From positions 1 to 64,000 of the forward strand of contig JAGBCL010000093.1 of the NCBI GenBank assembly GCA_018110825.1: a stretch of DNA of 64,000 nucleotides, given 5' to 3'. The stretch is from Oscillospiraceae bacterium (GTDB taxonomy: Bacteria > Bacillota > Clostridia > Oscillospirales > Ruminococcaceae). How positions within the stretch are numbered: position 1 is the stretch's first letter; each line of letters begins with the position of its first letter. The position numbers and the translations under genes are program-made. A model generated the notes under the pieces. It was not told the DNA's origin and searched no databases. It worked only from the letters and a program-made list of their open reading frames with translations. Shown piece by piece: positions 1 through 64,000 of the stretch.

Positions 1-28
1 GGGAAAATAGATCGATGCCGACACAAAT

Positions 29-60
29 CAAACAAAGCACTACTTTCAGTGCTTTGTTTG
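29..60 (+). terminator. Perfect hairpin upstream of tRNA-Asn
   Basis: A perfect 13-bp stem (29-41 with 48-60) closes a 6-base loop just before the tRNA pair. It may be the terminator of a gene outside the window or a processing signal. There is no long T-run, so termination is uncertain. Confidence 0.4.
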
Positions 61-65
61 CATAT

Positions 66-141
66 TCCTCCATAGCTCAGTCGGTAGAGCACCTGACTGT
101 TAATCAGGGAGTCACTGGTTCGAGTCCAGTTGGGGGAGCCA
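66..141 (+). tRNA. tRNA-Asn (GTT)
   Basis: This is a complete 76-base cloverleaf. The 7-bp acceptor stem pairs 66-72 with 131-137, the D-arm begins with AGCTCAG, and the anticodon loop CTGTTAA gives anticodon GTT (Asn). The T-loop is TTCGAGT. The discriminator is G and the 3' CCA is encoded at 139-141. It lies 36 bases before tRNA-Lys and is probably co-transcribed with it. Confidence 0.97.
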
Positions 142-145
142 AATC

Positions 146-171
146 AAAAGCGAATCAAACGGTTCGCTTTT
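146..171 (+). other. Hairpin between the two tRNAs
   Basis: An 11-bp stem (146-156 with 161-171, one G-U pair) with a 4-base loop fills the spacer between the tRNA genes. It is a likely RNA-processing structure, or a weak terminator separating the two transcripts. Confidence 0.45.
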
Positions 172-177
172 GTATAT

Positions 178-253
178 GCACCATTAGCTCAGTTGGTAGA
201 GCAACTGACTCTTAATCAGTGGGTCCTGGGTTCGAGTCCCCGATGGTGCACCA
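178..253 (+). tRNA. tRNA-Lys (CTT)
   Basis: This is a complete 76-base cloverleaf. The acceptor stem pairs 178-184 with 243-249. The anticodon loop CTCTTAA gives anticodon CTT (Lys), and the T-loop is TTCGAGT. The discriminator is A and the CCA is encoded at 251-253. A terminator follows directly. Confidence 0.97.
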
Positions 254-256
254 TTT

Positions 257-286
257 ATCCCGTATCTTTGGATACGGGATTTTTTG
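257..286 (+). terminator. Rho-independent terminator of the tRNA pair
   Basis: A perfect 10-bp stem (257-266 with 271-280) with a TTTG loop is followed by a T-run. It directly follows tRNA-Lys. Confidence 0.9.
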
Positions 287-299
287 ATTTATCTAATTG

Positions 300-328
300 T
301 TGACAAAATATTAAATCAATGATATGAT
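300..328 (+). promoter_or_regulatory. Sigma-A promoter of the 759-aa lipoprotein
   Basis: The -35 box is TTGACA (300-305), followed by a 17-base spacer and the -10 box TATGAT (323-328). A GAAAGGA ribosome site precedes the ATG at 359. Confidence 0.9.
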
Positions 329-358
329 ATTATTATCATTATTGAAAGGACAATTGCC

Positions 359-2638
359 ATGAAAATGAAAAGAGTTGCTGCATTTACTGCGGCAATGTGT
401 ATGCTCAGTACAGTTTTTTGCTCTTGTGAAAAAGAAAGTGTAGAAACTGAAATTATAGATTCAATAAGCACAGAGACAATTTTATTTGAACCCGAGGTTA
501 CATCTGTAGAAATTGAAACGGCTGCAACAACTGAAATTGCAGAAGAAACAACCGCTGCAGAACAAGCAGATGAGGAAGAAACCTACCTTTCAGATGAGTA
601 CGTTGAAGGTGATTATTACGTCGAGTCCATGGGCAGGGACGGAAAAAAGAAGTATATTTATTACCGCCCTGCTGTAGGTGACGATAGCGCTTATACGTAT
701 ATGCACGACGGAACAGATGTAACGCATCCCGAATCCCTTTATGGCTACAGAAGCTTTATGCCGCAGAACGTAACTGCTTATGAAAAGGAGTTCGATTACG
801 GTGAATTTCTCGATTGCATGAAAGAAACCACAAACAGCTTTTCCACTCAGTTTTTGCTCAGCAACGGCGATGATTGGAACAGTTTTTTTGTGGATGGCAA
901 TGAATATGTCAAATGGATAACCGATTATTTCTGCACTCTTGAACCTGAATATCTTGACGTAAAGGTTAAGAACGAGGACGGAACTATTCTCAAAAACACT
1001 GAATTTGAAAAGCTTGGCTTCAAGTTTTTCTATACGGACAAAATCAATATAACAGGTGTTTATTTCTGTGCAAATCCGAATTACCTTTACAGCGGTGCAA
1101 ATATCATTTTTGCTGATTACAGAGGAAAATACGTTGCAAGAATTGAGCTTGACAGCTTTTATGATGCTGTAAAGCTTATGGAAAGCGGCGAGACACCTGA
1201 GCCTGAACAGCTTGCAGAAGCTTATGGAAAAAGCTTTTCATCATTTTCAGACTGGTTTTATGTTGAGGACAGCTTTGTTGTAGAATTGATGGAAAAATCA
1301 ATCCTTTGCGGAAAATCCAACCTGCCGCAGGTTGATAAAGGCAAGAATTACGAGGAAGCCGAGGAGTCCTCTGATATTTCTGAGAATATCAGACAGCATT
1401 TCGATCCTGACGGTGCCGCAGACTGGGCTTATAAGGGCAATATGAACGGCGTATCTTTCTCACTTCCCGAGGAACCTGGTATTCCGCCTTCTGACACGTC
1501 GCTGATATGGAAAAGTGCCGAGGGTTATATGGTAAAAATAACAGCTTCAATCAGCCCCGGCTGGCTTCTTGAATCATCTCTTGATGAAAAAGAACGCTAT
1601 GAAAAGCTGGTGTATGAGAAAGCCCAAAGTATTCATGGACGAATTTCCTACGCATCATATTACGATAAAACGCTGGAATCATATTATGACGTGCTTGGTG
1701 TGTATGCACCTGACGGTCAGGGTTATGAGGTCGAATGTTTTTACAAATCTGACGAACGTACAGAGGAGTACGACCATTTCGTGAAAAGCTTTTTAGGCAG
1801 CTTTGAGGTAAATGCCGAGCAGAAAAGCAATATGGAAAACGCAGCTGCTATTCATGCTCCTATGCTGCTCAGCGATACTCCGAGCCGATTCGGCAACGAA
1901 GGATATTATCTCGCAGGTTCATATTCATGGCTTGGCTCTGATGTTTATAAGGCGTATACTCCGGGAGTGGTCTGTGCTGATTTTTATGCAATTGATTATG
2001 ACAGGAAATACGAAACAGGGTTCGAAGCAATTCTTGAAAAGAAAGGCGAGGACGGTTTGTGGTATGAGGTCCTGCCGATAGGTGAAATCTCTCAGGCAAA
2101 CAGCGGCACAGGTGAACTTCCGCACGCAATCGATGAAGCAAGAAAAGGTGTACAGCTTGACCTTGCATGCTACCCGCTTCTTACAGAAGGTGATTACAGA
2201 ATTGTAAAGCCGTTCTGGGAGATAGGCAACCCCGAAACACAATATGGCGCATTTTATGAATTCAAGGTTTCCGAGGCATGCTTCAAAGGCGACCCCGTAA
2301 TTGTAACAGTTGAAACGGAAACGGAAAGCTATACATCTGACGTAAGGGAAATTGTGTACAGCATCAACTCAGACAGCATGTTCTCAATCAGCAGCGTTGC
2401 CGATATAGAAAGATGCGACAACGGAGTGTGGAAATCAGTACGCAAGGGAACTGTTGAAACAAATTCCATAGGCGGAAGCTATGCATTGGGTTACGCCGAA
2501 CCGCTTTCAACAGACAATTTCGATTTGTCTGTTCCGGGCGAGTACCGCATAAGAATTTCCGTGGGAGAGGTGTCAGAAAACCTTGAGTTGTTTACTTACA
2601 ACTACAACACCGCATACGGCTATTTCAACATAACCTGA
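359..2638 (+). CDS. Large putative surface lipoprotein with Thr/Glu-rich stalk
   Basis: The 759-residue product starts with a basic, hydrophobic signal peptide and a likely lipobox ending at Cys23 (FCSC, an atypical -3 residue). An acidic Thr/Glu-rich stalk (about residues 25-75) follows, then a long globular region with no motif I can name. Near the C-terminus, two stretches with phrases such as EGDYRIVKPF and PGEYRIRIS look like beta-sandwich (bacterial Ig-like) domains. This points to an extracellular, membrane-anchored protein of unknown ligand. It is monocistronic: its own promoter lies upstream and a bidirectional hairpin lies downstream. Confidence 0.85.
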   Translation: MKMKRVAAFTAAMCMLSTVFCSCEKESVETEIIDSISTETILFEPEVTSVEIETAATTEIAEETTAAEQADEEETYLSDEYVEGDYYVESMGRDGKKKYIYYRPAVGDDSAYTYMHDGTDVTHPESLYGYRSFMPQNVTAYEKEFDYGEFLDCMKETTNSFSTQFLLSNGDDWNSFFVDGNEYVKWITDYFCTLEPEYLDVKVKNEDGTILKNTEFEKLGFKFFYTDKINITGVYFCANPNYLYSGANIIFADYRGKYVARIELDSFYDAVKLMESGETPEPEQLAEAYGKSFSSFSDWFYVEDSFVVELMEKSILCGKSNLPQVDKGKNYEEAEESSDISENIRQHFDPDGAADWAYKGNMNGVSFSLPEEPGIPPSDTSLIWKSAEGYMVKITASISPGWLLESSLDEKERYEKLVYEKAQSIHGRISYASYYDKTLESYYDVLGVYAPDGQGYEVECFYKSDERTEEYDHFVKSFLGSFEVNAEQKSNMENAAAIHAPMLLSDTPSRFGNEGYYLAGSYSWLGSDVYKAYTPGVVCADFYAIDYDRKYETGFEAILEKKGEDGLWYEVLPIGEISQANSGTGELPHAIDEARKGVQLDLACYPLLTEGDYRIVKPFWEIGNPETQYGAFYEFKVSEACFKGDPVIVTVETETESYTSDVREIVYSINSDSMFSISSVADIERCDNGVWKSVRKGTVETNSIGGSYALGYAEPLSTDNFDLSVPGEYRIRISVGEVSENLELFTYNYNTAYGYFNIT

Positions 2639-2651
2639 TATTCAATTTCAA

Positions 2652-2697
2652 CAGCAAAAAGAGGTCCGAGTTTTTGACTCGAACCTCTTTGCTTTTG
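2652..2697. terminator. Bidirectional terminator between convergent genes
   Basis: A long imperfect stem (AGCAAA..AGAGGT paired with ACCTCTTTGCT) has A-rich and T-rich flanks on both sides. It can end both the forward lipoprotein gene and the reverse gene ending at 2714. Confidence 0.8.
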
Positions 2698-2713
2698 TAT
2701 ATAGTGTATAATG

Positions 2714-3694
2714 TTACTCCGCTTCCTCAGGAGGAGGCATATTCTGCATCATTTCCTCCATGTCAAGCTGAAAATAGTCATCGGGAATATCAAAAGCATC
2801 GTCAGGAATCTTGCTTGTTACCGAAAATTTGCACAGAGAGTATTCAAGTGAATCTCCGCTTTCCACAGAAGCATAAAGCTTTCCGTCAGAAGTGTAAAGC
2901 ATAGCCCAGTCGGTGGTTGTGCCGTATTCAAACTTGTAGGCTTTGCCGCCGATAGTGACATCAGCAACAACGAAGCTTTCCTTGCCGATATTCTCAGGAA
3001 GAATTTCCATTCCCTCTGCAGAGTAATGGGAAACCAGCTCATTGTCAGCAGGGAAAAACAGTGCAACCTTGTTTTCGTGGTCAAAGGAGTAAACCTTAGA
3101 ATCACGGATAACCATGCGGTCAGTTCTGCCGTCAATTTCCTGCTCAAACATAACCATCTTATCCTTTACAGCAAGCTTTATAGGATTGCCGCCGTCGAAA
3201 TCCGATTTTTCAAAGCAGAAATTTCCGTCAAAAGCGGAAATAACACTTGACGAAAGACAGTTATCAGCGGTTTTTGTTTCACCCTCAAGAGCAAAAATAT
3301 CCGCACCGAGAAAATCCTCCATTGTGTCGAAGCTGCTGCTGACGGGCTCAGCCTCAATGCTGTCATCAATTTCAATTTCCTCATCGGAAACAGGTGCATC
3401 ATCTTCGGGTTCAGTTTCCTCAGCGGAAGTTATTTCCTCGGGAATAGTTGTTTCTTCAATTACGCTTGTTTCGGAAGCCGCTGAAGAAGTGATTTCAGTT
3501 GCAGCAGGTGCGTCAGCGGTTGTTTCTGTCGTTTTTTCAACAGCAGTATCAGCAGAAACAGTTTCAGCGGAAGTCGTTTCAGATACAGAAGAAACGGTAG
3601 TTGCCGCAGTATCGGAAGTATTTTCCGCACCGCCGCAGGCAGTAAGCACCGTGCAGACAGCAAGTGCCGCAACAGCAGGTAAAAACTTTTTCAT
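2714..3694 (-). CDS. Acidic lipoprotein, paralogue of the 6094 and 7093 genes
   Basis: The 326-residue product has a signal peptide with lipobox LTAC (Cys20). A very long Thr/Ser/Glu-rich stalk spans about residues 22-115. The C-terminal domain (about 120-320) repeats the plan of the two forward lipoproteins at 6094 and 7093. It begins with F.TMEDFL, has an internal phrase GGKAYKFEYG, and ends with FDIPDDYFQLDMEEMM before an acidic tail. The closing phrase (I/V)P..Y...DM.. is shared by all three. The function is unknown; the domain could be a LolA-like hydrophobic-ligand fold, which is a guess from secondary-structure pattern. It is the second gene of an operon, 15 bp after the deacetylase gene. 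Confidence 0.85.
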   Translation of the reverse strand: MKKFLPAVAALAVCTVLTACGGAENTSDTAATTVSSVSETTSAETVSADTAVEKTTETTADAPAATEITSSAASETSVIEETTIPEEITSAEETEPEDDAPVSDEEIEIDDSIEAEPVSSSFDTMEDFLGADIFALEGETKTADNCLSSSVISAFDGNFCFEKSDFDGGNPIKLAVKDKMVMFEQEIDGRTDRMVIRDSKVYSFDHENKVALFFPADNELVSHYSAEGMEILPENIGKESFVVADVTIGGKAYKFEYGTTTDWAMLYTSDGKLYASVESGDSLEYSLCKFSVTSKIPDDAFDIPDDYFQLDMEEMMQNMPPPEEAE

Positions 3695-3709
3695 AGGTAA
3701 AATCCTTTC

Positions 3710-4498
3710 TTACTGAACGCCCTGAACAATCGTGTATAAGCCCGTGTCATCAGGATTGATTTCAATTCCCTTTGCTTCAAAAAGCTCGGCAACAGTAACG
3801 AACTGATAACCTTCATCAAGGAGCGTCGGAATAATCGTGTCAAGAGCTTCAACGGTTTTGGAATTACCCTGAGCGTCATGGAGAAGAATAATAGTGCCGT
3901 CCTTGACCTGATTCAGCGTGTTGTCAATACGTTCCTGAACAGTAACCTTGCTGTCCCAGTCATTGCAGCCGACACCGCAGATAAACGGCATGTCGATATT
4001 TGCGTACATATCAGCATTTGTTGCAATATAAGGCGGACGGAAGAATTTTGTCGGCTCGCCGGTAATTTCCTCAACCTTGTCCGAAACGTACATGACTTCC
4101 TCAACAATTTCCTCCGCAGACATCTGATTCATGTAAGGGTGAGATTTGGAATGATTGTCAATTTCGCAGCCCATCTCATACGCACGCTTTACAACCTCAG
4201 CACTTGAATCGTTGATGTTGTTGCCGATGAGGAAGAAGGACGCAGGAACGTTGTAAAGTTCAAGCTTGTCAAGAACCTGAACAGTAGTCGTAGTATTCGG
4301 ACCGTCATCAAAAGTAAGAGCAACCATAGGCTTTGACGGGTCAATTTCGTATTCAATTCTGGCATATGTAATTTCAGTTTCAGCAACAGTAGTTGTAGTA
4401 GTATCGGAAACAGAAGCAGTTGTCTCCGCAGGGGCAGTGTTACCGCAGGCAGAAAGCATAACCGCCGCAGCAAGAAGAGAGATAAATCTTTTTTTCAT
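3710..4498 (-). CDS. Polysaccharide deacetylase (NodB/CE4) lipoprotein
   Basis: The 262-residue product is a membrane-anchored carbohydrate esterase family 4 enzyme. These remove N- or O-acetyl groups from peptidoglycan, chitin or xylan outside the cell. It has a lipobox LSAC (Cys18), a short Thr-rich stalk and then the NodB domain. Motif 1 is TFDDGP (62-67, with the catalytic and metal-binding Asp pair). Motif 2 is H-S-K-S-H (116-120, metal His). Motif 3 is RPPY (154-157). A late LLHD motif is also present. The gene is first in a two-gene reverse operon. The promoter lies at 4682-4710, giving a 5' leader of about 180 bases that contains an unusual inverted repeat. Confidence 0.93.
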   Translation of the reverse strand: MKKRFISLLAAAVMLSACGNTAPAETTASVSDTTTTTVAETEITYARIEYEIDPSKPMVALTFDDGPNTTTTVQVLDKLELYNVPASFFLIGNNINDSSAEVVKRAYEMGCEIDNHSKSHPYMNQMSAEEIVEEVMYVSDKVEEITGEPTKFFRPPYIATNADMYANIDMPFICGVGCNDWDSKVTVQERIDNTLNQVKDGTIILLHDAQGNSKTVEALDTIIPTLLDEGYQFVTVAELFEAKGIEINPDDTGLYTIVQGVQ

Positions 4499-4519
4499 AA
4501 CAATAAACCTTTCAAGAGT

Positions 4520-4666
4520 GATAAATTGGAATTTATCTTTCTGAATGTGGAATTAGGAATGAGGAAAGTGAAATTATTGTGTCCGCCTTTGGCGGACAAA
4601 TTTTAAATTGTCGGCGAAGCCGACAACATTAATTCATCATTCCACTTTTCACTTTCCACATTCAGA
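4520..4666. repeat. Nested inverted repeat in the leader of the deacetylase gene
   Basis: An outer 13-bp perfect inverted repeat (4540-4552 with 4654-4666) encloses two compact hairpins: GTCCGCC/GGCGGAC (4581-4597) and TTGTCGGC/GCCGACAA (4608-4626). A further 8-bp hairpin lies at 4520-4537. The GGAATTAGGAATG phrase links it to the intergenic repeat family at 23353, 24252, 32235, 32648 and 35052. The promoter at 4682-4710 puts it inside the transcribed leader. Confidence 0.75.
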
Positions 4667-4681
4667 TAAATTATTATTTAA

Positions 4682-4710
4682 ATTATAGCATTACAATGTT
4701 ATATTGTCAA
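4682..4710 (-). promoter_or_regulatory. Promoter of the deacetylase operon
   Basis: Reading the minus strand, TTGACA (4705-4710), 17 bases and TATAAT (4682-4687) form a near-perfect sigma-A promoter. Confidence 0.9.
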
Positions 4711-4715
4711 TCAAA

Positions 4716-4745
4716 AGCCGTCCGCATAGATTCATACGGACGGCT
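4716..4745 (-). terminator. Terminator of the cytidylate-kinase-like gene
   Basis: A 9-bp stem (4716-4724 with 4737-4745) is followed on the minus strand by TTTTGATTG. Its tail abuts the -35 box of the next promoter. Confidence 0.8.
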
Positions 4746-4751
4746 GAAATA

Positions 4752-5348
4752 CTATTCAATTGCTTTTGCGATGATTTCCACTGCTTTGTCAATTCCGAAT
4801 CTGTCGCTGTCCAGATTCAGGTCATAGCTTGAATGTGATGCCCATTTTTTGTCGGTATAAAAATCATAGTAGCATTTTCTTTGCTTATCGTTCTTTTTGA
4901 TAAGCTGCATTGCCTGCTGTTCCGTAACCTTCATACGTTCCATAATGCGTTTTACCCTTGCTTCTGTAGGTGCATAGATAAACACGTTAAGAAGTTCAAC
5001 TTCTTCGTTGCGGAGTATGTAGTCTGAGCATCGTCCCACAATAACTGCATTTTCATTCTTTGCAATATCCTTGATAATCTGGGATTGCAGAGAGAAAAGC
5101 GTGTCGTTTGTAGAAATATTGGCATTAATGCTGGTCTGACCCGTTTGTGCCATAGCGGCATAAAGCCAGGGATTTGCAGCTTTTTCATCGGCAGCACCCA
5201 ATGCTTCATGGCTCATTCCGCCTTTTTCCGCAGCAAGGATAATCAGATTCTTGTCATAAAATGTATAATTCAGCTTCTGTGCAAGCTTTTCGCCGATTTC
5301 ACGTCCTCCGCTTCCGAACTGTCTGCCTATAGTGATTACTTTTTTCAT
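4752..5348 (-). CDS. Cytidylate kinase-like family protein
   Basis: The 198-residue cytoplasmic protein matches the short cytidylate-kinase-like family of Firmicutes. A P-loop variant lies at the N-terminus (IGRQFGSGGREIG, residues 7-19). There is a central VGRCSDYIL segment and an Arg-rich lid-like region (RVKRIMERM, then RKCYYDFYTDKKW). The family is often assigned to nucleoside monophosphate phosphorylation, but the true substrate is not established. The start chosen is the second ATG (5348), because AGGAGG sits 7 bases before it and only 1 base before the upstream ATG at 5354. It is monocistronic, with its own promoter and terminator. Confidence 0.9.
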   Translation of the reverse strand: MKKVITIGRQFGSGGREIGEKLAQKLNYTFYDKNLIILAAEKGGMSHEALGAADEKAANPWLYAAMAQTGQTSINANISTNDTLFSLQSQIIKDIAKNENAVIVGRCSDYILRNEEVELLNVFIYAPTEARVKRIMERMKVTEQQAMQLIKKNDKQRKCYYDFYTDKKWASHSSYDLNLDSDRFGIDKAVEIIAKAIE

Positions 5349-5381
5349 AAGCATGCCTCCTTGCTATTGGTTTACAATAGA

Positions 5382-5410
5382 ATTATATCACTTTTGCACA
5401 GAAAAATCAA
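5382..5410 (-). promoter_or_regulatory. Promoter of the cytidylate-kinase-like gene
   Basis: On the minus strand TTGATT (5405-5410), 17 bases and TATAAT (5382-5387) are present. Confidence 0.85.
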
Positions 5411-5479
5411 GTGTTGTTAAAATATTTCGGTAAAAATACAGATAAGGTTGTCTGTGAATCCGAAGCTGATGATTTTACT

Positions 5480-5516
5480 TTGCAAAAAAAATAAAGGCAT
5501 CGGAAAACCGATGCCT
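5480..5516 (-). terminator. Terminator of the 58-aa gene
   Basis: A perfect 9-bp stem (5495-5503 with 5508-5516) with an AAAA loop is followed on the minus strand by a long T-rich run. Confidence 0.88.
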
Positions 5517-5531
5517 GAAAATTCATTCAAA

Positions 5532-5708
5532 TTATGCTCTCTGGGAGTTAAGCCATTCAGCATATTCAGATTCGGAGATTTGTTTTGTAATAATTCCGAA
5601 CTGGAAGTCATGTGCCTTGGCAATAAAAGAATTAAATGCCTGCAAATCACCATCAAGCTTGTACTGTTCCTGTTTCTGGCGATAAATTTCCTCATACAAT
5701 AAAGTCAT
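5532..5708 (-). CDS. Small hypothetical protein, 58 aa
   Basis: The 58-residue charged, soluble protein has no recognised family (N-terminus MTLLYEEIYRQK, C-terminus YAEWLNSQRA). It is probably mostly alpha-helical. The start at 5708 is chosen because AAGGAG lies 10 bases before it; an in-frame extension to 5792 has no ribosome site. It has its own strong terminator, which supports it being a real transcribed gene. Function unknown. Confidence 0.65.
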   Translation of the reverse strand: MTLLYEEIYRQKQEQYKLDGDLQAFNSFIAKAHDFQFGIITKQISESEYAEWLNSQRA

Positions 5709-5842
5709 TACAACTCTCTCCTTTTTAACAATCTGTTGGTAATTATAACATAAAAGTGCATAGGTTTCTATAGTATTATTGTACAAAAACAAATAATTTT
5801 ACTGGCGATTTCTCCGAATTAATAAAATCGTTGTATTTTTGC

Positions 5843-5871
5843 TTGAATTATTAAAATTTATATGCTATAAT
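5843..5871 (+). promoter_or_regulatory. Strong orphan promoter
   Basis: TTGAAT (5843-5848), a 17-base spacer and TATAAT (5866-5871) with an extended TGC element face forward. No start codon with a ribosome site follows closely. A terminator-like hairpin follows within about 20 bases of the expected start site. Confidence 0.75.
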
Positions 5872-5877
5872 GAAAAT

Positions 5878-5928
5878 TACCCCATAAAATCAGTCCGGTG
5901 TGCAGGAGAAACTGTGCATCGGATTTTT
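5878..5928 (+). ncRNA. Candidate very short transcript or attenuator leader
   Basis: From the predicted start (about 5878) the RNA would carry about 15 unpaired bases. It then has a 12-bp stem (5894-5905 with 5912-5923, three G-U pairs, loop GAGAAA) and TTTTT. This is either a small RNA of about 50 nt or a terminated leader for the lipoprotein gene at 6094. Read-through RNA would reach that gene. Confidence 0.45.
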
Positions 5929-6045
5929 GTTTGCCCGTATCGGCAAAGTAGTCTTTTTGTACACAGCAGCGGCAATGCAGTGAATAAAATTTGTTCAAAT
6001 CAAGGAAATTTTTCTGAAACAATGTACTTTTGTCAGGTTGTAATG

Positions 6046-6051
6046 TATAAT
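6046..6051 (+). promoter_or_regulatory. Possible -10 box of the 6094 lipoprotein
   Basis: A TATAAT box lies 43 bases before the start codon, but I see no convincing -35 box at 17 bases. Transcription may instead come through from the orphan promoter at 5843. Confidence 0.4.
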
Positions 6052-6093
6052 ATAGTTGTTTAACAAATTAACATACAAAAGGAGAATGTAATA

Positions 6094-7020
6094 ATGAAAA
6101 AGTTTTTATCAGCAATTCTTGCTATTTCACTTTGCGGATTCATGCTTACAGCATGCGGAAACGATTCAGCTTCCAAGGAAGATGATACAAAAGCAAGCGT
6201 TACCGAAACTGTCGAAGAGGCTGAGGTAACAAAGGCTGAAACTGAAGCTGTTGAAGAGGAAACTGAGGCAGAAACTGAAGCCGAAACCGAGGCAGAAACC
6301 GAAGCTGAAACTGAAGCTGAGACAGAGGCAGAAACCGAAGCTGAAACTGAAGCTGAGACAGAGGCAGAAACCGAAGCTGAAGCAGTTGCTGCAGCTGCAA
6401 GTTATGCTGATATGGCTGCATTCGTTACTTCCGGCGATGCGTATAATCTTGAATCTGAAGCAATTCCTGCTGCTGACAGCCTTACATATGAATGGATCAG
6501 AATTTTCGAAGGTGCAGAAGGTCTTTACTGTGACATCGAGTATTTTGACGAGAGCATGTCATTAATAATGGGTATGGCTCAGGATAAGATTTACATGAAG
6601 ATGTATGAAGCAGCAAGTGACACCAACATGACAATTCTTTACGACGGCGAAAAGATGTATATGCTTAACGAAGCTTCAAAGACAGGCTACAGCATGACTA
6701 CTGACGAAAGTGCAATGGAGGATTACGACATCGGAGCAATGCTCGGTGACATCGACTTTGATGCAGAAACCGAAAAGGCTCAGGACGTTAAGGTTTCAAA
6801 GATTGAAATCGGCGGCGAGGAATATACATTTGAAGTTGCAGACACAGAAGGCGGCTTCCTTTTTGACAAGGACAACAATATTATCGCAATTTTCAGCAAG
6901 GAAGACAACGGCAAAAACGCATTTATGGTAAATGAATTTTCAGGAACAGTTCCGGCGGAAATATTTGAAGTTCCATCCGGATATGAAATTGTTGATATGG
7001 ATGCAATGATGGCAGAATAA
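6094..7020 (+). CDS. Acidic lipoprotein with Thr-Glu-Ala-Glu repeats
   Basis: The 308-residue product has a signal peptide with lipobox LTAC (Cys21). A stalk made almost wholly of repeated T-E-A-E units (about residues 45-98) follows, then a single C-terminal domain. That domain carries ADMAAFV near its start, the phrase EIGGEEYTFEV, and the closing (F)EVPSGYEIVDMDAMM shared with the genes ending at 2714 and 8559. The stalk DNA holds 2.6 identical copies of a 36-bp unit, so its length may vary between strains. It is probably an extracellular protein held off the membrane by a flexible stalk. Function unknown. Confidence 0.85.
   Translation: MKKFLSAILAISLCGFMLTACGNDSASKEDDTKASVTETVEEAEVTKAETEAVEEETEAETEAETEAETEAETEAETEAETEAETEAETEAETEAEAVAAAASYADMAAFVTSGDAYNLESEAIPAADSLTYEWIRIFEGAEGLYCDIEYFDESMSLIMGMAQDKIYMKMYEAASDTNMTILYDGEKMYMLNEASKTGYSMTTDESAMEDYDIGAMLGDIDFDAETEKAQDVKVSKIEIGGEEYTFEVADTEGGFLFDKDNNIIAIFSKEDNGKNAFMVNEFSGTVPAEIFEVPSGYEIVDMDAMMAE
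6289..6381 (+). repeat. 36-bp in-frame tandem repeat
   Basis: Two identical 36-bp copies (6289-6324, 6325-6360) and a 21-bp partial third copy (6361-6381) encode Glu-Ala-Glu-Thr units. The unit is a multiple of three, so copy-number change keeps the reading frame. Confidence 0.95.
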
Positions 7021-7035
7021 GATTAGTAATTGAAC

Positions 7036-7073
7036 AAGCCCCGGTATACCTTTAGAGCATACCGGGGCTTTTG
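7036..7073 (+). terminator. Hairpin between paralogous lipoprotein genes
   Basis: A 12-bp perfect stem (7036-7047 with 7059-7070) is followed only by TTTTG. It probably terminates part of the transcription before the next paralogue. Confidence 0.7.
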
Positions 7074-7092
7074 ACAACAGGAGTGAATTGAT

Positions 7093-8559
7093 ATGAGAAA
7101 AATTTTATCGGCAATTATTTCCCTTGCGTTATGTACTGCAATGCTTACAGCTTGCGGAAAAGAGGGAAAAACAGCAGAAGTTACCGAACAGACAACAACC
7201 GAGGCAGTTTCCGAAACAGCTGCTGAGAGTGCAGCGGAGGAAGCTGAAATTTCAACTGCTGAAACCACAGCTGCCGAAAGCACGGAAACAAAAACAGAGC
7301 CGGTGTCGGGAAACAGCTTTGCGACCCTTGATGAATTTATTGAAGCGGCATTTGAACTTGAAACGGAAACAGTTCCCGAAAGTCTGTTTTTTAGTTATGC
7401 GGAAGAACACCTCAACGGTGACGGGCTTTATTTCGACATGGAAGCTCCCGACGGAAGCATGAAAATGCTCCTTGCCGCAAACAAGGATTCTGATTTGTGT
7501 TTAAAGGCTGAAAGCAACACAGAAAGCATGTACATATATGTAAAAGACGGAATAATGTATATGCTTGACGCAACGGAAAAATCAGGTTTTTCCATGGAGC
7601 TTGACCGGGATACGGTTGACTCTCTTACAAGCGAAGCACTCGGCGGAATGGACATTACCTCCGAGCTTGAAGAGGGCGAAAGTGAAAGTGCGGAATGTGT
7701 TGACGTGGAAATTGACGGAACAGCTTACACATTTGAAAATCTTGAAGACATAGGAGCACTCATCAATAAAGATGGTGAACTTTATGCTATAATAAACGGT
7801 GACGAGAGCAATGCGGTAAAAGTCCTTATCGTAAACGAAATGTCAAGCAATATACCTGAAGGAATACTTGAACTTCCCACTGATTACGAAATCATTGATA
7901 TGACAGAGCTTCTTGCGGCACTTGAAGAGGGAGAAAATGACGGACCTGCAAAGACGGAATTTGCTACAATGGAGGAATTCCTTGAAACGGATTTTTCCGC
8001 ATATGAGGAGGGTACGGAATACAGCGCTGATGAAACGCTGTCGGCGGAAATGCTTGATATAATGGCAAATGCCAAATGCTATTATTTTGAAACCGGCGAT
8101 TTTTATGACGAAAGCCAAAGTATGATAGGTGCTATTTCGGAAGATAAGGTAATGGTAAACGGCACAGCAATCGGTGCAGATGATGTATCAAAAATTATAT
8201 ATGACAACGAAAAGGCATATATAGTAAATGACGAAAAGAAGACAGTGCTTGTAACATCTTCCGAGGGACTGCCGTCTGTTGAAGAATATGCCGAAATAGT
8301 GTCTTTTGAAATGGAAAATGACAGCATATTCTATATTACGGAAATAACCATAGAGGGTAAAAATTATCTTCTTGAAACACAAAAATACGATGATGACAGC
8401 TGTATGCTTCATAACCCTGACAAGACGATTTATGCGGCAGTAATTGATGGGAATTTATGCAAATGGGTTGTAACCGATGATATTCCTGAGGGAACATTCG
8501 ATATCCCATCTGATTATGAAGTAATTGATATGGACGCTATGATGGACGATGTGGAATAA
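7093..8559 (+). CDS. Acidic lipoprotein with a duplicated domain
   Basis: The 488-residue product has a lipobox LTAC (Cys21) and a Thr/Glu/Ala-rich stalk (about 22-75). Two copies of the domain found once in the 6094 and 2714 products follow. Copy 1 (about 75-275) starts NSFATLDEFIEA and ends LELPTDYEIIDM. Copy 2 (about 285-488) starts TEFATMEEFLE and ends FDIPSDYEVIDMDAMM. The two copies have diverged a good deal, so the duplication is not recent. The location is extracellular and membrane-anchored; no catalytic motif is visible. The start ATG has GGAG 9 bases upstream. Confidence 0.85.
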   Translation: MRKILSAIISLALCTAMLTACGKEGKTAEVTEQTTTEAVSETAAESAAEEAEISTAETTAAESTETKTEPVSGNSFATLDEFIEAAFELETETVPESLFFSYAEEHLNGDGLYFDMEAPDGSMKMLLAANKDSDLCLKAESNTESMYIYVKDGIMYMLDATEKSGFSMELDRDTVDSLTSEALGGMDITSELEEGESESAECVDVEIDGTAYTFENLEDIGALINKDGELYAIINGDESNAVKVLIVNEMSSNIPEGILELPTDYEIIDMTELLAALEEGENDGPAKTEFATMEEFLETDFSAYEEGTEYSADETLSAEMLDIMANAKCYYFETGDFYDESQSMIGAISEDKVMVNGTAIGADDVSKIIYDNEKAYIVNDEKKTVLVTSSEGLPSVEEYAEIVSFEMENDSIFYITEITIEGKNYLLETQKYDDDSCMLHNPDKTIYAAVIDGNLCKWVVTDDIPEGTFDIPSDYEVIDMDAMMDDVE

Positions 8560-8561
8560 AA

Positions 8562-8594
8562 AATTCCCGTACACTTTATCGGTGTACGGGAATT
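8562..8594. terminator. Terminator between convergent genes
   Basis: A perfect 13-bp stem (8562-8574 with 8582-8594) is flanked by A-runs before and T-rich sequence after. It can serve the forward lipoprotein and the reverse glycosidase. Confidence 0.85.
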
Positions 8595-8615
8595 GCTGTT
8601 TTATGAGGTAAATTA

Positions 8616-9752
8616 TCAGTTTTTACCGAGCGGGTAAACCTTGTCGGGATAGAGGGACTCAACCTTTTTGGTTGCAACTTCAAGGTCAGCCCATACGTCA
8701 GCGTGTTCAGCGCCGTTGTTGGAGCACCACATCATTGAACCGTTCCAGCCGTTTGCAAGGGTGTTTTCGTAAGCGTATTCGTAAGTCTGGTCGCTGCCAA
8801 GACCGAATTCGCCGAGAAACGCAGGCTTTGTTCCGTCAAGACCGAAGTCTGTAGGGGACATATCAAACGGACAACCCATATAGCTTCTCATCCAGTCATA
8901 GTAGTGCACGGAGTAGAAGTCAAGGCGGGCATTGTCACCTGCATAGGATTTCATAACCTCGTCAGAAACGATATTGCCCATATACTTTTCGTTGTCGGAA
9001 TTGTATTTTACCATACCCATGCCGACAGTAACAAGCGCATCAGGGTTTGTTTCGTGAATTGCAGCAGTACATTTTGCAAAGAATTCAGAAAGATTTTCCT
9101 TCGGAAGTCTTCCGCACTCAGCGTTTTCAATTACCCAGTCAGGCTCGTTCATAAGGTCGATTCCGAGCAGGTATGGATTCGAGCCGTAACGCTCAGCAAA
9201 AGGCTTGACATAGCTGTCGATGTAGCTTTGCATAGCAGTGTCATCGGTTACTACCGCACGCCATCTGTCAACGTAGCGGCCGTTCTTGCAGTGGTCAAAG
9301 GAAAGCAGGGTCGGCATAAGATAAATCTGGTGTTTTTCAGCAAGTTCGAAAAGCTTGTCAACGTCTGTCCAGTGTTTTTCCACAACCTCACTAACCTGTC
9401 CCGATGGTTTGAGCTTTATGGAAATTATCGAGTCACAGTTAACCCATACACGAACAGAATTCACACCGATTGCGTGCAGGTCAGCGAAGTGGCTGTCCCA
9501 GAAATCCGGCTCAAAGGAATCTGTACCGAATTCATTCCAGTTCTGCCAAGGGGTATTAACGCCGTTAATGATGAGTTCTTTTCCGTCAACAATGAATTTT
9601 GTACCGTCAACAGTAACCTTAGGGGACGCTTTTTCCACAATGGCTTCTGTTGTTTCAGCGGAACCGTTTGCAGCATTGTTTCCGCAGGCAGTCAGAAGGC
9701 TTGCTGTCATTACTGCGGAGAGAAGCACCCCGCAAAGCTTTTTGATTTTCAT
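8616..9752 (-). CDS. GH5-like endo-beta-glycanase/mannanase lipoprotein
   Basis: The 378-residue product is a clan GH-A (beta/alpha)8-barrel hydrolase anchored by a lipid (LTAC, Cys23). The early strand reads NGVNTPWQNW. The acid/base Glu203 lies in LMNEPD. A YSVHYYDW strand and the nucleophile Glu315 in FLGEFGL follow, and WCSNNG closes the barrel. Family GH5, in the mannanase or exo-mannanase range, is my best placement; GH26 or GH113 is less likely. It would cleave beta-mannan or related glucan at the cell surface. The start at 9752 is used because AAGGAG precedes it; an upstream in-frame TTG would contain the ribosome site itself. Confidence 0.87.
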   Translation of the reverse strand: MKIKKLCGVLLSAVMTASLLTACGNNAANGSAETTEAIVEKASPKVTVDGTKFIVDGKELIINGVNTPWQNWNEFGTDSFEPDFWDSHFADLHAIGVNSVRVWVNCDSIISIKLKPSGQVSEVVEKHWTDVDKLFELAEKHQIYLMPTLLSFDHCKNGRYVDRWRAVVTDDTAMQSYIDSYVKPFAERYGSNPYLLGIDLMNEPDWVIENAECGRLPKENLSEFFAKCTAAIHETNPDALVTVGMGMVKYNSDNEKYMGNIVSDEVMKSYAGDNARLDFYSVHYYDWMRSYMGCPFDMSPTDFGLDGTKPAFLGEFGLGSDQTYEYAYENTLANGWNGSMMWCSNNGAEHADVWADLEVATKKVESLYPDKVYPLGKN

Positions 9753-9786
9753 TTTAAAATCTCCTTGCAATTATGATAATAACAAA

Positions 9787-9815
9787 ATTATATCAATTTG
9801 CCAATAAATAGTCAA
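9787..9815 (-). promoter_or_regulatory. Promoter of the GH5-like gene
   Basis: On the minus strand TTGACT (9810-9815), 17 bases and TATAAT (9787-9792) are present, 34 bases before the start codon. Confidence 0.9.
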
Positions 9816-9882
9816 GATGAAAACGGGTTACAAATTTTATTTGCGTAAACCAAAATTAACGAACTTTGTAAAAAGAGGTTGG

Positions 9883-9911
9883 TTGCACCTGACCCTCAAG
9901 TGTGCTATAAT
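9883..9911 (+). promoter_or_regulatory. Promoter of the regulator/ABC operon
   Basis: TTGCAC (9883-9888), 17 bases and TATAAT (9906-9911) with an extended TGC. The spacer carries CCCTCAAG, a possible operator for the regulator that follows. Confidence 0.8.
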
Positions 9912-9943
9912 GTAGTCAATGAAAGGAAAGGGGCATAGAAATT

Positions 9944-10339
9944 ATGTCAGTTAAAATATGTGATAATCTTCGTATTCTCCGTGCAAAGGAACGTTACTCA
10001 ATGGAGGATATTGCGGAAATTATCGGTGTATCAAGACAGTCCGTTGCAAAATGGGAAAGCGGAGAGTCGCTTCCTGATATTGATAAATGCGTGAAGCTTG
10101 CAAAGCTTTATAAGGTTACCCTTGACGATTTGGTAAGCGCAACAATTGAGGAGATTGAATTGCAGGATGATGAGGAAAAAGGGAAATACTGTTTCGGTGT
10201 TGTAAAAATTCAGGACGGGAAAATCCTTGTTCCCGACAAGGCGAAAGAGATTTTCAAGCTTGACGAGGGAGACGCAATGATGGTTCTCGGTGACAGAAAA
10301 AAAGGAATGGCACTTGTGAAAATCGGCAAATTATTTTAA
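9944..10339 (+). CDS. XRE-family regulator with C-terminal SpoVT/AbrB-like domain
   Basis: The 131-residue product combines an XRE helix-turn-helix (about residues 5-65, recognition region IIGVSRQSVAKWESGES) with a C-terminal swapped-hairpin AbrB-like segment (about 88-131, QDGKILVPDKAKEIFKLDEGD). It is probably a DNA-binding repressor of its own operon with the ABC exporter that starts 14 bp downstream. Such regulators commonly sit beside drug or peptide exporters. The signal it senses cannot be read from the sequence. Confidence 0.9.
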   Translation: MSVKICDNLRILRAKERYSMEDIAEIIGVSRQSVAKWESGESLPDIDKCVKLAKLYKVTLDDLVSATIEEIELQDDEEKGKYCFGVVKIQDGKILVPDKAKEIFKLDEGDAMMVLGDRKKGMALVKIGKLF

Positions 10340-10353
10340 CGGAGGTTACTGGA

Positions 10354-11076
10354 ATGGAAGCAATTGCTATAAAGGCATTGACCAAGAAATATAAAGATTT
10401 TACAGCGGTTGACGCACTCGACCTTTCAATTGCAAAGGGTGAGCTTTTCGGTTTGCTGGGTGTAAACGGTGCGGGCAAGACTACTACTATCAAAATGCTT
10501 TCCTGCCTTTCAAAGCCAACAAGCGGCAAGGCTGAGGTTATGGGTTTTGACGTTGTGGAAAAGCCTGACGAGGTAAAGAAGGTAATCAGCATTTCCACTC
10601 AGGAAACCGCCGTTGCACCGAATCTTACGGTGCGTGAAAATCTTGAATTTATCGCAAAAGTGTACGGCATTGACACCCCGAAAGCTGCAGCTGACAGGGT
10701 TATCGAGGAATTTTCCCTGCAGGAAAAAGAAAACGCACGCACAAAGACTCTTTCAGGCGGCTGGCAGAGAAAGGTAAGCATTGCGATGGCACTTATCACT
10801 TCACCGCAGGTGCTTTTCCTTGACGAGCCTACTCTCGGACTTGACGTTCTTGCAAGACGTGAACTCTGGAGAGTTATTGAGCAGCTTAAATCAAAGATGA
10901 CGATTATCCTTACAACTCATTACCTCGAAGAAGCAGAGGCACTCTGCGACAGAATTGCAATTATGACCCACGGCAAGCTTCGTGCGGTTGGCTCAGCTGA
11001 TGAGCTTAAACAGCTTGCAGGCAAGGATAATTTCGAGGACGCATTTGTTGAAATTGCAGAAAAGGCAGGAGTCTGA
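10354..11076 (+). CDS. ABC transporter ATP-binding protein
   Basis: The 240-residue cytoplasmic ATPase belongs to the DRA/CcmA-type exporter group. Walker A is GVNGAGKT (36-43), the Q-loop lies in STQE (81-84), the signature is LSGGWQ (133-138), and Walker B is VLFLDEPT (153-160). A D-loop GLDV and an H-loop TTHYLEEAE follow. It pairs with the ABC-2 permease downstream to export an unknown substrate such as a drug, peptide or lipid. The last codons overlap the first of three hairpins in the gap to the permease gene. Confidence 0.95.
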   Translation: MEAIAIKALTKKYKDFTAVDALDLSIAKGELFGLLGVNGAGKTTTIKMLSCLSKPTSGKAEVMGFDVVEKPDEVKKVISISTQETAVAPNLTVRENLEFIAKVYGIDTPKAAADRVIEEFSLQEKENARTKTLSGGWQRKVSIAMALITSPQVLFLDEPTLGLDVLARRELWRVIEQLKSKMTIILTTHYLEEAEALCDRIAIMTHGKLRAVGSADELKQLAGKDNFEDAFVEIAEKAGV

Positions 11077-11157
11077 AAATAAATTTTCAGACCCGAGTTT
11101 TCTGACTAAAGTCAGAAAACATCTTATTGAAAGGAGGCACGCTTCTGACGAAGCGTG
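11071..11157 (+). promoter_or_regulatory. Three consecutive hairpins between ABC ATPase and permease
   Basis: The stems are 10 bp (11071-11080 with 11083-11092, spanning the ATPase stop codon), 10 bp (11097-11106 with 11111-11120), and 7 bp (11138-11144 with 11151-11157). The third lies directly after the AAGGAGG ribosome site of the permease, so it probably sets translation or relative expression of the two subunits. It could also mark an RNA processing site. Confidence 0.7.
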
Positions 11158-11168
11158 ATTATAAAAAG

Positions 11169-11930
11169 ATGAGAATCAAAGCTTTTGCCGAACGAAATAT
11201 CAAGGAGCTTCTCCGTGACCCGCTGAGCTACCTTTTCTGTCTGGGATTTCCCGTTGTAATGCTGATTCTTATGACGATTATCAACGAGAGTATTCCCCCG
11301 CAGGCTAATATGACCGTATTCCGCATTGACAACCTCTGTGCAGGAATTACAGTATTCGGTCTGACCTTCCTTATGCTTTTTGCAACGCTTCTTACCTCAA
11401 AAGACAGAACTTCTTCTTTCCTTATGCGTCTTTACGCTTCACCTATGACGGCGGTTGATTTTATTGCAGGTTACTACATACCGTTGATTATTCTTGCTAT
11501 TATACAATGCGTAATCACATTCGGTGTATCATTTGTAATTGCTGCAATTGACGGTGTAAGCCTTAATGTGGGCAACATTTTTCTTGCGATTGTGACACTT
11601 ATCCCATCAATAATAATGTTCATCGGCTTCGGACTTTTCTTCGGCGGATTGTTCAGTCAGAATGCCGCACCGGGACTTTGCTCGGCAATCATTTCCGCGG
11701 CATCAATTCTCGGCGGTATATGGATGGACGTTGACGGAATCGGCGGTGCAATTGCAAAGGTGTGCAAGGTACTTCCATTCTATCATTCCGTAAATGCGGC
11801 AAGATGTGCTGTTGACGGAAATGTCGGTGACGGCGTGACAAGTATACTTATTGTTGCGGCATATATGGCGGTTGTAACCGTACTTGCGGTTGTTGTGTTC
11901 AGAAAGAATATGTCAAGTGATAATAAATAA
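11169..11930 (+). CDS. ABC-2 type transporter permease
   Basis: The product has 253 residues from this start and six predicted membrane helices, typical of ABC-2 exporters. An amphipathic N-terminus (RIKAFAERNIKELLRDPLSY) precedes the first helix. The start is uncertain. ATG 11169 lies 31 bases after AAGGAGG (11131-11137), but a 7-bp hairpin between them would bring the two together. A CTG at 11145 has ideal spacing, and TTG 11127 would contain the ribosome site. It forms an exporter with the preceding ATPase. Confidence 0.9.
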   Translation: MRIKAFAERNIKELLRDPLSYLFCLGFPVVMLILMTIINESIPPQANMTVFRIDNLCAGITVFGLTFLMLFATLLTSKDRTSSFLMRLYASPMTAVDFIAGYYIPLIILAIIQCVITFGVSFVIAAIDGVSLNVGNIFLAIVTLIPSIIMFIGFGLFFGGLFSQNAAPGLCSAIISAASILGGIWMDVDGIGGAIAKVCKVLPFYHSVNAARCAVDGNVGDGVTSILIVAAYMAVVTVLAVVVFRKNMSSDNK

Positions 11931-11937
11931 TATCGGA

Positions 11938-11964
11938 AGGCAGTTCATGGTGAACTGCCTTTTT
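11938..11964 (+). terminator. Terminator of the regulator/ABC operon
   Basis: A stem of about 10 bp (11938-11947 with 11951-11960) with a TGG loop is followed by TTTTT. Confidence 0.9.
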
Positions 11965-11965
11965 G

Positions 11966-11994
11966 TTGCAAAAGCTGTTAAAGAGTGATATAAT
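11966..11994 (+). promoter_or_regulatory. Promoter of the 424-aa lipoprotein
   Basis: TTGCAA (11966-11971), 17 bases and TATAAT (11989-11994), directly after the preceding terminator. Confidence 0.85.
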
Positions 11995-12027
11995 CATAGT
12001 TACAGAATTATTTTTGGAGGCAATAAA

Positions 12028-13302
12028 ATGAACAAGAAAATTTTTGCACTGCTTACCGCAGTGGCTCTTTGTCTTACAGGCTGTTCAGCAAAAGTGACAG
12101 AAAAAGATGCTGACGAGGACGTGCTGGAGCTTGTTGACGACTGCGGCTTTGATATTGAGGATTTTTCCGAACCGGCTCTTGAAGTGCTGTACACAATGGA
12201 TGTGAATGACCTGGTTGGATTTTATGACATATATGACGAGGATGACTTTGAGTACGTGATTTCCGAATATATTTCAAATCGGAGCTTTTGTTACTTTGAT
12301 AACGAAAAGGATGCAAAAAAAGCTGTCAATGCCGAATTCGAAGATATGCTTCTGATGTATAAGGTTGAACAGGCTTGTCTTAATGCTCAGGCAATCGGAT
12401 ATCTTACAGAAACCTATTCCGCAATCTGTGAAAACAACGGTGAATCCGTCGATGACTTTGAATGTACGGGAAAAATCAAAGCCAAAGCACCCTCAGGCGA
12501 GGTGAAATTCAATGGCAAGGATAAGGACCTTATCCTGTTTATTCAGAAGTGCATAAACGAGGATGCAAGAAACGGTTACTTTTATTTTGAATATGAGTAT
12601 GACGGAGAGTATGAGTTCTACTGGTCTGCTGACAAGTCAATGATTGATGATGACGATAACTTTGATGACGAATACGAATGGGACCTGGGCGACATTGCTG
12701 AGGGTGAACCCGTAATCGGTGCATGCTGTTATGATGATGTTGATATTATATACAGCGGAACAAATCTCTACAAGGCTGTGAAAAATGAAGACTTTGTCAA
12801 CGATGCTGATGAGGAAGAATTCCAGAATTACTACTGGAGTACATATTTTTCCGTTTCATATATGATAGAATCACTTCAGGAAGAAATTGATGAAAATATT
12901 GAAGATGTTGTGGGCGACAAAAATGTCAACCCCGTTAAAACTGATGAAGCAAATGCAAATGCAAAACAGGCTTTCATTGCTATTGCTTCCGCTATAACAC
13001 AGGCAGGAATCAATGGCGAAGTAATTGATGCGGAAATTATCGAAATAAGTGAAGATAATCTTTATGCGTACGGAATTGACCTGTCTATGTACCTCGGAGA
13101 TTCATTTGAGGGATATGCAATGTCACGCGTGGACCCGTCCAATTACGCCGTTTATATGACAATATGGTCTGACAAGCCGATACCTGAAAAATACAGGGAA
13201 ACACTTCTTAATGACTATCAGAGCATGGATGATGACTGGCAGAGCGAAGCACTGAAAGACGGACAGATGATAGGTATGTATCCTATTATGCCAAGCAATT
13301 GA
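12028..13302 (+). CDS. Acidic lipoprotein of unknown function
   Basis: The 424-residue product has a short signal peptide and lipobox LTGC (Cys19). The mature protein is very acidic, with Asp/Glu-rich stretches such as YDIYDEDDFEY and DDDDNFDDEYEWD, which could bind cations. No Thr-rich stalk is present, unlike the other lipoproteins here, and it lacks their closing motif. No known domain is recognised. It is monocistronic between its own promoter and a terminator shared with a convergent gene. Confidence 0.82.
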   Translation: MNKKIFALLTAVALCLTGCSAKVTEKDADEDVLELVDDCGFDIEDFSEPALEVLYTMDVNDLVGFYDIYDEDDFEYVISEYISNRSFCYFDNEKDAKKAVNAEFEDMLLMYKVEQACLNAQAIGYLTETYSAICENNGESVDDFECTGKIKAKAPSGEVKFNGKDKDLILFIQKCINEDARNGYFYFEYEYDGEYEFYWSADKSMIDDDDNFDDEYEWDLGDIAEGEPVIGACCYDDVDIIYSGTNLYKAVKNEDFVNDADEEEFQNYYWSTYFSVSYMIESLQEEIDENIEDVVGDKNVNPVKTDEANANAKQAFIAIASAITQAGINGEVIDAEIIEISEDNLYAYGIDLSMYLGDSFEGYAMSRVDPSNYAVYMTIWSDKPIPEKYRETLLNDYQSMDDDWQSEALKDGQMIGMYPIMPSN

Positions 13303-13311
13303 TAAACAATA

Positions 13312-13353
13312 AAATCAGGGCACTGAGTTATTCAGTACCCTGATTTGTTTTTT
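13312..13353. terminator. Bidirectional terminator
   Basis: A 9-bp stem (13312-13320 with 13338-13346), one mismatch and a further 5 bp (13322-13326 with 13332-13336) are followed by a T-run. A-rich sequence on the other side lets it serve the convergent reverse gene. Confidence 0.85.
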
Positions 13354-13361
13354 CGGTATGT

Positions 13362-13844
13362 TTAGTAATCTTCTCCGCAAGGGCACTCAGGTGGCTGCGG
13401 AACAAATTCTATGCACGGCATAGGCGGATGCGGCGGGCATGGAGGCGGACAAGGCGGTGGGCAAATCGGAGGACATGGTGGCGGGCATGGGTGCGGATAA
13501 CGGTTTTCGCAATCAGGTTCATAAGTCATAAAAATGAAAGTTACACCGCTTGTGTTTCCGCAGCAACAGCAAACCCGTCTCGTCTGCGACCTTGGTGAAG
13601 AAAGCATATCACCGATTACTGTCACGCTGTATTCAGTGCTTCCGTCGCCATCATTTCCGCAGGGCAGGTCAAAAACCTGTGAGCCGCCTGCAGCAACCTT
13701 GCCGAAGGTTTCAAAACAGCCGTCCTTGCTTCTGATTTCCACATCAAAATATTTTTTCGGGAATACGCACGGAGCATAATTATCCTCAACAGCTACCGCA
13801 AGTCTGCACTTGCCGTCTTCGCATCTATTTGAACAGTTGCACAT
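13362..13844 (-). CDS. Cys/Pro-rich small protein, possible coat or surface component
   Basis: The 160-residue protein has no signal peptide. It has a Cys-containing head (MCNCSNRCEDGKC), a central beta-rich part (about 25-95) and a CCCC cluster near residue 93. The tail has repeated P-C-P-P units (about 115-145) and ends in ECPCGEDY. The composition suggests disulfide or metal cross-linking, as in spore-coat or exosporium proteins, or a metal-binding role. No family is recognised. The ribosome site is weak (GGAAAGAATG). Confidence 0.7.
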   Translation of the reverse strand: MCNCSNRCEDGKCRLAVAVEDNYAPCVFPKKYFDVEIRSKDGCFETFGKVAAGGSQVFDLPCGNDGDGSTEYSVTVIGDMLSSPRSQTRRVCCCCGNTSGVTFIFMTYEPDCENRYPHPCPPPCPPICPPPCPPPCPPHPPMPCIEFVPQPPECPCGEDY

Positions 13845-13915
13845 AATATCATTCTTTCCGTATGGTTAGTATATTTTTCCATACTGTTATACTATATGCA
13901 AAGGAATGATTTTTG

Positions 13916-14551
13916 TTAATCGGGAAGTATGCCGCGCTTGTTTGCATCATCAAGCAGGGCAAAAATATAATCGGAAAGACTCTGTGACCCTTCTGCAACA
14001 AGCTTGTTGCGGTTCTGGACCTGATGAAGATGAATACCGTGTTCCTTCCATGAAATTCCGTCACGGCTGAGATTGAGAAGAAGCGGCTGGATACGGTCCA
14101 TTACGGCGGCAAATTTCGCCTCGGGGGTTTTACGTTCCTCAAACTCCTCCCACAAGCCGCGGAATTCCGCTTCCTGCTCCGTTGGAAGAAGCCCGAAAAG
14201 TCTTTCTGCAGCAGCCTTTTCACGGTCAGCCTTTGTTGCGTTGCCTGCATCGTCATAGCAGTAGGTATCTCCTGCATCAATTTCAACGATATCATGCACC
14301 AGAACCATTTTCATTGTCTTGAGCACATCAATCGGTTCGTTGGAATATTCCGCAAGAATTGCCGTAAACAAAGCAAGGGAAAAGCTGTGTTCAGCGTCAT
14401 TTTCCTTTCTCGGGAAAGGCTTGTCAACTCCGCTTCCCTCAGGCATCGGCGGCAGGTCATCAATACGTATATAAGTCTGACGGTACATATTTTTAAGCTT
14501 GTCAGCTTCCATCAGAAACGCAAGCTGTGCTTCAAGCCGTGTCATATCCAT
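13916..14551 (-). CDS. HD-domain nucleotidase-like phosphohydrolase (YfbR type)
   Basis: The 211-residue cytoplasmic protein carries the metal-dependent HD fold. The first metal His is in ENDAEHSFS (His55), the HD pair in VLVHDIVEIDAGD (His86-Asp87), and a late Asp in AAVMDRIQP. Its closest named relatives are YfbR-like 5'-deoxynucleotidases and HD_3 proteins that dephosphorylate deoxynucleoside monophosphates. The start has AAAGGAG 7 bases upstream. It lies 24 bp after rsmE in a two-gene reverse operon. Confidence 0.9.
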   Translation of the reverse strand: MDMTRLEAQLAFLMEADKLKNMYRQTYIRIDDLPPMPEGSGVDKPFPRKENDAEHSFSLALFTAILAEYSNEPIDVLKTMKMVLVHDIVEIDAGDTYCYDDAGNATKADREKAAAERLFGLLPTEQEAEFRGLWEEFEERKTPEAKFAAVMDRIQPLLLNLSRDGISWKEHGIHLHQVQNRNKLVAEGSQSLSDYIFALLDDANKRGILPD

Positions 14552-14575
14552 AATAAATCTCCTTTGTAAAAAAGC

Positions 14576-15295
14576 TTACATATTTCCCGTAATATTCATA
14601 ATGATTGCCGTAACAGCAATAGGGCATGTTTCACAGCGCAGAATTCTTTCTCCAAGCCAGATTTGAGTTGCACCCGAATTTTCGGCAGCCTCAGCCTCAG
14701 CACGTTCAAAACCGCCTTCCGAGCCAATCATGACAGCAACGGATTTTACCCCACCGAAAGGAATTGAAGAAAGTTTTTCGCCTCCGTTTTCGTAACAGAA
14801 AAGCTTCAGCTCTGATTTTTTCATATCTTCCAGTGCCTGCTTCATTGTCATAAGCGGAGCAATTTCAGGAATTATACCTCTTCCCGACTGCTTTGCCGCT
14901 TCTTCGGCAATTTTCTGCATACGCTCCTGTTTCTTCCTGTAGGATTTTTCATCGGGACGTGCAATACAGCGGGACGAAATAAACGGAACAATACGTGTTA
15001 CACCGAGTTCCGTTGTTTTCTGAATAATCAGTTCAAGCTTGTCCTGCTTTGGGTAAGCCTGATAAAGAGTAAGCTCAACAGACGGCTCGCTTTTGCTTGG
15101 GACAGCATCGACAACCCTGCACAGAACCTCACTTTCGGAAATATTTTCAATTACACAGCAATAATCTGTTCCGCCGTGGCAGAAAGTAAGTTCCTCGCCG
15201 GGTTTCATGCGGAGGGAATAACCTATATGATGTGCGTCACTGCCTGTAACGGAAATAAAATCCGAAGCAGGCGCAGGAATAAAAAAACGTGGCAT
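14576..15295 (-). CDS. rsmE: 16S rRNA (uracil-1498-N3)-methyltransferase
   Basis: The 239-residue protein of the SPOUT (trefoil-knot) family methylates U1498 of 16S rRNA using S-adenosylmethionine. The N-terminal PUA-like part (1-70) starts MPRFFIP, with the conserved HHIGYSLRMKPGE. The knot region carries IGSEGGF and ends with LGERILRCETCPIAV, the SAM-binding signature. The start at 15295 is chosen for GAGGAG 8 bases before it and the family N-terminus; the longer in-frame version to 15358 overlaps the promoter. Confidence 0.96.
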   Translation of the reverse strand: MPRFFIPAPASDFISVTGSDAHHIGYSLRMKPGEELTFCHGGTDYCCVIENISESEVLCRVVDAVPSKSEPSVELTLYQAYPKQDKLELIIQKTTELGVTRIVPFISSRCIARPDEKSYRKKQERMQKIAEEAAKQSGRGIIPEIAPLMTMKQALEDMKKSELKLFCYENGGEKLSSIPFGGVKSVAVMIGSEGGFERAEAEAAENSGATQIWLGERILRCETCPIAVTAIIMNITGNM

Positions 15296-15329
15296 CGAAG
15301 CAGCTCCTCTGAAAAAGTATTTTAAAATC

Positions 15330-15358
15330 ATTATACTATTTTTGCAGAGATTCGTCAA
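15330..15358 (-). promoter_or_regulatory. Promoter of the rsmE-HD operon
   Basis: On the minus strand TTGACG (15353-15358), 17 bases and TATAAT (15330-15335). Confidence 0.9.
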
Positions 15359-15386
15359 TCGTGATAAATATAATTAAGTGCAACAC

Positions 15387-15596
15387 AAACCATACAAGGA
15401 GAAGCGAACAAGACCGCTTCCCCTTGTATGGTTTACTACTGTACTTTCCTCCCAAACGTTCCAGTGGAACGTTTGGGACGCACTTTGCTTTAACCACTAC
15501 AGAATCGCAGTGGCGTTGCCACTGTTAGGGATTTTCTCCCTTGCAGAAATTCCCTCTTTTGAAGCTATCGCTTCAAAATTCACCTTTTAGATGCAC
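15387..15596. repeat. Intergenic array of hairpins, copy A of a dispersed element
   Basis: This gap holds successive inverted repeats. The first is a 13+6-bp stem (15387-15434), followed by a palindrome around CCAAACGTTCCA. Then come stems at 15508-15524 (CAGTGGC/GCCACTG), 15528-15554 and 15557-15578 (TTTTGAAGC/GCTTCAAAA), and a conserved segment to 15596. The part 15505-15596 is homologous, in opposite orientation, to 24425-24513. Confidence 0.8.
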
Positions 15597-15664
15597 TTCC
15601 AATGCCGCTTCGCTAACACTGATAGTTCTTGTTACGCTAAATTACAATTTACCTAAGAAATCGA

Positions 15665-15693
15665 TTGCATTGTTAACTCTGATATGGTATAAT
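15665..15693 (+). promoter_or_regulatory. Promoter of the GH95 gene
   Basis: TTGCAT (15665-15670), 17 bases and TATAAT (15688-15693) with an extended TGG element. Confidence 0.85.
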
Positions 15694-15727
15694 AAGCATA
15701 AATCTGAAACAGAAATGAGGAGAATTT

Positions 15728-17992
15728 GTGGACAAATTATCTGAACTTTTATGGTATAAACAACCTGCCGCAAACTGGGATGAGGCTCTCCCTGTCGGCA
15801 ACGGACGTATCGGCGGCATGATTTTCGGCAGACCCGGCGATGAGCTTATTCAGCTTAATGAGGACTCAATCTGGTCGGGAGGCTTCCGTTACAGAAACAA
15901 CCCCAAGGCTTATGCAAATCTTGAAAAAATCCGCACGGCAATCCGTGAGGGCAGGACTACTGACGCTGAAAACATCTGCTGTGATGCTTTCTATGGCACT
16001 AACGAGCAGCAGCGTCACTATCAGCTTCTCGGTGACCTGCATATCTGGCAGGGCGGCACGGAAAATTACTCCGATTATAGAAGATATCTTGACCTCAGCT
16101 ACGGCATTTGCAGTACCCAGTGGGAAAATGACGGTGTAATCTACAGCCGTGAAGTTTTCGTTTCCAAGCCTGACGAGGTTATGGTTATCCATTTCACAGC
16201 AAGCGAAAAGGGCAAAATCGGTTTCTGCTCCGTAATCGACGGCAGAGATGATTACTATGACAAGAATGAGGCTTACGATGACAAGACCCTGCTTTTTACA
16301 GTTTCCGACGGTATTCCTTACGCGGCGGCAGTTTCTGTATCCGCAAAGGGCGGCAAGGCTTGCACCGATGCCAACCGAATCATTGTTGACGGTGCTGATG
16401 AGGTAACAATGACAATTGCGTGTCAGACCTCCTACCGTACAGCCGATTACGTTAAAAAGACAATCGGTCAGGCTAAAACTGCACTGAGAAAAGATTATTT
16501 CAGCAAGCTTCGTCACCGTCATATAGACGATTATTCCGAATTGTATAATCGTTGTAAAATTATACTTATCGACAATTCTGACGGCAACGCTGAGCTCCCC
16601 ACAAACGAAAGATTGCAGAAAATCCGTGACGGAAAAAGCGATAACAAGCTTGTGGAGATGTACTTCAACTTCTCACGCTACCTTATGATTGCAGGCTCAA
16701 GAGAGGGAACTCTCCCTCTTAATTTGCAGGGCATATGGAACAAGGATATGTGGCCTGCATGGGGCGGCAAGTACACCATAAACATCAACACGGAAATGAA
16801 TTACTGGGCGGCTGAAATTCAGAATTTGCCTGAGTGCCACAGCGTACTGTTCGACCATATCGAGCGTATGCGTGAAAACGGACGTGTTACAGCACGTGAA
16901 ATGTACCACTGCGGCGGCTCCGTATGCCACCACAATACCGACATATGGGGCGACACCGCACCTCAGGACAAGTGGCTCCCGGGTACGCTTTGGCCTATGG
17001 GTCTTGCATGGCTTTGCACCCACATTTATGAGCACTACCTTTTCACAGGCGACAAGGATTTCCTTGCTGAAAAGTATGATACGCTCCGTGAAGCGGCAGA
17101 ATTTTTCGTGGACTTCCTTATCGAGGACGACAAGGGCAGACTTGTGACAAGTCCGTCGGTTTCTCCCGAAAATACATACATCACCAAGGACGGCGCAAAG
17201 GGTACAATCTGTCAGGGTCCGTCAATGGACAGTCAGATTCTGCATTTTCTTTTTACAGCAGTAATCGAGTCCTCGGAAATTCTTGACGAGGACAGAAACT
17301 TCGCAGAAATGCTCCGTCAGCTCCGTGACAAGCTTCCACAGCCCGAAATCGGCAAGTACGGTCAGATTATGGAATGGGCAGAGGATTACGACGAGGCTGA
17401 GCCCGGACACAGACATATTTCCCAGCTGTTTGCACTTTATCCATACAACCTTATCACCAAGCGTCACACACCTGAGCTTGCAGATGCGGCAAAGGCAACC
17501 CTTATCCGCAGACTTACCCACGGCGGCGGTCACACAGGCTGGTCAAGGGCGTGGATTATCAATATGTGGGCACGTCTTCACGAAGGCAAGCTTGTTGGCG
17601 AAAACGTTGCAGCACTTCTTGCTCACTCCACCAATATCAATATGTTTGATATGCACCCGCCTTTCCAGATTGACGGAAACTTCGGCGGCGGTGCAGGCAT
17701 CGCAGAAGCGCTTATCCAGAGCCACAGCGGCGAAATCAACGTACTTCCTGCAATTCCTGAGGAATGGGAAAGCGGCAGGGTGCACGGTATCGTGTGCCGC
17801 GGCGGATTTGTCGTTGACTTTGCGTGGGCAGGCGGAAAGGTTACCGAAATGTATGTACATTCCAAGTGCGGAAACAAGTGCAGCATTGTCGGCAGCGTGA
17901 AGATTGAAGGTGCGGCTTACTATGAGGAAAACGGCGTAACAAGCTTTGCAACAGAAGCAGGAAGGGTTTACGAGGTGAAATTCAATGGCTAA
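15728..17992 (+). CDS. Glycoside hydrolase family 95, alpha-L-fucosidase type
   Basis: The 754-residue enzyme has an N-terminal beta domain (LWYKQPAANWDEALPVGNGRIG), an (alpha/alpha)6 barrel and a C-terminal beta domain. Family landmarks are the INTEMNYWAAE segment (Asn352/Asn354, base-activating Asn pair in the family), SPENTY (Glu481, likely acid) and HPPFQIDGNFGG (Asp649). It would hydrolyse terminal alpha-1,2-fucose; some members act on alpha-L-galactose instead. No signal peptide is visible, so it should act inside the cell on imported oligosaccharides. The start is GTG with GAGGAG upstream. It overlaps the next gene by 8 bp. Confidence 0.95.
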   Translation: MDKLSELLWYKQPAANWDEALPVGNGRIGGMIFGRPGDELIQLNEDSIWSGGFRYRNNPKAYANLEKIRTAIREGRTTDAENICCDAFYGTNEQQRHYQLLGDLHIWQGGTENYSDYRRYLDLSYGICSTQWENDGVIYSREVFVSKPDEVMVIHFTASEKGKIGFCSVIDGRDDYYDKNEAYDDKTLLFTVSDGIPYAAAVSVSAKGGKACTDANRIIVDGADEVTMTIACQTSYRTADYVKKTIGQAKTALRKDYFSKLRHRHIDDYSELYNRCKIILIDNSDGNAELPTNERLQKIRDGKSDNKLVEMYFNFSRYLMIAGSREGTLPLNLQGIWNKDMWPAWGGKYTININTEMNYWAAEIQNLPECHSVLFDHIERMRENGRVTAREMYHCGGSVCHHNTDIWGDTAPQDKWLPGTLWPMGLAWLCTHIYEHYLFTGDKDFLAEKYDTLREAAEFFVDFLIEDDKGRLVTSPSVSPENTYITKDGAKGTICQGPSMDSQILHFLFTAVIESSEILDEDRNFAEMLRQLRDKLPQPEIGKYGQIMEWAEDYDEAEPGHRHISQLFALYPYNLITKRHTPELADAAKATLIRRLTHGGGHTGWSRAWIINMWARLHEGKLVGENVAALLAHSTNINMFDMHPPFQIDGNFGGGAGIAEALIQSHSGEINVLPAIPEEWESGRVHGIVCRGGFVVDFAWAGGKVTEMYVHSKCGNKCSIVGSVKIEGAAYYEENGVTSFATEAGRVYEVKFNG

Positions 17993-18185
17993 GAAAAACA
18001 GATTTGAAAAGGTTTATACTCAGGGCTCAATAGATGTTATGGAAATATGGATTGATACCGAAACAGGGGTGAATTACCTGTATCACCAGGTAGGCTACTC
18101 CGGCGGACTTACCCCTCTGCTTGACAAGGACGGTAAGCCTGTTGTAACATTCAGGGACGGGTTTGAGCTGGAGAAAACCAATTAA
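17985..18185 (+). CDS. DUF6440-type small protein
   Basis: The 66-residue soluble protein matches the DUF6440 pattern. It has a basic N-terminus (KKNRFEKVY), then ETGVNYLYHQVGYSGGLTPL and DGKPVV. Function unknown. It overlaps the GH95 stop by 8 bp, which indicates translational coupling, although family members are found in many unrelated contexts. Confidence 0.88.
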   Translation: MAKKNRFEKVYTQGSIDVMEIWIDTETGVNYLYHQVGYSGGLTPLLDKDGKPVVTFRDGFELEKTN

Positions 18186-18251
18186 ATAACGCAAGGGTGA
18201 AACAAGTGCAATTGCTTTCCCCTTTTTCTTTTTTATAAAATTTTACTCAGA

Positions 18252-18278
18252 TGTAACCATACGGCTTTTTAATTTGTC
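18252..18278 (+). promoter_or_regulatory. Candidate ECF-type autoregulatory promoter
   Basis: TGTAACC (18252-18258) and TGTCTTATA (TGTC at 18275-18278) are spaced as in ECF sigma promoters of Firmicutes (AAC-type -35, GTC-type -10). It lies about 45 bases before the ECF sigma gene, so positive autoregulation is likely. Confidence 0.6.
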
Positions 18279-18322
18279 TTATATATAGAAACGTTTCACG
18301 GTACCGAATACAAAACAAAGGA

Positions 18323-18790
18323 ATGATAAAAATAGACAAAACAATTTTTACGCAGTATGTAGCAAAATTTCAGCCCACGGTATTTCGTCTTGCGTACAGC
18401 TATGTCAAAAACCGCACAGATGCGGAGGATATAACCCAAGAGGTTTTCCTCAGGCTTTACAACAGCTCGGAAAGCTTTTCTGCTGACGAAAATGCAAAGG
18501 CGTGGCTTATCTGCGTAACCGCAAACACAGCAAAAAATCATCTTGCGTCAGCGTGGATAAAACGCAAAATCGCACTCACGGAGGATATACCACTGAAAAG
18601 CGAAAAGGACTACGAGCTCTTAGATGCGCTTAACAGACTTAATGTCAACTACCGCACGGTTATTTATCTTCATTATTATGAGGGCTACAGCGTGGCGGAG
18701 ATTGCCGAAATGCTGAAAATTTCCGAAAGCAACGTAAAGGCACGTCTGAAGCGTGGACGTGACAAGCTGAAATCCATACTGGAGAAATGA
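18323..18790 (+). CDS. ECF RNA polymerase sigma factor
   Basis: The 155-residue protein has the two-domain ECF layout. Region 2 (about 12-80) includes RLAYSYVKNRTDAEDITQEVFLRLY. Region 4 (about 100-152) includes LHYYEGYSVAEIAEMLKISESNVKARLKRGRDKL with its helix-turn-helix. It directs RNA polymerase to promoters of TGTAAC/GTC type. The start codon is uncertain, because AAAGGA nearly touches the ATG. It is followed 13 bp later by its membrane partner. Confidence 0.94.
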   Translation: MIKIDKTIFTQYVAKFQPTVFRLAYSYVKNRTDAEDITQEVFLRLYNSSESFSADENAKAWLICVTANTAKNHLASAWIKRKIALTEDIPLKSEKDYELLDALNRLNVNYRTVIYLHYYEGYSVAEIAEMLKISESNVKARLKRGRDKLKSILEK

Positions 18791-18803
18791 GAAAGGACAA
18801 GTT

Positions 18804-19775
18804 ATGAAAAGATTGAATGATTTATACGAGCAGATTACACCCGAAACCTCTCCCGAGGAGCTTGCACAAAAGATTATCGGCACGGAAACAAAGCCCGTAC
18901 TGAAAAAGCGTCACTCAAAGGCTATGACGGCAATTCTTGCGGCGGCAGTTTCGGTATCGGTACTGACCGTTTCTGTCGGTGCGGCAAACAACTGGGATTA
19001 CGCAGGAATATTCCAAAGCATTTTCGGTGAAAAGAGCGAAAATATTACCGAAAATATTGTCCCCGAAGCAACCATTTACGAGGACACAATTGACACTATG
19101 AACTTTGAACTTATGGCTGCTGCGGCGGACAAGCACAGCGTGCTTGCGATCATTGACATTTACCCCGAAAACGGCTATAAGCTTCTTGAAGAGGTTGACG
19201 GAGTAACTGTTGTAAAGCCTTTTCAGGATTTATTCATCTGTATTAATTCCGACGCTCTCGGCAGTTCAGGTACAGGCATACACATAATTGAGCAAAGTGA
19301 AGAAAAGCTTCGTCTCAGTGTAAGAATGAGCACTGAAAATATGATAAAGGGAGAAAAGGTTACTGTACAAGCTTGGCTTCAAAACATAAAGGACGAAAAC
19401 GGAGAGTATCTGCTTGAAGAAGGAAGAAATTATTCGTGGATAGCAGAATTCGCAGCAGATTATATTGCTGATGAGATACGTTATGAAAAGGATATGGAGT
19501 TGCTTGGCGGTGCTAAACTGACGAGTGTTGAGATTTCTTCCATATCCGCTTGCTTTGAGGGTGAACGGTTTAATGATTTTTACTGGGGTGTAGACAATGC
19601 GTATGTATTGCTTGACAGTGGCGAAAAGGTAGACATTAATCAATTTTCAGGTTCATCCTATGTTGAAGGCGATGAAACAGGCTCAACGCTTCTTATTCTG
19701 GGCTTTGCTGAACCCGTAAACCCTGACGAAGTATGTACGCTTTTTGTCGGCGGACAGACTATTGAAATCAAATAA
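18804..19775 (+). CDS. Single-pass membrane anti-sigma-like protein (DUF4179 type)
   Basis: The 323-residue product has a short cytoplasmic part (1-37), one membrane helix (about 40-60, AMTAILAAAVSVSVLTVSVG) and a large outer domain. This layout, placed directly after an ECF sigma gene, is typical of DUF4179 anti-sigma proteins. The outer domain starts ANNWDYAGIFQSIFGEKS and ends with a beta-rich region. It probably holds the sigma factor inactive until an envelope signal arrives. No zinc HxxxCxxC motif is present. Confidence 0.88.
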   Translation: MKRLNDLYEQITPETSPEELAQKIIGTETKPVLKKRHSKAMTAILAAAVSVSVLTVSVGAANNWDYAGIFQSIFGEKSENITENIVPEATIYEDTIDTMNFELMAAAADKHSVLAIIDIYPENGYKLLEEVDGVTVVKPFQDLFICINSDALGSSGTGIHIIEQSEEKLRLSVRMSTENMIKGEKVTVQAWLQNIKDENGEYLLEEGRNYSWIAEFAADYIADEIRYEKDMELLGGAKLTSVEISSISACFEGERFNDFYWGVDNAYVLLDSGEKVDINQFSGSSYVEGDETGSTLLILGFAEPVNPDEVCTLFVGGQTIEIK

Positions 19776-19778
19776 AAC

Positions 19779-19813
19779 AAATCCGCTTCCAAACTGAACT
19801 GGAAGCGGATTTT
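19779..19813 (+). terminator. Terminator of the sigma/anti-sigma operon
   Basis: A perfect 13-bp stem (19779-19791 with 19800-19812) has only a short T-stretch after it. Confidence 0.85.
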
Positions 19814-19942
19814 CTGTGTACTGTATCACTCGGCGGACGACTTGTTTCTGAAAATGCAAACCAAATTTCAGCGGGATATCTGCGAATACGTTTTCAATTC
19901 TAAACATTTTGTGACTTATACCTTTAAGTAGAAATTTAGCTG

Positions 19943-19971
19943 TTGATTTTTATTTTTTCATCGGTTATAAT
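19943..19971 (+). promoter_or_regulatory. Promoter of the GH130 gene
   Basis: TTGATT (19943-19948), 17 bases and TATAAT (19966-19971). A small hairpin (GAGTC..GGCTC) lies in the leader. Confidence 0.88.
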
Positions 19972-20036
19972 TAAAACAATGTGAGTCCCGAAGGCTCAGA
20001 GAAATTTACATAATAAAAGAAAGGTCGGTATCTGAT

Positions 20037-21074
20037 ATGAAGACTAAAATCATCAACGGTACATCACTTCCTAATATTCCTTGGCAGGACAAGCCTGAGG
20101 GATGCAAAGACATCGTTTGGCGTTACAGCGCTAACCCAATCATCAAGCGTGACCACATTATGGTTAAGAAGGCTAACGGCTACAGAGAGCCTTCCAACTC
20201 TATCTTCAACAGCTCCGTAGTTCCTTTTGAAAAGGGCGACTACAAGTTCGCAGGCGTTTTCCGTGTTGACGACAGAGAAAGAAATATGGAAATCCACGTT
20301 GGTTTCTCCAAGGACGGTATCAACTGGGATATCAACGAAGAGAGAATCCACTTCAATACAGAAGGTCTTGACCCTGAGGTTGCACAGTGGCAGTACGGCT
20401 ACGACCCACGTGTTTGCAAGATGGAAGGCGAAGACAAGTACATCGTTACATGGTGTAACGCTTACGGCTGGAAGCCAACTATTGGTATCGCTACAACAAC
20501 TGACTTTGAAACATTCACACAGCTTGAGAACTCCTACCTCCCATTCAACAGAAATGGCGTAATGTTCCCAAGAAAAATCGGCGATATGTATATGATGATG
20601 AGCCGTCCTTCCGACAGCGGCCACACACCATTCGGCGATATGTTCATCAGCCAGTCCCCTGACCTCACATTCTGGGGCAAGCACAGACACGTTATGGGTC
20701 CTTCCAAGGGTTGGGAATCCACAAAGATGGGTGCAGGTCCAATTCCAATCGAAACAGACCGCGGCTGGCTCATTTTCTACCACGGCGTACTTACTTCCTG
20801 CAACGGTTACGTATACAGCTTCTCCGCTGCTCTCCTCGATAAGGACCAGCCATGGAAGGTTCTCAAGAGAGGTGCTTCCTACCTCCTCAGCCCACAGGAA
20901 TACTATGAACTCGTTGGTGATACTGACGCAGTAACATTCCCATGTGCTAACCTCGTTGACGCTGATACAGGCAGAATCTGCATCTACTACGGCTGTGCAG
21001 ATACATGTACTGCTCTCGCATTCACAACTGTTGACGATGTTATGGACTTCCTCGATAACAACTCTCAGGTTTAA
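20037..21074 (+). CDS. GH130-family beta-mannoside phosphorylase-like enzyme
   Basis: The 345-residue five-bladed beta-propeller belongs to family GH130, whose members phosphorolyse beta-1,4- or beta-1,2-mannosides to mannose 1-phosphate. Visible landmarks are ANPIIKRDH (32-40), the likely catalytic Asp in FRVDDRERN (Asp78/79), GYDPRVCK and WLIFYHGV. The lack of a signal peptide fits use of imported oligosaccharides, possibly products of the GH5-like enzyme at 8616. The exact linkage cannot be read. Codon use is very biased (CTC, TAC, AAC), suggesting high expression. A strong promoter and terminator make it monocistronic. Confidence 0.9.
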   Translation: MKTKIINGTSLPNIPWQDKPEGCKDIVWRYSANPIIKRDHIMVKKANGYREPSNSIFNSSVVPFEKGDYKFAGVFRVDDRERNMEIHVGFSKDGINWDINEERIHFNTEGLDPEVAQWQYGYDPRVCKMEGEDKYIVTWCNAYGWKPTIGIATTTDFETFTQLENSYLPFNRNGVMFPRKIGDMYMMMSRPSDSGHTPFGDMFISQSPDLTFWGKHRHVMGPSKGWESTKMGAGPIPIETDRGWLIFYHGVLTSCNGYVYSFSAALLDKDQPWKVLKRGASYLLSPQEYYELVGDTDAVTFPCANLVDADTGRICIYYGCADTCTALAFTTVDDVMDFLDNNSQV

Positions 21075-21135
21075 AAACAACTGCTTACGCAGTTGTCTCC
21101 AAGTTTCCGCATTGCGTAAACTTTTATAAAGCATA

Positions 21136-21167
21136 AAAAAGGGTACGGATTTTCCGTGCCCTTTTTC
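21136..21167 (+). terminator. Terminator of the GH130 gene
   Basis: A stem of GGGTACGGA with TCCGTGCCC (one G-U pair), extended by flanking A and T runs, ends in TTTTT. An additional hairpin (AACTGCTTACGCAGTT) lies just before it. Confidence 0.9.
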
Positions 21168-21212
21168 TTGTGCTGAATTATCATTTATTCATATATTTGT
21201 AAATTTACATTA

Positions 21213-21241
21213 TTTACAAAGTAAACGTTTTAGTGTATAAT
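21213..21241 (+). promoter_or_regulatory. Promoter of the pullulanase gene
   Basis: TTTACA (21213-21218), 17 bases and TATAAT (21236-21241). About 145 bases of leader follow, including the inverted repeat at 21266-21363. Confidence 0.85.
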
Positions 21242-21265
21242 TAACATATATATGACTAAGGAAAC

Positions 21266-21363
21266 GCTGATTAAATCGTTTCTGCCGTTTTTCACAACAC
21301 TCTCAGTGCGGTATTTTCGAGTGTTGGTCAAAACGGCGAAACGAACGCTTCGCATTAATCAGC
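21266..21363. repeat. 98-bp inverted-repeat element in the pullulanase leader
   Basis: The ends are GCTGATTAA (21266-21274) and TTAATCAGC (21355-21363). Long imperfect arms continue inwards (TCGTTTC.GCCGTTTT..CAACACTC and its complement). The size and arm structure resemble a small palindromic mobile element, but it would also fold in the transcribed leader. Confidence 0.7.
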
Positions 21364-21390
21364 TTATTCCTGTTTTAAGGGGCTGTTGTT

Positions 21391-23355
21391 TTGTTTAGCA
21401 AGATAGATGAAAATTACGCTTTTGACGGGGAGCTCGGTGCACTTTACGAAAAAAATCAGACAGAATTCCGTGTCTGGGCACCTGAAGCTGACAAGGTTAC
21501 GGTGCATCTTTATCACGATTGCCGTGACGAAAAGCCTTACCGCAACCTGCCTATGACAAAGGGCAAGAACGGTGTATGGTCAAAGGTTGCACATGGCGAC
21601 CTTGATGGGGTATATTATACTTATGTGATGGAATATGACGGTATTGAGCAGGAAACTGTTGATATATATTCCCGCAGTGCAGGCGTAAACGGCACAATGG
21701 GTATGGTGCTTGACCTTGAAAGCTGTAATCCTGCGGGTTGGGAAAATCAGGACTATGTAAAGCTTGAACACCCTACCGACGCTTGTGTTTACGAGCTGCA
21801 CGTCCGTGACTTTTCCATTGACAAGAGCGGTAATTTCTGCTACAAGGGACGTTTTCTTGCGTTTATTGAAAACGGCGTTATAAATGCGGCAGGCGACAAA
21901 ATCGGTATCGACCACATCAAGGAGATGGGTGTTACTCACGTTCAGCTTATGCCGATTTTCGACTATGAAAGAATTGACGAAACAAATCTTCAAAAGCCGC
22001 AGTTCAACTGGGGATATGACCCGAGAAATTTCAATTCCCCCGAAGGCTCCTACTCCACAAACCCGTTTGACGGAAGAACAAGAGTTGCGGAGTTGAAAAG
22101 ACTTGTTTACGCACTTCACAGACAGGGCATCGGAGTAATAATGGACGTTGTTTACAACCACACATTTGCAACAGCTGACTCCTGCTTCAACAAGACTTAC
22201 CCTAAGTATTACTACAGACTCTGGGGCGAAAACGGCGAGTATTTCAGCAACGGAAGCGGCTGTGGAAACGAGTTTGCTACAGAACGTAAAATGGCAAGAA
22301 AGTTTATCGTTGACAGTATCTGCTACTGGGCAAAGGAATACAAGATTGACGGTTTCCGTTTTGACCTTATGGGACTTTACGATATTGAAACGTTGAATGA
22401 GATTTCCGCACGTCTTAAAGAAATCAACCCTAACGTAATTCTCTACGGTGAGGGCTGGACAGGCGGCGATTCCCCTGTAAGCTGGGAAAAGCGTGCGATG
22501 AAGCTTAATGCAAGACATACTCCCGATTACGGCTTTTTCAGTGATGATTTCCGTGATACGGTAAAGGGCAACAACTTTGAAAACCGTGACAGGGGTTATG
22601 TAAACGGTGCAAGCGGCAACGAGGAATACGTGAAGGAAGTAATGTGCGGAAGAATTCCTCACCCTCAGATTCCTAACCTGAAAAAGTTTGCATGGGCAGA
22701 CCACCCCGTGCAGGCGGTAAACTATGTTGAGGCGCACGATAATCTTACTCTCTGGGATAAGCTTTACTACACAAACGGCACTCAGAGTATTGAAACAAGA
22801 ATAAAAATGGACAAAATGGCTGCTGCTATGGTGTTCCTTGCGCAGGGTATACCGTTTATTCAGGCAGGACAGGAATTTCTCCGTTCAAAGCCTTTCCCCG
22901 GCGGCACGTCCTTTGACCATAACAGTTACAATTCCCCTGACGCCATCAACAGTCTGAAGTGGGACAGAAAGTCCGAGTACAAGGACGTTGTTGAGTATTA
23001 CAAGGGTCTGATTGCGTTCAGAAAGGCACACAAGGCGTTCAGAATGTACGACGGCATGGAAGTGGGCAAGAATATGCAGTTCCTTGATAAGCTTCCTCAG
23101 CGTGTGACAGGCTTTATTCTCCGCGGGGATAACGAATTCGAGGAGATTGTTGTTTTCTTCAACCCTAACGAGTACCCTGTTACCCTGTTCGCTTTCGGCA
23201 AGTACGGTGTATACATCGGTGACGGAAAGGCAGGTACAGAGCCTATCCGCTATGTTGAGGGTGAGTATACTGTTGAAGGACTTGATACTATTGTTCTTGC
23301 AAGAAAGTATCCGCAGCCTGAACCGGAGGTTTATGAGGGATTAGCAACTGACTAA
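21391..23355 (+). CDS. pulA: Type I pullulanase / alpha-glucan debranching enzyme (GH13)
   Basis: The 654-residue enzyme hydrolyses alpha-1,6 links in pullulan, glycogen or starch limit dextrins. It has an N-terminal CBM48-like domain (about 15-110, TEFRVWAPEADKVTVHLY). The GH13 barrel follows with ACVYELHVRDFSID, VIMDVVYNHT (region I), DGFRFDLMG (nucleophile Asp), LYGEGW (acid/base Glu) and YVEAHDNLTLWD (region IV). It has no signal peptide, so it is probably intracellular (glycogen turnover). The start is TTG with AAGGGG 8 bases upstream. The stop codon coincides with a repeat at 23353. Confidence 0.94.
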   Translation: MFSKIDENYAFDGELGALYEKNQTEFRVWAPEADKVTVHLYHDCRDEKPYRNLPMTKGKNGVWSKVAHGDLDGVYYTYVMEYDGIEQETVDIYSRSAGVNGTMGMVLDLESCNPAGWENQDYVKLEHPTDACVYELHVRDFSIDKSGNFCYKGRFLAFIENGVINAAGDKIGIDHIKEMGVTHVQLMPIFDYERIDETNLQKPQFNWGYDPRNFNSPEGSYSTNPFDGRTRVAELKRLVYALHRQGIGVIMDVVYNHTFATADSCFNKTYPKYYYRLWGENGEYFSNGSGCGNEFATERKMARKFIVDSICYWAKEYKIDGFRFDLMGLYDIETLNEISARLKEINPNVILYGEGWTGGDSPVSWEKRAMKLNARHTPDYGFFSDDFRDTVKGNNFENRDRGYVNGASGNEEYVKEVMCGRIPHPQIPNLKKFAWADHPVQAVNYVEAHDNLTLWDKLYYTNGTQSIETRIKMDKMAAAMVFLAQGIPFIQAGQEFLRSKPFPGGTSFDHNSYNSPDAINSLKWDRKSEYKDVVEYYKGLIAFRKAHKAFRMYDGMEVGKNMQFLDKLPQRVTGFILRGDNEFEEIVVFFNPNEYPVTLFAFGKYGVYIGDGKAGTEPIRYVEGEYTVEGLDTIVLARKYPQPEPEVYEGLATD

Positions 23356-23388
23356 TTCGGAGTGCGAAATGCGGAATTCGGAATTATA
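23353..23388 (+). repeat. Stop-codon-associated intergenic repeat, copy 1
   Basis: The sequence starts with TAATTCGG, whose TAA is the pullulanase stop codon, and continues with GGAATTCGGAATT. It belongs to the family also seen at 24252, 32235, 32648 (inverted) and 35052. Confidence 0.8.
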
Positions 23389-23423
23389 TAATTTATTACT
23401 ATAATTTGAAGGGAGCAAATAGA

Positions 23424-24254
23424 ATGAGCAAGATTTACGAAAGACTTGAAAAATGTTACAAGTGTTTCAGGGAGAAGATTGATTTTGTGCCTGATGTGGC
23501 ACTTATTCTCGGTTCTGGTCTGGGCGACTACGCCGACGGAATAAAGATTGAGGCAACTCTCGACTACGGCGAGATTGAGGGCTTCCCCAAGTCTACCGTT
23601 GCAGGTCACAAGGGTCGCTTTGTGTTCGGATATGTGGGCGACGTTAAGGTTGTAATAATGCAGGGTAGAGTCCACTACTATGAGGGATATCCTATGGAGG
23701 ACGTTGTTCTCCCTGTTCGTCTGATGAAGATGATGGGTGCAAAAATCCTGTTTCTGACCAATGCGGCAGGCGGCGTGAATTTTGATTACCACGCAGGCGA
23801 TTTTATGCTTATTTCCGACCAGATTTGCATGGCTCCGTCACCGCTTATCGGTGAGAATGCAGACGAGCTGGGCGTGCGTTTCCCTGATATGAGCAACATC
23901 TATAACCGTGACCTGAGAGCAATTGTACGCGAGGCGGCAAAGGATTTGGATATCCCGCTTCAGGAGGGCGTTTACATTCAGCTGACAGGCCCTAACTATG
24001 AGTCACCTGCTGAAATCAGAATGGTAAGAACTCTCGGTGCGGATGCAGTAGGTATGTCAACAGCCTGCGAGGCAATTGCGGCAAATCACGCAGGTATGAG
24101 GGTTGTGGGTATTTCCTGCATTTCCAATATGGCTTGCGGAATTACCGAAAATCCGCTTACACACGCAGAGGTGCAGGAAACAGCTGACAGGGTTGCACCG
24201 CTTTTCAAGAAGCTGGTTACCGAGTCGGTTATCAGATTGGGGAAAGAAGTTTAA
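23424..24254 (+). CDS. Purine nucleoside phosphorylase (type I trimeric)
   Basis: The 276-residue enzyme splits inosine or guanosine with phosphate into base and ribose 1-phosphate (purine salvage). Motifs are GSGLGD (30-35, phosphate site), GHKGRFVFG, MQGRVHYYEGY, LTNAAGGVN, the purine-site TGPNYESPAEIRM, and VGMSTACEA. The ATG at 23424 is chosen because GAAGGGAG lies 8 bases upstream. Its stop codon is the first three bases of another repeat copy. Confidence 0.95.
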   Translation: MSKIYERLEKCYKCFREKIDFVPDVALILGSGLGDYADGIKIEATLDYGEIEGFPKSTVAGHKGRFVFGYVGDVKVVIMQGRVHYYEGYPMEDVVLPVRLMKMMGAKILFLTNAAGGVNFDYHAGDFMLISDQICMAPSPLIGENADELGVRFPDMSNIYNRDLRAIVREAAKDLDIPLQEGVYIQLTGPNYESPAEIRMVRTLGADAVGMSTACEAIAANHAGMRVVGISCISNMACGITENPLTHAEVQETADRVAPLFKKLVTESVIRLGKEV

Positions 24255-24284
24255 TTCGGAATTCGGAATGCGTAATGCGGAATT
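24252..24284 (+). repeat. Stop-codon-associated intergenic repeat, copy 2
   Basis: It starts with TAATTCGG at the phosphorylase stop. Bases 24253-24284 are identical (32 of 32) to the reverse complement of 32648-32679, the right arm beside the four-helix-bundle pseudogene. Confidence 0.9.
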
Positions 24285-24326
24285 AGTTTGAGTTAACTCA
24301 TAAAGTTGGCAGATGAAAAGTTTCGT

Positions 24327-24513
24327 CCACCTTTTCAAAGGTGGTGGGTTTCCAAAGGGCAAAGCCCTTTGGTCGCTCTCCGCAGAGAGCGAAATCCTTT
24401 CTTCGCCCGCAGGCGTGCTTTAAGCGCATCTAAAAGGTGAATTTTGAGGCGGCAAGCCTCAAAAGAGGAAATTTCTGCAAGAGAGAAATTTCCTAACAGT
24501 GACGAAGTCACTG
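24327..24513. repeat. Array of seven consecutive hairpins, copy B of a dispersed element
   Basis: Stems in order: 24327-24344 (CCACCTT/AAGGTGG), 24352-24372 (CCAAAGGGC/GCCCTTTGG), 24374-24391 (CGCTCTC/GAGAGCG), a short CGCC/GGCG stem, 24442-24464 (TTTTGAGGC/GCCTCAAAA), 24467-24493 (10 bp) and 24497-24513 (CAGTGAC/GTCACTG). The last three are homologous to copy A at 15505-15596 in opposite orientation. No open reading frame fits. Confidence 0.85.
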
Positions 24514-24575
24514 CCTATGTATAGCGATAAATGCAAATTATATTCAAAATCGACTTTGAAGGTGAAAACTTATTT

Positions 24576-25391
24576 ATGACAAAAGAAGCAAAAAAAACAA
24601 TCTGGGACAAGCGTCCCACTTACATAATCCTCGGCTGGCTGCTGATACTGGCGGCGATTGCCTGTGATGTGGGGATAACCGTGCCTCGTTACGAATTCGT
24701 CACGGACAAGGTTACCGAGGACACGAGAATTGTTCTGCTGACCGATTTCCACAGCAGCAGCTATGGCGCAAATCAGCAGGTTTTGCTTGATGTTGTTGAT
24801 AAGCAGCAGCCCGACGTTATCCTGCTTGCGGGGGATATTTTCGAAGATGTCCGTACTCACGAAAACAGCATTGAATTGCTTTCTCAGCTTGCTGAAAAAT
24901 ATCCCTGCTATTACGTTACGGGCAACCACGAGGAATGGTCAGGCGAGGTTGATAATATCAAGAAAATTGTTGACGAGTGCGGCGTAGAAATTTTAGAGGG
25001 TGAGTACGTGGACTTCGGTGAAATCCGTATTTGCGGTGTAGACGACGAAATGTACGGCAAGCAGTTTGCCGATTGCGTAAGTGCGGCTGGTGAGAAATAT
25101 ACCGTGCTTATGTCACATCGTCCCGACCACGTTGATTTGTACAGCGGCAACAATTTTGACCTTGTTGTGTGCGGTCATGCCCACGGCGGTCAGGTGCGAA
25201 TTCCGTTTCTGCTGAACGGTCTGTATGCACCAAATCAGGGCGTTTTCCCCGATTATGCAGGGGGACACTACACCCTTGCGGACGGTACTACGGAAATGGT
25301 TGTAAGCCGTGGCCTTTGCAAGAACATTGTGCCCCGTGTATTCAATCAGCCTGAGGTCGTGGTGATTGACGTTAAGGCAGAAAATGAATAA
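24576..25391 (+). CDS. Membrane-anchored metallophosphoesterase (YkuE-like)
   Basis: The 271-residue calcineurin-like phosphoesterase has one N-terminal membrane helix (about 15-35). Metal ligands are LLTDFHS (Asp57, His59), LLAGDIF (Asp87), VTGNHEE (Asn117, His118), LMSHRPDH and CGHAHGGQ. Relatives act on lipid-linked or cell-wall phosphate substrates outside or at the membrane; the substrate here is unknown. The start at 24576 (MTKEAKK) is preferred to 24531, which has no ribosome site. The upstream gap carries the hairpin array. Confidence 0.92.
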   Translation: MTKEAKKTIWDKRPTYIILGWLLILAAIACDVGITVPRYEFVTDKVTEDTRIVLLTDFHSSSYGANQQVLLDVVDKQQPDVILLAGDIFEDVRTHENSIELLSQLAEKYPCYYVTGNHEEWSGEVDNIKKIVDECGVEILEGEYVDFGEIRICGVDDEMYGKQFADCVSAAGEKYTVLMSHRPDHVDLYSGNNFDLVVCGHAHGGQVRIPFLLNGLYAPNQGVFPDYAGGHYTLADGTTEMVVSRGLCKNIVPRVFNQPEVVVIDVKAENE

Positions 25392-25408
25392 TGATGTGAA
25401 TATATGCA

Positions 25409-25433
25409 AAATATGCACTGTATAATTGCATAA
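25409..25433 (+). promoter_or_regulatory. Candidate ArgR operator upstream of argG
   Basis: AATATGCA followed by TGTATAATTGCATAA (25419-25433) closely matches the sequence before argC (31171-31185). The AT-rich near-palindrome fits ARG boxes of Firmicutes. Related AATATGCA words recur at about 25440 and 25484. Confidence 0.65.
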
Positions 25434-25498
25434 AATCAAAAATATGCACTTAACAATGAATATTGCTAAATAATTTTATAAAAATATGCAAAAACCAC

Positions 25499-25526
25499 TT
25501 GACAAAGCATATTAATGGTGTATAAT
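25499..25526 (+). promoter_or_regulatory. Promoter of argG
   Basis: TTGACA (25499-25504), 16 bases and TATAAT (25521-25526). The ArgR-like words lie upstream of the -35 box. Confidence 0.88.
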
Positions 25527-25584
25527 AAGGATTGTACTTGTAAAATAACAGTTTGTAACTGTGTTAATAATGGAGGAATTTATC

Positions 25585-26814
25585 ATGGCTAAAGAAATCA
25601 AAAAGGTTGTCCTTGCTTACTCTGGCGGACTTGATACTTCTATCATCATTCCGTGGCTCAAGGAAAACTACAACAATTGTGAAGTAATCGCTGTTTCCGG
25701 TGACGTTGGACAGGGCACAGAGCTTGACGGTCTCGAAGAAAAGGCTATCAAGACAGGTGCTTCCAAGCTCTATATCGAAGACCTCAACAAGGAATTCGTT
25801 GAAGAATTCGTATTCCCAACACTCAAGGCTCAGGCTGTTTACGAGGGCAAGTATCTCCTCGGTACTTCCTTTGCACGTCCTATCATCGCTAAGAGAATCG
25901 TTGAAATTGCTCTCGCTGAAGGCGCTGACGCTATCTGCCACGGCTGCACAGGTAAGGGTAACGACCAGGTAAGATTCGAACTTACAATCAAGGCTTTTGC
26001 TCCTGATATGGAAATCATCGCTCCTTGGAGAATCTGGGACCTCAAGTCCAGAGATGAAGAAATCGACTACGCAGAAGCTCACAACATTCCTCTCAAGATT
26101 AACAGAGAAACAAACTACTCTAAGGATAAGAACCTCTGGCACCTTTCCCACGAAGGTCTTGACCTTGAAGACCCTGCAAATGAACCAATGTACGAGAAGG
26201 AAGGCTTCCTCGAACTTGGCGTTTCCCCACTTCAGGCTCCTGACAAGCCTACATATGTAACAATCCACTTTGAACAGGGTGTTCCTACAGCTATCGACGG
26301 CGTTGAAATGGACGGCGTTTCCATCATCAAGAAGCTCAACGAGCTCGGCGGTGCTAACGGTATCGGTCTTGCTGACATCGTTGAAAACCGTCTCGTTGGT
26401 ATGAAGTCAAGAGGCGTTTACGAAACACCTGGCGGAACAATTCTTTACCACGCTCACGATGTTCTCGAAACAATCACTCTCGACAAGGCTACACAGAGAA
26501 TGAAGCAGAAGCTCGCTATCGACTTTGCTGATATTGTTTACAACGGTCAGTGGTACACACCTGTTCGTGAGGCTCTCTCCGCTTTCGTTGACAAGACTCA
26601 GGAAACAGTTACAGGTGATGTTAAGCTCAAGCTTTACAAGGGCAACATCATCAATGCAGGCGTAACTTCTCCATACACACTCTATGATGAAGAGGTTGCT
26701 ACATTTGATGAGGACGAAGTTTACGACCAGAAGGATTCCGCAGGCTTCATCAACCTCTTTGGTCTTCCAATCAAGGTTAAGGCTAAGCTTGATGCTAAGA
26801 GAAACAACAAGTAA
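25585..26814 (+). CDS. argG: Argininosuccinate synthase
   Basis: The 409-residue enzyme joins citrulline and aspartate with ATP to give argininosuccinate, the penultimate step of arginine synthesis. Motifs are the N-type ATP-binding loop AYSGGLDTS (11-19), [29 protein letters not shown] and the [13 protein letters not shown] segment. The ATG at 25585 is chosen for GGAGGA 8 bases upstream. Codon use is strongly biased, suggesting high expression. It is separated from argH by two lipoprotein genes. Confidence 0.98.
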
Positions 26815-26829
26815 GTTTCTCTCAAAATA

Positions 26830-26945
26830 GTATGTTTCCGAAGGAAACATACATATAAACCGACGTTTTATGTGGTTTTGCTTTGCAAAATTTGTGACGG
26901 CAGTCACAAAAGCATAAAACTCGGAATTGAAAACTTGTTTTCAAT
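26830..26945. repeat. Structured gap: hairpin, three-way junction, hairpin
   Basis: A 10-bp hairpin (26830-26839 with 26843-26852) comes first. A 12-bp closing stem with one bulge (26860-26872 with 26913-26924) then encloses two hairpins, TTTTGC/GCAAAA and TTTGTGAC/GTCACAAA. A 9-bp hairpin (AATTGAAAA/TTTTCAATT) ends at about 26945. It lies just after argG. Confidence 0.8.
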
Positions 26946-27041
26946 TTAAATCGTGGGCGAAAGGTATGGTTGCACGTTTTTTTCAGTGCAATTATGCCCC
27001 GCCCCTTTGTTCGTTTTTCGGGTAAGGGAAGGGTGACGGAT

Positions 27042-28514
27042 TTGGGCAGGAAAACAGCTTTGTTTTTGGCAATATTGACGGCGATAATGCTTACTGGCTG
27101 TAATAAACAGACGGAGGAAGCAGCTGTCGAAATGGAGCAGGTTACAGCGGTTTCGGAGGTTATGACAACGGCTTCTGAAAAAGAGATTACAACTGTAGCC
27201 ACAACAGTGCTTGAAGAAAAAACAACGGTGACAGTTAATGAGGATGAGCCGATTGAAGAAGAACCGCATGACGGAAGTGAACGACCGACAGTTTTCCCGA
27301 TAAGCGAGCGTTATGACAGCTATCCGCTGTGTACGGTCGGCAGGGTTTCTCCGGATTCAGACATTAAGTGGATATCAGAATATACCGAAGAAGTGTTCAC
27401 TGATGAAAGCGGTCTGGATATTACGGCATATAATGCGGAGTATCCTGTATTTACCGGCGAAGATGAAGCTGTATGCGAAAAAATCAACCAGTATCTGAAG
27501 GATTACGTTGATGAGGCGTATGAATATGAAAAGGCTGAGGCAGAAAGAATGTGCTACAATTCCGATGGTGAATATGATGAGGAAACCGCGGAATTCTACG
27601 AGCATACTGTAACAAAGAATATGCGTGAAATCAGCTTTGAGGTTGATTCGGTGAGCGGAAATATCCTTTCGCTTACGGTATATGATTTTTCATATAGCGC
27701 AGGTGCGGCACACGGCTACACATTGCCTGTTCCTATGATGTTTGACATCCGGACAGGTGAGCTTATCAGGCTTTCGGAAATGATTGTTGACAAGGATGCC
27801 GTTGCCGAGAAATATATGGCGAGAATCTATGATTCGATGTTTATAACACGGGTACTGTACAATGACACAGAGCTGAACGAATACGCATCATTTGTTGAAG
27901 AAATGAAGAATGCGGATAACAGCTATATGAATACGATTGAATGCGGAATTGATGAAAATGGCGATTATATAATCGGCTACTGCGTGGCTGATGAAAGGTT
28001 TAATCTGAAAGACGGCAGTGTCGGTTTTTATATCGCACCGTATGAATACGGCAGCTATGCTGACGGTATAAGACTTATGGAGGTTCCGATTGATGAGCTT
28101 CTTCCGCATCTTAACGACGAGGGCAAGGCTCTTTTTGAGGGGATTGCTTCCTCGGAATATACATCGATTGATATTATCAGCTATAAGGGTGAGGAATATA
28201 TGAGCATTATGGATTCAATTCCAACTGATGCTCTCACAAAGAAGGAGCTTACTGACGGCGACTATGAGTTCATCTCCCTTTTCCCGATGGCAAGCTACTT
28301 ATCACTTTATGATTACAGTAATATTGATTTTGCAAAGCTTGCTTCATTGGGCAATATAACACGGCTTAGTGTGGAGTGCTGCGAAATCAGCGATATCTCT
28401 CCGCTTTATGGTTCGGCAATTACTTACATAAGCGATTACGGACAGATTATCCCGAAGGAACAGGCAGACGAGTTTGCTGCACAGGGCGGAAAAATTGTGC
28501 CTGAAAGAGAGTGA
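27042..28514 (+). CDS. Lipoprotein with DUF4163/DUF3298-like (RsiV-type) domain and LRR-like end
   Basis: The product has 490 residues from TTG 27042 and a lipobox LTGC (Cys20). A Thr/Glu-rich stalk (about 25-75) precedes a domain resembling DUF4163 (YNAEYPVFTG) and DUF3298 (SYSAGAAHGYTLPVPMMFDIRTGELI). That pair is found in PdaC and RsiV and is linked to cell-wall or lysozyme binding. The C-terminus has one or two leucine-rich-repeat-like turns (LASLGNITRLSVECCEISDI). The start is uncertain: TTG 27042 has GGAAGG 9 bases upstream, GTG 27033 is nearly as good, and ATG 26970 has no ribosome site. It sits inside the arg cluster. Confidence 0.82.
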   Translation: MGRKTALFLAILTAIMLTGCNKQTEEAAVEMEQVTAVSEVMTTASEKEITTVATTVLEEKTTVTVNEDEPIEEEPHDGSERPTVFPISERYDSYPLCTVGRVSPDSDIKWISEYTEEVFTDESGLDITAYNAEYPVFTGEDEAVCEKINQYLKDYVDEAYEYEKAEAERMCYNSDGEYDEETAEFYEHTVTKNMREISFEVDSVSGNILSLTVYDFSYSAGAAHGYTLPVPMMFDIRTGELIRLSEMIVDKDAVAEKYMARIYDSMFITRVLYNDTELNEYASFVEEMKNADNSYMNTIECGIDENGDYIIGYCVADERFNLKDGSVGFYIAPYEYGSYADGIRLMEVPIDELLPHLNDEGKALFEGIASSEYTSIDIISYKGEEYMSIMDSIPTDALTKKELTDGDYEFISLFPMASYLSLYDYSNIDFAKLASLGNITRLSVECCEISDISPLYGSAITYISDYGQIIPKEQADEFAAQGGKIVPERE

Positions 28515-28521
28515 ACAGGAA

Positions 28522-29754
28522 TTGATTAATAATAAAAAAACGGCGGTACTGGTGCTATCTGCGATAATGGCAGCACTTATGCTCACGGCTTGCTCAAAGG
28601 AAGAGGCGGTGGACTACACCGAGGCGGAGAATGCTTTGCAGGCTTCGCTGGTGGGCTACTGGACTGACGATTTAGCACAGCTTGAACAAGCGGTTGCTGA
28701 GGAAAAATCTGTGGTTTCGGTGCTGGAATTTACCGATAATTACAGCTATACGTGGCACGAATGCAGCTATGACGAATGGCAGATTGTTACCTATGAGCCG
28801 ACAGAATATTCCTTTGAGAATATGAATTTTAAGGTTGAAAACAACGGTAAGGAAGCGTATGCAAAGCTTGAAATAAGCGGCGAGGACACGCTTTACTGGA
28901 TTACCGATGAAAATACATATGATTACACAAGAGTTCCACAGGAGCTGATTGACAAAATCGGTATCGGAAAAGGTGAGATTTTGTCTGCCGAGGCGGAAAC
29001 GGAAAAACCGACAGAAAACGAAACTGAAACTGAAACTGAAACAGAAAGCAAAGGTCCCGATTATCAGCTTGACGGCAATGTTTCCGCAAGCGGTTATGTT
29101 CTTGACCCGATGATGGAGTTCATTACCGATTACAGCGAGATAGATTATGTAAACTATGCGGTGCTGATTGCCGAGGCAGGGGAAACGGATATTTACGGCG
29201 TTTGTCCTGACGGAAAGAAGCCGTTGGTTATTATTGAGCACGATGGTATAATCGACGAGTTTGAGCAGGTCTGGATGACTCCGAGAGCAATTATGCCGAT
29301 GGCTGAATACCTTGATGTTGACAGCGACGGCGAGTATGAGCTGGTTGTTTCTTACTATGTTGCTTCGGGTACAGGAACAAGCATTGAGGAACTTGTTGTT
29401 TACAAAGCAGGAAGTGACGGCCGCTTCAAGGAATATCGTCTCGATGCAGAAGAACTTATTGACGAATATATCAACTATCAGATTGACAACGATAATCTGT
29501 GGCTTGACTTTGCAGCCTATGACACGAATGAGATTTATTCAACAAGCATCAAGAAGGATTACCCTGACGGTATTGAAAGCATAGGTTTCGGCAAGACGGT
29601 AAGCTACACGATAAAAAGCGGCATAATTGTTATGCATACAGTACCTGATGCTTCGGGACTGCGGTATGAATGTATGCCGGAAATTATTGCGGACGTAAGT
29701 TTTGACGGCGAGGATTTTGAGCTTGATAACATTGATTTCAGAGATTATGAATAA
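28522..29754 (+). CDS. Putative lipoprotein with ETET linker
   Basis: The product has about 410 residues, with a signal peptide and lipobox LTAC (Cys24). An N-terminal domain of about 130 residues (SLVGYWTDDLAQLEQA) resembles lipocalin-like 'amount of something' domains of Firmicutes lipoproteins; this is tentative. A linker of repeated Glu-Thr (about residues 155-175) follows, then a beta-rich C-terminal domain with an Asp-rich loop (DVDSDGEYELV) like an FG-GAP or dockerin-type calcium site. The start is taken as TTG 28522, 7 bp after the previous stop. The next gene is argH, 15 bp away. Confidence 0.75.
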   Translation: MINNKKTAVLVLSAIMAALMLTACSKEEAVDYTEAENALQASLVGYWTDDLAQLEQAVAEEKSVVSVLEFTDNYSYTWHECSYDEWQIVTYEPTEYSFENMNFKVENNGKEAYAKLEISGEDTLYWITDENTYDYTRVPQELIDKIGIGKGEILSAEAETEKPTENETETETETESKGPDYQLDGNVSASGYVLDPMMEFITDYSEIDYVNYAVLIAEAGETDIYGVCPDGKKPLVIIEHDGIIDEFEQVWMTPRAIMPMAEYLDVDSDGEYELVVSYYVASGTGTSIEELVVYKAGSDGRFKEYRLDAEELIDEYINYQIDNDNLWLDFAAYDTNEIYSTSIKKDYPDGIESIGFGKTVSYTIKSGIIVMHTVPDASGLRYECMPEIIADVSFDGEDFELDNIDFRDYE

Positions 29755-29769
29755 AGGAGAATTACTACT

Positions 29770-31146
29770 ATGGCAGATAAAATGTGGGCTGGACGCTTTT
29801 CAAAGGAGCTTGACAAGCGTGTAAATGACTTCAACTCGTCAATTTCCTTTGACGCAAGAATGTATAAGCAGGATATCCGCGGTTCAATTGCACACGCTAC
29901 AATGCTTGGCGATACAGGTATTATTGACAAGAGCGAAAGCGAGAAGATTGTTGAGGGTCTGACAGGTATCCTTAACGATATCGATAGCGGCAAGCTTATG
30001 TTTGACCCTAACGCTGAGGATATTCACATGTTTGTTGAGCAGGTGCTCACTGAAAGACTTGGCGGCACGGGAAAAAGACTTCACACAGCAAGAAGCCGTA
30101 ACGACCAGGTTGCACTTGATATCAGAATGTATCTCAAAGACGAGATTATGGAAATCGTGCCGATGGTTAGAGAGCTTATCGAAACAATCTGCACGCTTGC
30201 TGAGGATAACCTCAATACTGTAATGCCGGGTTACACTCACTTGCAGAGAGCACAGCCAATCACTTTTGCACACCACCTTATGGCTTACGCAAATATGCTT
30301 GTACGTGACCTTGGCAGAATCTCCGACAGCTACAAGAGAATGAACTATATGCCACTCGGCAGCGGTGCACTTGCTTCCACAACCTATCCTATCGACAGAC
30401 GTCAGGTTTCTGCACTCCTCGGTTTTGACGATATCACACAGAACAGCCTTGACGGTGTTTCCGACAGAGATTTCTGCATTGAGCTTTGTTCTGCACTCTC
30501 TATCCTTATGATGCACCTTTCCCGCTTCTCCGAGGAAATCGTTATGTGGTGCTCATGGGAATTCAAGTTCATTGAGCTTGACGACGCTTACTCAACAGGT
30601 TCATCAATTATGCCGCAGAAGAAAAACCCTGATATTACAGAGCTTATCCGCGGCAAGACAGGACGTGTTTACGGCGACCTGAATACGCTTCTTGTTATGA
30701 TGAAAGGACTCTCTCTTGCGTATAATAAGGATATGCAGGAGGACAAGGAAGCTATTTTCGATGCAATCGACACAGTAAAGCTTTGTATCACAACTTTTAT
30801 TCCTATGCTTGCGACAATGCGTGTAAACCGTGAGAATATGCGTGCGGCTGCTGCAAAGGGCTTCATCAACGCAACAGACTGTGCTGACTACCTCGTTAAG
30901 AAGGGACTTCCTTTCCGTGACGCATACAAGATTACAGGCACACTCGTTGCGACCTGCATTGAAAAGGGTACAACACTTGAGGAGCTTCCTCTTGACGAAT
31001 ACAAGGCACTCTGCGATACATTCGAGGAGGATGTTTACGAGGCAATCAGCCTTGAAACCTGCGTGAATATGAGAAAGGTACCCGGCGGACCTGCACCTGA
31101 ATCTGTAAAGGCTCAGATTGAATATATTCGCCGTACAATTGCATAA
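29770..31146 (+). CDS. argH: Argininosuccinate lyase
   Basis: The 458-residue enzyme of the fumarase/aspartase superfamily splits argininosuccinate into arginine and fumarate. Landmarks are WAGRFSKELD at the N-terminus, TARSRNDQVALD, PGYTHLQRAQP and the signature GSSIMPQKKNPD (277-288) with the catalytic serine. AAAGGAG precedes the start. It is transcribed after the two lipoproteins, probably from the argG promoter or an unseen internal one. Confidence 0.98.
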   Translation: MADKMWAGRFSKELDKRVNDFNSSISFDARMYKQDIRGSIAHATMLGDTGIIDKSESEKIVEGLTGILNDIDSGKLMFDPNAEDIHMFVEQVLTERLGGTGKRLHTARSRNDQVALDIRMYLKDEIMEIVPMVRELIETICTLAEDNLNTVMPGYTHLQRAQPITFAHHLMAYANMLVRDLGRISDSYKRMNYMPLGSGALASTTYPIDRRQVSALLGFDDITQNSLDGVSDRDFCIELCSALSILMMHLSRFSEEIVMWCSWEFKFIELDDAYSTGSSIMPQKKNPDITELIRGKTGRVYGDLNTLLVMMKGLSLAYNKDMQEDKEAIFDAIDTVKLCITTFIPMLATMRVNRENMRAAAAKGFINATDCADYLVKKGLPFRDAYKITGTLVATCIEKGTTLEELPLDEYKALCDTFEEDVYEAISLETCVNMRKVPGGPAPESVKAQIEYIRRTIA

Positions 31147-31151
31147 AATTA

Positions 31152-31185
31152 AAAATATGCATAATATCGATGTATAATTGTATAA
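31152..31185 (+). promoter_or_regulatory. Candidate ArgR operator upstream of argC
   Basis: AAAATATGCATAAT followed by TGTATAATTGTATAA (31171-31185) repeats the arrangement before argG. A further ATATACAGAATATACA lies at about 31199. A -10-like TATAAT occurs at 31235-31240, but its -35 box is unclear. Confidence 0.65.
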
Positions 31186-31289
31186 GTTAATAAACAATAT
31201 ACAGAATATACAATAAAAATTAACAAGCGGCTTTTATAATGAAATACACACTGTAATAAGAATGACAATAACGAAAGGAAAGAATTGAA

Positions 31290-32237
31290 ATGGCATACAA
31301 GATTTTTATAGACGGTCAGGAAGGCACTACGGGACTTAAAATTATTGAGCGATTCAAGGACAGAACAGATGTTGAAATTCTTAAAATTGACGAGGATTTA
31401 AGAAAGAGTGCGGTAGAAAGAAAGCGTCTTATAAATGAGTCGGATTTCACTTTCCTCTGCCTGCCTGATGCGGCGGCTATCGAGTCGGTTTCACTGGTTG
31501 AAAACAAGAATACAAGAATTATCGACGCTTCCACAGCTCACAGAACAAATCCTGCGTGGGCTTACGGTCTGCCTGAGCTTTCACAGGCTCACAGGGACAA
31601 GATTGCAAATTCCAACAGAGTAGCTGTCCCCGGCTGTTACGCAAGCGGTTTCAATGCGGCACTTTATCCAATCGTGCAGGAGGGGCTTATTGCACCTTAT
31701 CACCCTATCATCTGTCATGCAGTTTCAGGCTACAGCGGTGCAGGCAAGAAGGCTATTGCCGTTTATGAGGGCGACAACAAGCCTGACGAGTACAACTCAC
31801 CAAGACAGTATTCCATGGGCAAGACCCATAAGCACATCAAGGAAATGATGGCTGTTTCGGGGCTTTCCTATCCGCCGATTTTCAATCCTATCGTTGACAA
31901 CTACTATAACGGTATGGTTGTTTCCATTCCGCTTCACCTCCGTGCAATGGCAAAGAAAACTTCCGCACAGCAGGTATGGGAGGTTATGGCTAAGCACTAC
32001 GAGGGACAGAATTTTGTAAAGGTTATGCCGTTTATGGGCGAGGGCGTACTTCAGGACGGCTTCCTTGCGGCTAATACACTTAAAAATACAAACCTTATGC
32101 AGATTTTCGTTTTCGGCAACGACGACCACGTACTGCTCTGCTCACGTCTTGACAACCTCGGTAAGGGTGCAAGCGGTGCGGCTGTGCAGTGTATGAATAT
32201 TATGATGGGAATTGACGAAACAACAGGCTTAATTTAA
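31290..32237 (+). CDS. argC: N-acetyl-gamma-glutamyl-phosphate reductase (short type)
   Basis: The 315-residue NADPH enzyme reduces N-acetylglutamyl phosphate to the semialdehyde. It belongs to the shorter ArgC group. It has a Rossmann start (YKIFIDGQEGTTGLKI), STAHRTNPAWAYGLPEL, and the catalytic Cys116 in VPGCYASGF. HLRAM and the C-terminal DNLGKGASGAAVQ are conserved. The stop codon is the first triplet of a repeat that flanks the inserted four-helix-bundle gene. Confidence 0.96.
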   Translation: MAYKIFIDGQEGTTGLKIIERFKDRTDVEILKIDEDLRKSAVERKRLINESDFTFLCLPDAAAIESVSLVENKNTRIIDASTAHRTNPAWAYGLPELSQAHRDKIANSNRVAVPGCYASGFNAALYPIVQEGLIAPYHPIICHAVSGYSGAGKKAIAVYEGDNKPDEYNSPRQYSMGKTHKHIKEMMAVSGLSYPPIFNPIVDNYYNGMVVSIPLHLRAMAKKTSAQQVWEVMAKHYEGQNFVKVMPFMGEGVLQDGFLAANTLKNTNLMQIFVFGNDDHVLLCSRLDNLGKGASGAAVQCMNIMMGIDETTGLI

Positions 32238-32267
32238 TTCGGAGTTCGGAATGCGGAATTCGGAATT
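32235..32267 (+). repeat. Stop-codon-associated repeat, left arm of inverted pair
   Basis: It begins TAATTCGG at the argC stop and continues GGAATGCGGAATTCGG. With 32648-32680 it forms an inverted pair bracketing the pseudogene. Confidence 0.88.
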
Positions 32268-32286
32268 AAACGGGTGAAATAACATT

Positions 32287-32649
32287 ATGAAGTCAGATAA
32301 TGTAATTGTTGACAAAAGTAAAGTTTTTGCGTTGAGAATTATAAAACTGTATAAATATTTACTTTCAGAAAAGAAAGAATATGTTCTTTCAAAGCAGGTA
32401 TTACGAAGCGGTACAAGTATAGGTGCAAATGTCAAAGAAGCGATAAGAGGTCAAAGCAAAGCTGATTTTTATGCTAAAATGAATATTGCATTGAAGTAAG
32501 CAAGTGAAACCGAATATTGGCTTAAACTACTCGGAGAGAGTGGATATATTGAGAAAATACATTTTGACAGTATGAATTTGGATTGTCAGGAATTGATAAG
32601 CATTTTAGTTGCAATAACAAAAACGCAGAAAAATGCTAATTCAAAATAA
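32287..32649 (+). pseudogene. Four-helix bundle (23S rRNA intervening-sequence, S23-type) protein, interrupted
   Basis: A 120-codon frame encodes a four-helix-bundle protein of the type found in 23S rRNA intervening sequences. The N-terminal part reads SKVFALRIIKLYKYL and LRSGTSIGANVKEAIRGQSKADFYAKM. A TAA at 32497-32499 interrupts it exactly where the family usually has Glu in ALKEAS, and the frame continues with SETEYWLKLLGESGYI to the natural stop at 32647. A single G-to-T change of GAA explains the break. It is bracketed by inverted repeats. Family function is unclear. Only the N-terminal 70 residues could be made without readthrough. Confidence 0.87.
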
Positions 32650-32680
32650 TTCCGCATTACGCATTCCGAATTCCGAATTT
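32648..32680 (-). repeat. Right arm of inverted pair, same repeat family
   Basis: Read on the minus strand it is AATTCGGAATTCGGAATGCG and onward, identical over 32 bases to 24253-24284. It starts one base inside the pseudogene stop codon, so here too a TAA is contiguous with the repeat. The ribosome site of argJ follows within about 10 bases. Confidence 0.9.
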
Positions 32681-32704
32681 GAAGAAAAAGGAGTTTCCTG
32701 AATT

Positions 32705-33928
32705 ATGAATATTATTGACGGCGGCGTGTGTGCCGCAAAGGGTTTCAAGGCAAGCGGTCTTTACTGCGGCATCAAGGAGAACCCTACAAAGAAGAATGAC
32801 ATCTGTCTGATTGTTTCGGACGTTATGTGCAACGCGGCTGGTGTGTACACCTCCAACAAGGTCAAGGGTGCGCCTGTTGTTGTTACAAAGAACAATCTTG
32901 CAAAAAGCGGCGGCAAGGCTATGGCTGTTATTGCAAACTCAAAGAATGCCAACACCTGCAACGCTGACGGCGAGGAAAAGGCACTGGAAATGTGTAAGCT
33001 TACTGCTGACGCTTTAGGTATCGCACCTGAACAGGTTATCGTTGCTTCAACCGGTGTAATCGGTCAGATTCTGCCTATCGAGCCAATCCGTGAGGCTGTT
33101 CCTGAGCTTGTGAAGAAGCTTTCCTACGAGGGCAATCTTGAGGCTGCAACTGCTATTATGACAACCGACACAGTGAAGAAGGAGTACGCTGTTGAATTTG
33201 AAATCGGCGGCAAGCTCTGCAAAATGGGCGGTATGGCAAAGGGAAGCGGTATGATTCACCCTAACATGGCTACAACCCTCAACTTCATCACAACAGACTG
33301 TGCAATTTCTGCTGAACTTCTCCAGAAGGCACTTTCTGAAATCGTGAAGATTACATATAACTGTCTTTCCGTTGACGGCGACCAGTCCACAAACGACACC
33401 TGTATGCTGATGTCATCGGGACTTGCTGAAAATGCTGAAATCACTGAGGAAAACGCTGATTTTGCTACATTCAAGGACGCTCTCTATCAGGTTATGGCAA
33501 ACCTTACAAGAATGCTTGCAAAGGACGGCGAGGGTGCAACAAAGCTTCTTACCTGCGTTTGCTCCTCTGCACCTGACCTTGATACAGCTATCATCGTTGC
33601 AAAGAGCGTAATCCGTTCTCCGCTGTTCAAGTGTGCAATGTTCGGTGCTGACGCTAACTGGGGACGTGTTCTCTGTGCAATCGGTTATGCTGAGGCTGAT
33701 TTCGACATTACAAAGGTTGATGTTGACCTTGCTTCTAAGGCTGGAAGAATTGCAGTTTGCCGCAACGGTGCAGGCGTGGAATTCTCCGAGGACGAGGCAA
33801 AGGTTGTTCTTACTGAGGACGAAATTGAAATTTATATTGAGCTTAATTCTGGCGACGCAAAGGCTACGGCATGGGGCTGTGACCTTACTTATGATTACGT
33901 TAAGATTAACGGAGATTATCGTTCATAA
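32705..33928 (+). CDS. argJ: Bifunctional ornithine acetyltransferase / N-acetylglutamate synthase
   Basis: The 407-residue precursor cuts itself into two chains. The cut lies between Ala189 and Thr190 in HPNMATTLNF, and the new Thr is the nucleophile. It moves acetyl from acetylornithine to glutamate, so the pathway recycles acetyl. Other marks are CNAAGVYTSNKVKGAP, ANSKNANTCNA, TGVIGQ and TNDTCMLMSSG. No separate argA is seen in the window. AAGGAG lies 11 bases upstream, abutting the repeat arm. Confidence 0.98.
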   Translation: MNIIDGGVCAAKGFKASGLYCGIKENPTKKNDICLIVSDVMCNAAGVYTSNKVKGAPVVVTKNNLAKSGGKAMAVIANSKNANTCNADGEEKALEMCKLTADALGIAPEQVIVASTGVIGQILPIEPIREAVPELVKKLSYEGNLEAATAIMTTDTVKKEYAVEFEIGGKLCKMGGMAKGSGMIHPNMATTLNFITTDCAISAELLQKALSEIVKITYNCLSVDGDQSTNDTCMLMSSGLAENAEITEENADFATFKDALYQVMANLTRMLAKDGEGATKLLTCVCSSAPDLDTAIIVAKSVIRSPLFKCAMFGADANWGRVLCAIGYAEADFDITKVDVDLASKAGRIAVCRNGAGVEFSEDEAKVVLTEDEIEIYIELNSGDAKATAWGCDLTYDYVKINGDYRS

Positions 33929-33943
33929 AAAGAGGCACATAAA

Positions 33944-34519
33944 ATGAAAGTAAATTTCTATAAGGATATTACCGAGGATGATGTACGTAAAGCTTTCGGG
34001 GATAAGGTGCTGGACAACGATACCGTAATAAGCTACGGTAAGTACAAGGAGATAAACATCAAGGATATCCTTACGAACCTGCTTTGTATTATTCTGTGTA
34101 TACCAATGGCAATGCTTTTTGGTATTCTGGGAATTCAGAGAGGCGGTCCTGAAATAGCAGGTACCAGTTGGTTTTTTACCGGATTGTTCCTGTTTGGAAT
34201 AATTCTGTCCATATCAAAGCTTGTGAAAAATTTTTCACCGGTATATTATATCTGCACAAACAGGTTTATTGCAGCAAAGAATTCGGCAGCAATAAAACCA
34301 AAGATTTATCTTGCTGAGGATATTCTGTGCCTTGTTTATAACAACGAAAAAGTCCCGGAGAAGATATATGTGTGCAAAAAAATAAACCCTTTCGTTCTTT
34401 TCTTTCTGTGCTATGTTGAGGACGCAGCAGGTATATGTGCGGAATATCATGATTTGCACAGGATTGAGTACTACGATGAAGAGCTTATAAAGAAGGAAAA
34501 TTATGAAAAGAAGAGATGA
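33944..34519 (+). CDS. Membrane protein with PH-like outline
   Basis: The 191-residue product has two membrane helices (about 41-62 and 74-95). A following soluble part starts YYICTNRFIAAKN, which looks like the first strands of a bacterial PH-like domain. A third hydrophobic patch (NPFVLFFLCYV) lies near residue 150. No firm family is assigned. It overlaps the next gene, also a two-helix PH-like protein, by 17 bp. The two probably work as a pair. Confidence 0.75.
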   Translation: MKVNFYKDITEDDVRKAFGDKVLDNDTVISYGKYKEINIKDILTNLLCIILCIPMAMLFGILGIQRGGPEIAGTSWFFTGLFLFGIILSISKLVKNFSPVYYICTNRFIAAKNSAAIKPKIYLAEDILCLVYNNEKVPEKIYVCKKINPFVLFFLCYVEDAAGICAEYHDLHRIEYYDEELIKKENYEKKR

Positions 34520-35054
34520 TACAATCCGTAATATTACAGTAAAATTCAATCGTCACCTTGAAGTTGGCGAACATATTGTGTGGTGCGGAAGGGCACTTGC
34601 GAGTACTGAAAGCAACGGGCAAAAGGGTGCAAAGGCGTATACAATTTTCTTTGCGACAATATGGACAGCCTTTGCATTATTCTGGACGTTCAGCGTGTTT
34701 ACCATGGGCGGCGGTATGATGGGATTTTTCGGTGTGCCATTTATAATTATTGGTATATTTCTTTTCATCAAGGCATTTACCGTAACCAGGTCAAGGGCTT
34801 ATTTTGCGGTAACGAATATGCGTATTCTTACAGATGCGGGACGTGGCCTTGAAATGGAGTATCTGACGAATATCACTTCCGTCCGTACAAACGAAAACGG
34901 CAAAAAGGCTGACGTGTTCTATTCCATTGAGTACCAGGGCGAACATGGCGTAATCGGTGCAGGCGGCGGAATATGCGGACTTGACCCGGAGGAAGCGGAG
35001 AATGTGCGGTACATAATTGAAAGCGAAAGTGCAAAGGCACATATGTATAGTTAA
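34503..35054 (+). CDS. Membrane protein with bacterial PH-like domain
   Basis: The 183-residue product has a short N-terminal segment (LEVGEHIVWCGRA), two membrane helices (about 45-85) and a PH-like domain (RAYFAVTNMRIL, then EYLTNITSV) typical of small DUF-type membrane proteins. Function unknown. It overlaps the preceding gene by 17 bp, and its stop codon begins a repeat copy at 35052. Confidence 0.8.
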   Translation: MKRRDDTIRNITVKFNRHLEVGEHIVWCGRALASTESNGQKGAKAYTIFFATIWTAFALFWTFSVFTMGGGMMGFFGVPFIIIGIFLFIKAFTVTRSRAYFAVTNMRILTDAGRGLEMEYLTNITSVRTNENGKKADVFYSIEYQGEHGVIGAGGGICGLDPEEAENVRYIIESESAKAHMYS

Positions 35055-35119
35055 TTCGGAATTAGGAATGCGGAATTAGGAATTATAATTTCACTTTCCA
35101 CTTTTCAAATTCCACATTT
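35052..35119 (+). repeat. Stop-codon-associated intergenic repeat, copy 5
   Basis: It begins TAATTCGG at the stop codon and continues GGAATTAGGAATGCGG. It then runs into TTTCACTTTCCACTTTTC, a phrase shared with the element at 4520-4666. The argB ribosome site follows. Confidence 0.8.
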
Positions 35120-35141
35120 ATAGATAGAAGGAGAAAAGAAA

Positions 35142-36026
35142 ATGGATATCACAAATCTTACAAGCGATATTAAAATCGAAAACGAGGTGCGTTCTAAAAT
35201 TCTTATCGACGCACTCCCATATATTCAGCGCTACAGCGGCAAAATCGTTGTTGTAAAGTACGGCGGCAACGCCATGACTAACGAGGCACTGAAAGACGCT
35301 GTTATGAGCGACATCGTACTTCTTTCCCTTGTCGGCGTAAAGGTTGTTCTTGTGCACGGCGGCGGTCCTGAAATCAATGATATGCTGAAGCGTGTGGGCA
35401 TCGAAAGCAAGTTCATCAACGGTCTGCGTTACACAGACGAGGCTACTGTTGACATCGTTAAGATGGTTCTTTCAGGCAAGGTTAACAAGGAGCTTGTTTC
35501 TCACCTTATCGAACACGGCGGCAAGGCTCTCGGACTTTGCGGCATCGACGGCGGTATGATTACTGCACACAAGATGGAGGGCGAGGTTGACCTTGGTTTC
35601 GTTGGCGAAATTGTTGACGTGAACACAACTCCTATCATTGATGCTCTTGACAAGGGTTACGTACCTGTTATTGCAACTGTTGCATGTGATGAGGAAGCAC
35701 AGACCTACAACATCAACGCTGACACAGCTGCTGCAAGAATTGCGGCAGAGCTGGGTGCTGAAAATCTCGTGCTTATGACAGATATTGTTGGACTTCTTGA
35801 AGATAAGGACGACGACAGCACACTTATCCCTACTGTTCAGGTAAGTGAAGTCCCGTTCATGAAGAAGCAGGGCATCATCAGCGGCGGTATGATTCCTAAG
35901 ATTGATTGCTGTGTTGAAGCTGTAAGACGTGGTGTGCACAAGACCTGTATCATTGACGGACGTGTTCCGCACTCTATCCTTATCGAGCTTCTTACCAACG
36001 AGGGTATCGGTACACAGTTCATCTGA
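35142..36026 (+). CDS. argB: N-acetylglutamate kinase
   Basis: The 294-residue amino-acid-kinase-fold enzyme phosphorylates N-acetylglutamate. Marks are VVVKYGGNAM (ATP site), VLVHGGGPEIN, FINGLRYTDEAT, NINADTAAA and ISGGMIPKI. The N-terminal helix (about 8-30, EVRSKILIDALPYIQRY) matches the extension of arginine-inhibited hexameric kinases, so feedback control by arginine is likely. AAGGAG lies upstream. Confidence 0.97.
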   Translation: MDITNLTSDIKIENEVRSKILIDALPYIQRYSGKIVVVKYGGNAMTNEALKDAVMSDIVLLSLVGVKVVLVHGGGPEINDMLKRVGIESKFINGLRYTDEATVDIVKMVLSGKVNKELVSHLIEHGGKALGLCGIDGGMITAHKMEGEVDLGFVGEIVDVNTTPIIDALDKGYVPVIATVACDEEAQTYNINADTAAARIAAELGAENLVLMTDIVGLLEDKDDDSTLIPTVQVSEVPFMKKQGIISGGMIPKIDCCVEAVRRGVHKTCIIDGRVPHSILIELLTNEGIGTQFI

Positions 36027-36104
36027 TAAAATTAAATGGAAGATACTTGAAATATTCATAATATTTTGTTATATTAAAAAGATACATGAGAGAGGGACGG
36101 AATT

Positions 36105-36557
36105 ATGGGCGGTGCTTTTATCTGGGCAATAGGTCTTGTCGGATTTCTTTTGTGGGCAGGTATCGGTGCATATCAGCTTGTACGGCTGTATAAAATTAAG
36201 AACAACGGTGTTTTTACGGCAGGAATAATTGTCGGCACGGAAACAAAGAACGACGTTGTGAGAAGCATGTCAATGCCGATGGGTCAGCAGCCCAAACTTG
36301 TTTTTCCTGTGGTGGAATTTACCGATACAAGCGGAAATACTGTCAGGGCACGTTCGCTGAGCAGGAAAATGCTCAACGCTAACGGCGACTATGATGGTGT
36401 TACAGAGGTCGGTGTTATATACAACCCGTCAAACCCTCAGGAATTTATTGTTGCTGATGATAAATTTTCCTTTGAGCAGGCATGGTCTTCATTTATTATA
36501 GGATTGATTTTCGCCGCAATTATGGCGGTTATTATGTACATACAAATGAAATACTGA
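36105..36557 (+). CDS. DUF3592-type membrane protein
   Basis: The 150-residue product has an N-terminal membrane helix (about 5-27), a beta-rich outer part (TAGIIVGTET, KLVFPVVEFTDTSGN, VGVIYNPSNPQEFIV) and a C-terminal helix (about 128-146). This is the DUF3592 layout. Function unknown. It lies 14 bp before argD inside the arg cluster. Confidence 0.87.
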   Translation: MGGAFIWAIGLVGFLLWAGIGAYQLVRLYKIKNNGVFTAGIIVGTETKNDVVRSMSMPMGQQPKLVFPVVEFTDTSGNTVRARSLSRKMLNANGDYDGVTEVGVIYNPSNPQEFIVADDKFSFEQAWSSFIIGLIFAAIMAVIMYIQMKY

Positions 36558-36571
36558 AAGAGGCAATTGCA

Positions 36572-37741
36572 ATGAGTACAATAGAAAAATTCAATGAACA
36601 CGTTATGGGTACTTACGGACGTTATCCTCTGGTACTGGAAAAGGGTGAGGGACGTACTGCCACTGACGAAAACGGTAAGAAATACATAGATTTCGGAAGC
36701 GGTATCGGTACAAATTCTCTCGGTTACTGCGATGAGGACTGGGCTGAGGCGGTTTGTGCTCAGGCAAGAGCTATCCAGCACACCTCAAACTACTACTACA
36801 CAAAGGTGCAGGCTGATTTTGCCGACGCTCTTTCCAAGGCTACAGGCTATGACAAGATGTTCTTCGGCAACTCGGGCGCTGAGGCTAACGAGTGTGCAAT
36901 CAAGCTTGCGAGAAAATATTCTTTCGACAAATACGGCAAGGACGCAAAGCGTTACAACATCATTACTCTGGTGAACAGCTTCCACGGAAGAACAATGGCT
37001 ACCCTTTCCGCAACAGGTCAGGACGTTTTCCACAACTACTTCTTCCCATTTGTTGAGGGCTTCATTAACGTTGAGGCAAACAACATCGACGACCTCCGTG
37101 CAAAGATTGACGACAGCGTTTGTGCTGTAATGTTTGAATTTGTACAGGGTGAGGGCGGTGTTGTCCCTCTCGATAAGGAATTTATCGACGAAATCTTCAA
37201 GCTTTGCAATGAAAAGGATATCCTCACAATTGCTGACGAGGTTCAGACCGGTGCAGGACGTACAGGTACTTTCCTTACTTCAGTTCAGTACGGCGTAAAG
37301 CCTAACATTACAACAATGGCAAAGGGCGTTGCAGGCGGCGTGCCTGTGGGAATTTGTCTTGCTGACGAAAAGTGCAGCGGAGTTCTCGTTCCGGGTACAC
37401 ACGGCTCAACCTTCGGCGGCAACCCACTTGCCTGTGCAGGCGGACTTGCGGTTGTAAATAAGGTTGCAAATGAAAAGTTCCTTGCTGAAGTAAATGCAAA
37501 GGCTGACTATTTCAAGAAAAAGCTGCTGGAAATTCCCGAAATCGAGGGAGTTGACGGACTTGGCTTTATGATTGGTGCACGCCTTAAAACAAAGAATGCG
37601 GCTGATATATGCCGTGCGTGCAGCGAAAATGGTCTGCTCATTCTGACAGCAAAGACAAAGCTCCGTTTCCTGCCGCCGCTTAATATTACATACGAAGAAA
37701 TTGACGAAGGATTTGAAATACTGAGGAGGATAATGGCATGA
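36572..37741 (+). CDS. argD: Acetylornithine aminotransferase
   Basis: The 389-residue PLP enzyme (class III) transfers an amino group from glutamate to N-acetylglutamate semialdehyde. Marks are FFGNSGAEANECAIKLAR, SFHGRTMATLSATGQ, DEVQTGAGRTG and the PLP lysine in TMAKGVAGGVPVG. The ATG at 36572 is preferred for AGAGG 7 bases upstream and the family N-terminus; a longer frame from 36482 runs inside the preceding gene. The stop overlaps the next start (ATGA). Confidence 0.97.
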   Translation: MSTIEKFNEHVMGTYGRYPLVLEKGEGRTATDENGKKYIDFGSGIGTNSLGYCDEDWAEAVCAQARAIQHTSNYYYTKVQADFADALSKATGYDKMFFGNSGAEANECAIKLARKYSFDKYGKDAKRYNIITLVNSFHGRTMATLSATGQDVFHNYFFPFVEGFINVEANNIDDLRAKIDDSVCAVMFEFVQGEGGVVPLDKEFIDEIFKLCNEKDILTIADEVQTGAGRTGTFLTSVQYGVKPNITTMAKGVAGGVPVGICLADEKCSGVLVPGTHGSTFGGNPLACAGGLAVVNKVANEKFLAEVNAKADYFKKKLLEIPEIEGVDGLGFMIGARLKTKNAADICRACSENGLLILTAKTKLRFLPPLNITYEEIDEGFEILRRIMA

Positions 37742-38484
37742 TGTACTATGAAAAATACGGCGACGAACTGAACCCGATTATTGTGTGTCTCCATGGAGCA
37801 AATCATGTCCATTGTTTTTCAAAGCAGTGTGAATATCTTTCAAGAAACTACTGCGTAATCGTTCCGCACCTTCCGGGTTACGGACGAAACGAGGTCAAGA
37901 CCTTTACAACTGTTGAAGCGCTGAAACAGCTTGTTGAGTTTATTCCATCCCTTGGCAAAAAGGTTACACTGATGGGCTTTTCCCTCGGTGCACAGCTTGC
38001 TTTCGTTATGATGTGCAAGGCTCCTCAGCTTTTCAATGGCGTAATTATGATAAGCCCGTGGCTGCTTAAAGAGCCTGCAGAAATTGAAAAAGCTATGAAG
38101 CAGGCTTCCGATAACGAGAAGCTTTCCAAGAACAAGCTTTTTGTGGGTATAAATGCACTTGCTATGGGTCTTGATAAAAGCGAAAGAGAAGAAAACGCTG
38201 AGTTTGCTCAGAATGTCACTATGACAACAATTCTCAACTCTATCGATAATGGCATTAAGTTTGAGGACTTCCCTGATTACCGTGACGTTGATGTTCCTAT
38301 GCTTGCTCTCTGTGGCATCAAGGAAACACTCGAAGTAAGAAAGAGCGTCCGTACACTTTCCATGCAGAATCCTCACTGTGCTTACGATATGTGGGACGGT
38401 GCTGCACATAACATTCCTTTCAAGGCGGCTTCAAGACTCAATAAGGCTGTCGAAGAATTTGTAGACAAGAATTACAAGAAATAA
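37738..38484 (+). CDS. Alpha/beta hydrolase
   Basis: The 248-residue serine hydrolase fold has an oxyanion HG segment (IIVCLHGANHVH), PHLPGYGRNE, the nucleophile elbow GFSLGAQ, a late Asp region (DVPMLALCG) and a His in GAAHNIPF. The substrate is unknown. Its ATGA overlap with argD and position before argF tie its translation to arginine synthesis, perhaps for clearing an acetylated intermediate; that is a guess. Confidence 0.88.
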   Translation: MMYYEKYGDELNPIIVCLHGANHVHCFSKQCEYLSRNYCVIVPHLPGYGRNEVKTFTTVEALKQLVEFIPSLGKKVTLMGFSLGAQLAFVMMCKAPQLFNGVIMISPWLLKEPAEIEKAMKQASDNEKLSKNKLFVGINALAMGLDKSEREENAEFAQNVTMTTILNSIDNGIKFEDFPDYRDVDVPMLALCGIKETLEVRKSVRTLSMQNPHCAYDMWDGAAHNIPFKAASRLNKAVEEFVDKNYKK

Positions 38485-38507
38485 TTACAGAACAGGAGAT
38501 TGAACCA

Positions 38508-39410
38508 ATGAAACACTTACTTAAAATGCTTGACCTTTCCCGTGAGGAAATTATTGATATTCTCAACCTTGCTGACCAGCTCAAGTATGAGCTCAAGCAC
38601 AATATTCCTCATCCGCACCTCAAGGGCAAATCCCTCGGTATGATTTTCCAGAAGGCTTCCACACGTACACGTGTTTCCTTTGAAACAGGTATGTACCAGC
38701 TTGGCGGCAATCCTATGTTCCTTTCTTCAAACGATTTGCAGATTGGACGCGGTGAGCCTGTTCAGGACACAGCAAGAGTTCTTTCCCGTTACCTCGACGG
38801 TATCATGATTCGTACCTTTGAGCAGAAGGAAGTTGAGGACCTTGCAAAGTATGGTTCAATTCCGATAATCAATGGCCTTACAGACTTCTGCCACCCATGT
38901 CAGATTCTCGCTGACCTTATGACAATCCGTGAATTCAAGGGTCAGTTCAATGGTCTGAAGATGTGCTTTATCGGCGACGGAAACAATATGGCAAACTCCC
39001 TTATCGTAGGTTGCCTCAAGGTTGGCATGGCTGTTTCCGTGGCTTGTCCGGACGGTTACCACCCGGACCCTCAGGTTATGGAATTCGCTAAGGATTTCGA
39101 CTGCTTCGAGCTTACAGATTCACCAATGAAGGCTGCTGAAAATGCTGACGTTGTAATTACTGACGTGTGGGCTTCCATGGGTCAGGAGGGCGAAGCTGAA
39201 AAGCGTAAGCTTGCATTCAAGGGTTATCAGATTAACGACGATATCATGGGTGTTGCAAAGAAGGACGCTATGGTTCTTCACTGTCTGCCTGCTCACCGTG
39301 AGGAAGAAATTACTGAAAAGGTATTCGAGGCTCACGCTGATGAAATTTTTGAAGAGGCTGAAAACCGTCTTCACGCACAGAAGGCTGTTATGGTCAAGCT
39401 CATGGCATAA
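38508..39410 (+). CDS. argF: Ornithine carbamoyltransferase
   Basis: The 300-residue enzyme makes citrulline from ornithine and carbamoyl phosphate. Marks are the phosphate-binding STRTRVSFE, GRGEPVQDTARVLSRYLD, FCHPCQ, and the ornithine loops DVWASMGQE and HCLPAHRE. It is the last arg gene; a terminator follows. The carbamoyl-phosphate synthase genes are not in the window. Confidence 0.98.
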   Translation: MKHLLKMLDLSREEIIDILNLADQLKYELKHNIPHPHLKGKSLGMIFQKASTRTRVSFETGMYQLGGNPMFLSSNDLQIGRGEPVQDTARVLSRYLDGIMIRTFEQKEVEDLAKYGSIPIINGLTDFCHPCQILADLMTIREFKGQFNGLKMCFIGDGNNMANSLIVGCLKVGMAVSVACPDGYHPDPQVMEFAKDFDCFELTDSPMKAAENADVVITDVWASMGQEGEAEKRKLAFKGYQINDDIMGVAKKDAMVLHCLPAHREEEITEKVFEAHADEIFEEAENRLHAQKAVMVKLMA

Positions 39411-39421
39411 AATAAAAATAC

Positions 39422-39465
39422 TGCCGCTTCCGTTTAGTACGTTTAGTACGGAGGCGGCTTTTCTT
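39422..39465 (+). terminator. Terminator of the arginine cluster
   Basis: An 11-bp stem (39423-39433 with 39448-39458, one G-U pair) is followed by TTTTC. The loop carries a direct repeat GTTTAGTAC. Confidence 0.88.
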
Positions 39466-39717
39466 TTGGCTTTTAAATGATTTGTAAAGGCTGAAATATT
39501 ACGTTTCCCAATTGTATGAAAACATTTTGTATAAAGTGCACATAAGTATTCCTAAACGTATAAGTTTTAAAAATCTATGGTAAATATAACTAAAAATCTG
39601 CGCTGAATTATGAATATTTTTGTGTTTGCGTATGACAATTTGTGCACTTTAGGAAATTTTCATAGAAATATCATTAAAATTTTTACGGATAAAAAGGCGA
39701 ATAATTTTGGTATTCCC
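39466..39717. other. AT-rich gap upstream of the flagellar cluster
   Basis: About 250 bases with no gene. The only clear structure is a pair of words AAAGTGCAC (39533-39541) and GTGCACTTT (39642-39650), forming a distant 9-bp inverted repeat that could be a regulator site or a cruciform. Confidence 0.5.
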
Positions 39718-39746
39718 TTGTAATTTTGGTGAAAATGATATATAAT
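39718..39746 (+). promoter_or_regulatory. Sigma-A promoter of the flagellar cluster
   Basis: TTGTAA (39718-39723), 17 bases and TATAAT (39741-39746). A small hairpin GGGTA/TACCC (39761-39774) followed by TTTT lies in the leader and might act as an attenuator. Confidence 0.8.
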
Positions 39747-39820
39747 AATATAGAGTAATTATGGGTAAGTATACCCTTTTGACCCTTATGACGGCTTTTT
39801 GCCGGGAAAGGAATGATATT

Positions 39821-40228
39821 ATGGGTCTTTTCAACAGCGTAACTCACAACCTCGCTGAACAGGCACTTGATGCTACATGGTACAAGCAGCAGGTTATTAC
39901 AAATAATATTGCAAACAGCGACACTCCCGACTATAAGGCTAAAACCGTTGAATTCGGACTTATCCTCAAGGAGAAGTGCAAGTGTAAATATCACGACGGT
40001 ATCGAAGATGACTACTTCCACCGCAGAGATGACAGGGATTCCACAGACCCTATTGAGCTGAGTGTTGTTACTACATACGAAACAAATACCAATCAGATTC
40101 TCGACGGAAATAACGTCGATATGGAAAAGGAACAGACTGCTCTTGCTGATGCTCAGTTCCAGTACAGTGCTCTTACTGATTACCTCAACAACAACTATGC
40201 AATGATAAGAGCAGCCATCTCAAAATAA
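39821..40228 (+). CDS. flgB: Flagellar basal-body rod protein FlgB
   Basis: The 135-residue proximal rod protein has the rod/hook N-terminal motif (QQVITNNIANSDTPDYKAKTV). A C-terminal helix (QTALADAQFQYSALTDYLNNNY) pairs with it in the assembled rod. The ATG at 39821 has AAAGGA 8 bases upstream; an in-frame ATG at 39761 would add 20 atypical residues. It is first in the flagellar cluster. Confidence 0.95.
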   Translation: MGLFNSVTHNLAEQALDATWYKQQVITNNIANSDTPDYKAKTVEFGLILKEKCKCKYHDGIEDDYFHRRDDRDSTDPIELSVVTTYETNTNQILDGNNVDMEKEQTALADAQFQYSALTDYLNNNYAMIRAAISK

Positions 40229-40251
40229 AGTAAATTAATAATTTGCTTTAT

Positions 40252-40290
40252 TTGCGGGTTTTGCTCCGCAAAACACCATGGTTTGTGTGT
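40252..40290 (+). other. Hairpin in the flgB-flgC gap
   Basis: GGTTTTGC, a short loop and GCAAAACACC form a stem near 40257-40276. It may protect or partly terminate the flgB transcript before the internal promoter. Confidence 0.5.
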
Positions 40291-40295
40291 TGTTG

Positions 40296-40321
40296 TAAAT
40301 TACTTGCGTTTATTCCGATAT
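40296..40321 (+). promoter_or_regulatory. Sigma-28 (FliA/SigD)-type promoter upstream of flgC
   Basis: TAAA (40296-40299), a 15-base spacer and CCGATAT (40315-40321) match the sigma-D/sigma-28 consensus exactly. It lies 20 bases before the flgC start. The sigma-28 gene itself is at 62269. Confidence 0.8.
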
Positions 40322-40340
40322 TTACGAAAGGACGGTCTGT

Positions 40341-40847
40341 ATGGCTTTTTTAAACTCGCTTGATATCAGCGCTTCCGCGCTCTCGGCGCAGCGTCTGAGA
40401 ATGGATATAATTTCACAGAATATCGCTAATCAGGAAACCTACAATACTTCCCCCGGCGGCGACCCATACTGCCGTCAGCTGGTTGTATTTTCCGAAAAGA
40501 AAAAGTTCGGTGATATCCTCGATAAGTATGCAAAGCTTGCATATGACGAGGATGAGGACAGGAAGAAATTCAGCAGAGGCGTTTACTACCTCAATCATGA
40601 GGATAAATATAAGTCCGCAGGTGTTACTGTTGCAGAGGTAATCGAGGACGACGCTCCGTTTGTTCCCGTTTATGACCCTGATAACCCTCTTGCCGACGAG
40701 GAAGGCTACATCTACAAGAGTAACGTTGACAACACCAAGGAACAGATTGACCTCCTTGCTGCACAGCGTTCCTACGAAGCAAATGCTTCCGCTTTCAATG
40801 CCGTAAAGGCTATGCTTTCCACAGCAAGAAGCCTGAAGGGCAGATAA
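40341..40847 (+). CDS. flgC: Flagellar basal-body rod protein FlgC
   Basis: The 168-residue proximal rod protein has an N-terminal rod motif (DISASALSAQRLRMDIISQNIANQET) and a conserved C-terminus (KEQIDLLAAQRSYEANASAFNAVKAML). The central part is longer and more charged than in most FlgC. AAAGGA lies 8 bases before the ATG. It has its own sigma-28-type promoter. Confidence 0.96.
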   Translation: MAFLNSLDISASALSAQRLRMDIISQNIANQETYNTSPGGDPYCRQLVVFSEKKKFGDILDKYAKLAYDEDEDRKKFSRGVYYLNHEDKYKSAGVTVAEVIEDDAPFVPVYDPDNPLADEEGYIYKSNVDNTKEQIDLLAAQRSYEANASAFNAVKAMLSTARSLKGR

Positions 40848-40891
40848 GTAAAATACGAAAAATCAAACTGATTTCAGAATGGAGATAGATT

Positions 40892-41203
40892 ATGTTTATT
40901 GTACCAATCAGCAATGCTATTCAGCCGGTTGAATCGCTTTTTGATGACAAGAATACTGCGGCTGTGGCTGACAGCACCGATACCCCTCAGTTTTCCGATG
41001 TGTTCAAGGAGATTTTTACTGACGTTCAGGAAACACAGCGTGTTGTTCAGGAGGATTCCGTTCGTCTTGCAATGGGCGAAATTGACGATTTGCATACGAT
41101 TTACAACAATATGACAAAAGCAGCTGTTGCAGTTGAAACCTTTGTTGCTATAAAGGATGCGGCAGTAGGCGCTTACGACAAGGTGCTCCAGATTTCAATG
41201 TAA
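40892..41203 (+). CDS. fliE: Flagellar hook-basal body complex protein FliE
   Basis: The 103-residue junction protein connects the MS ring and rod. The conserved C-terminal half reads GEIDDLHTIYNNMTKAAVAVETFVAIKDAAVGAYDKVLQI. GGAG lies 7 bases upstream of the ATG. It sits between flgC and fliF as usual. Confidence 0.94.
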   Translation: MFIVPISNAIQPVESLFDDKNTAAVADSTDTPQFSDVFKEIFTDVQETQRVVQEDSVRLAMGEIDDLHTIYNNMTKAAVAVETFVAIKDAAVGAYDKVLQISM

Positions 41204-41259
41204 CTTATTGAACAAGTTTTGCGGCAGGGTGATGCCGTTAAGGAAGGAATTTTCAGAAG

Positions 41260-42888
41260 ATGGCGGTTAAGGAACAGGTAACTAAGGTCAAAAAGACTTT
41301 TACAACCTTCTGGGACGGTCAGAGCAAAACACGAAGAATTGTTTACATATCAATTCTTGCGGCGATTGTTCTGCTGGCTGTTATTGTGACGGTTGTTTTG
41401 AATAAAAAGGATTATGTGGTCCTCTATGAAGGACTTGAAACTACAGAGGCTGCCGAAATGGTTGCCCTCATTGAGGAAATGGGCTATGGAGCAGAGCTTT
41501 CGGGTGGTTCGATTACCGTACTGAAGGGCACTGAGGATAAGATTGCAATTGCCCTTGCACAGCAGAATTATCCTAAGAGCAATATGAACTATACCCTTAC
41601 AACTGAAAAAACAGGTATGTTCACCACAAATGATGAGCGTAAAACTTATGACAGAATTGATATGGAAAACAAGTTGGGTGCTCTTATAGGCTCAATGGAA
41701 AATATCAACGCTGCTGTTGTAACGCTTACAGAGCCGGAGCAGAAGAATACGGTTATTTCCTCAAACAAGCAGTATCCTACAGCAGGTGTTGTGGTTTACC
41801 TTGACGGTATTGATAAGCTTTCAAGCAAGCAGGTTGTGGGTATTACAAACCTTGTGAAAATGTCCTGGTCGGGACTTACAGATGAGAATATTTCTATTAT
41901 TGACAGTTATGGCATTCCGCAGGTTGTAGCAAATGAAAGCGAATATGACCTTGTTGTTGAAGAAACAAAGAAGCTTGCTTTTAAGACAACTCTCGAAAAC
42001 ACAATCAAGGATAAAATCCTTGCAATGCTTATTCCTATTTATGGTGATGAGGGCGTTTCCGTTGCGGTAAATATGGTTCTCGATTTTGATTCAAAGGTAA
42101 GCGAAACTACCGATTACGGTACAGAGGGCAACACAAATGCAGGTGTTCTTCAGCACGCTGACGTTGAGGCGGCAAGCGGCGGAACAACAGTTGACGGCGG
42201 CGTTGTAGGTGTTGAGGGAAATGCAGATGACACTTACCCTACAGGCAATACAAACGGCGGTGGAAGCTGGTCCGAAGAAGCTTATTCCAACACATATCTT
42301 GTTGATACATATAAGGAGCAGGTTGAAAAGGCAGGTTACGATATTGAAGGTCTTTCCATTTCCGTTGTTGTTTATACGGATTACCTCTCCGAAGCTGAAA
42401 AGCAGGACCTTGTAAGCCTCGTTGCAAACGCGGGAACAATCAATCCTGCGGTTGTTGAGGATGTTGTAACAGTTACAAACTTCAGAAAGTTCGGCGACCT
42501 GGAGGATGTTCCGACAGCAGCAGCTCCGAAGCATCTGTTCGGTCTTACATTTGATCAGCTTATTCTCGTTGGCGCAATCGTGCTTATCCTTATTCTCGTT
42601 ATTCTTATTGTTATGGCAATTCTGTCCAGCAACTCCAAGAAGAAGAGAAAGGAATTCGAGAAGAGAATTATCGAAAGCAGCGGACTGGTTGTTCCGGATG
42701 GCGAAGAACCGGTGGATACATTTACATTCAGCGATGCTGGGGATCCGGTGGAGGTACCAAGCCTTACCGACGACCAGATCGAAACAAAGGAAGTTGTTAT
42801 CAGAAGAGAAATCAGCGAATTTGCGAAGTTCAGCCCCGAAATTGTGGCTCAGCTGCTCCGAAGCTGGATGAAGGAAGAGGAGGATTAA
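41260..42888 (+). CDS. fliF: Flagellar MS-ring protein FliF
   Basis: The 542-residue membrane ring subunit has a first membrane helix (about 25-47) and ring-building motifs (VVLYEGLETTEAAEMVALIEEMG, then YPTAGVVVYL). A Gly/Ser-rich loop (about 310-345), a second membrane helix (about 425-450) and a cytoplasmic FliG-binding tail (EISEFAKFSPEIVAQLLRSWMKEEE) follow. The stop is 3 bp from fliG. Confidence 0.97.
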   Translation: MAVKEQVTKVKKTFTTFWDGQSKTRRIVYISILAAIVLLAVIVTVVLNKKDYVVLYEGLETTEAAEMVALIEEMGYGAELSGGSITVLKGTEDKIAIALAQQNYPKSNMNYTLTTEKTGMFTTNDERKTYDRIDMENKLGALIGSMENINAAVVTLTEPEQKNTVISSNKQYPTAGVVVYLDGIDKLSSKQVVGITNLVKMSWSGLTDENISIIDSYGIPQVVANESEYDLVVEETKKLAFKTTLENTIKDKILAMLIPIYGDEGVSVAVNMVLDFDSKVSETTDYGTEGNTNAGVLQHADVEAASGGTTVDGGVVGVEGNADDTYPTGNTNGGGSWSEEAYSNTYLVDTYKEQVEKAGYDIEGLSISVVVYTDYLSEAEKQDLVSLVANAGTINPAVVEDVVTVTNFRKFGDLEDVPTAAAPKHLFGLTFDQLILVGAIVLILILVILIVMAILSSNSKKKRKEFEKRIIESSGLVVPDGEEPVDTFTFSDAGDPVEVPSLTDDQIETKEVVIRREISEFAKFSPEIVAQLLRSWMKEEED

Positions 42889-42891
42889 CTT

Positions 42892-43902
42892 ATGCCGGAT
42901 ATTCAGGAACTTACCCCCGTGCAGAAAGCGGCAGTGGTTATTACCTCAATTGGTGCGGAAAATGCTGCACATGTTTATAAGCGACTTACCGATGAAGAGG
43001 TTGAAAAACTCACATTTGAGGTATCAAGCCTCCCATATATGGACATCAATCAGGTCGACGCAGTTCTTAATGAATTTTATGAACTGTGTCTGACCCAGAA
43101 GGTTATTACAGAAGGCGGTATCGACTACGCAAGAACCGTTCTGGAAAAGGCTTATGGTCCGGAAATGGCCCAGAAACTTATGGAGAAGGTTTCCAAGTCC
43201 ATGCAGACAAAGGCTTTCGAGTTTGTCAGAAAGTCCGACTACAAGAACCTTCTTGCTATCATTCAGAACGAGCATCCGCAGACAATCGCTCTCGTTCTCT
43301 CGTATGTAAATTCCGAACAGGCTTCTGCCGTTCTTCAGGAACTCCCGAGAGAAAAGCGTGTAGAGGTTGTTGAAAGAATTGCGAAGATGGAATCCGCTTC
43401 TCCGGAAACTGTCAAGGCAATCGAATCCACCCTCGAAAGAAAGTTCGCAGCGGTTGTTTCTATGGACCTTACAGAGGTTGGCGGTATCAACTATGTTGCT
43501 GACGTACTCAACAAGGTTGACCGCGGTACAGAAAAATACATCTTCGACGAACTCTCCGCAAGAGATCCCGCTCTCGTGGAAGAAATCAAGAAGAAGATGT
43601 TCGTATTCGAGGATATCCTCTCTCTCGACTCCATGTCTATCCAGCGTTTCATCAGAGACGTCGAGACAAAGGATCTGGCTATTGCTATCAAGGGCTCCAA
43701 CGCAGAGGTTGCAGCTACACTTTATGCAAATATGCCGCAGAGAATGCAGGAATCCATTCAGCAGGAAATCGAGTACCTCCACAACGTGCGTATGCGTGAC
43801 GTTGATGAGGCTCAGCAGAGAATTGTTGGTATCATTCGTCATCTTGAAGAAGAAGGCGAGCTGGTAATCGGCAAGGGCGGAGAGGACGAGATAATTGCTT
43901 AA
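42892..43902 (+). CDS. fliG: Flagellar motor switch protein FliG
   Basis: The 336-residue rotor protein transmits torque from the stator. The N-terminal part binds FliF (PVQKAAVVITSIGAENAAHVYKRL). The middle carries the EHPQ motif, and the C-terminal domain has the charged torque helix (SIQRFIRDVETKDLAIAIKG). GGAGG lies 8 bases upstream. fliH starts within its last codons. Confidence 0.98.
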   Translation: MPDIQELTPVQKAAVVITSIGAENAAHVYKRLTDEEVEKLTFEVSSLPYMDINQVDAVLNEFYELCLTQKVITEGGIDYARTVLEKAYGPEMAQKLMEKVSKSMQTKAFEFVRKSDYKNLLAIIQNEHPQTIALVLSYVNSEQASAVLQELPREKRVEVVERIAKMESASPETVKAIESTLERKFAAVVSMDLTEVGGINYVADVLNKVDRGTEKYIFDELSARDPALVEEIKKKMFVFEDILSLDSMSIQRFIRDVETKDLAIAIKGSNAEVAATLYANMPQRMQESIQQEIEYLHNVRMRDVDEAQQRIVGIIRHLEEEGELVIGKGGEDEIIA

Positions 43903-44764
43903 AATCGTTAGAAACTTCGGTACGGCTTTCGAAGTGGGCGAGCCTGTTACAATCGACAATACGGTTTATATCCCTGTTGAAGATGAGGAAACGGGCGAGA
44001 TACTTTCCGCTGAGGAGCAGCGTAAACGTGAGGAGCAGGAGGCGGCTGAGAAACAAGCCGCTGAGGAATACCGCATAAACGAGGAAGTTGCAAAGCGTTT
44101 GAGGGTTGCTCTTGCGGAAAGAAGCGCACAGCTGGAAAAAGAACGTAACGAAATCATAGAACTTGCTAAAAAAGAAGCAGCTGCTATTACTGCCGATACG
44201 AAGGCGGCAACTATGGCAGTTATGGAAAAAGCTCAGAACGAATGCGTAATTCTTAAGGAACAGGCTAAACAGGAAGGTTACGATGAGGGCTATGCAAGCG
44301 GTCGTGAGGAGTCGCTGGAAAAATATAAAAAGTACATCGACGCTTCGGGCAAGCTGCTTTCCGAGATAAATTCAAGGAAGGAAGCATATTATATTTCAAA
44401 CGAGGACGAATTGCGGACAACGGTTTTTGATATGGTTAAGAAAATTACAAGAACTGAGCTTTCATCCAACCCGAAAATTATTGAGGGTATTATTGCTGAG
44501 GCAGCAAAGAATTTCCGTAATTCTGACTATATAAAGATTACTCTTGCAGAGGATGAACTGACCGAAAGGTTCAGAACGGACGAAAAGCTTATCAAGGAGC
44601 TTATCCCGTTCGTTCCTGAGGTTGAAATCGAGTTTGATGACGAGGCTGAGGAGGGTACGGTTATTCTGGACAACGGTTCGGAAATCGTGGACGCAGGTAT
44701 CCCGACACAGCTTGATTTCCTGAAGGAAATCCTCAATAATACAAGAGGCAAAACCGAGGGTTAA
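43895..44764 (+). CDS. fliH: Flagellar assembly protein FliH
   Basis: The 289-residue export-ATPase regulator is long for the family. It has a coiled-coil rich in Glu/Ala/Lys (about 40-130), a GYDEGYASGREE segment and the conserved C-terminal V-ATPase-E-like domain. It starts at TTG 43895, with AGAGGA 8 bases upstream, and overlaps fliG by 8 bp, suggesting coupling. Confidence 0.9.
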   Translation: MLKIVRNFGTAFEVGEPVTIDNTVYIPVEDEETGEILSAEEQRKREEQEAAEKQAAEEYRINEEVAKRLRVALAERSAQLEKERNEIIELAKKEAAAITADTKAATMAVMEKAQNECVILKEQAKQEGYDEGYASGREESLEKYKKYIDASGKLLSEINSRKEAYYISNEDELRTTVFDMVKKITRTELSSNPKIIEGIIAEAAKNFRNSDYIKITLAEDELTERFRTDEKLIKELIPFVPEVEIEFDDEAEEGTVILDNGSEIVDAGIPTQLDFLKEILNNTRGKTEG

Positions 44765-44793
44765 TCCTCAGAATTTACTATCGGAGCATTGAT

Positions 44794-46113
44794 ATGAATT
44801 TTACAGCGGTTCGGGACGCCGTCAAGCAGGCGGATTTGTTCAGATACAAGGGTAAAATTGAAAAGATTATCGGTATGACCATCGAAGCGTCAGGTCCAAC
44901 CGCAAATATCGGAGATGTTTGCAGAATTTACCGTAAAAATGAAAACGGTAAAGCGGACGATTCCTTTATCTACGGCGAGGTTGTCGGCTTCAACAATGGT
45001 AAGGTTATGCTGATGCCGTACACCGATATCGAGGGTATCGGCCCTGGTTCAATTGTTGACAATACCGGCAGACAGCTTCAGGTTGACGTTGGCAACGAGC
45101 TGGTGGGACGAATTATCAATGCGATTGGCGAGCCGATTGACGGCGGACCTCCGATAAATACAACAGACAGATATTCCATTGCAGGTGAACCCGTTAACCC
45201 GCTGACAAGACCGAGAATTGACGATATTATTCCGTTTGGAGTAAAGGCAATCGACGGTCTGCTGACAATAGGCAGAGGTCAGCGTATGGGTATCTTCGCA
45301 GGCTCGGGCGTTGGTAAGTCAACGCTTCTGGGTATGATTGCGAGAGAGGTTCAGGCAGATATAAATGTTATCGCTCTGGTTGGCGAGCGTGGACGAGAGG
45401 TTCTCGAGTTCATTGAGCGTGACCTTGGCGAAAAGGGTATGGCACGTTCGGTGCTGGTTGTTGCTACATCTGACCAGCCTGCGATGATGCGTAACAAGTG
45501 CCCTATGACAGCAACGGCTATTGCAGAGTACTTCAAAGACCAGGGCAAGAATGTCCTGCTGATGATGGACTCACTTACACGTTATGCAATGGCACAAAGA
45601 GAAATCGGTCTTGCGGTCGGAGAGGCGCCTATCGCAAGAGGTTATACACCGTCTATCTACACGGCTATGCCGAAGCTGCTTGAAAGAGCAGGTAACTTCG
45701 AGCGTGGCTCAATTACAGGTATCTACACGGTGCTTGTTGAGGGTGACGATACAAACGAGCCTATCTCCGATACAGTTCGTGGTATCATCGACGGACACAT
45801 TATCCTTTCCAGAAAGGTTGCGGCAAGAAACCATTACCCTGCAATTGAAGTGCTGGAGTCGGTTTCCCGTCTTATGTCGGAAATTGCCGAAAAGCCACAG
45901 CGTGATGCAGCTTCAAAAATGCGTAATCTGCTGTCGGTTTATTATTCCAACTATGACCTGGTTTCAATCGGTGCTTACAAGAAGGGTACTAACCCCGCAC
46001 TTGACGAGGCACTGAGGAAAATCGACAAAATCAACGCTTTCTTACAGCAGGCTACTGACGAGGCTTTCAGCTTCGAGGAAACCGTAGAAATGATGAAAGC
46101 AGCCGTAAAATAA
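44794..46113 (+). CDS. fliI: Flagellum-specific ATPase FliI
   Basis: The 439-residue ATPase of the export apparatus is related to F1-beta. Walker A is GSGVGKST (170-177). ALVGERGREVLEFIE, the Walker B stretch LLMMDSLTRYAMAQREIGLAVGE, and the C-terminal DYNPALDEAL-like region are present. CGGAG precedes the ATG by 7 bases. Confidence 0.98.
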   Translation: MNFTAVRDAVKQADLFRYKGKIEKIIGMTIEASGPTANIGDVCRIYRKNENGKADDSFIYGEVVGFNNGKVMLMPYTDIEGIGPGSIVDNTGRQLQVDVGNELVGRIINAIGEPIDGGPPINTTDRYSIAGEPVNPLTRPRIDDIIPFGVKAIDGLLTIGRGQRMGIFAGSGVGKSTLLGMIAREVQADINVIALVGERGREVLEFIERDLGEKGMARSVLVVATSDQPAMMRNKCPMTATAIAEYFKDQGKNVLLMMDSLTRYAMAQREIGLAVGEAPIARGYTPSIYTAMPKLLERAGNFERGSITGIYTVLVEGDDTNEPISDTVRGIIDGHIILSRKVAARNHYPAIEVLESVSRLMSEIAEKPQRDAASKMRNLLSVYYSNYDLVSIGAYKKGTNPALDEALRKIDKINAFLQQATDEAFSFEETVEMMKAAVK

Positions 46114-46148
46114 AAAGTTGAGATAAATTCGTTACGGAGGGTTAAACC

Positions 46149-46595
46149 TTGAAACGGTTTGAATTTTCCTTGAACAAGCTCAAGGGCTACAAACAGCAGG
46201 TGCTTGACAGAGAAAAGAATGACCTCGCTCATTTGAGACGTCAGCAGCAGCAGTACATTGATGACAAGAATGCTCTCGAAGAGAAGCTGAGAAAGTCAAA
46301 TGAGGAGTTCTGCGTCAAGTCTGCACAGGGCATGACTATTATGCAGGTTACAACCTTCAAGGGCTATCATCATTCCCTTTCACAGCAGATAAAGGAATTG
46401 GAGGCTTCCATCGAAAAAATGGAGGTCAAGGTGCAGAAGCAGCTGGGCGTTGTAATTGAGGCAACTAAAGAAGTTTCGTCACTTGATAAGCTGGAGGAAA
46501 AACAGCTGGAGGAGTACAACTTCAAGGTTGCAAAGGCTGATGAGCTGTTTATTTCTGAGTACGTTCAAAACAGTACCTATAAAAATGAAGAATAG
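46149..46595 (+). CDS. fliJ: Flagellar export chaperone FliJ
   Basis: The 148-residue, almost wholly coiled-coil protein starts FEFSLNKLKGYKQQVLDREKNDLA, the usual FliJ opening. It stalks the ATPase hexamer. It starts at TTG with GGAGG 8 bases upstream. Confidence 0.92.
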   Translation: MKRFEFSLNKLKGYKQQVLDREKNDLAHLRRQQQQYIDDKNALEEKLRKSNEEFCVKSAQGMTIMQVTTFKGYHHSLSQQIKELEASIEKMEVKVQKQLGVVIEATKEVSSLDKLEEKQLEEYNFKVAKADELFISEYVQNSTYKNEE

Positions 46596-46690
46596 TTTCA
46601 ATCCGAAATTTTAACTTGATTTAAGGAGCAAGGCAAAAAATGCTGAGCACTTTAAATATATACTATTATAATGAAGGGAGGTTAATACAA

Positions 46691-48037
46691 TTGAATACGG
46701 TTTTGTTTGATTTACAGGCAGCGGTTATGGCGGCTTCTGTAAGCAGCGGAAACAGCAGTCTGACGGAAATTCCTGAGGACGGAAACAGCTTTTCCGATGT
46801 ACTTGCAGCACAGAAGGAGCTCGTGACTGAGGGTGCGGTTAATCAGGCGGCTGAAAACGGTGAGGTTGATGCGGCAATGCCCGAGGAAGAGGCAGAGCAG
46901 GATTTCTCCGCAGTTCTTGAAGCTATCGAAAATGCTGACGAGAATATGAAAAAGGCCATGCTTAAGCTTTTACAGACAGTTCTCAAGGCGTTCAGAGGTG
47001 CTGATGACGATAAGGAAAGAGCAACAGACTTGTTCGCACTTTTCTCCGACGGAAGTGCAGGTATGGCAGAGGACGAGGAAGAAGACATGCTTCTTAGCTG
47101 TGAGCTTCTCAATCAGACAGGTATGATGATTGAAGCGGAGCTTACTGAAGGCAAGGCAGCAGAGGAAATCATTGCTGAGCTGGAAGATACTATCGTGAAG
47201 ATTCTTGGCGAGGATGCCGATGAAACAACAGCGGCTGAGCTTATGGCTTCATTGCTTGGTGCTCCGACAGGAATTGCTGACGGCAATGACCTTATGAGTG
47301 CGGCAGATGTCCTCAAATCCGCAAAGCAGGCGATTTGTGAAATCAATCCCGAGGATGCTGAAAAGATGGAACAGCTTTTTGCTGACATCAAGGGCATTTC
47401 CTACAACAAGACAGAGGAAGTTCCCGAACTTTTCAGACTCAATTTTACAACCGTCAAGATTAACAACGTAAGCGAACAGGTTGCTGCAATCGGAAACGAT
47501 GAGGAAATCAATCCTGAGCTTATGACAGATGTAAAGCCTGAAATTATCGCTGACAAGCCTGTGATAACAGAAAAAACTGCGGAATCCGTTCAGATTCAGG
47601 TTACCGAGGTTGTTACCGAAAAGCTTTCAAGCATGAAGAGCGACAACGGAACAGAAGAACTGACAATGATTCTCAAGCCGGAAAATCTCGGTGAGGTTGC
47701 GGTAAAGATTGTCAAGGAAAACGGTGCAGTTACAGTGCTTCTTTCAGCTCAGTATGATGAAGTCGGAAAGACATTGACAGACCGTGCGGCTCTTCTCAGC
47801 AGCAGCTTGCAGAACCAGAACTACAATGTTAAGGAAGTTCTCGTTGTAGCAGCAGGAAATGCGGCAGAACAGATGGGTCTTGACTTTACAAATCAGGGCT
47901 TCGGTTTTTCAAGAGAAAGCAACCGCGAACAGAATAGCAGCGGCCGTGCAGTAAGCGGCATCGACGCAATTGACGAGACAGAAGCTGTTGAAGAAACAGC
48001 AACAATAAAGGAGGCGAAATTATGGACAACAGCTTAA
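46691..48037 (+). CDS. fliK: Flagellar hook-length control protein FliK
   Basis: The 448-residue acidic protein has a long low-complexity N-terminal ruler and a conserved C-terminal hook domain (LTMILKPENLGEVAVKIVKENGAVTVLL, about 335-410). It measures hook length and switches export specificity. Two starts are possible. TTG 46691 has GGGAGG 9 bases upstream and is preferred; ATG 46640 has AAGGAG 11 bases upstream and adds 17 residues. The end overlaps flgD by 16 bp. Confidence 0.9.
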   Translation: MNTVLFDLQAAVMAASVSSGNSSLTEIPEDGNSFSDVLAAQKELVTEGAVNQAAENGEVDAAMPEEEAEQDFSAVLEAIENADENMKKAMLKLLQTVLKAFRGADDDKERATDLFALFSDGSAGMAEDEEEDMLLSCELLNQTGMMIEAELTEGKAAEEIIAELEDTIVKILGEDADETTAAELMASLLGAPTGIADGNDLMSAADVLKSAKQAICEINPEDAEKMEQLFADIKGISYNKTEEVPELFRLNFTTVKINNVSEQVAAIGNDEEINPELMTDVKPEIIADKPVITEKTAESVQIQVTEVVTEKLSSMKSDNGTEELTMILKPENLGEVAVKIVKENGAVTVLLSAQYDEVGKTLTDRAALLSSSLQNQNYNVKEVLVVAAGNAAEQMGLDFTNQGFGFSRESNREQNSSGRAVSGIDAIDETEAVEETATIKEAKLWTTA

Positions 48038-49557
48038 GCTTATCAAATATCGGCGTGTACAGTAAGTATTCCAATACTTATATCGATACATCAACCGGCG
48101 ATAGCGATGAGTCAAACAGCTATATGAACTTTGACAGCTACCTGAAGCTTCTTGTTTCACAGATGCAGAACCAGGACTTCAACGATCCGATGAAGGACTC
48201 CGAAGTTCTTAACCAGATGGCTCAGTATTCAATGCTTGAGGGTATCAAGAATATGACCCAGCAGAACAATATCAGCTACTCTACTTCTCTTGTAGGCAAG
48301 GTTGTTACTGTAAGCGATGGATACGATTATTACACAGGTAAGGTTGAATCCGTTACAGTTACAAACGGCGAACCAAAGCTTATGATTGATGGCAAGGGCT
48401 ACGACTGCAAGACAGTTTCTGACATTGTTTCCGATGATGTCTACAAGGATCTTTATTCAATGGTGGGCAAGGATGTAAAAATCACTCTCACAGGTGAAAC
48501 AGGAAAAGTTACTGATGTTATCTTCCTGAGCGGTGAAAGTTATGTTGTTCTCAACGGTAAGGAAGCAGTTCCGCTTTCTACAGTTGAAGTTGTCAAGGCA
48601 GCAGAAAAAGCTGAAACTGAAAACAGCACAGAAACAAAGGAAGAAAATGTTACTGTTGTTACAGACGAAGTTAACGGCGATAAAACAGCAAGTGAACCTG
48701 CTGAGGAAAATGTTACAGTTGTTACAGAAGAGGTTCAGAGCTATGCTGATAAGTCACAGTCCCTTATTGATGATTTCATGAAGGAACTCGATTCTATTGA
48801 CGAAGCAAACGGTGTAAGTGAAGTAAGCGAAACAAGTGCAGCTTCAGAAGTAAACATGGAACAATATATTGTTGAAACTGTAGAGCTGGAAGTTCCTGAT
48901 TATTCTGCAGGAGTTTACGCTGATACAAGCGTTCTTACAGGAACAGTATCCCTTAAGAATGTAGATAACACTTACGGCAGCGGAACAATTACCGAAACAG
49001 TAAATCTTAATCCTGAAACAGCTGCAAGAACAACTGAAGGCAAACTTAAGGGCGTTACAACAGCTCCAAGTGTTTCCAAAAGTGATTGCGTGCCGCACAG
49101 AATTTCCGTTGAGGATTATCCTGAAGAAGCAGCACTTGCAGATAAACTCGGAACAAGAATGTATGATATCCGATTCATTCACAATACAGCAATTACTTCA
49201 AGAATCAAGACTGACGAGGTTATCGGTCACACAGCAAGCGGCAAGGCTATTACAGAAATCGGCTACAGCGGCGTAGGTCAGCTTGGCGAAGTAGTAACTT
49301 TTGCAGACGGCACACAGAGAGTTGAAGTTCTTCTCAAAAGCGGCAACTCAACATGGATAACAACTTCAGGCAACCTTACTCTTGATGAAATCTGTACAAG
49401 AGAATGGGCACCGGGTTCACTTACAGGCAAGCTTACTCCTTCCGAGCAGGCAATCAGACATTTCTCCGACCCAACAGCAAATTACGACAAGTCAGCACTC
49501 AGAGCTTTCAACAATTATCTTCAGTCACGTGGAATTACAGTTGTAAATCCGGTGTAA
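48022..49557 (+). CDS. flgD: Hook-capping protein FlgD with a long C-terminal extension
   Basis: The 511-residue product is more than twice the usual length. Residues 1-185 are FlgD-like: FDSYLKLLVSQMQNQDFNDPM near the N-terminus, then a beta domain with SLVGKVVTVSDG and ITLTGETGKVTDVIFLSGES. A Glu/Thr-rich linker contains a repeated EENVTVVT unit (about 205-240). A C-terminal module of about 170 residues (350-511) starting CVPHRISVEDYP has no family I recognise. It has no internal start with a ribosome site, so this is one fused gene. AAGGAGG precedes the ATG. Confidence 0.92.
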   Translation: MDNSLSLSNIGVYSKYSNTYIDTSTGDSDESNSYMNFDSYLKLLVSQMQNQDFNDPMKDSEVLNQMAQYSMLEGIKNMTQQNNISYSTSLVGKVVTVSDGYDYYTGKVESVTVTNGEPKLMIDGKGYDCKTVSDIVSDDVYKDLYSMVGKDVKITLTGETGKVTDVIFLSGESYVVLNGKEAVPLSTVEVVKAAEKAETENSTETKEENVTVVTDEVNGDKTASEPAEENVTVVTEEVQSYADKSQSLIDDFMKELDSIDEANGVSEVSETSAASEVNMEQYIVETVELEVPDYSAGVYADTSVLTGTVSLKNVDNTYGSGTITETVNLNPETAARTTEGKLKGVTTAPSVSKSDCVPHRISVEDYPEEAALADKLGTRMYDIRFIHNTAITSRIKTDEVIGHTASGKAITEIGYSGVGQLGEVVTFADGTQRVEVLLKSGNSTWITTSGNLTLDEICTREWAPGSLTGKLTPSEQAIRHFSDPTANYDKSALRAFNNYLQSRGITVVNPV

Positions 49558-49576
49558 AGAAAAGGATTGATGCCGA

Positions 49577-49996
49577 ATGTTAATCAGTGAATATCTTCAG
49601 CTGAGAAATGTATCGGTAACGACCGGCAAGGCGCAGGGACTTCCGCAGCTGCATCCGAATGGTACGCAGGCGGTTAATCCTCAGAACAGCGATTTTGCCA
49701 AAGAGCTGAAAAGTCAGCTTGAAGCGCTCAATCAGAGCAGCGGAGTGCAGTTTTCCAAGCATGCTATGGAAAGAATAAATGAACGGAATATTGACCTTTC
49801 CGAAGACAATAAGCTGGACAGACTGAACAAAGCGGTTGAGCTTGCAGGCGAAAGAGGTTCGGCAGACGCACTTGTCATGATTGATACAACGGCATTTCTC
49901 GTAAGCGTAAAGAACAACAAGGTTATTACAACACTTTCTGCAGATGATATGCAGGGAAACATTTTTACAAATATTGACTCTACCGTCATAATGTAA
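49577..49996 (+). CDS. TIGR02530-family flagellar operon protein
   Basis: The 139-residue protein has an N-terminal linker and a conserved core reading FSKHAMERINERNIDLSEDNKLDRLNKAVELAGERGS, then VMIDTTAFLVSVKNNKVITTL. This is the family seen between flgD and flgE in Firmicutes; its role in hook assembly is not settled. AAAGGA lies 10 bases upstream. Confidence 0.9.
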   Translation: MLISEYLQLRNVSVTTGKAQGLPQLHPNGTQAVNPQNSDFAKELKSQLEALNQSSGVQFSKHAMERINERNIDLSEDNKLDRLNKAVELAGERGSADALVMIDTTAFLVSVKNNKVITTLSADDMQGNIFTNIDSTVIM

Positions 49997-50116
49997 AAAT
50001 TCAAAAGCTATGCTTTTGAACTTTGCGTTGACTTATTACACGGTCGGACCGAAAGGAAACCGTTTTGTCCCGAACGATTGAAGGACGATGCTTCGGTCAG
50101 CGCATACTTGAATTTT
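49996..50116. other. Structured gap before flgE
   Basis: A 9-bp hairpin (50000-50008 with 50012-50020) competes with a long-range 9-bp pairing of 49996-50004 with 50108-50116. Smaller inverted words (CGGTC/GACCG, CCGAA/TTCGG) lie between them. The distal arm ends one or two bases before the AAAGGAG ribosome site of flgE. Confidence 0.6.
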
Positions 50117-50134
50117 AAAAGGAGTGCTTAACAA

Positions 50135-51184
50135 ATGGTTAGATCACTTTACTCAGGTGTATCGGGTCTTACGACACACCAGCAGAGAATGGACGTTATC
50201 GGTAATAACATCGCTAACGTTAATACATATGGCTTTAAGTCATCAAGAGTTACCTTCCGTGATGTTTACTATCAGACATCCATCGGTGAAACAGCAGGTA
50301 CTCACTCATTCGCAGGTAACAACCCATCTACAGTAGGTTACGGTGTACAGCTTGGCTCTATCGACAAGGATATGTCAATGTCATCCTTCCAGTCCACAAA
50401 CAGAGTTCTCGACCTTGCTATCAGCGGTGACGGCTTCTTCATTACTTCTCAGTTTGACGGCTCACTGCTTAAGGGCGACCCTGATACTGGAAAGCTTACC
50501 GAACCATTCAATATTCCACCAAAATCCACTACTTATACAAGAATGGGTAACTTCTCAATCGACAGCAACGGTAACCTCGTTGCAGGCGCAAACACCTTTG
50601 TACTCGGTACATGTAACTCCGATGAAGGTCTTGCTCTCGTAGGTGACGAAAGTGCTGCAATTCTTGACACACTCAATATCACATCAGGCAGAAATGCTGC
50701 AGGTGATAACGATGAAGAAGGCGATGTTTTCGGTTCTGACCTTACAGCTGCAAATATCATCAATATTGAAGAACTTATCAACAAGGCTTACGAAGAAGAC
50801 CTTGAAGAATCAGAAAAGTGGCTCACTTATGCTGACCTTTCTGCTTTCCAGATTGGTAAGGACGGCGTAATCACAGTTACATACAACAGTAAGATGAAGG
50901 CTATCGCAAGAATTGAACTTGCTACATTCGACAACCAGGAAGGTCTTATCGAGGACGGTAACACTTCCTTTATCGAAACAGCAGCTTCAGGTGTAGCTAA
51001 AATCAAGAAGCCGGGTGACCCGGGCGCAGGCTTTACACAGTCCAACAAGCTGGAAATGTCCAACGTTAACCTCGCTCAGGAATTTTCTGATATGATCGTT
51101 ACACAGAGAGGTTATCAGGCTAACGCAAGAATTATCACAACTTCCGACTCCATGCTTGAAGAGCTTGTAAACCTTAAGCGATAA
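50135..51184 (+). CDS. flgE: Flagellar hook protein FlgE
   Basis: The 349-residue product has an N-terminal rod/hook motif (RSLYSGVSGLTTHQQRMDVIGNNIANVNTYGFKSSRVTF), DLAISGDGFF, and the C-terminal hook motif (LEMSNVNLAQEFSDMIVTQRGYQANARIITTSDSMLEELVNLKR). It polymerises into the hook. Biased codons suggest strong expression. AAAAGGAG lies 10 bases upstream. Confidence 0.95.
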   Translation: MVRSLYSGVSGLTTHQQRMDVIGNNIANVNTYGFKSSRVTFRDVYYQTSIGETAGTHSFAGNNPSTVGYGVQLGSIDKDMSMSSFQSTNRVLDLAISGDGFFITSQFDGSLLKGDPDTGKLTEPFNIPPKSTTYTRMGNFSIDSNGNLVAGANTFVLGTCNSDEGLALVGDESAAILDTLNITSGRNAAGDNDEEGDVFGSDLTAANIINIEELINKAYEEDLEESEKWLTYADLSAFQIGKDGVITVTYNSKMKAIARIELATFDNQEGLIEDGNTSFIETAASGVAKIKKPGDPGAGFTQSNKLEMSNVNLAQEFSDMIVTQRGYQANARIITTSDSMLEELVNLKR

Positions 51185-51188
51185 TAAA

Positions 51189-51435
51189 CTGAAAAGCGTT
51201 TTATGCTTTTCAGCTCAGTGTTTTACTTTTATGATTGTCATCATAAAAGTAAAACACATACTTATGATTCTATAATACCGCTTTCGTGTAACAGTTGGCG
51301 CTGTTGAAAGCGGATACGGTCTTATATTTACAGCGGTGAAAATCGCAATCCCTTACGTTCCTCACGCTTTGGCGGGCGGAGGAACATCCTTCGGATTTCA
51401 CGGTCTGCGGAACAGCAGATTGTTCCGCAGAACCG
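51189..51435. other. Highly structured 307-bp gap between flgE and flbD
   Basis: Stems in order are 51189-51213 (9 bp), 51218-51235 with 51240-51257 (18 bp, perfect), 51278-51313 (CCGCTTTC/GAAAGCGG with inner AACAG/CTGTT), GTGAAA/TTTCAC around GTTCCTC/GAGGAAC (about 51334-51400), and 51405-51430 (10 bp, extended by CGGT/ACCG). No T-run follows the strong stems, so simple termination is not obvious. No reading frame fits. Confidence 0.8.
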
Positions 51436-51491
51436 TTGAAAATCTACAAAATGTATAAATTTAAACAAATATTACATAAAGGAGTTTGCTT

Positions 51492-51683
51492 ATGATTCAG
51501 CTTACACGAATTAACGGAACAGTTCTTCTCGTTAACGAACACTTTATTGAAATTGCAGAGGAAACTCCTGATACGGTTGTGACAATGCAGAACGGTCACA
51601 GATATCTTGTAAAGGAAACTGTTCAGGAAATTATCGACAAGTCTGCCGAGTTCAGACGCGAAAGTTATCCTAACAATAAATAA
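51492..51683 (+). CDS. flbD: FlbD/SwrD family flagellar protein
   Basis: The 63-residue protein (MIQLTRINGTVLLVNEHFIEIAEETPDTVVTMQNGHRYLV) matches the FlbD family, called SwrD in Bacillus, where it supports motor power for swarming. AAAGGAG lies 7 bases before the ATG at 51492. It sits directly before motA, consistent with a stator-linked role. Confidence 0.93.
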   Translation: MIQLTRINGTVLLVNEHFIEIAEETPDTVVTMQNGHRYLVKETVQEIIDKSAEFRRESYPNNK

Positions 51684-51744
51684 GAAAATTACGGCTGAAT
51701 GTTGTTCTGACATTGCCTAAAATAAATTTTGGAGGAAGTTTGTT

Positions 51745-52545
51745 ATGAATATTTCGGGTATTATCGGATTACTTCTTGCCATAGGGCTTGTAATCTGGGG
51801 AATTATGACGGGCGGTGATATTGCTGGATTCTGGGATCCGCCGTCTGTTGCTATCGTTCTTGGCGGTACTATCGGTGCGGTAATCTTCAACTTTCCGCTG
51901 TCCGTTCTTACTAAAGTGCCGAAAATGCTTAAAATTGCATTTCTGCCAAAGAAATACGATCCTGATAAGTACATAGAGGAAATGGTTGACTACTGTAAGA
52001 CAGCTCGTATGAAGGGTATCCTTGCCCTTGAAGAGTCTGCAAATGCTTGTCCTGACCCATTTATGAAGGCTTCTCTTATGCTTATCGTTGACGCTAACGA
52101 TTCCGACAAGGTTCAGAGTATGCTCGATGACTCCATCAACTTCATCTGTGAGCGTCACGAAAATAACTACGCTCTCTGGTCAAAGGCTTCCGCAATTGCT
52201 CCTGCTCTCGGTATGATCGGTACACTTATCGGTCTTATCAATATGCTTGCAGGTCTTGACCCAAGTGACCCTAACTCTGCTGCAACTCTCGGTCAGGGTA
52301 TGTCTACAGCCCTTGTTACAACATTCTATGGTTGTATTCTTGCTCACCTTATCTTTACACCAATCGGTAACCTTTGTAAATACAACCACAATCAGGAAGT
52401 TCTCTGTCTTCAGATTATCGAAGAAGGTACACTTGCTATCATCTCAGGTGCTAACCCGCGTTACGTTGAAGAAAAGCTCCGTATGATGCTTCCCGGTACT
52501 CACAAGCCTAAGAAAAACAACGGTTCTGCAAGTGAGGGTGAATAA
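51745..52545 (+). CDS. motA: Flagellar motor stator protein MotA
   Basis: The 266-residue inner-membrane proton (or sodium) channel subunit has four membrane helices (about 3-20, 30-50, 145-170, 180-205). The cytoplasmic loop carries ILALEESANACPDPFMKASLML. The conserved PALGMIGTLIGLINML helix lines the channel. GGAGG lies upstream. It pairs with MotB 180 bp downstream. Confidence 0.97.
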   Translation: MNISGIIGLLLAIGLVIWGIMTGGDIAGFWDPPSVAIVLGGTIGAVIFNFPLSVLTKVPKMLKIAFLPKKYDPDKYIEEMVDYCKTARMKGILALEESANACPDPFMKASLMLIVDANDSDKVQSMLDDSINFICERHENNYALWSKASAIAPALGMIGTLIGLINMLAGLDPSDPNSAATLGQGMSTALVTTFYGCILAHLIFTPIGNLCKYNHNQEVLCLQIIEEGTLAIISGANPRYVEEKLRMMLPGTHKPKKNNGSASEGE

Positions 52546-52639
52546 ACTTTTTGGCTGATTTTGGACTCAAATGTGCAAAGTGCCTAAATTATAGCGGAAA
52601 ATTCCGTGGCTAAAAAGTGAACTTTTTTCAGAAATAACC

Positions 52640-52668
52640 TTTAAATTTTTATTGAAGTATGATATAAT
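52640..52668 (+). promoter_or_regulatory. Weak candidate promoter before motB
   Basis: TATAAT (52663-52668) is good, but the -35 hexamer TTTAAA (52640-52645) is poor. The 183-bp gap between motA and motB makes a separate promoter plausible. Confidence 0.4.
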
Positions 52669-52728
52669 TATATAATCAAAATTATAATTGAATGAATTAT
52701 AACTATTTGTCGAAAGGGGGAAAAGACT

Positions 52729-53646
52729 TTGGCTAAAAGAAGACCGGCACCTGAAGAAGAAGGTGCTAACTGGATGGACACCTATGGTGATATGATTACG
52801 CTGGTTCTCACATTCTTCGTTCTGCTTTATTCAATGTCCTCGATGGACGTAAGCAAATGGCAGTATATTGCCGAGGCTTTTTCCAAAGGCAAGATTTCCG
52901 ATACACAGATTCAGGTTGTTGGTAAACCAAATCCTGAAAATGACCCTTCAGCTGTGTATGATGATACGGTTCCTGAAGTCGATGTTTACGACGAAATCGT
53001 GGATTTTGAGGACTTCTTCATGTACCTCAAGGAGGTTATCACAACAAACAACCTTCAGGAAAGTGTAAGTGTAGAAATGTCCAATACGGGCGTATATATG
53101 CGTTTCCGTGACAATATATTCTTCGCAGGCGACAGTGATGTCCTGCTTGACGAAGGTAAATATATTCTCGATATCATTTCCGATGGTATCAGAAGCGTGA
53201 ACGAGAGAATTCATGCAATCAAGGTAAGCGGTCATACCGCAGGCGCTGCGAATTCCGATGCGAACGAGTGGACGCTTTCATCGGGACGCGCTACCTCAGT
53301 TATCAACTATATGCTCAGTCTTGACGCTTGTGACCCTGAAAAGTTCTCAGCAGCAGGTTACGGTAAATACCGCCCTGTTGATACGAACGATACCGAAGAG
53401 GGCAGACGTCAGAACAGACGAGTTGAAATAGTATTTATCAGAAACGATGTTGACTTTACAGACCCCGAGGTTATCCAGGAGCTGTTCCAGATGGAATACG
53501 GCACAGACTTTGTTCAGTATTCCGATGCTGACGGTACGGTTCCCGAAACGGATTCTGTTGCAGAAGATGTTCCCGAGGTTGACGCTGAAAGAACAGACCC
53601 TGACAGGGTTTACGTTTCCAAGGAAGACGTGCTTGCTGCCAATTAA
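52729..53646 (+). CDS. motB: Flagellar motor stator protein MotB
   Basis: The 305-residue product has one membrane helix (about 22-40) preceded by the ion-binding Asp21 (YGDMITLVLTFF). An outer OmpA-like peptidoglycan-binding domain carries VSGHTAGAANSDANEWTLSSGRA and an RRQNRRVEIVF ending. The C-terminal acidic tail is longer than usual. It starts at TTG with GAAAGGGGG 8 bases upstream. Confidence 0.96.
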   Translation: MAKRRPAPEEEGANWMDTYGDMITLVLTFFVLLYSMSSMDVSKWQYIAEAFSKGKISDTQIQVVGKPNPENDPSAVYDDTVPEVDVYDEIVDFEDFFMYLKEVITTNNLQESVSVEMSNTGVYMRFRDNIFFAGDSDVLLDEGKYILDIISDGIRSVNERIHAIKVSGHTAGAANSDANEWTLSSGRATSVINYMLSLDACDPEKFSAAGYGKYRPVDTNDTEEGRRQNRRVEIVFIRNDVDFTDPEVIQELFQMEYGTDFVQYSDADGTVPETDSVAEDVPEVDAERTDPDRVYVSKEDVLAAN

Positions 53647-53698
53647 GGCAGTTGAATAAACCGGAAATATCCGTTCCGGAAAGGATGGTTGCTAAAAA

Positions 53699-54709
53699 AT
53701 GGCTGACGTATTGTCGCAAAGCCAGATTGACGCACTGCTGAACAGCTTTTCTGCCGAAGGCTCAAAGGCCTTTGAGGAGATAGAGGAACAATCCAAGGAG
53801 CAGAAGATAAAGAACTATGACTTCAAGATGCCTAAGAAGTTCACCAAGGAACAGCTTAAGGTTATCGACGGTATCTTCGAAAACTACTCCAGAGTGCTTT
53901 CTTCATATCTTACAGGTCTTATGAGAGTTTACTGTAAGGTTGAGGTTCTCCAGATAGAAGAACAGCTTTACTATGAGTTCAACAATGCGTTGCCTGACTA
54001 TGTTATGATGTCAATGGTTAACATGGGTATAACCGATGACGATGTGCTCGAAACAAACTGCATTATGCAGGTTTCCAATCCGATTGCCTACTCGATGATG
54101 GATCGCCTTATGGGAGGAAGCGGAAACTATGTTGAACAGAACAGAGATTTCTCCGAAATCGAAATCGGACTTTTCTCAACAGTTCTGAACAAGATGGCAG
54201 GTTTGCTGAAAGACCCATGGGGTACATATATAGACATTAACCCTTCAATTACAACAATCGAAACAAATGCAAGAGTCATGCAGTCCATTTCACCTGACGA
54301 GGTAGTAATCCTTGTTGTACTGGAAATGGAAATCAAGGATCTCAAGAACACAATGACCTTCTGTATCCCTGCTATGAACCTTGAGTCGATTATGGCGAAA
54401 TTCGGCGACAGATGGTCAAGAACCACCAAGAAGCTTGACCCGAAGAGAGAAAAGGAAAGACGCTACTCTCTGCTTGAAGCTATCAAGGATTCCGACCTCA
54501 GAATTGATACAATTCTGTGTGATACAAAGCTCGACCTGTTTGATGTGCTTACGATGCAGGTGGGTGATATAATTCCTTTGAATATGCCTATTGACAGCAA
54601 TGTTACCGTGAAAATCGGGGATAATGTCTGGTTTGATGGTAAGCTTGGCATAAAGAACAAGAAAAAAGCTGTCAAGATTGATAACATATACAAGGATTTG
54701 GGAAAATAA
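53699..54709 (+). CDS. fliM: Flagellar motor switch protein FliM
   Basis: The 336-residue product has the N-terminal CheY-binding peptide LSQSQIDALL (5-14). The middle domain resembles CheC phosphatases (about 40-230), and the C-terminal SpoA domain (about 250-330, DTKLDLFDVLTMQVGDIIPLN) contacts FliN/FliY. Its place before fliY is standard for Firmicutes. Confidence 0.97.
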   Translation: MADVLSQSQIDALLNSFSAEGSKAFEEIEEQSKEQKIKNYDFKMPKKFTKEQLKVIDGIFENYSRVLSSYLTGLMRVYCKVEVLQIEEQLYYEFNNALPDYVMMSMVNMGITDDDVLETNCIMQVSNPIAYSMMDRLMGGSGNYVEQNRDFSEIEIGLFSTVLNKMAGLLKDPWGTYIDINPSITTIETNARVMQSISPDEVVILVVLEMEIKDLKNTMTFCIPAMNLESIMAKFGDRWSRTTKKLDPKREKERRYSLLEAIKDSDLRIDTILCDTKLDLFDVLTMQVGDIIPLNMPIDSNVTVKIGDNVWFDGKLGIKNKKKAVKIDNIYKDLGK

Positions 54710-54760
54710 CCGTGCAGAAGCAAACGGATTATTTTGCATACGGAAAGGAAGGTTACTTTA

Positions 54761-56047
54761 ATGAGCGATGAGAAGATTATTCTCGAAGGCTTCGGCGATA
54801 TAGAGATGGACGCCATCGGCGAGATAATGAATATTACCATGGGTTCAGCGGCAACGGCAGTTTCCAATATGCTCTCCGCTAAGGTATGGATTACAACCCC
54901 TAAGGTAAGCATTGTCAAGTCCGAGGAGCTGTCCTTCCCTGAGCTTGAACCTTCGATAATGGTAAGAATTAAATATACACAGGGCGTTTCTGGTCAGAAT
55001 GTTCTCGTTCTCAAGCAGAACGACGTCCAGCTTATTCTTAATCAGCTGATGGGTCTGCCGCTTGAGGTTACAGACGATTTCCAGTTTGATGAAATGAATA
55101 TATCTGCTGTGTGTGAGGTTATGAACCAGATGATGGGTGCCTCCGCTACAGCACTTTCCGAGATTATCGAAACAACCGTTGATATCTCTACCCCTGAAGC
55201 AATTGTTCAGGAGGGAACAACTGCCGAAAATATGAAGAACGAAATGTACGAGATTGCAGGACAGGAACATGTCTGCACCGTAAAGTTCGACCTCACAATT
55301 GACGGCGTAATCAATTCCGAGTTTATCTCCGTGCTGACTCTTGACCTTGCCAAGGATATGGCAGACAAGATGATGGCGGGTTACAATAATATTATGGACA
55401 GCATTGAAGAGGTTGAGCCTGAGCCGGCACCGGCTCCTGCACCGTCTTCAGGCGGAGGAGGAACTCTTTCCCAGGAGGAAATTGAAAAGCTTCTCAGCGG
55501 AGGCGCAGCTGCTTCAGAGCCTGCTCCCGCACCAGCACCTGCACCGGTACCTCAGCCGGCAGCGCAGCCTGCACCTCAGGCAATGCCGCAGATGCCTTAC
55601 GGTCAGCCGCCTATGGCAGACCCGAATATGGCAGCTATGTATGGCATGTATCCTCAGGGCATGTATCCTCAGCAGCCGATGATGCAGCCTCAGATGATGC
55701 CTCAGCAGCCTGTAAATGTACAGCCTGTTCAGCTTCAGAGCTTTGCTTCATATCAGAACAATACGCTCTCTCAGGAGCAGAACGATAACCTTAAACTGCT
55801 GATGAATGTTCCGCTGAATGTTACAGTTGAAATCGGTTCGGCAGTAAAGAAGGTTAAGGATATTTTGGAATTCACTCAGGGTACAATCATCGAACTTGAA
55901 CGTCAGGCAGGTGCTCCGGTTGACATTATTGTTAACGGCAACCTGATTGCAAAGGGTGATGTCGTAGTTATTGATGATAACTTTGCAGTAAGAATTACAG
56001 AAATTATCAAGTCTAAATTCCTTGATACCCTCAGCGGCAAGGATTAA
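54761..56047 (+). CDS. fliY: Flagellar motor switch phosphatase FliY
   Basis: The 428-residue product has a CheC-like phosphatase domain (about 8-205, with IGEIMNITMGSAATAVSNML and CEVMNQMMGASATALSEI as the paired active-site helices). A Pro/Ala/Met/Gln-rich linker (about 215-340) and a FliN/SpoA domain (about 345-428) follow. A CheY-binding-type peptide LSQEEIEKLL sits inside the linker (236-245), where other FliY proteins carry it at the N-terminus. The ATG at 54761 has AAGGAAGG 8 bases upstream. Confidence 0.95.
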   Translation: MSDEKIILEGFGDIEMDAIGEIMNITMGSAATAVSNMLSAKVWITTPKVSIVKSEELSFPELEPSIMVRIKYTQGVSGQNVLVLKQNDVQLILNQLMGLPLEVTDDFQFDEMNISAVCEVMNQMMGASATALSEIIETTVDISTPEAIVQEGTTAENMKNEMYEIAGQEHVCTVKFDLTIDGVINSEFISVLTLDLAKDMADKMMAGYNNIMDSIEEVEPEPAPAPAPSSGGGGTLSQEEIEKLLSGGAAASEPAPAPAPAPVPQPAAQPAPQAMPQMPYGQPPMADPNMAAMYGMYPQGMYPQQPMMQPQMMPQQPVNVQPVQLQSFASYQNNTLSQEQNDNLKLLMNVPLNVTVEIGSAVKKVKDILEFTQGTIIELERQAGAPVDIIVNGNLIAKGDVVVIDDNFAVRITEIIKSKFLDTLSGKD

Positions 56048-56059
56048 GAAAGTAGATAA

Positions 56060-56121
56060 CCGAAGCAAGGTGAACTGCTTCGGAAAACAATAAGCAGGAA
56101 ACGGCTCCGCCCGACGTTTCC
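56060..56121. other. Two hairpins in the fliY-cheY gap
   Basis: Stems of 8 bp (56060-56067 with 56076-56083) and 7 bp (56097-56103 with 56115-56121), neither followed by a T-run. They probably mark RNA processing or partial attenuation before cheY. Confidence 0.55.
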
Positions 56122-56171
56122 GAAGTAAAACAAAAAATATTATTCCTGCGGCGGAGAAACGGAGTTTTATT

Positions 56172-56534
56172 ATGGATAAGAAGATTATGCTCGTTGACGA
56201 TGCGGCTTTTATGAGAATGATGATTAAGGATGCCCTTACAAAGAACGGTTATACAAATATCCTTGAGGCTGCTGACGGCGAAATCGCTTGCAATACATAT
56301 GCAACAGAAAAGCCTGACCTCGTAATCATGGACATCACAATGCCTAACAAGACAGGTATCGAAGCTCTCCGTGATATCAAGGCAGCTGACCCTTCCGCTA
56401 AGATTGTAATGTGCTCCGCTATGGGTCAGGAATCCATGGTAGTTGAAGCAATCAAGCTCGGCGCTCTCGACTTTATCGTTAAGCCATTCAAGGCTGACAG
56501 AATTCTTCAGACAGTTCAGAAGGTTCTCGGCTAA
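56172..56534 (+). CDS. cheY: Chemotaxis response regulator CheY
   Basis: The 120-residue single receiver domain has the acidic pair Asp9-Asp10, phosphoacceptor Asp54 (IMDITMP), Ser82 and Lys104. When phosphorylated by CheA (not in the window) it binds FliM/FliY to change rotation. CGGAG lies 7 bases upstream. Codons are strongly biased, fitting high expression. Confidence 0.97.
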   Translation: MDKKIMLVDDAAFMRMMIKDALTKNGYTNILEAADGEIACNTYATEKPDLVIMDITMPNKTGIEALRDIKAADPSAKIVMCSAMGQESMVVEAIKLGALDFIVKPFKADRILQTVQKVLG

Positions 56535-56537
56535 TAA

Positions 56538-56945
56538 ATGATTGGCGAAGTTTTTACTGTAATCTGTGCCCTGCTTGGCGTAATAGGTCTGCTTTTTCTG
56601 ACCTTTTACGCATATAAGTGGCTCAACAAGCATCGTATGTCAGGCGGCTTCGGTTACAATAACCGCTCGATAAAAATTGTTGAGTATGTAAGCATTGCGC
56701 AGGATAAACAGCTGATGATTGTTACCGTGGGAAGCAAGAAAATGCTCCTCGGGGTAACTCCGAATGCTGTTACAAAGGTCTGCGACCTTGACGATGAGGA
56801 TATCGCTGTTTGTGAAAGTGAATCCGAGGGCGAGGAAAGCGGCTTTATGAATAGTCTTAAAAAAGCGTTTGCCGAAAGAAATAAGGCAAGCGCTGAAACC
56901 CTTGAAAATAAAGAGGACGGACGGAATGAAAAAAATGATTTTTAA
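56538..56945 (+). CDS. fliO: Flagellar biosynthetic protein FliO
   Basis: The 135-residue product has one N-terminal membrane helix (about 5-27) and a cytoplasmic FliO domain (SIKIVEYVSIAQDKQLMIVTVGSKKMLLGVT). It helps FliP assemble. It starts 3 bp after cheY. Its last 20 bp overlap the start of fliP. Confidence 0.93.
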   Translation: MIGEVFTVICALLGVIGLLFLTFYAYKWLNKHRMSGGFGYNNRSIKIVEYVSIAQDKQLMIVTVGSKKMLLGVTPNAVTKVCDLDDEDIAVCESESEGEESGFMNSLKKAFAERNKASAETLENKEDGRNEKNDF

Positions 56946-57861
56946 GAGGCTTGTCAAGGCAGCAGCAGGAATAATCTGTGCTGCGGCAATGGCTGCTTCA
57001 CTTTCCTCCGTGACCGCTTTTGCCGTTTCGGAGCCCGAAGTCACGGGAATTGTTACAGAGATACCTAATCTTGAAACAACAGTACCCCAGACGGAACAGA
57101 CTCAGCCTGAAGCTGAGAATATTGACGAAGCGGTTACAACAACAGCGCTCCCATATAATGAGCCGATAACAGATGATGAAGAGGCAAGCAACCTCCTCGA
57201 CCAGCTGAATATCAACGAAAGCTCAACTACCATTGACCTGGTTATTCTTATTACAATTCTTTCACTGGCACCATCAATTCTTGTAATGCTTACCTGCTTT
57301 ACAAGAATTATCATTTCATTCTCACTTCTGAGAAATGCAATGGGCGTACAGCAAACCCCGCCGAATCAGGTTATGATAGGACTTGCGCTGTTTCTTACTT
57401 TGTTTATAATGACACCAGTTCTTAATGAGATGAACGAGGTTGCCTATGTGCCGTACAAAAACGGGGAATATACTTCCGTCGAAGCGGTGCAGGCGGCTTC
57501 AAGACCTCTGAAAGAATGGATGCTGAAGAACACCAGCAACGATTCCATGGATTTTTTCCTCGGTCTGACAGATACCGAAATTCAGGCAGAAACAGAAGAG
57601 GAGTTTATCGATGAAATCAGCTTTGTAATGGTTGTTCCTGCATTTGTCTTAAGTGAAATCAAAATCGGATTCGAAATCGGCTTCCTGCTGTATATTCCTT
57701 TCCTGGTTATTGATATTATAGTTTCAACAATCCTCATGTCAATGGGTATGATGATGCTTCCGCCGACAACGGTATCAATTCCGTTCAAGCTGCTGCTTTT
57801 CATTCTCTGCGACGGCTGGACACTGCTGGTTGGCTCGCTTGTTACGGGCTTCAATACATAG
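56926..57861 (+). CDS. fliP: Flagellar export gate protein FliP
   Basis: The 311-residue product has a cleavable-type signal peptide (residues 1-32) and an unusually long Thr/Glu-rich exported segment (about 33-95). The conserved core then carries ILSLAPSILVMLTCFTRIIISFSLLRNAMG, a TPVLNEM segment and MGMMMLPPTTVSIPFKLLLFILCDGW. It forms the export gate with FliQ and FliR. The ATG at 56926 (MKKMIFKR) is preferred because GGACGGA is upstream and it gives a proper signal peptide. Confidence 0.95.
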   Translation: MKKMIFKRLVKAAAGIICAAAMAASLSSVTAFAVSEPEVTGIVTEIPNLETTVPQTEQTQPEAENIDEAVTTTALPYNEPITDDEEASNLLDQLNINESSTTIDLVILITILSLAPSILVMLTCFTRIIISFSLLRNAMGVQQTPPNQVMIGLALFLTLFIMTPVLNEMNEVAYVPYKNGEYTSVEAVQAASRPLKEWMLKNTSNDSMDFFLGLTDTEIQAETEEEFIDEISFVMVVPAFVLSEIKIGFEIGFLLYIPFLVIDIIVSTILMSMGMMMLPPTTVSIPFKLLLFILCDGWTLLVGSLVTGFNT

Positions 57862-57875
57862 CGGAGGTGGCATAG

Positions 57876-58160
57876 ATGACAGAGGAACTTGTACTGGAAA
57901 TATTCCGAGAGGCGCTTATGCTGTCAATCAAAATTGCCGGTCCAATGCTGCTGATAAGTATGTTGGTAGGTCTGGTAATTGCGATTCTGCAAGCGGCTAC
58001 CCAGGTGCATGAGCAAACCCTTACATTCGTGCCTAAGGCACTGACAATCGTTGTGCTGCTGCTTTTGTTTGCACCAATGATGACAGCAAGCCTGAATGAG
58101 TTTTTAATACGAATTTTTGACCTTATCAATCAGATAAGCAGTCAGACAGGTGTCGGTTAA
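57876..58160 (+). CDS. fliQ: Flagellar export gate protein FliQ
   Basis: The 94-residue two-helix membrane protein (about 13-38 and 53-75) contains VGLVIAILQAATQVHEQTLTFVPK. GGAGGTGG precedes the ATG. The length and order (P-Q-R) are standard. Confidence 0.97.
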   Translation: MTEELVLEIFREALMLSIKIAGPMLLISMLVGLVIAILQAATQVHEQTLTFVPKALTIVVLLLLFAPMMTASLNEFLIRIFDLINQISSQTGVG

Positions 58161-58180
58161 CAGTCGGAAAGGAGAAGGCC

Positions 58181-58966
58181 TTGGACTTTTTTATTGTGCT
58201 TTTCCGAAGCTTTGAGACCAACATTCTGGTTTTTGCACGGATATTGTCTATATTTGCTTTTACACCTATTCTTTCAAGACGTAATGTGCCCGTAATCGCA
58301 AGGGTTACAATTTCAATTTTTATCACAATGCTTGTGATTATGGTTGTCCAGCCCGAGCCTGTTGATTCAGGAACTCAGGCGGGAATCTATCTGATGATGC
58401 TGGTAAGAGAAATCTTTATTGGACTGGTCCTCGGCTTTATAACCAATTTGTTCTTCAGCACCGTTCAGGTTGCCGGAGAAATTATGGATATGCAGTCAGG
58501 TCTGGGTATGGCAAAGGTTTTCGACCCTGAAACCAATGCGCAGATTTCTATTATAGGTTCGGTTATCAGCTTTATGATGTATTTGTATTTTTTTGCAACA
58601 AATGCGCATATGTCATATATTCAGCTTTTTGTTATAAGCTTCGATACGCTGCCGGTTGGCGGAGAAGGCTTTAACCCCGATTTGGGATATAACATAGTAT
58701 CCTACTTCTCGGTGCTTCTGGCTATGGTTAGCAAGCTTGCAATGCCGATTATTGCGGCGGCTTTCATTCTTGAATTCTGTATGGGTATGCTGATGAAATC
58801 AGTTCCGCAGATTCAGATTATGGTCGTTAACATTCAGCTGAAGGTTGCAGTAGGTTTTTTAATGCTGTTCTGTATTGCAATTCCATTGTCGGACTTCATT
58901 GATGAGTATCTGCAGACTTGGCTTAATACGGTGGAACAGGTTATTTCAATTATACCTGCAGGATAA
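58181..58966 (+). CDS. fliR: Flagellar export gate protein FliR
   Basis: The 261-residue membrane protein with several helices contains FARILSIFAFTPILSRRNVPVIARV, REIFIGLVLGFITNLFFSTVQVAGEIMDMQSGLGMAKVFDP and FCMGMLMKSVPQIQIM. It starts at TTG 58181 with AAAGGAG upstream. It is followed by flhB. Confidence 0.96.
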   Translation: MDFFIVLFRSFETNILVFARILSIFAFTPILSRRNVPVIARVTISIFITMLVIMVVQPEPVDSGTQAGIYLMMLVREIFIGLVLGFITNLFFSTVQVAGEIMDMQSGLGMAKVFDPETNAQISIIGSVISFMMYLYFFATNAHMSYIQLFVISFDTLPVGGEGFNPDLGYNIVSYFSVLLAMVSKLAMPIIAAAFILEFCMGMLMKSVPQIQIMVVNIQLKVAVGFLMLFCIAIPLSDFIDEYLQTWLNTVEQVISIIPAG

Positions 58967-59021
58967 CTTGCTGTATAAAATCAAAAGATTATTACTTTAA
59001 GTTTACATAAAGGAGATTTCT

Positions 59022-60119
59022 ATGGCTGAAGGCAGCGGCGGCGAAAAAACCGAAAAGGCGACCGCCCATAAACGAAGTGAACAACGTAAAGAAGGTAATG
59101 TAATGCAAAGTAAGGATGTCGTTTCGGCGGCATCAATACTGTTGTTGTTTTTCGCGTTAAGACTTACTATTCAGCTTGCATACCGCGTTATAACTGATGA
59201 TATGAGCTACTGGCTCGCACAGTCAGGTCACGGTATGGATAACAACGGCACACAGATAGAGGGAATGGATGTTGCTCCGAAGCTTATTCTTGAAATTGGC
59301 AAAACCGTTTTGCTTGCAGGAGGACCGCTTCTCTTAATATCAATGATTGTGCCGATAATCGCTTCAGGTATACAGACGAGATTTATTTTCTCGACCAAAA
59401 GCTTTGAATTCAAACTTGACAAGCTTAATCCTATCAATGGCATAAAGAGAATGTTTTCTCTGAGTGCTTTGTTTGAACTTGCGAAATCAATTATAAAGCT
59501 GGTTATCCTTGGTGCTGTCGTGTACAGCGAAATCAAGGGCAGAATCAGCGAAATGTCAAGATTGCTCCAGTATGAAATAGAAATCGGTATCGTTTATGTT
59601 GCTGATACGGTTTTTGCAATCTGCATGAAGCTGGCGGCAATATTTGTTGCAATTGCAGCAGTTGACTTCCTGTATCAGAAATACAAATGGGAAAAGGACA
59701 TGATGATGACCAAGCAGGAGGTCAAGGAAGAATATAAACAACTGGAAGGCGACCCTCAGATTAAGGGTAAACGCCGCCAGAAGCAGCAGCAGATGGCTAT
59801 GGCAAGAATGATGCAGGCAGTTCCCGAAGCGGACGTCATCATCAGGAACCCTACCCACTTTGCGGTTGCAATCAAATACGACGAAAATGAGGACCGTGCA
59901 CCGATTGTTGTTGCGAAAGGTGCTGATAAGGTCGCTTTCAGAATTATAGATAAAGCGGAGGAACACAACGTCAAGATTGTGGAAAATGTTCCGCTGGCAA
60001 GAGGACTGTATAAGTCCGTAGATATCGGAAGGGAAATCCCTTATGAGTTTTACCACGCTGTCGCTGAGGTTCTGGCATTTGTATACGGCCTGAACGGCAA
60101 GACGCCGAAAGGTATGTAG
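59022..60119 (+). CDS. flhB: Flagellar export switch protein FlhB
   Basis: The 365-residue product has a charged N-terminus (GEKTEKATAHKRSEQRKEGNV), four membrane helices and the self-cleaving cytoplasmic domain. The cleavage motif is N-P-T-H, with the cut between Asn276 and Pro277. It changes export from hook to filament subunits together with FliK. AAAGGAG lies 6 bases upstream. Confidence 0.97.
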   Translation: MAEGSGGEKTEKATAHKRSEQRKEGNVMQSKDVVSAASILLLFFALRLTIQLAYRVITDDMSYWLAQSGHGMDNNGTQIEGMDVAPKLILEIGKTVLLAGGPLLLISMIVPIIASGIQTRFIFSTKSFEFKLDKLNPINGIKRMFSLSALFELAKSIIKLVILGAVVYSEIKGRISEMSRLLQYEIEIGIVYVADTVFAICMKLAAIFVAIAAVDFLYQKYKWEKDMMMTKQEVKEEYKQLEGDPQIKGKRRQKQQQMAMARMMQAVPEADVIIRNPTHFAVAIKYDENEDRAPIVVAKGADKVAFRIIDKAEEHNVKIVENVPLARGLYKSVDIGREIPYEFYHAVAEVLAFVYGLNGKTPKGM

Positions 60120-60156
60120 GCGGCAGTTCAGATAGAAAGGCAGGCTGCGTTATACC

Positions 60157-62232
60157 GTGAAAAATATATTGAATAACTCGGTAACGGTATTCGTTATCCT
60201 GGCAATATTCCTGATTATCATTCCGCTGCCCACATGGCTGCTGGACATGCTTTTCGTTGTAAATATTGCGCTGTCACTGGTTATTCTTCTTTTTACAATG
60301 TACATCAAGGAGCCTCTTGAATTTTCAATTTTCCCGTCAATGCTCCTTATTACAACAATTTTCAGACTCGGTCTGAACATCTCTTCAACTCGTCTTATCC
60401 TGATGAATCAGGGTAATGCGGGGCAGATTGTTGCTTCGTTCGGTCAATTCGTAATGGGCGGTAACGCCGTTATCGGATTTATCGTGTTCATACTTATTAC
60501 CGTTGTTCAGATGCTCGTTGTTACAAAGGGTGCTGAACGAGTTGCTGAAGTAACAGCAAGATTTACCCTCGATGCTATGCCGGGTAAGCAGATGGCTATC
60601 GATGCCGACCTCAACTCTGGTATCATCACCGAGGACGAGGCAAAAATCCGCCGTCAGAAAATCCAGCGTGAGTCCGACTTTTTCGGCGCTATGGACGGTG
60701 CTTCCAAGTTCGTTAAGGGTGACGCAACTTTCTCTATCGTTGCCGCAATCGTTAACCTGCTGGGCGGTGCGGTTATGGGTCTCGTTTTTGACGGAATGGA
60801 ATTTATGGAGGTTCTCAGCGTTTATTCGCTTGCAACAGTTGGTGATGGTCTTTGTTCTCAGGTTCCTGCTCTCCTGATTTCCACATCAATGGGTATGATT
60901 GTTACACGTTCCGCTTCCGAGGACACCCTCAACTCTGATATCAAGAATCAGATGAGTGCACAGCCTCTTGTAATGCTTATCGCAGGCGGCGTAATGATTA
61001 TAATGATGCTTATTCCTGGATTCCCGAAGATTCAGCTTCTGGTTCTGGGTTCTGCACTTATTGCGTTGGGTGTTGTTCTTCTTCGTACACAGAAGCGGAC
61101 TGCCGTTCAGACAGATGCGGCTGCGCAGGAAATGGCTGCCAACAAGGAAGTCCTTTCCGAAATGGAATATTATAAAGATATTGACAACGTTTATAAGCTG
61201 CTTAATGTTGAACCGATTGAAATGGAATTCGGCTACAGCCTTATTCCGCTTGCGGACGAGAATTCAGGCGGTACGCTTATCGAGCGTGTCGTAATTTTCA
61301 GAAAACAGTTTGCTATGGATATGGGTATGGTATTCCCGTCGGTACGAATGACCGATAACCAGCATATCAACCCTAACCAGTATGTTATAAAAATCAAGGG
61401 TGAAGTTGTCGCTCAGGCTGAAATCCTTATGGACCACTACCTCGCTCTGGACAGCGGAAGTGTTACAAAGGAAGTTGACGGTATCGATACCGTTGAGCCG
61501 GCGTTCAATATCCCCGCTAAGTGGATTTCCGAGCAGAATAAGCTTCGTGCGGAAATCGCAGGCTATACGCTTATCGACCCGACATCTGTTATTATTACGC
61601 ATTTGTCGGAAATTATAAAGAATTACTCCCATGAGTTGCTTTCAAGACAGGACGTAAAGACCATGCTTGATAAGCTGAAGCAAACAAATCCCACAATCGT
61701 TGAGGATATTGTTCCAAGCGTTGTTTCTCCTGCTTATCTGCAAAAGGTTCTCTGCCTGCTGCTTAAAGAAGGCGTGCCAATCCGTGACTTACAGACAATC
61801 CTTGAAACAATTGCGGATAACCAGCATAATATGAAGGATGTTGACATAACAACCGAGTATGTCCGTCAGGCTCTCAAGAGAACAATCACACGCCGTTTTT
61901 CCGACGGCGGTCAGATACGAGTTCTTACTCTCGATACCGAAACAGAAAACAAGATTGTTGCTTCGGTAAAGAAGTCCGAGCAGGGTTCCTACCTTGCTAT
62001 GGACCCACAGACAATTCAGGTGCTTATTGCTTCGCTCAATGAGCAGATTGACAAGGTTAAAGACGTTGTTCCTATGCCGATTGTACTTACATCACCTATC
62101 GTGCGTATCTATTTCAAGAAGCTGATTGACCAGTTTATTCCGAACGTTACGGTGCTTTCATTCAGCGAAATCGATAATTCCGTTCAGATTCAGGCGGTGG
62201 GTAATGTTACAATTGAAGGCGCTATGGTCTGA
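60157..62232 (+). CDS. flhA: Flagellar export gate protein FlhA
   Basis: The 691-residue product has eight membrane helices (first 320 residues, including STRLILMNQGNAGQIVASFGQFVMGGN and the loop MPGKQMAIDADLNSGIITEDEAKIRR). The large cytoplasmic ring domain contains YTLIDPTSVIITHLSEIIKNYSHELLSRQDV. It starts at GTG 60157; the nearest ribosome-like site (GAAAGGCAGG) is rather far away. The sigma-28 gene follows directly. Confidence 0.97.
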   Translation: MKNILNNSVTVFVILAIFLIIIPLPTWLLDMLFVVNIALSLVILLFTMYIKEPLEFSIFPSMLLITTIFRLGLNISSTRLILMNQGNAGQIVASFGQFVMGGNAVIGFIVFILITVVQMLVVTKGAERVAEVTARFTLDAMPGKQMAIDADLNSGIITEDEAKIRRQKIQRESDFFGAMDGASKFVKGDATFSIVAAIVNLLGGAVMGLVFDGMEFMEVLSVYSLATVGDGLCSQVPALLISTSMGMIVTRSASEDTLNSDIKNQMSAQPLVMLIAGGVMIIMMLIPGFPKIQLLVLGSALIALGVVLLRTQKRTAVQTDAAAQEMAANKEVLSEMEYYKDIDNVYKLLNVEPIEMEFGYSLIPLADENSGGTLIERVVIFRKQFAMDMGMVFPSVRMTDNQHINPNQYVIKIKGEVVAQAEILMDHYLALDSGSVTKEVDGIDTVEPAFNIPAKWISEQNKLRAEIAGYTLIDPTSVIITHLSEIIKNYSHELLSRQDVKTMLDKLKQTNPTIVEDIVPSVVSPAYLQKVLCLLLKEGVPIRDLQTILETIADNQHNMKDVDITTEYVRQALKRTITRRFSDGGQIRVLTLDTETENKIVASVKKSEQGSYLAMDPQTIQVLIASLNEQIDKVKDVVPMPIVLTSPIVRIYFKKLIDQFIPNVTVLSFSEIDNSVQIQAVGNVTIEGAMV

Positions 62233-62268
62233 AATAAACAGGAGTAACGTTCAACGGAGGTGAGTTTT

Positions 62269-63033
62269 GTGGCTGATATAGATAAGGACGCTAAGGCGCT
62301 TCTGCTTTTGAAATACAAGGAAACCGGCGACAAGGCTCTCCGAAATGGTGTTATCCTTGCGTATATGAATATCGTTAAGTATGCGGCTATGTCTACAAGA
62401 AATATGTATCTGAAATTTGCCGAAACCGACGATATAATCAATGAGGCTACAATTGCACTTATGGGTGCAGTTGACAGCTTCGACCCTGCTAAGGGTGTCA
62501 AGTTTGAAACTTATGCGTCAATCAAGGTCAGAGGTGCAATCATCGACTTTATCAGAAGTCAGGATTTCGTCCCGAGAACCATAAGACGTTTTGCAAAGGA
62601 ATATGATGCAGCATATTCCATTCTCTACAGCGAGCTTGACCGTGAACCTACTTCTCAGGAAATTGCAGACTATATGAAGCTTCCTGTTGCAAAACTGGAA
62701 AGCTGCACTGCTCAGGCTGCAGCGGCACAGACACTTTCCTTTGAGGAAATGGTTATGGACGGCGGCTTTGATATCCCCGATAAGGCTGATGAGGACGGTA
62801 TGTGGTCTGCGGAAGCAGGAATCCACAGACAGGAAAAAATGAAATATCTTGCGGACGCTATCCGCTCACTCAAGGACAGAGAGCGTCTGGTTATTACACT
62901 TTATTATTACGAAAAACTGAGATTTTCCGATATAGGAAAGGTTCTGGACGTTTCTGAAAGCCGCGTATGTCAGATTCATTCGCAGGCTGTTACAAAGATG
63001 AAAAAATATATGACAGATAATTTTGATATATAG
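62269..63033 (+). CDS. fliA: RNA polymerase sigma-28 factor (FliA/SigD)
   Basis: The 254-residue flagellar sigma factor has regions 2 (MNIVKYAAMSTRNM, FETYASIKVRGAIIDFIRSQDFVPRTIRR), 3 and 4 (SLKDRERLVITLYYYEKLRFSDIGKVLDVSESRVCQIHSQAV). It recognises TAAA-N15-CCGATAT promoters, one of which lies at 40296. The GTG at 62269 has GGAGG 8 bases upstream; the GTG at 62260 overlaps that site. Confidence 0.96.
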   Translation: MADIDKDAKALLLLKYKETGDKALRNGVILAYMNIVKYAAMSTRNMYLKFAETDDIINEATIALMGAVDSFDPAKGVKFETYASIKVRGAIIDFIRSQDFVPRTIRRFAKEYDAAYSILYSELDREPTSQEIADYMKLPVAKLESCTAQAAAAQTLSFEEMVMDGGFDIPDKADEDGMWSAEAGIHRQEKMKYLADAIRSLKDRERLVITLYYYEKLRFSDIGKVLDVSESRVCQIHSQAVTKMKKYMTDNFDI

Positions 63034-63043
63034 GAGGAAATTT

Positions 63044-63799
63044 ATGCTCAGAGGTTATTACACCGCCGCTAATGGTATGATTAACGAGCAGAGAATACTC
63101 AATGTAATTACAAATAATATGGCAAACGCCAAAACAGCAGGCTATAAGTCTGATGAGGCTATTCCTACAACCTTTGCTGAGGAGCTCCTCCTTATCAGAG
63201 GCGACCATAGTGAAACAGGTACAATCCGTTACCGCACAATCAACCATACTTTTACCGACCTCGAACAGGGTACTTTCGAAAATACCGGTTCACGTCTTGA
63301 TATGGCAATCGTGGGCAACGTTTATTTCAATATCGAAGACCGCCGCAGCGGCGAAACACTTCTCAGCAGAAACGGTCAGTTTACTATAAACAGCGAGGGT
63401 TACCTTACTCTCGGTTCAAGCGGCTATGTTCTTGATGGAAATGGACAGAGAATTCAGCTCGGAACAGCTGACTTTTCAGTTGACCGTTTCGGAACAATTA
63501 CCGTTGATGACGGACGTGTGTTTGACCTCGGTCTGACCTATATTGCTGCAGGTACAGATATCGAAAAGGTTGATGATAACCTTATGCGTCCATACGACGG
63601 AACCGCTTTCGGAGTTGTTCCCGCAGACGAAAGCTACGAAATCAGACAAGGCTGGTATGAGCGTTCAAATGTTGATGTTGCCGAAGAAACCATTAAGGCA
63701 ATGGATTCTCAGCACGTTTTTACAGCTTGCAGTACAGCACTCAAAATCATCAATACCGTAAACCAGATTGCGGCAAATGATTTGTCAAGAGTAAACTAA
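63044..63799 (+). CDS. Flagellar basal-body rod protein (FlgF/FlgG family)
   Basis: The 251-residue distal rod or hook-rod-type protein has YYTAANGMINEQRILNVITNNMANAKTAGYKS at the N-terminus, LDMAIVGNVYFNI in the middle, and NVDVAEETIKAMDSQHVFTACSTALKIIN at the C-terminus. Bacillus has two such genes (flhO, flhP); this is probably the first. AGGAGG lies upstream of the ATG at 63044. Exact naming as FlgF or FlgG is not possible from one sequence. Confidence 0.93.
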   Translation: MLRGYYTAANGMINEQRILNVITNNMANAKTAGYKSDEAIPTTFAEELLLIRGDHSETGTIRYRTINHTFTDLEQGTFENTGSRLDMAIVGNVYFNIEDRRSGETLLSRNGQFTINSEGYLTLGSSGYVLDGNGQRIQLGTADFSVDRFGTITVDDGRVFDLGLTYIAAGTDIEKVDDNLMRPYDGTAFGVVPADESYEIRQGWYERSNVDVAEETIKAMDSQHVFTACSTALKIINTVNQIAANDLSRVN

Positions 63800-63818
63800 G
63801 GAAAGGATTTGAACAGCT

Positions 63819-64000
63819 ATGAGTAAAATCGGTTATCATACCGCCGCATCAGGTGTAATGGCGTATCAGATGGCACTGGACATTACCGCAAATAATATGG
63901 CTAACGTAAACACAAATGGCTTCAAGGCTTCAAGACCTTCCTTTGCAGATTTGCTTTACACCGAAAGAAACAACGAAAATGAGGAAACTCAGTTTGGCCA
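63819..64000 (+). CDS. Second FlgF/FlgG-family rod protein, cut by the window end
   Basis: Only the first 60 codons are inside the window. They read SKIGYHTAASGVMAYQMALD and then ITANNMANVNTNGFKASRPSF, the rod-protein N-terminal motif. AAAGGA lies 12 bases upstream of the ATG. It follows the first rod gene by 19 bp and would be the second rod protein (FlgG or FlhP type). Confidence 0.92.
   Translation, partial: MSKIGYHTAASGVMAYQMALDITANNMANVNTNGFKASRPSFADLLYTERNNENEETQFG

Follow-up and report, generated by a model that had tools for sequence, protein, structure and literature searches.

The window analysed here (i.e. the whole stretch of 64,000 nucleotides of contig JAGBCL010000093.1, from an Oscillospiraceae bacterium) holds, between the host genes argC and argJ, a pseudogene of the S23 (23S_rRNA_IVP) four-helix-bundle type that is bracketed by two mirrored arrays of short tandem repeats (Table 1). 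The frame between these arms matches PF05635 in two pieces with a TAA in between (5.2e-16 and 4e-05) and also matches TIGR02436, and taken as a whole, with its one internal TAA, it scores 94.1 bits against PF05635 (cut-off 33.8), which makes it a member of the S23 family. A preliminary description of the locus had proposed an S23-type gene at this place, flanked by 33-nt inverted repeats and inactivated by one stop codon, all of which is borne out; in the sister genome G004, S23 is found as a partial match only. The arms are 33 nt each, with 378 nt between them, where the only ORFs of at least 60 aa are a piece of S23 and one antisense frame. There is little room in the element for another enzyme.

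Table 1 Positions of the S23 element, its host genes and the further arrays in the window
Feature	Position	Strand	Remarks
argC, host gene upstream	31290..32237	+	name from preliminary description and by eye
Left arm	32236..32268	+	AATTCGG AGTTCGG AATGCGG AATTCGG AATTA; overlaps argC stop TAA (32235-32237)
S23 / 23S_rRNA_IVP four-helix-bundle pseudogene	32287..32649	+	own end TAA (32647-32649) overlaps right arm
Premature in-frame TAA in S23 frame	32497..32499	+	
Right arm (left array inverted)	32647..32679	-	AATTCGG AATTCGG AATGCGT AATGCGG AATTA on minus strand
argJ, host gene downstream	32705..33928	+	name from preliminary description and by eye
Solo array	23354..23386	+	begins on stop codon of 654-aa gene (glycogen-debranching-like by eye)
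Solo array	24253..24285	+	begins on stop codon of 282-aa gene (purine-nucleoside-phosphorylase-like by eye)
Solo array	35053..35085	+	begins on stop codon of 183-aa ORF, before argB (name by eye)

Both arms consist of four 7-bp units followed by AATTA and, being tandem, intergenic 7-bp repeats, the arrays of the window belong to the heptameric simple-sequence repeats (SSRs). All five copies in the window, including the one at the end of the S23 frame itself, start on the TAA stop codon of the preceding gene. This start on stop codons and the tandem 7-mer make-up go beyond the preliminary description, which had also reported solo copies of the repeat, of which there are indeed three. Among the periodic stretches in the window, a lag of 7 occurs five times, a lag of 12 four times and a lag of 6 once, with none at the other lags from 4 to 11. 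In the predicted RNA fold of the element the arms pair and S23 lies in the loop (-123.2 kcal/mol, compared to -89.5 +/- 5.0 for 100 shuffles, z -6.75). With its S23 ORF between ends that are 91% complementary and pair in the RNA fold, the element has the plan of an rRNA intervening sequence (IVS), whereas its location between argC and argJ is outside rRNA, and it is therefore a variant of the IVS kind.

In the genome to which the window belongs (G000), 26 matches to a 25-nt form of the arm pattern were found (at most 3 mismatches, with overlapping registers of one array counted apart), compared to none for the reversed pattern, which means that the arm copies are not due to chance. A second S23 gene of this genome (L001) has mirrored arms of a different unit (score 33), and the intact S23 of the genome has 2rld as its only PDB match (E up to 0.01). 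Right behind the solo array at 35053, at 35086-35120, an inverted array AATTTCACTTTCCACTTTTCAAATTCC was seen by eye that is like the L001 arms. A gene-less derivative is present at L001 3119-3200, where a mirrored pair of L001-type arrays is separated by a few bases only and has no S23 match inside.

Among the 20 genus genomes with an ArgC match (some of them incomplete), the match coordinates of S23 and ArgC place S23 beside argC in four (G000, G003, G004 and G010) and elsewhere in five, while in 11 no S23 was found; by eye, it is also beside argC in G022, which belongs to another genus. Matches to the window-type unit (at most 1 mismatch, registers counted apart) occur in 8 of 9 S23-positive genus genomes versus 1 of 12 S23-negative ones (Fisher p 0.0004), where completeness varies and S23 types were judged by eye. 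They are numerous where an open S23 of the matching type is present (G003 108, G010 62, G015 165, G019 36) and amount to 16 in G000 and 17 in G004, where S23 is broken or partial. G005 (48), G017 (22) and G020 (3) have unit matches with no S23 of the matching type found, and G008 has an S23 gene and no window-type arrays. The reversed-pattern control gave 0 in G000, G004 and G020, 1 in G003 and G005, 7 in G010, 18 in G015, 5 in G019 and 4 in G017. No match to the window-type array was obtained in 12 of the 21 genus genomes. The window's own genome has a broken cognate S23 and retains few array matches (16).

Whether mirrored arms are a general property of S23 genes was addressed with 152 further loci (the window's own excluded), 72 of them from genomes of the window's own phylum, among the matches listed, and 80 being the best 80 of 467 database matches, from about a dozen phyla with one archaeal record; L033 was dropped for its short flank, leaving 151. 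A mirrored flank pair scoring at least 30 is present at 110 of these 151 loci, with a unit that differs between loci, compared to 0 of 129 for the distal flanks of the same loci (best 26) and 26 of 755 for left and right flanks taken from different loci. At a score of 36 this becomes 85 loci versus 0 distal and 15 mismatched pairs, and at 40, 64 versus 0 and 10, the mismatched count probably being above zero because related loci share units. No arms at score 30 were found in the other 41 loci, which include much of the SGTSIGANIHE-like clade (by eye), and the one archaeal locus scored 29. Short periods were clear in 58 of 151 left and 58 of 151 right flanks (not in the remaining 93 on either side), compared to 5 of 280 distal flanks. 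The period is 7 in 36 left and 40 right flanks, 14 in 6 and 7, 8 or 9 (by eye mostly Bacteroidales) in 9 and 6, and another in 7 and 5. An earlier test with a crude motif finder, in which 13 of the 72 loci were lost and 2 more excluded for short flanks, had placed 28 of 57 loci above the 99% control level and is replaced by the 151-locus test. Six cyanobacterial plasmid records (about four of them distinct, out of 34 with an S23 match) all have mirrored arms, with scores of 38-53; AGTCAGG-like arms occur in the cyanobacterial plasmid type. From arm to arm, the median element length is 469 nt. The median dN/dS in 26 S23 pairs, which overlap and include some loci without arms, is 0.10 (maximum 0.15), and by this measure the S23 protein is evidently under purifying selection.

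Some loci depart from the plain heptamer pattern: at L079, L087, L088 and L099, of another S23 clade, the mirrored flanks have a short unit alternating with small hairpins, and at L123 and L126 the arms look like 11-12-nt units (GTTAAACGATA-like). At L072, L077 and L078, a tRNA gene lies directly downstream of the S23 gene, on the same strand.

The unit of the arms follows the lineage of the protein. Across the 110 loci, arm similarity correlates with S23 identity both between phyla (Spearman 0.334 versus 0.140 +/- 0.043 permuted, 0 of 1000) and within phyla (0.524 versus 0.287 +/- 0.025, 0 of 1000), with arms permuted within each phylum as the null; phyla were assigned from record annotation, and loci of the window's own phylum were pooled under Bacillota, a phylum name that was inferred. 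Between phyla, arm similarity climbs with S23 identity, from 0.034 up to 0.335 in the top bin of 20 pairs, while the outside flanks (15-60 nt beyond the arms) stay flat at 0.076-0.098 and the 3' end of the gene at 0.124-0.150. A single case is that of L119 and L186 (taken as Bacillota and Acidobacteria), whose arms have an identity of 91% over 33 nt and of 94% over 32 nt, and among whose four best DNA matches one alone is coding (68 nt at 75%), although mis-binned contigs could inflate single cross-phylum cases of this kind. Since the arms are alike across phyla and the coding DNA hardly so, the unit seems to be kept against drift together with its protein.

Occupied and empty sites can be compared in cyanobacterial plasmids that are 96-98% identical and differ by a ~420-nt element behind a stop codon. 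In two records of Trichormus variabilis and in Scytonema plasmids, an S23 element adjoins a TrbI/VirB10 gene, and six plasmid records of 97.5-97.8% identity are 428 nt shorter at this site (both of the two inspected are empty), while a Nostoc plasmid retains a piece of the S23 gene there. The empty site reads AAAAAGTAATTAAC, and in the occupied one the 420-nt insert is preceded by GTAATAAA and followed by GTAATTAA, so that GTAAT, with the stop codon included, stands on both sides (5 nt exact, 8 with one mismatch). In plasmids a and c of Nostoc ATCC 53789, S23 elements lie behind two successive genes of one cluster, and plasmid b is empty there. Compared to the empty plasmid of Nostoc C052, the first of these elements is flanked by TTCTA at either end, and the second shows 3 nt plus extra sequence; compared to plasmid b, the first gives no clean junction. 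In Calothrix brevissima, the element replaces 10-11 nt behind an integrase gene, relative to three empty relatives. Direct repeats at the four plasmid sites are therefore 5 exact nt in two, 3 nt in one and none in one (the one with 10-11 nt lost), and at the array ends of the genus no direct repeat of at least 3 nt was found in 36 of 53 arrays. A fixed target duplication was accordingly rejected as a general feature.

Insertions are also found in structural RNAs. In the RNase P RNA of G267 and G339 the element stands in place of a hairpin tip, presumably that of P12, which is kept in G304 of the same genus. S23 matches lie inside 23S rRNA in G275, G333 and G396 (as fragments), G277 and G485, and 23S rRNA copies have 7-mer arms (L118 with a score of 50, L124 with 35, L129 mirrored by eye) at a place that is presumably helix 45. 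Furthermore, of 26 S23 pairs with at least 75% DNA identity, 9 have neither flank in common; five of these pairs come from four related loci, and two involve loci without arms at score 30. The match between L114 and L117 begins a little inward of the left arm and extends to the right arm, and that between L184 and L203 runs from arm to arm. Many copies lie close behind stop codons: the left arm lies within 60 nt of an upstream same-strand stop codon in 84 of 110 loci and within 15 nt in 68 (counts that stand without a control rate), and of 42 arrays on contigs from the genus and from G022, 19 start at most 1 nt from a stop codon versus 128 of 16000 random places (23 of 42 versus 531 of 16000 for at most 6 nt). 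By these comparisons the S23 element evidently moves.

The small mobile unit of protein plus ends that the preliminary description had suggested is thus favoured by the comparative data, and none of the outcomes named there as speaking against it (the gene at this site in all related strains, no other such genes flanked by the repeat, or no empty sites) was encountered. As to the empty sites, these exist in RNase P RNA and in plasmids, whereas at argC-argJ there are junctions without S23 and, among the relatives' junctions, none that represents the exact pre-insertion site. In the argC-argJ interval of L050-L054, other small genes, by eye HicB-like and YjbR-like, lie behind argC, and some of them are accompanied by 7-mer arrays with different units. 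This position behind argC may be a hot spot.

Arrays also occur without S23. Among neighbouring arrays less than 700 nt apart, 11 pairs are convergent, 0 divergent and 7 direct, in sequence stretches many of which were chosen for holding arrays; the arrays on genus contigs mostly have four units. Only 3 of the 11 convergent pairs (in the window, G003 and G022) have S23 inside, and in the other 8 none was detected by tblastn (ten segments, two of other unit types), in agreement with the non-autonomous derivatives that had been proposed. Other genes take the place of S23 in some arrangements, namely a peptidyl-tRNA-hydrolase-like gene followed by an array, a DUF3781 gene and an array, and a recG-like gene followed by arrays, a DUF6487 gene and an array (host gene names by eye). 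In G003, two related ORFs without a Pfam match lie between S23 and argJ, each followed by an array. On contig 33 of G003 (L259-L266) a second 7-mer family, ATGAATAGTGAATATTGAATAATGAA, is found in mirrored pairs whose outer flanks resemble one another, as would parts of a longer repeated element, and at L274 (G003 C36, 16219-16348) an 18-unit expanded array lies beside three- and four-unit arrays.

In the sister species G003, arrays are found at the positions that correspond to all five array sites of the window, with flanks that are about 80-97% identical; the counterpart of the right arm is an array beside the two extra ORFs. Between the units of the two species, which come from sites that are not independent of one another, positions 1-6 differ in 8 of 120 cases and position 7 in 18 of 20, with G in 17 of 20 in the window versus C or T in 20 of 20 in G003 (Fisher 2.6e-8). 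Over the sequence of G003 examined, the seventh base is T in 69, C in 55, A in 2 and G in 0 units. Either the arrays are rewritten in place, or a common reader has changed and selection has followed; position 4 of the unit does not separate the two.

Of the enzymes that might move such arrays, two were searched for in the genus by profile, namely Y1 transposase (PF01797) and reverse transcriptase (RVT_1, PF00078). The window arrays resemble REPIN/RAYT systems and MITEs in their dispersed solo and mirrored short repeats, but the ends of the S23 class are tandem arrays, and Y1 transposase is matched in 4 of 21 genus genomes only, with no match in the other 17, which include G000, G003, G004, G005, G010 and G019. 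A RAYT/Y1 transposase was rejected as the mover on that account, and the array-rich genomes do not qualify as REPIN/RAYT systems. Seven of the 21 genus genomes have an RVT_1 match, and four of these, including G000, are among the nine that bear arrays, so that an enzyme in trans is possible there. Both profiles are without a match in G005 and G010, two genomes that are 99% complete and have 48 and 62 array matches, respectively, and a reverse transcriptase as a general requirement was therefore rejected. Diversity-generating retroelements offer a likeness, in that PF05635 is described as resembling Avd (in the accessible text of PMC10053308) and repeats are possibly changed in place; they combine a reverse transcriptase with an Avd-like gene, and G005 and G010 differ from them in having no RVT_1 match.

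Following these results, the feature in the window is taken, with a probability of roughly 70%, to be an inactivated S23 element of a wide class of mobile units of ~400-500 nt, in which an S23 gene lies between mirrored tandem arrays, usually of 7 bp. The best reading of the class is that of a protein-plus-ends mobile element without a catalytic enzyme of its own. As judged from sequence comparison, it spans many bacterial phyla and is placed behind stop codons, in 23S rRNA and in RNase P RNA, and the same comparison establishes the plan, the match of arm unit to S23 lineage, occupied and empty sites, purifying selection, array-only and other-gene derivatives and the joint change between species. 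Counting against this reading are the arrays of G005, G017 and G020 with no matching-type S23, the S23 of G008 with no arrays, the dead S23 gene of the window, and the fact that mobility is deduced from comparison. Since genes of the DUF3781 and DUF6487 types are bracketed by arrays as well, S23 might be a passenger too, with the arrays as the mobile thing and an enzyme in trans as their mover. This is unlikely, if a serious contender: the two related G003 ORFs are bracketed on a like plan, 8 of the 11 close array pairs are without S23, and G005 has its 48 matches without a matching S23, but the arms are present at S23 genes of many phyla, a tie between arm unit and S23 lineage that holds across phyla would hardly be expected of a mere passenger, and neither of the two enzyme profiles searched is matched in G005 and G010.

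It is rather improbable that the arrays belong to the host, as hairpins at mRNA 3' ends or as sites of processing or protein binding, with S23 as a domesticated partner and nothing moved recently. Their place just behind genes, the purifying selection on S23 and the arrays at all five window sites in G003 would fit this, and a shared binding factor could also account for the joint base change; against it stand the plasmids that are occupied or empty at 96-98% identity, the insertions in RNase P and 23S rRNA, the 12 genus genomes with no match to the window array and related S23 genes in unrelated flanks. Replication slippage, with an accidental pairing of simple-sequence repeats and S23, is hardly credible, even though 7-mers are a known over-represented class of SSRs in bacteria (accessible text of PMC4692102) and one plasmid element is on record in two versions whose left arrays differ by two units, because the mirrored orientation and the within-locus match are far above controls, most genus-contig arrays have four units, and convergent pairs outnumber divergent ones by 11 to 0.

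For the mobile S23 element, it could be envisaged that the array of a given element is recognised by the S23 protein of that element, the most likely substrate being the hairpin RNA or single strand formed on pairing of the two arms, and that the protein brings in a host enzyme by which the unit is inserted or arrays are copied. A site behind a stop codon or in an RNA loop would keep the element nearly harmless and would allow it to be transcribed together with the host gene. A more far-reaching version, which is held tentatively and at somewhat below even odds, is that S23 proteins are the specificity factors of a phylum-spanning mobile class free of catalytic enzymes, in which each lineage reads its own array, directs insertion behind stops or into RNA loops and maintains uniformity among the arrays of a genome through rewriting in place; the IVSs of rRNA and many unexplained heptamer repeats of bacteria would then be two faces of one system, whose arrays also move unrelated small genes.

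In the accessible text of PMC4990558, IVSs are called selfish elements for which mobility is proposed, and a published IVS has 2-3 tandem heptamers before its S23p ORF. The likeness to the present class thus lies in an S23 gene between complementary ends and in tandem heptamers, and the difference in location, since the copy in the window lies between protein genes and the class is also found in RNase P RNA and behind stop codons; that part of the IVS account mentions neither an array rule nor its agreement with the S23 lineage. ORFs of the 23S_rRNA_IVP type are reported in 16S and 23S rRNA of CPR bacteria (accessible part of PMC11270868). By their published description, as far as accessible in PMC4692102, the heptameric SSRs of Xanthomonas and Nostoc have 7-bp, intergenic units close behind the 5' ORF, with many convergent pairs and, in Xanthomonas, mostly four units, and are treated as G-quadruplex repeats; the arrays of the window are like them in unit length, place and orientation. 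A term search found no S23 in the text of that paper, and in the open-access literature searched no paper was found in which S23 genes are linked to RNase P or, as a general matter, to heptamer arrays. If the far-reaching version is true, rRNA IVSs and over-represented heptamer repeats, the origin of both being without consensus in the literature consulted, receive one common cause, and a mobile element with no nuclease, recombinase or polymerase of its own, whose sites change together genome-wide, calls for a mechanism not found described in the literature searched. The role of S23 becomes testable, as each gene brings its own predicted binding site.

S23-type arrays might be mistaken for CRISPR repeats. 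In the accessible part of a published CRISPR search (PMC10910872), 23S rRNA IVP appears in a figure of CRISPR-linked domains.
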